From Verrucomicrobiaceae bacterium (GTDB taxonomy: Bacteria; Verrucomicrobiota; Verrucomicrobiia; Verrucomicrobiales; Verrucomicrobiaceae): 35,560 nucleotides of DNA. The notes under the pieces were generated by a model. It had not been told where the DNA came from. It saw only the letters and a list, made by a program, of their open reading frames with translations, and searched no databases. The position numbers were made by a program, and so were the translations under genes. The stretch lies in assembly GCA_947477755.1 (NCBI GenBank), contig CANJVS010000003.1, positions 1 to 35,560 on the forward strand, in the 5' to 3' direction. Below, in pieces: positions 1-35,560 of this stretch; position 1 is the first letter of the stretch, and each line of letters opens with the position of its first letter.

Positions 1-1
1 C

Positions 2-2833
2 CTGAAGCAGACGGAAGAGCGGTGGCAGTTTGCCCTGCAAAACAACGGACTCGGAGTCTGGGATTGGAATATCCTCAGCGGCTGCGTCCTATATACCGAC
101 CGTCTGCAGGAAATGCTTGGCTACGAACCCGGCGAATGGCCACAGCATGTGGACAGTTGGGCGGGTCGCGTTCACCCTGACGACCTTTCCCTCGTCATGA
201 GCGAGATGAACTGTTGCTTGGCCGGAGAAAAAACGGACTACATCTGCGAGCACCGATTGCGCTGCAAGGATGGAGGATGGCTCTGGGTGCAGGACGTGGG
301 ACGGATCGTTTCATTCACTCAGGAAGGAAAGCCGCAGCGCATGATCGGCACGCAGATGGATATCCATATCCGAAAGCAGGCGGAATTACTCAACAGGAAG
401 CGAATCACCCTGATGAACAGCATGCGATCAGCACAGGAGCAGTTTATCGCAACCAACAATCCTGGTCCGGTCTTTTCCGAGATGCTTAAGGTCATCCTGA
501 ATTACACGGAGAGTTCTTTTGGCTTCATTGGTGAGGTCTTGCATGCTGAAGATGGAAATCCCTATATTAACTGCTATTCAACATCCGGAATTACCCCGAT
601 CGACTCCAGCAAAGATTCGTTGCAGTCCGCAACTCCCATTGGGTTCCAGAGCCGGGATCTTAAATCACTTTCAACCGCTGCAATGGTGACGGGTTTGCCA
701 TTCATTGCGAACGAGATGAGTAATGATCCACGGCCGAGCGGACTGCCTCCAGGACACCCGTCCATTGCATGCTTTCTGGGGTTGCCTATTTTCAGTGGTC
801 TTGAAATGGTCGGTATCGTCTGTGTCGCAAACAGTCCGGCTGGTTATCAACGCGATGTCGTTGGTGAACTTGATCCGTTCAGTGCCGCCGCAAGCAGCAT
901 GATCATTGCACGCCGGGAGATCGAACGACAAGCTAAGCTCGAGGAAGAACTTCGCAATGCGCGTGACCTGGCTGAGGGTGCAAGTCGTGCGAAAAGCGAG
1001 TTTTTAGCGGTGATCAGTCATGAGATACGCACGCCAATGAATGGCGTCATTGGTATGGCGGATCTACTGCGTGACACGGATCTCAACAGCTCCCAATCCG
1101 AGATGGTTGAAGCCATCATGCATAGTGGCCATGCACTCGTCTCGATCATTGACGACATCCTCGACATCGCAAAAATCGAGGCAGGAAAGATTGTTCTGCG
1201 CAATCATTCCGTTAAATTGGACGACCTGATTGACGGCGTGGCAGACCTCCTGGCTCATGAGGCTGCGGACAAGGAGCTGGAACTTGTCATCATCATCGAT
1301 CCCAAATTACCCGACATCATCACGGGCGATACCGGACGCCTGCGCCAGGTTCTCCTGAACCTGGTTGGCAACGCTGTTAAATTCACCGAGCAGGGAAGCG
1401 TGGTGATTCGTGTCTCCGGATTGGACAGGCAGATCTTGTTCAGCGTGGAGGATACCGGTATCGGTATTGGAATAGAAGATCAGAATCGCCTCTTCCTGCC
1501 CTTCACTCAGGTGGACGCGTCAGCTTCCCGCCGGTTCGGTGGGACAGGACTTGGTTTGGCCATTTGTAAAAAGCTCGTCAATCTTCAAAACGGTGAGATT
1601 GGCATGGAGAGTGAACTCGGCAGGGGCTCACGCTTCTGGTTCAGCCTCTTTTGTTCTGCCAGCGATGAGATACCAAACACGAAATGGTCGCCAGTTTCGC
1701 GCCCTTTGATCATCTGGGTCGCTGACGAGTCCGAGCATGTCCGCAATTCGATTTGCTCGGCTCTGGAGACCTCAACGATCACCCTGATGGAAGTGCCAAG
1801 CATAGCCAGGTTGCAAACAAATCTGCGCGAAAACCATCACTCCTTTGACATCCTCTTCATTGATGGCTCATGGTTGACTAAATCTCTACTCGACACACTT
1901 GAAAAGTGGAGAAACCAGGGGACATCAAACGAGCGAAAAATCATACTCACCCGCCGTGCCTCTGAAGGCATTCAGGTTCCTGCTGAGTGGCGCCTGCTAT
2001 CCCGTCCACTTCATCGCAGCGCAATTCGTTATTCACTAAAACCGCAACTACCGGCCTATGTCACCTCTGCTCCAGAGCAGGGAATAAATGAACACCTCGG
2101 TCTCAAAGTTCTCGTCGCCGAAGACAATCGGGTAAACGCCAGGCTTGCCGTTTTGCTTTTACGCAAGATGGGCTGCGAGACAGATATTGCAGTCAATGGC
2201 AAAGAGGCAATTCGTCTGCATCAACAGCATGCCTACGATGTCATTCTCATGGACTGTCAAATGCCTGTCATCGACGGCTACGAGGCTGCCTGCCGCATTC
2301 GCGCACTGGAAGCAACGTCTCCAGTGGCTACCCCTCCCTGCGGAATCATCGCCATGACAGCCAACGCTTTTCCGGGGGATCGCACTCGCTGCCTGGAAGC
2401 TGGCATGGACGACTATCTGGCAAAGCCCTTCAATTCATCTTCCCTGCACCTCATCCTATCTCGGTTCGTGCATAAAAAGCCAAGCTTGCATGAACAGGCA
2501 AGTAATGAAGCGGTTCATTCGGCAAGATCTCAGTTGGAAAAGCAGATCGGTAAAGATGCGACCAGGGAATTGATCGGTATCTGGCTGGTTGAAACCCCTC
2601 AGCGCTTGGAGATGATTCGCCAGTCCCTGAAAGAGGGCAGAAATGAAGACGCTCGAAAAGCCGCGCATGCCTTGCGCGGTGGTTGTTCAATCTTTGGATT
2701 GACCGGCATCCACGATTGTTGCCGCGAAATCGAAGATAAAGTTCGTCAGTCGGAACCTTTAACCAAAACACATGTCGACAAATTGATCCGTGAAATCGAA
2801 GAAGGCATGAAGAGGCTCTCGGCAGGAGCTTAA
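2..2833 (+). CDS. Hybrid sensor histidine kinase/response regulator (PAS - GAF - HisKA - HATPase - degenerate REC-like - REC - HPt), 5'-truncated by window edge
   Basis: The reading frame is open upstream of the listed ATG at 113 (LKQTEERWQFALQNNGLGVWDWN..., PAS-like). H-box FLAVISHEIRTPMNGVIGMADLL; G-box FGGTGLGLAICKKLV; REC VLVAEDNRVNARL...VILMDCQMPVIDGYEA...LAKPF; HPt-like AAHALRGGCSIFG. Confidence 0.95.
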   Translation: MKQTEERWQFALQNNGLGVWDWNILSGCVLYTDRLQEMLGYEPGEWPQHVDSWAGRVHPDDLSLVMSEMNCCLAGEKTDYICEHRLRCKDGGWLWVQDVGRIVSFTQEGKPQRMIGTQMDIHIRKQAELLNRKRITLMNSMRSAQEQFIATNNPGPVFSEMLKVILNYTESSFGFIGEVLHAEDGNPYINCYSTSGITPIDSSKDSLQSATPIGFQSRDLKSLSTAAMVTGLPFIANEMSNDPRPSGLPPGHPSIACFLGLPIFSGLEMVGIVCVANSPAGYQRDVVGELDPFSAAASSMIIARREIERQAKLEEELRNARDLAEGASRAKSEFLAVISHEIRTPMNGVIGMADLLRDTDLNSSQSEMVEAIMHSGHALVSIIDDILDIAKIEAGKIVLRNHSVKLDDLIDGVADLLAHEAADKELELVIIIDPKLPDIITGDTGRLRQVLLNLVGNAVKFTEQGSVVIRVSGLDRQILFSVEDTGIGIGIEDQNRLFLPFTQVDASASRRFGGTGLGLAICKKLVNLQNGEIGMESELGRGSRFWFSLFCSASDEIPNTKWSPVSRPLIIWVADESEHVRNSICSALETSTITLMEVPSIARLQTNLRENHHSFDILFIDGSWLTKSLLDTLEKWRNQGTSNERKIILTRRASEGIQVPAEWRLLSRPLHRSAIRYSLKPQLPAYVTSAPEQGINEHLGLKVLVAEDNRVNARLAVLLLRKMGCETDIAVNGKEAIRLHQQHAYDVILMDCQMPVIDGYEAACRIRALEATSPVATPPCGIIAMTANAFPGDRTRCLEAGMDDYLAKPFNSSSLHLILSRFVHKKPSLHEQASNEAVHSARSQLEKQIGKDATRELIGIWLVETPQRLEMIRQSLKEGRNEDARKAAHALRGGCSIFGLTGIHDCCREIEDKVRQSEPLTKTHVDKLIREIEEGMKRLSAGA

Positions 2834-2836
2834 AAC

Positions 2837-3541
2837 TTATAGCACGTTGCCTTTGGACTGAGATTGAGCTAGCACGGCCAATGCCCCCTCTTTTGAACTC
2901 ACATGAAGCTTTTGATAGACCTTCTTCATGTGAACACGGACCGTTTCGTGGCTCAGGCCGAGTGCTGCTGCTGTTTCCTTGGCCGAACCATATTTTGAAA
3001 TCAATTTAAGCACTTCAAACTCGCGATCAGTCAGGCTTTTCACGCCTGACGATTGACCGTTATGACCACCTCGCGCCCCTCGCGCCCCTCCTCCCATGCT
3101 TAAAAACTCATCCACAAGTAGTTTGGCAATCACAGGGCTCAAGCTGACGCCGTCATGAATGACCGATCGAATGCTGCCTAGCAGTTCATCCGGACTTGAA
3201 TTCTTCACTAGATATCCAGAGGCGCCGGCCCGCATGGCCGCAAACACATCCCTCGGATCGCTGGAAGAAGTCAGAACAATGCACGACAACTCTGGCTGCT
3301 TCTGATGCATTCGCTGAATCAAGGAAATTCCACTCTCTCCAGGCAGCTCCAGATCAACCAACAGTAAATCCAATTCATTCCGTTCTGAGTTGGTCACAAA
3401 ATCCTCCGCCGACTCCCAAACCGTCACCGAACCAACCTCTGCCTGACTTTGCAGTAGTGCAGCCAGGTAGGTGCGGATCATACGATCATCTTCGACGAGA
3501 CCGATCCGCCTGCCTTGAGTCTGGTTAGTGGTGTTGAGCAT
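2837..3541 (-). CDS. Response regulator, NarL/LuxR family (REC + HTH_LuxR)
   Basis: N-terminal RIGLVEDDRMIRTYLAALL, DLLLVDLELPGESGI; C-terminal LTDREFEVLKLISKYGSAKETAAALGLSHETVRVHMKKVYQKLHV. Confidence 0.95.
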   Translation of the reverse strand: MLNTTNQTQGRRIGLVEDDRMIRTYLAALLQSQAEVGSVTVWESAEDFVTNSERNELDLLLVDLELPGESGISLIQRMHQKQPELSCIVLTSSSDPRDVFAAMRAGASGYLVKNSSPDELLGSIRSVIHDGVSLSPVIAKLLVDEFLSMGGGARGARGGHNGQSSGVKSLTDREFEVLKLISKYGSAKETAAALGLSHETVRVHMKKVYQKLHVSSKEGALAVLAQSQSKGNVL

Positions 3542-3668
3542 CCCATTTCATGGCGGGCACAATTACAGACGGCAAGTTTATTTTTACAACTATTTTGAGT
3601 ATATCCCACGAGTGCTCTAAAGCGTCTGAATCGTGGTAACGACTGCAACACCGGACAGACCAAGCAGA

Positions 3669-4628
3669 TTAGTTTCCTGTGTGCTTGCCCAAGGCGCGAA
3701 ATTTCTGGTATCTCTGCTCTAAAAGCTGCGGGATTGGCAACTTTTCCAATTCAGAAATGGCCGCAAGCACGGCCGTCTTGAGCGAGGCTGCAGAGGTCTC
3801 ATGATCATTGTGAGCGCCACCGAGAGGCTCGGGCACGATGCCGTCGATGACTCCTAGTTCCGACAGATCCTGGGCACTTAGTTTCAGAGCTGAAGCCGCC
3901 TCGGGGGCATGTTCACGGTGCTTCCACAAGATGGCTGCGCATCCTTCCGGGCTGATCACGCTGTAGTAGGCATTCTCCATCATGAGCACACGGTCGGCTA
4001 TGCCGATGCCAAGAGCTCCACCAGAGCCGCCCTCACCAATCACGACGGCCACCACGGGAGTGCGCAGGGTCATCATCTCACGCAGATTAAAGGCGATGGC
4101 TTCAGCGATGTTACGCTCCTCAGCGCCAATACCTGGAAACGCGCCGGGGGTGTCGATCAAGGTCACGATCGGGAGGCCAAACTTTTCTGCGAGGCGCATG
4201 AGTCGCAGGGCTTTTCGATAACCTTCCGGATGTGCGCTGCCGAAGTTGCGCAGCAAATTTTCCTTGGTGTCACGACCCTTCTGATGCCCGATGACAACCA
4301 CCTTCTTATCGCCCCAGGTGGCAAAGCCAGCCGGCATGGCGTGATCGTCACCGATGTGCCGGTCACCGTGCACCTCGATGAATTCATCACAGCAGTGCTT
4401 CACATAATCGAGCATGAAGGGCCGCTGGATGTGACGGGAGATTTGCACGCGTTGCCAGGGGTTGAGGTTGATGTGGATGTCGCGCTGCAGGTTGTCGGCT
4501 TTTTTCTCTAACTCAGCAATCTGTGCGGCCAGCTTGTCGCTTGGTTTGTTGGCTAGTTTTTTTCTCGCCTCCTCGATTTCTTCGCGGAGTTTAACAACGG
4601 GTTTTTCAAATTCCAAGACTAGTTTCAT
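3669..4628 (-). CDS. accA: Acetyl-CoA carboxylase carboxyltransferase subunit alpha
   Basis: 319 aa with AccA hallmarks: NPWQRVQISRHIQRP, FGSAHPEGYRKALRLMRLAEKF, TLIDTPGAFPGIGAEERNIAEAIA, VVIGEGGSGGALGIGIADRVLMMENAYYSVISPEGCAAILW. Confidence 0.97.
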   Translation of the reverse strand: MKLVLEFEKPVVKLREEIEEARKKLANKPSDKLAAQIAELEKKADNLQRDIHINLNPWQRVQISRHIQRPFMLDYVKHCCDEFIEVHGDRHIGDDHAMPAGFATWGDKKVVVIGHQKGRDTKENLLRNFGSAHPEGYRKALRLMRLAEKFGLPIVTLIDTPGAFPGIGAEERNIAEAIAFNLREMMTLRTPVVAVVIGEGGSGGALGIGIADRVLMMENAYYSVISPEGCAAILWKHREHAPEAASALKLSAQDLSELGVIDGIVPEPLGGAHNDHETSAASLKTAVLAAISELEKLPIPQLLEQRYQKFRALGKHTGN

Positions 4629-4655
4629 GGTCTAAAGATGGGGGTGCGGTGTAGG

Positions 4656-5579
4656 CTAGCGGACAATGTAGAGTTTTGATCCATTGCGGACGAGCGCAAA
4701 CAATTCCTCAAGATCTGCGCGGGCCAGAAAGATGCCGGATTCAGGAGTTGCTGCCTCAGCCAGACTGTCTGCAACTGGCGGTGTTGCAGGAGGTTCGGTA
4801 CCGGGTTGCGCCTTGGCCATGGCCGGGGGCGTGATGCGCAGGGCGACCCCAGCGCGGCTTCCGGGAAGCCATTTCTCGGCATTGATGTAGCGCGGGTCGT
4901 TTGAGAGAATGGATTTGCCTTCGGCTACTGCGGACTTGCCCTTGATCTCCATTTCCGCAGGAGCTTTCACTCCGGGCGGCAGCCGGATGCTTTCGGCTAG
5001 ATACTCCTTGAAAAAGTATTCCTTCTCCCCGGCTTTGCGACGAAGTGTGACGGTCTTTTCAGAGATGTCCACGACGACCGAAAAATCGAGTGGCTGAATG
5101 GTGAGATGGTCGCCCGGCTGCAATGTGTTTCCCATCAGTCCATTCAAGCGAACGAGCATGTCCATGTTTGTAGCCTGCCTGGTGGCAATAAGTGCCAATG
5201 AATCACCCGGTTGAACAATGTAGTCTCGCTTGCCGATTTTATTTTTTAACGAGTAAATCTCATCAAGATTGATCTCGCCAATAATCCGTTTGGCTTCCGT
5301 GCAGGTAGCGGAATCAGGGAACTGCTGAAGCATCTTGTAGAGGAGTTCCCGGCCTTCATGAATCTTGTTCTCCTTAATCTGAGCGATCGCCACATCAAAG
5401 CGCTTTGACCCGGGATCGAAGCGTGGCATGTCGATTTTTTTCATCCCGGCCATCTCGGCCTGAATGAGTTTTTCTGGCGTCAGCACCCTGGTGTAAAAAT
5501 AATACGCCGTGGCCATGCATCCGAGAGTGATGCTCAGAGTGACCAGGAAGAGCAGGAGTTTAAGTTGCGTTTTGGCCAT
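4656..5579 (-). CDS. Membrane-anchored LysM protein with degenerate YkuD (L,D-transpeptidase)-like C-terminal region
   Basis: N-terminal TM (LLLFLVTLSITLGCMATAYYF); LysM IVQPGDSLALIATRQATNMDMLVRLNGLMGNTLQPGDHLTIQP; C-terminus VVVDISEKTVTLRRK...SGIFLARADLEELFALVRNGSKLYIV resembles YkuD but lacks the catalytic His/Cys. Confidence 0.8.
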   Translation of the reverse strand: MAKTQLKLLLFLVTLSITLGCMATAYYFYTRVLTPEKLIQAEMAGMKKIDMPRFDPGSKRFDVAIAQIKENKIHEGRELLYKMLQQFPDSATCTEAKRIIGEINLDEIYSLKNKIGKRDYIVQPGDSLALIATRQATNMDMLVRLNGLMGNTLQPGDHLTIQPLDFSVVVDISEKTVTLRRKAGEKEYFFKEYLAESIRLPPGVKAPAEMEIKGKSAVAEGKSILSNDPRYINAEKWLPGSRAGVALRITPPAMAKAQPGTEPPATPPVADSLAEAATPESGIFLARADLEELFALVRNGSKLYIVR

Positions 5580-5653
5580 TTCAGAAGAGCTGAAAGGTTA
5601 ATCCGCCGCCGGCTGGCACAAATATGGAAGTCGGTGCTTTCATCCTCTTCGGC

Positions 5654-6187
5654 TCACTCCAGCAGACCCCGCCTCTTAAAGTCGAAAAGATTGATCTTCT
5701 GTGACTTTTCAATCATTTCGACGGTGAACTTTAACAGGCTGATCTCCCAGGTGTCATCCACACCGGTGATCACGGCACGCATTGGATTACCGGAAACGCG
5801 TATGGCATCCAGCAGCTTGTCACAAACTTGATTGATGGGTTCATGAATGATTTCCTCCTGCATGTCGCCCACCTTGAAGCTGAAGCCGTATTTTAGAATT
5901 GCCAGTTTGTGCAGGTTCTCACGCAGGAAGTTGCCAAAAGCATGTCCTTGTGGACCAAATCCCTCGAAATCAAAATCTGCTACTGAGGCTGGATCTGGAC
6001 GAAGGATTAGGGGTTTTTGCGCTGTGATCTGACCCACACGTATGCGGGTGGTGTTGATCTTATCCATGAGTTCGGTCACAAGCTGGAACTCAAACTGTGT
6101 GCTGCCAAAGGTGTCGATCCGGCGATCCGGTTCGTGGATCACCTGAGTGTTCTCAACGGCGTATTGGATGTCAAATTCACTGGGCAT
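5654..6187 (-). CDS. Conserved hypothetical protein (177 aa)
   Basis: Complete ORF, normal amino-acid composition, no antisense competitor with recognisable homology; no family recognised. Confidence 0.7.
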   Translation of the reverse strand: MPSEFDIQYAVENTQVIHEPDRRIDTFGSTQFEFQLVTELMDKINTTRIRVGQITAQKPLILRPDPASVADFDFEGFGPQGHAFGNFLRENLHKLAILKYGFSFKVGDMQEEIIHEPINQVCDKLLDAIRVSGNPMRAVITGVDDTWEISLLKFTVEMIEKSQKINLFDFKRRGLLE

Positions 6188-6303
6188 GTTCGGACGTCGA
6201 GGCTAAGCGGGACGAGGGCGGTAGCCAGCGTTTTTTGCTGACAACATCCGCGAGGCTAGTGCGCTATTTGATCGAGCCACCGCGTCCGCACCGTAGGAGT
6301 CTA

Positions 6304-7380
6304 ATGCGTTATCTGTCTCTTTTGACCATTCTGCCTTTGTCTATTGGAAGCGTCTTTGCTGAAATTCCTCCGATTAGAGGGCTTAGTCGCTCCAATTTAT
6401 TAGAATATCACGATCATTCCGGTGCCGTGAAAATCGCCGCCGCTCCTGCTGAATGGGAAATGCGCCGTCAGGAAGCCCTCGCAGGTTTTCTAAGCATGAC
6501 CGGACCTCTGCCTGGTGCCGATCAACGTTGCGCGCTCGACATGCGGATCGAGGAGGAGACTGACTGTGGTAGCTACATCCGCCGCTTGATTAGTTACCAA
6601 TCGTCACCCGGCGGTCGCGTACCGGCTTACTTATGCATTCCCAAAACAGCCCTCAGCGGCAGACCTGTCCCGGCAGTCCTCTGTCTGCACCCCACGGAAA
6701 ATTCCATCGGTCACAAAGTCGTCGTCGGACTCGGCGGCAAACCGCATCGCCAGTATGCGTCCGAATTAGCCGAGCGTGGTTACGTCACTCTTTCACCAAG
6801 CTATCCCCTGCTGGCCAAGTATCAGCCTGATCTCAAGGCTCTCGGCTTCACCAGTGGCACCATGAAAGCCATTTGGGACAATATTCGCGGACTCGATCTG
6901 CTGGAGACACTGCCGTTTGTAAAAAAACAAGTGGGATTCGCCACCATCGGCCACTCTCTTGGCGGACATAACAGTATCTTCACGGCCGTTCATGATATCC
7001 GGTTAAAAGTTATCGTATCAAGCTGCGGCTTTGATTCAGTTCTTGATTACTATGACGGCAACATCAAAGGCTGGGTGCAGGAGCGCTACATCCTCAAGAT
7101 GGGTGATTACCTCGGTCACCCAAAGGATGTCCCTTTTGACTACTACGAACTGATCGCGGCACTGGCCCCTCGCCGCGTTTTTGTGAATGCGCCGATGAAA
7201 GACGCCAATTTCAAATGGGATAGCGTGGATCGCATCGCCGCCGCTGCCCGTCCTATATATGCTCTGTTAAATGCGGGAAATAATTTAACCATTCGCCATC
7301 CAGAAAGTGATCATGATTTCCCCGATAAGGTGCGCTTTGAATCTTATGACGTAATTCAACAGGTACTCGGAAACCCCTGA
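6304..7380 (+). CDS. Secreted alpha/beta hydrolase (dienelactone-hydrolase/acetyl-esterase-like)
   Basis: The ORF is listed from 6097, but the ATG at 6304 gives a signal peptide (MRYLSLLTILPLSIGSVFA). Nucleophile elbow TIGHSLGGHNS; PAVLCLHPTE; acid/His near HPESDHDFPD. Confidence 0.85.
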   Translation: MRYLSLLTILPLSIGSVFAEIPPIRGLSRSNLLEYHDHSGAVKIAAAPAEWEMRRQEALAGFLSMTGPLPGADQRCALDMRIEEETDCGSYIRRLISYQSSPGGRVPAYLCIPKTALSGRPVPAVLCLHPTENSIGHKVVVGLGGKPHRQYASELAERGYVTLSPSYPLLAKYQPDLKALGFTSGTMKAIWDNIRGLDLLETLPFVKKQVGFATIGHSLGGHNSIFTAVHDIRLKVIVSSCGFDSVLDYYDGNIKGWVQERYILKMGDYLGHPKDVPFDYYELIAALAPRRVFVNAPMKDANFKWDSVDRIAAAARPIYALLNAGNNLTIRHPESDHDFPDKVRFESYDVIQQVLGNP

Positions 7381-7548
7381 AGTGTTATCCCATGAATTCC
7401 AAACCTTGGTTTAAAAAATGTTGAAGATCACTTTCATAATGTTTGAAATCGTGGATGTGAAGTTTCCCAAGATGAGGTCACTCATCTCATTCTACGTGCA
7501 GTCTTTTCTTTCATCACAACGTGTTTACCGCTGATTCTCTGAATCGTT

Positions 7549-9159
7549 ATGCATTCTGATTATTTTCAGCCCGAAAAACTCCTCGCCGTAGGACCCTCGG
7601 CGAAAGTGTATCGTGGCGTGGAAATTGCCACAGGTCGCAAGGTGCTGATTAAGGTCCTCCTCGCCGAACATGAAACCCCGTACCCGCTGGATCTCGAGAT
7701 GTTGCAGATGCTGGCTCCCTCTTTGATGCAGGTCCGGCACCCGCAGATTGCCGGATTAATCACACTGTTGCCGGCGGAAGATGAGTTTGTGCTGGTCTAT
7801 GAATTCATGCCGGGGATCAGCGGGCGGGCACTGCCACAAGTGAAAAAAATCACCGCCAGTGATGTTCGGGCACTGGCGGTACAGTTGATGCATGCGCTTC
7901 TGATGGGTGAACATCAACATCAGCCACATGGTGATCTTAAGCCGAGTAATTTGATCATTGCCAATCATCCCGGTGGCGGACTTTTCCTCCAGGTGCAGGA
8001 CTGGGGCCTCGCACTGGCCCGCCCACAATCTTCTCCCGAATCTCTCTGGTTCCGCTCACCAGAGCTGCATCGTGGCGCACCCATTTCCTCGCAGAGCGAT
8101 CTCTTCACTTCAGCGGCGAGCCTGTTTTTTCTAGCTACCGGTGCCGCACCAGCCCAGGGCAATACACCGGAGGAAATCCTGGCTGACTTGAGTACTTTTG
8201 ACCTGCGGGGCTCGCTCAATCTTATGCGCCCGGACATCGACCAGACTTTCGTCGACTGGCTGGCCTGGCTGCTCAATCCGGCACCGGAGCAGCGCCCACC
8301 ATCTGTGGCACATGCTCTGGATGCGTTAATGCGAACCATGCAAGCTGACTTTGTATATCAGCCGCAACCAGCTCCGGAAATGGCTCCAGGCTCAGCTACA
8401 GGCCCGCTGCTCCCTGGACCCGCCACACGCTCAATTCCTAGGCCGGTGGTTCCTCGCCATGCCATGCCGCGCCCGGCGACGCCTTCTGCCGCTTCACCCA
8501 CGACAGCACCACCATCAGATCGCAAAACAACCTCTGCGGCACCCAAAACCGCGATTGCTCCGAAAAAGAGCGGCCTGAACGGGAAGGTCATCCTCGCTAT
8601 TGTGCTGAACCTTCTCGCGCTTGTTGCCCTGCTTTGGTTCTTCCACCTCATTCCAGGAACGGGTGGCCCGAAAAAAATTGAATCAACGCCGGTCACTGCA
8701 CCCAAGGTGCCAAAACCCACCGCTTCTGTTGAAAGCAAAAGCCTCAGAGGGCGCTATGTGCGCGTTTCGATGCAGGGGAAGGGGATCATCAGTCTGGCGG
8801 AAATGCAGGTCTTTAGTGGTGCTCAGAATATTGCCAGTCAAGGCACCGCCACTCAAAGCAGCGTCCATTCGGACAGCACTGCTGATCGCGCCATCGATAA
8901 CAACACGGATGGAGACCCAAAGAGTGGCAGCGTGACCATTACGCACTTCAATGACAAGGACCCCCTCTGGCAACTCGACCTCGGACGGGAACTGCCTCTG
9001 GACAAAATTGTGATTTGGAACCGGACGGATGACGAAAAGCGCATTGATCAATTGAAAAACTTCACCGTCTCCGTGCTCAATGACCAGCAGGGTGTCGTGT
9101 GGGAAAAGAAAATCGATCAGGCTCCCAAGCCTAGTGTGGCGCTGGCACTCGCCAAATAA
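7549..9159 (+). CDS. Ser/Thr protein kinase with TM segment and C-terminal F5/8 type C (discoidin)-like domain
   Basis: Kinase motifs [25 protein letters not shown] (DWG variant of DFG), WFRSPELH; Pro-rich linker; [22 protein letters not shown]-terminal [23 protein letters not shown]...[22 protein letters not shown]...[19 protein letters not shown]. Confidence 0.9.
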
Positions 9160-9223
9160 TTGCCGAGTGCGAAATCGCGAATCAGAAGTGGAGAGAACGG
9201 CCGTCCCATACGAGATCTCAGTT

Positions 9224-11359
9224 ATGTCCAGCCCCCCGCTTGCTGTTTGCACACTGCCCACCGGACCTTCGCAGTTGCAATCCTTGTTTGAGCCGCGTTC
9301 AGTCGCGCTCATTGGTGCCACTGAGCGCGCTGGCAGTGTGGGACGGGCGGTGATGGAGAATCTGCTCGCCTTTCCCGGCGAGGTTTTTCCCATCAATGCC
9401 AGGCATGACAGCGTGCTTGGATATCAGACCTGGGCCAGTTTGAAGGCGCTCGCCAAACCGGTCGATCTGGTGGTGATCGCCACACCTGCCGCGCAAGTGC
9501 CCGAAATCATCCGTGATTGTGTAGCCTGTGGCGTGAGGGCAGCCATCATCATCTCCGCCGGATTTAAAGAAACGGGTGCCGCCGGAGCGTCTCTCGAGTC
9601 GAGTGTATGTGAAGAAATACAACACCACGGACTGCGTTTGATCGGGCCTAATTGTCTGGGCCTCATGGTGCCGCACATCGGCCTCAACGCCACCTTTGCG
9701 ACGTCGATGGCAAGACCTGGCCGTGTGGCTTTCCTGAGTCAGAGCGGGGCGCTCTGCACCGCCATCCTGGACTGGAGCTTCCGCCAGTGCGTGGGTTTCA
9801 GCGCCTTTGTTTCCGTGGGTTCCATGCTGGACGTTGGATGGGGCGATCTCATCCGCCACTTTGGTGATGATCCACGCACCGAAAGCATTGTCATCTACAT
9901 GGAGTCGGTGGGTGATGCCCCAGCCTTCATGGAGGCCGCCCGACTGGTCGCGGGAAGGAAGCCCATCGTTGTCATTAAAGTGGGCCGGACTGCTGCCGCT
10001 GCGCGTGCTGCCGCTTCTCACACGGGAGCGATGACAGGCAGCGATGAAGTGCTTGATGCGGCTTTCGAGCGCGCTGGCGTGCTCAGGGTGAACAGTATCG
10101 AGGAGCTTTTTGACATGGCTGAGGTTTTGGCCAAACAATCTTTGCCGAAAGGACCGCGTCTTGCCATTGTCACCAATGCCGGAGGTCCCGGGGCGCTCGC
10201 CACAGACGCCCTCGTCAATCATGGCGGCAAACTTGCGGAGTTGGTTGAATCCACGTTGAACCGGCTTGATGAACAATTGCCCGCACACTGGAGCCATGCG
10301 AATCCTGTGGACGTTCTTGGTGATGCCAGCGCCATGCGCTATGCCGAAGCGTTCGTCGCTGTCGCTGCGGACGTTAACACGGATGGCCTGCTCGCAGTCC
10401 TCACTCCACAGGCCATGACTGAGCCCCTTGCCACAGCTCAGGCGCTGATCGAAGTGACAAAGACCACAGGAAAGCCTGTGCTTGCCAGTTGGATGGGAGG
10501 AGCCGCTGTGGACTCTGCACGCGAGGCGTTGAACATGGCCGGCGTGCCCACTTACGATTATCCCGATGAGGCTGCGCGTGCATTTCAGTTCATGTGGCAG
10601 AGGCACGAGCGCCTGCGCTGGCTTGAGAAAACAAATCAGCTCGCATGCGCTGAACGCCCGGTCATGGGGGCTGCGCGTGACATGATCGTCTCTCTGCAGA
10701 GGAGTGGCCGAACTTTACTCAATGAAATCGAGGCCAAAAGTGTTCTAGCCCTTGCAGGCATTCCTGTTTTAGAAACCCATCACGCAGGTTCTGAAAACGA
10801 AGCCGTCACGCTGGCCGCACGCCTCGGTTATCCCGTCGTTCTTAAATTGCAATCTCCCACCATCACACACAAAACAGATGTCGGTGGCGTGCATCTTGAT
10901 CTGAAGGATGAAGGCTCTGTGCGTGCCGCATGGCAAGGCATCCTGAGAGCCGTGCCATCTGCCGCATTTGATGGAGTCACGGTTCAGCGCATGATCCGAA
11001 AGCGGGGTGTCGAACTGATTTGTGGTTGTTCAATGGATCAACAATTCGGTCCTGTACTGCTTTTTGGCGCCGGAGGTGTCTGGGTGGAAATCCTGCAGGA
11101 TCGCGTGCTGATGCTGCCACCACTCTCACCTGAGCTCGCCTTAGACCGCATCCGTCAAACGCGGATCTATCACGCACTCAGGGGCACACGCAACCAAGCT
11201 CCCGCAAATATGGAAACCATTTGCGACGTGCTCGTAAAACTCGGTGATCTTGTGCTCGCCGCACCCGAGATTCTTGAGATCGACATCAATCCTCTGATTG
11301 CGACCGCCGATGGCGTGATTGCTCTCGATGCGCGCATCGTGTGCAACAGAGGATCATGA
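9224..11359 (+). CDS. Acyl-CoA/acetyl-CoA synthetase (ADP-forming), fused alpha-beta subunits
   Basis: ORF from 9080; likely start at ATG 9224 (after the kinase gene ends). CoA-binding [78 protein letters not shown]-terminal ATP-grasp [14 protein letters not shown]...[26 protein letters not shown]. Confidence 0.93.
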
Positions 11360-11385
11360 TTGATTTCCTAGATGCTGCCCGCTGA

Positions 11386-13848
<2,463 letters not shown>

Positions 13849-13865
13849 AAGTAGGAGAGTGTGGG

Positions 13866-14651
13866 TTACCAAGTCACCCATTTTGGTAATTCGCGCGGTG
13901 CGATAACCAGGGTGATTTCGCCTTTTGGAGGCTTGGTTTGATAGTGCGAAAGCACGTTTCGGGCCGGGCCGCGTTGAAATTCTTCAAACTTCTTTGTCAA
14001 CTCCCGGGCCACGACGACACGATGTTCAGGGGCGTGAGTTGAGAGCATTTCAAGAGTGTCGACGATGCGGTAAGGACTCTCAAAATAAACGCTGGTGCTG
14101 TCGCGCTGGAGAGCACTGATGAGTTCCTTTTCCCGTTGGCCTTTTTTATGTGGGAGGAAGCCGCCAAAATAGAACGGTGTCGTGGGCAGACCAGAAGCTG
14201 CGAGGGCCGTAAGAACGGCACTGGGACCAGGGATGCCTTCGACCCGCAGTCCGGCAGCAATCACGCTCTGGACGAGTCTTTGTCCCGGGTCCGAAACAGT
14301 GGGCATCCCCGCATCTGAAATGAGTGCGATACTGCCACCCTGCTGGATGTGGGCGATGAGTTCCGGGATCCTGCGTGCTTCGTTATGCTCGTTGAGGCTG
14401 ATAAGCCGACTACGTATGCCGTGGTGGGATAGCAGACGCCCGGAATGCCTTGTGTCCTCACAGGCGATGGCCCCAACACATTTTAAGATATCGAGGGCCC
14501 GCAGCGTGATGTCTGCCAGATTACCGATCGGGGTGGCGACAAGGTACAGGGCGGATTGAATTCCACTCTGTGGTGCCTCCAGACTAAGCTGGGATTCCTC
14601 CATCTCCGGAGGGGACTCAATGCTGGGCGTCTCAGATTCAGCCTCCATCAC
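13866..14651 (-). CDS. rsmI: 16S rRNA (cytidine(1402)-2'-O)-methyltransferase RsmI
   Basis: [89 protein letters not shown]. Confidence 0.96.
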
Positions 14652-15160
14652 CAGCCCTCGGAGATCTCCACGGCGAGATTGGCTGCGAGTCTCTGAGCAG
14701 CATCGTCGAGAGCCTGTGCTTCAGAGTTCTGAACGTTGGTGTCGAGAATCACATAGGAGTTGGCACTGGCATTTCCAGAGTGAATGGCCATCCCGTTAGC
14801 CGTATCACGGATGACAAACCCACAGGTGAGACGCATCTGAAGTTGCGAGGTTCTCAGGACGTTGCCGCGAGTGGAGCGGAATTGGCTGCGATCAATGCGA
14901 TTGATTGAACCCTCCAGCACTGCATCAGCTTGATCTTTTGGAACAATCTGGTAGGAGCCATCAATCTGGATCTGCTTGATGAGGGCATTGGTCACCACTG
15001 AGGCGAGCCGAGGTTCAAGCGTCAGATTTTCAAAAGTGGGCACAGCAAGCTTTGTGACGCCGGCGAGGTGTTTGGGCTTTTGCCCGCCTAGATGATAACC
15101 CGCGCAACCGGTGAGCAGGAGGCAGAGGTTGAGGGCAAGCAGCGTGAATCGTGTCGTCAT
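14648..15160 (-). CDS. lptE: LptE-family LPS-assembly lipoprotein
   Basis: Lipoprotein signal LALNLCLLLTGCAGYHLG; TKLAVPTFENLTLEPRLASVVTNALIKQIQIDGSYQIV...ADAVLEGSINRI; overlaps the rsmI start by 4 bp. Confidence 0.82.
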   Translation of the reverse strand: MTTRFTLLALNLCLLLTGCAGYHLGGQKPKHLAGVTKLAVPTFENLTLEPRLASVVTNALIKQIQIDGSYQIVPKDQADAVLEGSINRIDRSQFRSTRGNVLRTSQLQMRLTCGFVIRDTANGMAIHSGNASANSYVILDTNVQNSEAQALDDAAQRLAANLAVEISEGW

Positions 15161-15211
15161 CCTGGGCGTGGTGGTATTGAGGGGTGTGCAGCGAAGAAAG
15201 GGATGCTTGAA

Positions 15212-16525
15212 TCAGGGAGCTGGTGTGGTCGGCTTGGGCGGTACAGGCAGCAGCCCGGGCGGTTGGGGCGGGATGGCGGGGACGGGTAAAAGGGCAGGCT
15301 TCTCTTCCGGCACAGGCGGTAAAAGCGTGCCAGCTCCAGGAGCCATGTTGCCAAGTTTGGTTGGAAGTTCTGGCTCTTTTAAAGGGATGGGCATGAAATT
15401 ATCATTGCCTGTGCGCATGCCAGGTTTTTGGCCAAGCCGGGCGAGTTCAGGTGCCAGTGGGCCAACGTAGTCCTCACGACCTTTCAAGTTGCGGGCACCC
15501 GATACGGTGTAGTCCTGATCAGGTTGACCGGTCTTTGCTTCTGCCACGGCTTCAGGGTCGGCAGCGGCAAGTTCGGCGAGGAGGGTGCGGGCCTCAGCAG
15601 ACGCCTCAGGTGAACCATACTTGAGGGCTTCATTAAAGTAGATTGCAGCCGCCTTTGATTTGCCAATGCGCTTGTAAAACTTGCCAACGGTTAGCGACTG
15701 ACCTGCCTCCACGGCATTGATTTGATGGAGTCCCTGTTCAGCTTCTGTTGCACGTTCACCTTTGGGATTGGTGGTCATGTAGGTCGTCAGGGCATCGCGA
15801 GCGGCAATGATGTTCGACTTATCCTCACTACGGCTGGCTGCCACGCTGCTGACGGAACCAATGCGAAACTGAGCTTCCTTGGCTTGTTTGGTATTCGGGT
15901 AATTGTCCACCACGGTCTGGTAAGCACGGACAGCCTGATCTTTCTCACCGATGTCCTGGAAAATCTCACCAATGCTGAACTGTGAGAGCGGAGCCAGTTT
16001 GCCGAACGGGGCATTAGCAATGATTTTTTTATACATTGCAACGACTTCCTCTCCTCCCATTTTCACTTTGAGGAGAATCAAGCTGCGCTCCCTTTTGCCA
16101 CTCTTGGCGATCTCAGCGATTTCATACTGCTGCTGGATGGCATCTTCAAAGCGGGCGCTTGAGTGATATTGGTCAATGAAGGATTGGAACGCATCAAACG
16201 AGGTTTGCAAAGTGCTGTCCTGACGAACAAGGAAGGCGTTGGCGTAGGATGCTTCGGAAGCGGCGACGGTGAAGGGGTAAAGTTTAACGATCTGTTGGTA
16301 GATGCTGCGGGCCTTGCCGGCGCGGCCTTCGGTTTGAGCCTCCCGAGCCTGAGCCAGGAGGGCCGTTGCTTGGGTTTCCTGGATTTGGCGCTCGGCAGCG
16401 GCTGGAGCCTGCTTTTCTTTCTTTTCAAACAATCCAAGAAAGGCTGACGAAGGGGTGGTCAGGGCACAAAAAGAAGCCACCGCGAGGGCAAAAACTGGCA
16501 GGCGTGTGAGGGTGAGGGCTCTCAT
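15212..16525 (-). CDS. Secreted TPR protein (BamD/YbgF-like tetratricopeptide repeats)
   Basis: ORF listed to 16606; start at 16525 gives a signal peptide MRALTLTRLPVFALAVASFCALTTPSSAF. TPR-type repeats GKARSIYQQIVKLYPFTVAASEA, DQAVRAYQTVVDNYPNTKQAKEAQFRIG. Confidence 0.85.
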   Translation of the reverse strand: MRALTLTRLPVFALAVASFCALTTPSSAFLGLFEKKEKQAPAAAERQIQETQATALLAQAREAQTEGRAGKARSIYQQIVKLYPFTVAASEASYANAFLVRQDSTLQTSFDAFQSFIDQYHSSARFEDAIQQQYEIAEIAKSGKRERSLILLKVKMGGEEVVAMYKKIIANAPFGKLAPLSQFSIGEIFQDIGEKDQAVRAYQTVVDNYPNTKQAKEAQFRIGSVSSVAASRSEDKSNIIAARDALTTYMTTNPKGERATEAEQGLHQINAVEAGQSLTVGKFYKRIGKSKAAAIYFNEALKYGSPEASAEARTLLAELAAADPEAVAEAKTGQPDQDYTVSGARNLKGREDYVGPLAPELARLGQKPGMRTGNDNFMPIPLKEPELPTKLGNMAPGAGTLLPPVPEEKPALLPVPAIPPQPPGLLPVPPKPTTPAP

Positions 16526-16602
16526 CGGGAGGGGGATACTAAAGGCGTGTGAAAGACGCGTCAAGTTGGCAGAACCGGCGGTGCAAATTTCGATGGAGGA
16601 GT

Positions 16603-17088
16603 TCAAATCTCCTCGTTCCCCGCACCTTCTGCTCCGTGCCCCTCCTCAGCCATGCGTTGGATGATGCCGCTTAGATACTCGATATAACCATGCACATCCA
16701 GGCTGTCTGCCTCCGGTTGACCCTGCACAGCGTAGAGCCAACCAACTTCGTAGGGGTCAGTGCGCACGACGCAGGCATCCTGTTTCAGGTAGGGGTTTCC
16801 TTCCACAAAGGTGCCATTCATGACGCAATAAACGTCAGACGCGGCCTTGAAACCCTCCACCCAGCCGACGTTTTTGCCGGGCTCCACGGTATCGCCGATC
16901 TTCATCTGCCATTCGCAGTCCACGAGTTCGCCGAGCATTCGGGTGGCAAATTTGGTGAAGCCTACCCGCCAGACATCTTCACCCCCCTCCACCCTGGCCA
17001 TCCAGTAGTGCGAGCGCGAGTAGCGGTAAGTCTCCGGGAAGCGGGCGGAAAAGCGGGCGTGCTTGAAGCGAACAGTCGGTAGCGGCAT
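16603..17088 (-). CDS. gcvH: GcvH-like lipoyl-domain protein
   Basis: WRVGFTKFATRMLGELVDCEWQMKIGDTVEPGKNVGWVEGFKAASDVYCVMNGTFVEGNPYL matches the GcvH lipoyl-lysine region (E-x-x-K-A-A-S-D-V/I-Y). Start at 17088 avoids overlap with the neighbouring gene. Confidence 0.82.
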   Translation of the reverse strand: MPLPTVRFKHARFSARFPETYRYSRSHYWMARVEGGEDVWRVGFTKFATRMLGELVDCEWQMKIGDTVEPGKNVGWVEGFKAASDVYCVMNGTFVEGNPYLKQDACVVRTDPYEVGWLYAVQGQPEADSLDVHGYIEYLSGIIQRMAEEGHGAEGAGNEEI

Positions 17089-17114
17089 GAGGGCAGGGGA
17101 TCTGGATCTGGCCG

Positions 17115-18314
17115 TTATTTGGCATCGAGGCACACCACATGTCCTGGCGTGTTGCGTAGATATAGCTGACCATTCGCAAGCACTGGAGCACTCCAGCAGC
17201 GCCCGCTCAAAACCTGGGCACGGCTGAGTTCATCAAACTTTGCTGGACTGGCTTTTGCGATTACGAGTTCGCCTTTTTCGGTGAGAATGATCAAACGCCC
17301 ATCTGCCGCCATGAGCGATCCGAAGCCCACGGATTTCTCAGCCCATAATTCCTTGCCATCATTGAGACGAACGCACTTGAGTGAACAACGGCTGTTTTGA
17401 TCACCATCGATACCGTAAAGATGGCCATCGATGAGCACGCTCGAATTGAATTGGTTTTTAAGCACCTTGCTTTCCCAAACCTTCTCGGGTTGGCTGGAGC
17501 TGAGTTTTAGCAGGGTGCATCCCTTGTTGTAACCGCTGGAGATGAAAAGTTGGTCGCCACTGAGGATCGGGTCGGCAGCGTTCACCCCATAACGAGTGTT
17601 CCATTTGTAAGACCACACAGGCGTGCCGCTCGCCACTTCAACGGCCACAAAAATCTCGCCAGAGCCAATCACCGCCAGCTTTTTACCATCACGAGTCATC
17701 GGGTAGGGCGTCGAATAGCCGGCATTGCTGGTATCACTCTTCCAGATGATTTTACCCGTGGCCTTGTCCACTGCCATGCCTGCCTTGCCGACATTTAATA
17801 TGAGCAACTTTCCCTGCACCAAAGGGGCCCCGGCGTAGCCCCAGTCGGGAATGTTGGAGTCCGTTTCCTTCTGTACATTTTTTTCCCAAATGACCTTTCC
17901 CGTGGCTGACTCGAAACAAAGGAGATCACCCCAGCGGCTGAGTTGATACACCTTGTCGCCGTCGAGGGTCGGTGTGGCTGAGGTGCCGCCTTCGTAGTAT
18001 TTGTCGCCCAGATCCGCCTCATATTCGTGTTTCCAAAGCACCTTGCCGGTTTTGGCATCCAGACAGAAAACGCCGTCCTTTCCTTCAGCGTGCCCGGTGG
18101 TGAAGGCGCGTCCATCAGCCACCACAAAGGAGGAAAATCCAAGTCCGACCTCGGCTTCCCAAAGTATTTTAGGCTCGCCTGTCAGCTTCCATTCCTTTTC
18201 CAGCGAAAGCCCATCCCGTGTGGGACCACGCCAGATTGGCCAGTCCGCAGCTGTGCTGAGCGATGTCGTCAGCGCCAGTGATGCCAGGCAGGAACGTTGG
18301 AAAAATGTTTTCAT
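17115..18314 (-). CDS. Secreted PQQ-binding-like/BamB-like beta-propeller protein
   Basis: Signal peptide MKTFFQRSCLASLALTTSLSTA; ADWPIWRGPTRDGLS; propeller repeats VFCLDAKTGKVLWKHEY, LLCFESATGKVIWEKNV, GMAVDKATGKIIWKSDTS, FVAVEVASGTPVWSYKWN. Confidence 0.93.
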   Translation of the reverse strand: MKTFFQRSCLASLALTTSLSTAADWPIWRGPTRDGLSLEKEWKLTGEPKILWEAEVGLGFSSFVVADGRAFTTGHAEGKDGVFCLDAKTGKVLWKHEYEADLGDKYYEGGTSATPTLDGDKVYQLSRWGDLLCFESATGKVIWEKNVQKETDSNIPDWGYAGAPLVQGKLLILNVGKAGMAVDKATGKIIWKSDTSNAGYSTPYPMTRDGKKLAVIGSGEIFVAVEVASGTPVWSYKWNTRYGVNAADPILSGDQLFISSGYNKGCTLLKLSSSQPEKVWESKVLKNQFNSSVLIDGHLYGIDGDQNSRCSLKCVRLNDGKELWAEKSVGFGSLMAADGRLIILTEKGELVIAKASPAKFDELSRAQVLSGRCWSAPVLANGQLYLRNTPGHVVCLDAK

Positions 18315-18446
18315 GCGCCCTGAAATACGCGCCTGCGGGCAGAAATCGCAACTGTCCATTTACAAACCAGTCATGAGGAATGTGATCCAGCGAGATGCAG
18401 CCACTGCTTGCAGGTGACGTTCTCAGCTTCTACCTACCCGGTCTCC

Positions 18447-24206
<5,760 letters not shown>

Positions 24207-24229
24207 GCCGGAGGCTTGCCCAAAGTCTG

Positions 24230-24517
24230 CTACTTTGCCGACATCAGATACCCCAGCACCATGACGCCCAGCAGAACAGCGGCGACGATGCGCCAGAACA
24301 ATCGACGATCCATTGATGCTGCAGGGCGCCCGAATTCTCGATTGATGAAATCGTCATAGTCGAAGTCTTCGTCGGGCAGATCGAGTCCGTCGTAAATGTT
24401 GGTGTCGGATTTCCATCCTGATTTTGCGCAGGCCCCACAATCATCGCAGGCAGCGCTTCCGCGTGTAACCCACTCGCCACAGGCAGGGCATTGGCCGGGT
24501 GGTTTAAACGCGGCCAT
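24230..24517 (-). CDS. Small zinc-ribbon, single-TM protein
   Basis: PPGQCPACGEWVTRGSAACDDCGACAKSGW and C-terminal TM LFWRIVAAVLLGVMVLGYLM. Confidence 0.75.
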   Translation of the reverse strand: MAAFKPPGQCPACGEWVTRGSAACDDCGACAKSGWKSDTNIYDGLDLPDEDFDYDDFINREFGRPAASMDRRLFWRIVAAVLLGVMVLGYLMSAK

Positions 24518-24522
24518 GGCGG

Positions 24523-25080
24523 TCAGATCATGCCGAGTTTCATCTTACCCTCGACGGAGATCATGCCCTGATTCCAGGCTGGCTCCCAGACAAGTTCGAC
24601 AGCGGCATCATCCATTTCCTCGATGGTCATGATCCGGCTTTGAGCATCGGCTGCAATGGTGGGTCCCATGCCGCAACCCGGGGCGGTCAGGGTCATTTTC
24701 ACCACCGCGCGGCTTTTTCCATCCTCTGTCTGCTCGATTGAGCAATCATACACGAGTCCGAGATCGACGATGTTCACGGGGATCTCGGGGTCGTAAACAT
24801 TCTTGAGCTGATTCCAAACCTGAGCTTCCAGGTCACTGGCTTCATCCGGGATGTTGGATGAAGTGCTTTCCTGTTCTTTTTTGCTGGCTTCGGGATCTAT
24901 GCCGAGTGCATCGATATCCTTGGCGCTGATGCGAGCGAGTCCGAAATCCGTGGCCACCGTGTAGGTGCCGCCGAGTGACTGGGTGATGATGACCTTCAGG
25001 CCAAGTGGCAGCTTGATCGCGTCGCCACTGGGGATTTGGACGGCTTCGACTTCGCGCTTGAGTTCGATGGAGGAATGCAT
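24523..25080 (-). CDS. sufT: SufT-like Fe-S assembly protein (MIP18/DUF59 family)
   Basis: EVEAVQIPSGDAIKLPLGLKVIITQSLGGTYTVATDFGLARISAKDIDALG plus MIP18 domain VWNQLKNVYDPEIPVNIVDLGLVYD...VKMTLTAPGCGMGPTIAADAQSRI. Confidence 0.92.
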   Translation of the reverse strand: MHSSIELKREVEAVQIPSGDAIKLPLGLKVIITQSLGGTYTVATDFGLARISAKDIDALGIDPEASKKEQESTSSNIPDEASDLEAQVWNQLKNVYDPEIPVNIVDLGLVYDCSIEQTEDGKSRAVVKMTLTAPGCGMGPTIAADAQSRIMTIEEMDDAAVELVWEPAWNQGMISVEGKMKLGMI

Positions 25081-25205
25081 GTGGGGGGAGGGGAAATGAG
25101 GGAAGATCTGGAAGCTGAGTGGGACGCGAGGATGGAGTCCCGAACCACGGTGTCAACCCTCCCGTGCTTATTGCTGAAACGACTCCGCAATGTTGAAGCC
25201 GATCG

Positions 25206-26138
25206 TTAAGGGACCACTTCGCCTGAGCCGGTGTAGATCCACTTCTCCACGGCACCATTTTTGATATGAGCTTGGGCTTCGGTATCGAATTTGCCGAACA
25301 TGGTTTGTGTTTCGTATTTGACGATGACCGTCCAGACTCCGTCAGTGAGTTGTGGCTCGCCCCACTCCTTGATGATGTCCGGTTTGATCTCAGTGACCTG
25401 TCCCGACTTCATGCTGGCAACAAGTAGAGGGTAGGTGCCGTCCTTGTCTTTGGCGGGTTTGTCGTTACCGGCTTTGGCAGCGCCTTTGGATTCTGGCGGA
25501 GCATTCTTTGCTCGTTCGGCGGCAACCAGTTTGAACTCATGAGCTCTTTTCAGGGTCGCGGTATAAGTGATTTTCCAGCGTTCGTAACCCTGGGTGAGAA
25601 CATCCTTCAAATCAGTGTCATCGAGAGCCACGGCACCTCTCATTGGCGAGGTGTCGGAAGGTGACACGAGAATGTTCGCGCCGTCCTGGCCCACGGCATA
25701 CATTTTGCCACCTGCCTTCACTTGAGTGGAGGCGCTGGAGGTGCCGATTTTCATGCTCAATTGAAGATCGCGCTTCATGGTCACCTGACGCGGGAAAGCG
25801 CTCTTTGGCAGTGCCGTCCAATTCTTGGTCGCTTCTTCGATACTTGGAAGAACAGGCGCAACGAACTGGTTCGGGTCCACCACCGGCTTTGGCATTTCGG
25901 GCATCGGTTCAGGCTTGGGTGCTTCCATCACCACTTTTGGTTTGGGCGCTTCAACCACCGGCTTGGGTGGCTCGATAACCTTCACTTTCTTCTTAACCAC
26001 GGGTTTTGGGGCCGGGGCGACGACAATCTCCTTTTTATGCTTCTCAAATTTTACATATCCGGCAAGGATGGGGTAAGCATACTGATAGGAGATGTAGCCG
26101 ACTGCGGCTGCGAGAATAAGTACGAGGATGCCTTTCAT
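25206..26138 (-). CDS. Hypothetical inner-membrane-anchored protein with Pro/Lys-rich linker (TonB-like topology)
   Basis: N-terminal TM MKGILVLILAAAVGYISYQYAYPILAGY followed by PAPKPVVKKKVKVIEPPKPVVEAPKPKVVMEAPKPEPMPEMPKP and a globular C-terminus. Confidence 0.7.
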   Translation of the reverse strand: MKGILVLILAAAVGYISYQYAYPILAGYVKFEKHKKEIVVAPAPKPVVKKKVKVIEPPKPVVEAPKPKVVMEAPKPEPMPEMPKPVVDPNQFVAPVLPSIEEATKNWTALPKSAFPRQVTMKRDLQLSMKIGTSSASTQVKAGGKMYAVGQDGANILVSPSDTSPMRGAVALDDTDLKDVLTQGYERWKITYTATLKRAHEFKLVAAERAKNAPPESKGAAKAGNDKPAKDKDGTYPLLVASMKSGQVTEIKPDIIKEWGEPQLTDGVWTVIVKYETQTMFGKFDTEAQAHIKNGAVEKWIYTGSGEVVP

Positions 26139-26328
26139 GGTGGAGGAGGTGTAGCGGAATCCGAGCGAAGTTCAACCACGAGACTCGAAACATGCTGGAT
26201 TAAAGCTCAACCCCTGGACCCGTTTCCAGCATGGATTGCCCAATAAGGGTGTTTCTGACCTTCGCCATGTTAGCCTGGTCGGCCACCAAAAGGTGATCTC
26301 ATGGCATCTTGTGCCATGTCCTTGGATC

Positions 26329-26646
26329 TCAGGCAGCCGCGTCTTCTTCGCGCTTCTGCTCTTGCTCAGCCGTTTCCTCTGCATCGAGATCACGTGCTGC
26401 GCCTACTTTGAGGCTGACTTTAATATGATGCTTCTCGGCCGCAGTGTTGAGCAGCGAGCGGATGGAACTGATGGTCAATCCGTTTTTACCTATGACGTGA
26501 CGAACATCTTCCGGTGCCAGTTGCACACGAAATGAGACCGCCCCATTGGCGTTGTGACTGATGGCGATGCTTGCCTGCTGCGGGTGCTCAATCAGATTGG
26601 CGACCACGTAGGAAAGGAACTCGCGAAGTGCTTCGGGGGCGTCCAT
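26329..26646 (-). CDS. khpA: KH-domain RNA-binding protein (KhpA-like)
   Basis: LREFLSYVVANLIEHPQQ...VRHVIGKNGLTISSIRSLLNTAAEK (GxxG loop GKNG); directly downstream of rpsP. Confidence 0.88.
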   Translation of the reverse strand: MDAPEALREFLSYVVANLIEHPQQASIAISHNANGAVSFRVQLAPEDVRHVIGKNGLTISSIRSLLNTAAEKHHIKVSLKVGAARDLDAEETAEQEQKREEDAAA

Positions 26647-26714
26647 AGAGATAAAAAATGGTCACTGGACCCAAGCCGCCGAGTCCCGGCGGCTACCTGC
26701 CTTCTATCTGCGAA

Positions 26715-26963
26715 TTACTTCGCAGCGGCTTGCGCCTTCTTGATCAGACTGCGGACGGTGGGGGATGGCTGGGCACCCTTGGAAATCCAGTCATTCACCT
26801 TGTCGAGATTGACGTTGGCATTGCCTTTCTCCTTGGCTGGATCGTAGGTGCCAAGGATGTCAAGGAAGCGACCATCGCGGGGGAAACGTTTGTCAGCGGC
26901 GACAATACGGAAGACGTGATGCCCTTTGGCACCTTCTTGACGGAGACGAATAACTACAGCCAT
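26715..26963 (-). CDS. rpsP: 30S ribosomal protein bS16
   Basis: MAVVIRLRQEGAKGHHVFRIVAADKRFPRDGRFLDILGTYDP...VNLDKVNDWISKGAQPSPTVRSLIKKA. Confidence 0.98.
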   Translation of the reverse strand: MAVVIRLRQEGAKGHHVFRIVAADKRFPRDGRFLDILGTYDPAKEKGNANVNLDKVNDWISKGAQPSPTVRSLIKKAQAAAK

Positions 26964-27139
26964 GATTTTTTATGTTCGAACTATTTTTCGGGGAGGCGGA
27001 CAGTGGGAGAGAAGGTTAAGAAATCAAGAGCTTTTTTGAGCTTTCTCCCATGCTGGTATCGGGGTGATACCGCACCGGGAGAGAGATTTCCGCCTTGGCA
27101 CTACTGGTTGGACCAGATGCCACCACGTCCAGAGGGCAC

Positions 27140-27355
27140 TTACTCGGCAGCAGGGGCTTCGGCAGCAGCGGGTTTGGCGGCGACAGGCTTGGCAACCTTC
27201 TTGGCGGCAGGTTTCTTGACAGCGGTTTTCTTAGCTTTTGGCTCGCTCTTGACGGCGGATTTGCGGCTTGCACCTGATTTAACCAAAGCCTTCTTGCGGG
27301 CTTTGTAGGCTTTAAGGCGGCGGCGTTTGACGATCTTATTGAGTTGCTGTCCCAT
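27140..27355 (-). CDS. Small basic Lys/Ala-rich protein (histone H1-like tail)
   Basis: 71 aa: MGQQLNKIVKRRRLKAYKARKKALVKSGASRKSAVKSEPKAKKTAVKKPAAKKVAKPVAAKPAAAEAPAAE. Confidence 0.7.
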   Translation of the reverse strand: MGQQLNKIVKRRRLKAYKARKKALVKSGASRKSAVKSEPKAKKTAVKKPAAKKVAKPVAAKPAAAEAPAAE

Positions 27356-27498
27356 GTGGAGTTTGTGTGGTTGGTTGCTAGAAAAACGGCTCGGAGAGTG
27401 GCACCTTCCTCACGGGAATCAAGAAGCTATTCACAATTCCCCTGACTGCCGGCTCGCGGCTTGCGTCTTTCAGCCATTGGTTATACACAGCAGGCATC

Positions 27499-28104
27499 AT
27501 GTTTACCGGTCTTGTCGAAGCCACAGCAACCGTCATCTCAATCGAGTGCCGAGGTGATGGTGCACGTCTATCATTAAGTGCCGGTATGATGGTTAACGAG
27601 CTGACGCTCGGCGAAAGCGTGGCGGTGAATGGTTGCTGCCTAACCGTTGCTGATTATGACACGGTCGCCCTGACGGTCAGCTTCGACCTGCTCATGCAAA
27701 CACTTCGTGTCACCAGCCTGGGTGACTTGCAGCCTGGAGGCCTGGTGAATCTGGAGCGGGCGATGGCCCTGGGCACGCGCTTCGGTGGACATCTCGTTCA
27801 GGGGCATGTCGATGCAACGGTGAGCATCCTTGATTGGCGAATGATAGGCCAGGATCATCGACTTGAAGTGGAATTGCCTTCGGAACATCGTGGTTTGGTC
27901 ATCCCGAAGGGCTCCATCTGTCTGGACGGCATCTCCCTCACCGCTGCGGAGGTCACCGAAACAAGCGTCGTCTGCTGGATCATCCCGCACACCTACCAAG
28001 TCACGAATCTGCACACGAAGAGGGCAGGGGAGCGACTCAACATCGAGTTCGACATGCTCGGCAAGTATGTTCGCGAGATGATGAAAGCGCAGTCGATGAA
28101 GTGA
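27499..28104 (+). CDS. ribE: Riboflavin synthase (alpha chain)
   Basis: MFTGLVEATATVISIE, GESVAVNGCCLTV, VNLERAMALGTRFGGHLVQGHVDA, VIPKGSICLDGISLTAAEV; lumazine-binding repeat pair. Confidence 0.97.
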   Translation: MFTGLVEATATVISIECRGDGARLSLSAGMMVNELTLGESVAVNGCCLTVADYDTVALTVSFDLLMQTLRVTSLGDLQPGGLVNLERAMALGTRFGGHLVQGHVDATVSILDWRMIGQDHRLEVELPSEHRGLVIPKGSICLDGISLTAAEVTETSVVCWIIPHTYQVTNLHTKRAGERLNIEFDMLGKYVREMMKAQSMK

Positions 28105-28122
28105 AGCGGGATTCAACCCGCT
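28105..28122. terminator. Hairpin between convergent ribE and btuB (possible bidirectional terminator or dispersed palindromic repeat)
   Basis: AGCGGG-ATTCAA-CCCGCT perfect 6-bp stem immediately after the ribE stop; no clear U-tract. Confidence 0.35.
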
Positions 28123-28161
28123 CCACCTGAATCAATGTTGGTGGACTAATGCCAGTTCGGC

Positions 28162-30027
28162 TTAGAAACGAAATTTCACGCCTGCATAGGCACCGGTATC
28201 CAGCGCGGGAAACCCCGGGATCTCCGCATATTGTTCTCCGAGCAAGTTTTCAATTCGGGCAAAAATCTCCGCGTTCCGGCGCAGCCGCCAGGACGCGCTG
28301 AGGCGCACATTCAGGTAATCCTCGACATCCGTCTGTCCAAGTGCGGTGAAGTCCTCGCGATCGATGACATAATTGGCGCTCAGGCTGAAAGTCACATCCT
28401 GATGCGGTTGAACTGTAATGCCGCCCGAGAGCGAGTGACGCGGGCGCCTTACGAGCCTTGCCCGACTCGTATCATCCGTAGCGTCGAGGTAGGTGTAGTT
28501 CAGATTCAAACCGAACCCTTTGCAGGGATTCCAATCGAGCCCCGACTCCAGCCCCTGAGTGGTGGCCTTTCCCACCGCGACAGGGATGTAAAAAGGGGGG
28601 AGATATTGATAAGTATTCCGCAGGTCATTGCGGAAACCTGTCACATGGATTCTGAGCTTGTTGGCCAAAAACGGCTGTTCAATCCCAACCTCATACCCGC
28701 GGCTGCGCTCCGGGTTGAGCAGATTCGGATTGCCACCAAAAACGGGCGTCAAATCCTGAGGTGTCGGTGGAGTGAAAGCGGTGCCGTAGTTGGCATGCAG
28801 CACCGTCTGGATCAAAGGCACACGATAACTCAAGCCTGAGCGCCAGGTCACGGCCTCATTGAAATCTGAGTAGCGATCATAACGCAATCCGCCCAGTAAA
28901 TTCAATCCCGGCAGCACTTCTGCCTGCGACTGCAGAAACAGCGCCAAGTTCGTCTGCGACTGCGCGATGTCCTCCATGCCGGCACTGTCATTGAACCGCG
29001 TGATGAATTGATCCTGCAGCCATGTACCTGCCGTGATGGACCATTGATCCATGACCTGGACCACGCTTTGATATTCCAGGAAATCCGAGCGCGATGAAAT
29101 GCGATTGTTAGGCTGCCCCCCCCCGGGGAAACCCGTGGCCACCTGCCGGAACTGACTGTGTGAAAATGTCAGGGTCTGTTTCCAGCGCTCGTTCGTCTCC
29201 CATATCAGCCTTGGAGAAGCGCTCCAAAATTCAGTTAACAAATGATTATTCTGATCATTCACCGCAATTGTTCCAGGCGTACCGACATCCGCCGTGTAGT
29301 GGCGCAGATCCAGGTCAAATCGCAGGCTGTCGTCAATCTGATAGCCCATCTTGCCCGCCGCGCTGGTCTGCTGAAACTGGCTGTTGATTCGCTGTCCCTG
29401 AATATCCGTCCTGCTTGCTTCAAAGCCCCAGTCCAAGTCTCCGGCTGAACCCAGCGTGCTGATGCCTTCACGGAATGTTCCATAGCTTCCGGTCTCAAAG
29501 AACGTTGTCGTCTCAGGCTTCACTAAACCGCGTCCGCTTCGAGTGATGATATTGATCACGCCACCCATGGTACGTCCTCCATAAATGCTGGCCGCCGGAC
29601 CGCGCAGCACCTCGATGCGCTCCACATTGTCCAGAGTTGTGGTTTCGAGATTGAAGGATCCGGCAAGGTTTCCAGGCATCGGCCGCCCATCGATGAGCAG
29701 CGCCGTGTCCTTTGTCGTCGTTCCTCGAACCATCACGGTGGCGACGTTGCCGGTGACGCCGGGTGTGGCGATGGTCAACCCCGGCACAGCTCTCAGCGCG
29801 TCTGGCAGCAGGGGATACTTTTCCTGATCAATTTTTTTTCGATCGATGACCGTGATGCTTGATGCTGTTCGCCAGGCTTCAGTCTCGGTCTTTGTTGCCG
29901 TGATCACCGTCACCGGCAATTCCTTCACGGGTTCATTCTCTTCCGCTCCATGCAGCAGATGGCTGCTAAGGAGTGTGATCCCTGCGAATCTGAGTGCGGG
30001 GCATAGTCGTGTCTTTGGATATGTCAT
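28162..30027 (-). CDS. btuB: TonB-dependent outer membrane receptor, BtuB-like (probable cobalamin receptor)
   Basis: Plug domain TVITATKTETEAWRTASSITVIDRKKID...LRAVPGLTIATPG...VMVRGTTTKDTALLIDGRPM...ERIEVLRGPAASIYGGRTMGGVINIITRSG; beta-barrel ending in aromatic GVKFRF; start at 30027 gives a signal peptide. Cobalamin riboswitch immediately upstream. Confidence 0.88.
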   Translation of the reverse strand: MTYPKTRLCPALRFAGITLLSSHLLHGAEENEPVKELPVTVITATKTETEAWRTASSITVIDRKKIDQEKYPLLPDALRAVPGLTIATPGVTGNVATVMVRGTTTKDTALLIDGRPMPGNLAGSFNLETTTLDNVERIEVLRGPAASIYGGRTMGGVINIITRSGRGLVKPETTTFFETGSYGTFREGISTLGSAGDLDWGFEASRTDIQGQRINSQFQQTSAAGKMGYQIDDSLRFDLDLRHYTADVGTPGTIAVNDQNNHLLTEFWSASPRLIWETNERWKQTLTFSHSQFRQVATGFPGGGQPNNRISSRSDFLEYQSVVQVMDQWSITAGTWLQDQFITRFNDSAGMEDIAQSQTNLALFLQSQAEVLPGLNLLGGLRYDRYSDFNEAVTWRSGLSYRVPLIQTVLHANYGTAFTPPTPQDLTPVFGGNPNLLNPERSRGYEVGIEQPFLANKLRIHVTGFRNDLRNTYQYLPPFYIPVAVGKATTQGLESGLDWNPCKGFGLNLNYTYLDATDDTSRARLVRRPRHSLSGGITVQPHQDVTFSLSANYVIDREDFTALGQTDVEDYLNVRLSASWRLRRNAEIFARIENLLGEQYAEIPGFPALDTGAYAGVKFRF

Positions 30028-30089
30028 TGGGGCCGTTGCTTCATTACTTGCGATGAAGTGTGAACCCGCCGTTCTCCACATGAAGGGGC

Positions 30090-30290
30090 GGGCGTGAGCA
30101 TTCGGAGAGAGATATTCGGACTCCGGGTTTGTGTGTGGTTGCCCGCACGCCTCTCTCACTCGCCTTCACCCTTGGTTGCCCTCGGATTGACTTTGCCCGC
30201 GAATCATCACTGACCAGCGTGTTGTGAAATTGTGACCCGTTACCGCAGCGCGACTGTGGCCGATTTTCACGGCCTTCCCTGCATCTACGA
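30090..30290 (-). promoter_or_regulatory. Cobalamin (B12) riboswitch upstream of the TonB-dependent receptor; boundaries approximate
   Basis: Minus strand reads AGGGAAGGCCGTGAAAATCGGCCACAGTCGCGCTGCGGTAAC (matches the conserved GGGAA..GGUGaAAaUCc..CaG..CGC.CUG..AAC core) and ends with a B12-box-like AGTCCGAATATCTCTC (30107-30122), about 80 nt before the btuB ATG. Confidence 0.85.
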
Positions 30291-30522
30291 ATGACTGCCC
30301 GGATCATCATCATGACCCGGGACGAATAAAGAAAACGTTGCGCTGCAAGCGCGCCGCCGTGGTTGGCAATACCGGATCAGCCATGGTCATGCAAGCGGAT
30401 GTTGCCTTAGGGATCAGACAAGTTCCCGGGATCTCACGCATCTTTGATAGTGTTCCGGATTTTCATGGGGCAGGGGCACCTTTCCGCTTCATCTGCTTCC
30501 AACTTACGCTATCCTCAGTTGC

Positions 30523-31737
30523 ATGGACTCGGCCCGGCTCATCGAAAGCGCTCAACAGCATCTGCCCGCCGCACTGGAATGGCTCCGGCGCATGGTTCAG
30601 ATCAACAGCTACACCTCAAATGTTGCAGGCGTTAACGCGCTGGGCCAACTCACCGCCGAGTGTTTCGCTTCAATGGGTTTCACCGCCCAATTCATCCCGG
30701 CCACCGATCCTCAGCATGGCAGTCATCTTTTCCTCAGTCGCGGTCCATTGGACCTGCCGGCTGTCGTCCTTGTGACTCATCTGGATACCGTTTTTCCATC
30801 CGAAGAAGAGCTCCGAAACAATTTCAATTGGCAGCCTGAAGCCTCCCGAATCTATGGCCCTGGAACCGTCGATAACAAAGGAGGCACGGCACTCATTTGG
30901 CTCATGTTGCGTGTTCTGATGGATGTCCATCCTGCGCTTTTTGAATCTACCACTTGGCTCATTGCCGCCAATTCTGCTGAAGAGGTCATCGGCACCGATT
31001 TTGCTGAACGCACCTCCGAACTGTGTCACCACGCCGCGCGTGCCGTGCTCGTTTTCGAAGGCGGACCGCGAGAGGGCAAGGACTGGCACCTTGTCACTTC
31101 ACGGAAAGGCCGGGCCGAATACCGGATCACTTGCACCGGACGTGCCGCTCACGCCGGCAGCAGTCATGCTGAGGGTATCAATGCTATCGTCGAACTCGCC
31201 CGGTTGCTGCCAAAAGTTGCGGCACTCACATCTCCAGAGAGCGAACTGACCGTCAATATTGCCAACATTCAGGGTGGAACTGCTCTTAACCGCGTGCCTC
31301 ACGAGGCCACTGCTGAGTTGGAGATGCGTGCCTTTGATCCCGAGGCGCTTAGCCTGGCCGGAATGGTGCTGGAGAGCATGGGAGGAGTGGCTGAAGGCGG
31401 CGCACTGGTACAAATTGACTGTGTCGGTCGGACTCGTGCCTGGCCAGGTGGCGACGGCACCCAGGCCTTGTTTGAACTTTGGGCCAAACATGCCGACACG
31501 CTCGGCATTAAAGCGATTTCAATGAAACGTGGAGGGCTTAGCGATGCCAATTATCTTTGCCAACTAGGCCCGACACTTGATGCACTTGGTCCGGTGGGTG
31601 GCAATGCTCATTGCTCTGAGCGCACTTCAGACGGCACTAAAATTCCTGAATATGTCGAACAAGACAGCTTTGTGCCAAAGGCTGTATTGAACCTCCTCGC
31701 CTTGGAGGATTTTCTCGCCAGCCAGCCGAATCCATGA
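30523..31737 (+). CDS. M20-family metallopeptidase (glutamate carboxypeptidase-like)
   Basis: VLVTHLDTVFP, IYGPGTVDNKGGTALIW, IAANSAEEVIG, SRKGRAEYRITCTGRAAHAGSSHAEGINAIVELARLLP, GLSDANYLC, LGPVGGNAH. Confidence 0.92.
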   Translation: MDSARLIESAQQHLPAALEWLRRMVQINSYTSNVAGVNALGQLTAECFASMGFTAQFIPATDPQHGSHLFLSRGPLDLPAVVLVTHLDTVFPSEEELRNNFNWQPEASRIYGPGTVDNKGGTALIWLMLRVLMDVHPALFESTTWLIAANSAEEVIGTDFAERTSELCHHAARAVLVFEGGPREGKDWHLVTSRKGRAEYRITCTGRAAHAGSSHAEGINAIVELARLLPKVAALTSPESELTVNIANIQGGTALNRVPHEATAELEMRAFDPEALSLAGMVLESMGGVAEGGALVQIDCVGRTRAWPGGDGTQALFELWAKHADTLGIKAISMKRGGLSDANYLCQLGPTLDALGPVGGNAHCSERTSDGTKIPEYVEQDSFVPKAVLNLLALEDFLASQPNP

Positions 31738-31815
31738 TCTCGAGATGCCTCCCAGGACATGCAGTAGCTGTCCCGCGGGTCGTTTTAATAACTACATACA
31801 ATGTATGTAAAGTAT

Positions 31816-31823
31816 AGTCTTGT
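31816..31823. repeat. Left copy of 8-bp target-site duplication AGTCTTGT
   Basis: Identical to 33065-33072; abuts the left inverted repeat. Confidence 0.8.
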
Positions 31824-31841
31824 GGTGGTGGGTCAGATGCT

Positions 31842-32267
31842 TTATGGTAAATCAGTTCGATAAGCGATCCCCGGCTTGCGAACCACTGGATCAGGGCCGC
31901 CGCTCTCAGGATCGAGATACCATGGAGTTCTTGGAGCCTGCGGAGTAAACGTTTTTGGCGTTCTCCGTGGAGCGCTGAACTTCAAACGTGTAAACGCCTG
32001 CTCAAACTGAAGCCTTTCCCGTTCAGCTAAAGACTCGTCCATCATGGCAATGACGTCTTCAAGCGTCCATTGGTGATCAGAGATTCCAGCGGCCTGTGCT
32101 GGCGTCTTCTTGATTGTGCTATGCTTGCGGCAGAAATTGTAGTTCATGAATGACAGCGCCAGCATGTGGCAGTGATTTTCTGTCTTCTTGCTGAATGCGT
32201 TTGTGAGGCGTGTGAAACGGCGGTTTCCCATGCGAATCGTGAGGTTGGCGCGCTCAACGTAGCTAGT
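31842..32267 (-). pseudogene. IS1-family transposase, C-terminal fragment (N-terminus missing)
   Basis: Minus-strand frame reads STSYVERANLTIRMGNRRFTRLTNAFSKKTENHCHMLALSFMNYNFCRKHSTIKKTPAQAAGI, the C-terminal signature of IS1-type transposases. An in-frame TAA lies just upstream of this segment; the listed ORF starts at 32231 on an internal Met. Confidence 0.8.
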
Positions 32268-32867
32268 GCTCGTGCCATTTTAAAAGCGCGACAAATGCGG
32301 GTATTTGATGGCGAAGTTTTTACCCGCTACGCAGAAGCGGCAGAATCTTTTGTTATCTCAGTGGCAAAAGTTGGGATTATTGCCCTAATTGATGAGGCCA
32401 CAGGACATCAAGACTCACGACCAAGAGACGATCTCCAAAAACACCTCGATAAGTATCTCAAAAAGGAATTTGCCGCATGGTCTAAGCGATTCCCGGACGA
32501 TTTTTATGAAGAGATGTATCGCCTCAAAGGCTGGCAGTGGCAAGGTATGAAGGTCAATCGCTTCCAAGTCGTAGCATTTTACACAAACGATCTGATTTAT
32601 TCACGACTGACACCAGGGATGCTTGAAGAGCTTCAACAGATAAATCCAGCAAATGAGTTTGGGTTACGCAATCACAAACACCATCAGCATCTAACGCATG
32701 ATATTGGACATCCCGCTTTGCAGCAGCATTTATATGCCATTATCGGCATGATGAGAGCATCGACCAGTTGGGGGCCTTTTGTGCGGATGATCGACCGCGC
32801 TTTCCCAAAAATTGGCTCTACTTATGCGCTTGCCCTTGATGATGATGAACTAAATCCACCTGATTAA
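32166..32867 (+). pseudogene. P63C-domain protein, 5'-truncated (homology begins at about 32265-32280)
   Basis: ILKARQ...AESFVISVAKVGIIALIDEATGHQDSRPRDDLQKHLDKYLKKEFAAWSKRFPDDFYEEMYRLKGW...HKHHQHLTHDIGHPALQQHLYAIIGMMRASTSWGPFVRMIDRAFPK is P63C-like. The first ~35 codons of the listed ORF are antisense to transposase sequence, so the native N-terminus is absent. Confidence 0.75.
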
Positions 32868-32995
32868 TTTGGCTTTGGGTCAGCTTTCTCCAATACCTTT
32901 GCAAACACCCTTTGGGCCGCAGAAACACCGCTTTCTGCGGCTTTTGCTTTGGCTTTGCGGGTGGCTTGCTTCTTGGTTGTGCGCGTCTTTGTCAT
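32864..32995 (-). CDS. Small Lys-rich ORF (43 aa) inside the mobile element
   Basis: ATG at 32995, stop TAA at 32864-32866: MTKTRTTKKQATRKAKAKAAESGVSAAQRVFAKVLEKADPKPN. Convergent with and overlapping the 3' end of the P63C ORF by 4 bp. Not in the supplied ORF list. Confidence 0.45.
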   Translation of the reverse strand: MTKTRTTKKQATRKAKAKAAESGVSAAQRVFAKVLEKADPKPN

Positions 32996-33064
32996 GCGCT
33001 AAAGTAGCATGTTTGGAAGAAATCGGGAATCTATAATTTCTATCAATCGGTGTGACCCACTACC

Positions 33065-33072
33065 AGTCTTGT
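33065..33072. repeat. Right copy of 8-bp target-site duplication AGTCTTGT
   Basis: Identical to 31816-31823; abuts the right inverted repeat. Confidence 0.8.
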
Positions 33073-33176
33073 GGTAGCCTGTGGCTAGCTTGTAGGTTTG
33101 AGAATTGCGGGTCAAAAACCAGCCATTCACGTGATTCATGGTAAAGATCTATGGGACGGGCTTATTCAAAAAGAAA

Positions 33177-34151
33177 TCAGGACAAGCCCCAATGGTTTGG
33201 TGGAATACGGATCTCCAGCCATTCTGCAGTTGTTGAAAATTCTGTGAGTTGGCGCTGTTCAGAACTCAGTGCGGCTGGGACGATGGCAAAGTCACCAGCC
33301 TGAAGCTGAGTGTTAGCAGTTGTTAATTGGCCCTTGATCATGGCGATGACCAAATGTTCACCGGATTCTCCAACCACTGACTGGCCGGCGCGATTGCGGC
33401 GAATTTCAAAGAACTCACTGGAGATGAGGTTTCCGTTAGCGTCGGCATTCTGGAAACTCGGGGCCGCAGTTTCGAAATCAATGCTGCGAAGTGATTTCTG
33501 GAGATGCAGCTCTCGTGGCTTTCCATCAAGACCGAGGCGGTTCCAATCAAACACCCGATAGGTTGTGTCGCTATTTTGCTGCACTTCGAAAATAACGAGA
33601 CCACCGCCGATGGCGTGGATCAGTCCGCTCGGAATGTAGAGACAGTCTCCGGGTTTTGGCTCCATGACCTGGACACATTCGATCATCGTCCCGTCGTGGA
33701 TGGATTGCTCAAGAATTTGCGGTGTCACGCCATGGCGGAGACCGGCATAAAGCTTTGCTCCAGGCTCAGCATGAATCACGTACCACATTTCCGTCTTCGG
33801 GTCTCCGCCCAGTTCGGCAGCCAGGTGCGCTGGTGGATGAACCTGAATGGAGAGATCATCACAGGCATCAAGGATCTTCATCAGGAGCGGATAACGAGCA
33901 GCAGGATGGCTCATTAAGGCCTTTCCAAAGACGGCTTCGCGGTGCCCGGTCCATAGATCATGCAGAGAAACCTGCTGGCCATTGCTAATTGTGCAGACGC
34001 TCTGCTCAAGGGGGCGATCGCTGATTTCCCACGACTCACCGAACGGACTTTGAGGGTCCGGTAGCGTCCGATTCAGCAAAGTCTCCAATCTCCTTCCGCC
34101 CCACATGCGGGTTTGATAGAGCGGTTGAAACGTTAAAAGTGAATCGAACAT
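33177..34151 (-). CDS. manA: Mannose-6-phosphate isomerase, class I
   Basis: LYQTRMWGGRRLETLL, GESWEISDR, PLLMKILDACDDLSIQVHPPAHLAAELGGDPKTEMWYVIHAEPGAKLYAGLRHGV, VMEPKPGDCLYIPSGLIHAIGGGLVIFEVQQNSDTTYRVFDW. Confidence 0.95.
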   Translation of the reverse strand: MFDSLLTFQPLYQTRMWGGRRLETLLNRTLPDPQSPFGESWEISDRPLEQSVCTISNGQQVSLHDLWTGHREAVFGKALMSHPAARYPLLMKILDACDDLSIQVHPPAHLAAELGGDPKTEMWYVIHAEPGAKLYAGLRHGVTPQILEQSIHDGTMIECVQVMEPKPGDCLYIPSGLIHAIGGGLVIFEVQQNSDTTYRVFDWNRLGLDGKPRELHLQKSLRSIDFETAAPSFQNADANGNLISSEFFEIRRNRAGQSVVGESGEHLVIAMIKGQLTTANTQLQAGDFAIVPAALSSEQRQLTEFSTTAEWLEIRIPPNHWGLS

Positions 34152-34349
34152 GCTGACTGTGAACGGTTAAAGCCATCTTCTGCAAGTTTTGGCATGTCCA
34201 ATCCGCAGCGGACCAAACAGCAATCCCGTGGTGGAGGGAACCATGAGGCCACCCCGGTATACAGGCTCACGCTACCAATGGGCGTGATCGCAAATGGCAG
34301 CAAGTAATGCTTGCAGCTTGGCGTTGTTTTCGGGCAATCTTTAATCTCT

Positions 34350-35560
34350 ATGGAAAACACACCCGACACCACGTCGCGCCGCGACTTTTTGAAAAACTCC
34401 ACCAAGGCGGTCGCTGGACTGTCCGTCCTCTCAGGCATTCAGATTCCTTATGTCCACGCGGCTGGTGATGACACGATCAACATCGCTCTCGTAGGTTGTG
34501 GCGGTCGCGGCACAGGAGCAGCGAGCAACTCCATGGGAGTGAAGCAGCGCACACGCCTCGTCGCCATGGCGGATGTGCAGGAAAGCCGCTTGGAAGCCAG
34601 CTTTGCCGGCCTGAGCGCCAAACACCCTGATCGCTTTTCGGTTTCTGCGGATGCCAAATTCATCGGCTTTGATGCCTATAAGAAAGCCATTGATGTCCTG
34701 AAACCGGGCGACGTGGTCGTGCTGGCGACACCTCCAGCCTTCCGCTGGGTGCAGTTTAAATATGCCATCGAAAAAGGCGTGAACGTCTTCATGGAAAAAC
34801 CCATTTGCGTGGACGCACCGAGCGGCAAGCGCATGCTGGCTCTGGGTGAAGAGGCCAAGGCTAAAAACATGAAAGTGGGCGTGGGTCTCATGTGCCGTCA
34901 CTGCCGCGTTCGTGGCGAGCTTTTTGACCGCATTCAGCAGGGGGAAATCGGCGACATCATCCTGGGCCGGGCCTATCGTCTCCAAGGCCCGGTTGGCACC
35001 TGCTTCACCCTGCCCCGTGACCCGAATACGGAAAAGAGCGAACTGCTCTGGCAGATCAAAAACTTCCACTCTTTCCTCTGGGCTTCAGGGGGTGCCTTCA
35101 GCGACTTCAACATTCATAACATTGATGAAATCTGCTGGATGAAGAATGACTGGCCGGTTGAAGCCAAAGCCACCGGAGGACGCTCAGACCGCGGGATTCA
35201 CATCGATCAAAACTTTGACCATTACAGCGTCGAGTACACCTTCCGCGATGGCAGCAAATTCTGGCTTGAAGGCCGCAATGCCATGAAGACGCACAATGAG
35301 TTTGCCAGCTATGTGCACGGGTCCAAGGGCATGGCCGTGATCTCCACCGCAGGTCATTTCCCTTCCCGCGCAATGACATTCAAGGGTCAAAACAAGAATC
35401 CCAAGGAGATCATCTGGCGTGGACCCAAGGTTGAGCCAAACCCATACGACCTGGAATGGCAGGATCTGATCGACGCCATTCACAACGACAAGCCCTACAA
35501 TGAAGTTGAGCGCGGCGCGAAGAGCAGCCTCGTCACCGTCATGGGTCGTATGTCGGCACA
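34350..35560 (+). CDS. Gfo/Idh/MocA-family oxidoreductase with Tat signal, 3'-truncated by window edge
   Basis: Read directly from sequence (absent from the ORF list because no stop lies in the window): MENTPDTTSRRDFLKNSTKAVAGLSVLSGIQIPYVHA (Tat RRDFLK), INIALVGCGGRGTGAASNSM, VLATPPAFRWVQFKYAIEKGVNVFMEKPICVDAP. Confidence 0.92.
   Translation, partial: MENTPDTTSRRDFLKNSTKAVAGLSVLSGIQIPYVHAAGDDTINIALVGCGGRGTGAASNSMGVKQRTRLVAMADVQESRLEASFAGLSAKHPDRFSVSADAKFIGFDAYKKAIDVLKPGDVVVLATPPAFRWVQFKYAIEKGVNVFMEKPICVDAPSGKRMLALGEEAKAKNMKVGVGLMCRHCRVRGELFDRIQQGEIGDIILGRAYRLQGPVGTCFTLPRDPNTEKSELLWQIKNFHSFLWASGGAFSDFNIHNIDEICWMKNDWPVEAKATGGRSDRGIHIDQNFDHYSVEYTFRDGSKFWLEGRNAMKTHNEFASYVHGSKGMAVISTAGHFPSRAMTFKGQNKNPKEIIWRGPKVEPNPYDLEWQDLIDAIHNDKPYNEVERGAKSSLVTVMGRMSA

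Follow-up and report, generated by a model that had tools for sequence, protein, structure and literature searches.

A divergent cobalamin riboswitch ahead of a BtuB-like receptor gene in Verrucomicrobiaceae, and its exchangeable cargo

The locus and its aptamer

The window, by which we mean the whole stretch of 35,560 nucleotides of Verrucomicrobiaceae DNA that was analysed, carries on its minus strand a gene for a TonB-dependent receptor with plug and barrel domains (PF07715 and PF00593), preceded by an RNA element and, beyond it, by a divergent peptidase gene. The features of this region are as follows.

28162-30027, minus strand: BtuB-like TonB-dependent receptor, 621 aa (PF07715, PF00593)
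30024-30044, minus strand: six-codon uORF MKQRPQ, with its AUG in the 3' strand of P13 and its UGA overlapping the receptor ATG (AUGA)
30058-30039, minus strand: P13-like hairpin CUUCAU-CGCAAGUA-AUGAAG, from the sequence, ending 11 bases before ATG 30027
30044-30313, minus strand: 89-aa open reading frame, spurious, overlapping the RNA and with no Pfam match
30293-30099, minus strand: cobalamin riboswitch aptamer (comparative boundaries, RF00174, covariation in 14 and 52 copies)
30293-30288/30104-30099, minus strand: P1, CAUUCG/CGAAUG
30280-30278/30112-30110, minus strand: P3
30274-30270/30262-30258, minus strand: P4
30253-30249, minus strand: L5 (of P5), UCGCG
30245-30243/30119-30117, minus strand: P6a
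30239-30235/30128-30124, minus strand: P6b
between the two P6b strands, minus strand: accessory arm P7-P11
30298-30321, minus strand: optional hairpin CCCGG...CCGGG between a T-tract and P1, read by Rfam as P2
30352-30327, minus strand: terminator-like GC hairpin (30352-30340) with TTTTCTTTA (30335-30327), upstream of the aptamer
30523-31737, plus strand: divergent M20-family peptidase (PF01546, PF07687), a syntenic marker of the locus

An earlier note on this DNA had proposed a cobalamin riboswitch controlling the receptor and had suggested an Rfam scan as a check. When the window was searched against all 4227 Rfam families, RF00174 was the sole match in its whole length, at 30334-30094 of the minus strand with 34.1 bits (E = 3.3e-5), which exceeds the gathering score of 31.5 bits. 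The two motifs quoted in that note, the core GGGAAGGCCGTGAAAATCGGCCACAGTCGCGCTGCGGTAAC and the B12-box-like AGTCCGAATATCTCTC, were located at 30279-30239 and 30122-30107 of the same strand. Its end of the element at 30290 lies near the comparative end at 30293, while the Rfam match extends some 40 bases farther. With a curated covariance model and heavy covariation among relatives behind it, the observation of a cobalamin riboswitch ahead of a BtuB-like receptor is confirmed. This is the only RF00174 match in the window's genome, an assembly in 552 contigs; since it is 53% complete, absences were judged in relatives.

The placement of P1 and P2 by Rfam (to 30334) was rejected, as the near pairing CAUUCG/CGAAUG covaries and the hairpin read as P2 is missing in several relatives with an intact aptamer, L052 and L055 among them; the model misplaces P1 of the window because a second ATTCG sits upstream of this optional hairpin. 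RNAalifold alone mispaired J6/3 and the P3-P5 region, and the structure was therefore set by hand and then tested. With RF00174 the element has in common the P3-P6 junction core, the P4 hairpin, P5, the accessory arm (GNRA-type closing loops are common on its P8, P10 and P11), a P6 with a UAAC/GGAGU-type internal loop and the location ahead of a B12 receptor. The subtype of this genus differs in having no P2 hairpin within P1, which directly adjoins the AUGC-P3 junction, in an L5 of the form U-N-GCG, where the published cobalamin riboswitch consensus is UCCCG (PMC10653944), in a J6/3 of AAYA against GAGA in the Rfam consensus, and in the B12 box AGUCCGAAYAUCU. The missing P2 bears on the subtype, and the core and the score keep the RNA within the RF00174 family.

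The 89-aa frame had been explained as a riboswitch overlap, and this explanation held: it is not kept in relatives, where stops fall from 34 codons to more than 100, and it is a chance reading frame over the RNA and not a gene. The GC hairpin followed by TTTTCTTT is kept upstream of the aptamer in most copies of the genus, and in the window this terminator-like element is present though the neighbouring gene is divergent. A leader reading frame from an AUGGCG within it was rejected, its frame not being conserved as judged by eye. Farther upstream lies a possible promoter, TTGCAT-17-TATTGC (30394-30366), which fails a consensus scan.

Covariation and spread of the element

In 14 close copies 92.4% of the cells were paired and 23 pairs showed two-sided changes, cells with such changes numbering 73 against 26 in shuffles. 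In a larger set of 52 copies, which takes in other families and the class, pairing held in 94.5% of the cells, two-sided changes were seen in 45 of the 55 modelled pairs, and 538 cells carried them against 150 in shuffles; slid controls of this set gave 19-27 pairs with two-sided changes and 33-46% paired. It may be noted that the 52-copy alignment was made by fitting to the model and is thus biased towards it, whereas the 14-copy alignment was not so fitted. The paired core of P1, P3, P4 and P6 is backed by compensatory changes, while P5 is invariant and hence uninformative alone.

From the 14 copies, the window included, we built a covariance model, R1; the window's R1 score of 229 bits is that of a training copy and is not independent, whereas its RF00174 score is. 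R1 found exactly one copy per genome in 47 of the 48 genus genomes, and it had matches in 122 of 289 genomes sampled across the phylum. RF00174 found the element in 14 of the 48 genus genomes, 12 of them above the cut-off, under the strict filters of a 96-genome count, and with ordinary settings 7 of 20 tested loci reached the cut-off. The named genomes with an exact match to the RNA core were all Verrucomicrobiota, mostly Verrucomicrobiaceae or Prosthecobacter plus Brevifollis gellanilyticus, and no exact core match was found in viral contigs. Combined together, these comparisons point to a Verrucomicrobiota-specific cobalamin riboswitch subtype, most genus copies of which score under the Rfam cut-off or close to it. 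The Rfam cobalamin model misses most copies of it, and R1, as the better model, marks putative B12-controlled genes across Verrucomicrobiota. As a finding this is of an ordinary kind, a variant of one lineage in which the cargo has been swapped. Its novelty lies in the subtype peculiar to the lineage, in how poorly Rfam covers that subtype, and in the cargo being exchangeable.

Receptor, expression platform and proposed control

The list of open reading frames starts the receptor at GTG 30159. This codon falls within the aptamer, and the signal peptide starts only at ATG 30027; the GTG was therefore rejected, and ATG 30027 is most likely the true start. The best NCBIfam family was that of the B12 receptor, TIGR01779, with 208.6 bits against a cut-off of 599.7, and we therefore call the protein BtuB-like and not BtuB. 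Its closest PDB chains are those of E. coli BtuB. Orthologs occur in 29 of 35 genus genomes, with a riboswitch leader ahead of all 28 whose upstream DNA could be read. The earlier note had also proposed a check for B12-dependent genes and for de novo B12 synthesis. The B12-dependent MetH domain was present in 28 of the 28 genomes tested, CobS was found in none of 18 genus genomes, and a full-strength MetE N-terminal domain occurred in two of the 18, the other 16 being without full MetE. With MetH present, CobS absent and MetE mostly missing, import of B12 therefore looks essential, and the genus appears to depend on imported cobalamin.

Between the aptamer and this receptor, a hairpin UUCAU-CG...-AUGAA closes the leader in nearly all genus copies. 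In the window CGC at the start of its loop L13 (30052-30050) is complementary to GCG at the end of L5 (30251-30249), giving three pairs, and the same ends face each other in most close relatives, with CGA facing UCG in L125. The main clade has an L5 of UGGCG opposite CGAACCA, which can give five pairs around an AA bulge. The complementarity holds in most copies and partly covaries (UGUCG/CGAACA, UUGCG/CGCACA), with a weaker fit in others, and L5 and L13 would form a kissing loop as in known cobalamin riboswitches. In the main clade the AUG in P13 stands at a constant 17 bases ahead of the gene AUG while the intervening bases vary, and the window keeps this distance. A uORF of the MKQRPQ type is found also in L074 and is elsewhere not kept in that form; its AUGA overlap with the receptor start might allow translational coupling. 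The window and the main clade have P13 only, whereas many relatives of the window's clade, with either cargo, have a longer platform after it. By eye, in L066, L117, L033 and others, a G(A/G)GUG(A/G)GA stretch 3' of P13 is complementary to a CUCUCGC/UCUUGCC farther on, and that stretch can also pair with AGAGAC/GCAAGA before the start, so that alternative hairpins are possible there.

The best explanation is very probably that the BtuB-like receptor is controlled in cis by a cobalamin riboswitch of a subtype specific to Verrucomicrobiota, probably at the level of translation. Plentiful intracellular cobalamin, most likely adenosylcobalamin as the length of the P6 accessory arm suggests, would bind the P3-P6 junction; in the bound state L5 would pair with L13 of the start-proximal hairpin, and the hairpin so stabilised would hinder ribosome loading and lower receptor synthesis. 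Under cobalamin scarcity the hairpin would open and the receptor would be made. We take the control to be probably translational, since the minus strand showed no terminator-like site between the aptamer and the receptor start. Against the model as a whole stand the shortness of the L5-L13 pairing and its imperfect covariation, the lack of a clear Shine-Dalgarno sequence to mask ahead of the receptor, and the receptor's score below the TIGR01779 cut-off. For E. coli btuB, kissing-loop control of translation is given as established in work cited in PMC10653944, and the two systems share a leader in front of the gene for a B12 receptor of the outer membrane and are alike in the L5-L13 translational control proposed here. 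They differ in that the aptamer of the window is divergent, that no Shine-Dalgarno sequence is obvious and that BtuF-type proteins were found in only one of 18 genus genomes (G000-G017), despite MetH.

Transcription attenuation instead of translational control is unlikely in our view: the conserved terminator-like hairpin and TTTTCTTT close to the aptamer would suit it, but this hairpin lies upstream of the aptamer and not between aptamer and gene, and none lies downstream on the minus strand. Nor do we see much room for a riboswitch that has decayed and lost its function, a reading that would account for a score barely above threshold (34.1 against 31.5 bits) and for the many genus copies that RF00174 misses. 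The near-invariant core and the strong covariation argue for continued selection, and the low score comes from the lineage-specific layout, as R1 recognises the element in 47 of 48 genomes; decay is therefore extremely improbable.

The RNA could also be a true cobalamin riboswitch that only reports the B12 state, while the receptor mainly takes up an iron chelate, heme or a cobamide analogue. The missed TIGR01779 cut-off speaks for this, as does the score of the colicin I receptor, which comes close to that of BtuB. We nevertheless hold this to be quite improbable, since the riboswitch stands ahead of every ortholog tested, the genomes need imported B12, and in G067, which belongs to another family, a receptor with 29% identity directly follows a cobalamin riboswitch and has a BtuF-type gene on its other side. 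Cobalamin as the predicted substrate, which the earlier note had assigned along with the riboswitch, is thus supported by the riboswitch itself, the likeness to BtuB, the B12-dependent genomes without CobS and the copy of the RNA ahead of a DUF4465 gene. An otherwise generic receptor thereby gains a likely substrate.

Other cargos of the same RNA

The receptor is missing in six of the 35 genus genomes (G003, G005, G010, G019, G023 and G033), and these six, alone among the 35, have a long ortholog of a secreted protein some 890 aa in length, the gene for which lies directly 3' of the riboswitch in the receptor-less genomes read. The N-terminal third of this protein is predicted to be a beta-propeller (pLDDT 82) and is matched by Foldseek to propellers; Calx-beta and Ig-like domains follow. 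We tried the propeller as BtuG and rejected this, the Foldseek matches being generic (Drp35, SMP-30, designed Pizza6) with no BtuG among the 50 matches listed, and the sequence profile did not find BtuG. As neither fold nor profile found it, we claim only a propeller. Where the fetched DNA reaches (L066, L083, L091, L097 and L107), the product of the next gene is about 710 aa long, and in L066 the two-gene set reads as follows.

L066, 880-3546: propeller/Calx-beta protein
L066, 3551-5686: BtuH-domain-like protein, 711 aa

The C-terminal domain of the second protein groups with domains 3' of riboswitches in other families, and a profile of these C-terminal domains matches 8blw_B (residues 390-498, E 3.2e-5), the partner chain of a Bacteroides BtuB1 entry, which we take to be BtuG1. 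In L147 (G061) a single protein encoded downstream of a riboswitch combines the propeller with this domain, just as BtuG1 joins a propeller to a BtuH-like domain. A weak single-sequence match to 7biz, which is BtuH2 (PMC8941943), agrees with the BtuH-like assignment; the AlphaFold model of the domain was poor (pLDDT 41). In L105 the same RNA precedes a DUF4465 gene, of a family that binds B12 experimentally (PMC13398666, PMC12751083). The cargo of these relatives resembles the BtuG, BtuH and BtuJ of Bacteroides, which stand under cobalamin riboswitches, in being a secreted beta-propeller with a BtuH-like domain, or a DUF4465 (BtuJ-type) protein. It differs in coming from another phylum, in a propeller not recognisably BtuG by sequence, in the extra Calx-beta and Ig-like domains and in having no adjoining BtuB in the DNA read. 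We infer that the second cargo captures B12.

The M20 peptidase adjoins the riboswitch also in L074, L085/L110 and L091. At this locus L085/L110 and the Brevifollis copy L091 have the propeller cargo, while the window and L074 have the receptor, and therefore either one cargo took the place of the other at a single site or there was recombination between two riboswitch loci. In L065, L068, L095 and L096 the riboswitch is followed by the gene for a secreted protein of some 310 aa that has no Pfam match and then by a pseudopilin-like gene (N_methyl in L065). Taken as a whole, the chances seem evenly balanced that each genome has one riboswitch with mutually exclusive cargos, that the second cargo is a new BtuG/BtuH-related system of B12 capture, and that the further riboswitch-linked secreted families without Pfam names are new B12-binding proteins. 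The cargos, including those unnamed families, are candidate B12 capturers in bacteria that need B12 and apparently do not make it.

A pseudopilin-like gene also lies 3' of the riboswitch in L013; a pilin-like gene under B12 control was unexpected. Short secreted proteins related to the 310-aa protein follow cobalamin riboswitches in other families (L018, L019, L015 and L010), with a PEP-CTERM signal in the L018 protein and similar C-termini in the other three. Elsewhere in the window, 18408-24206 of the plus strand encodes a UvrA-like protein of 1932 aa in which UvrA/ABC-type ATPase matches occur in more than one set, a pattern known from tandem UvrA fusions, and at 31842-32867 a 129-aa open reading frame with, by eye, the look of a transposase remnant lies beside a P63C-domain open reading frame (32166-32867).
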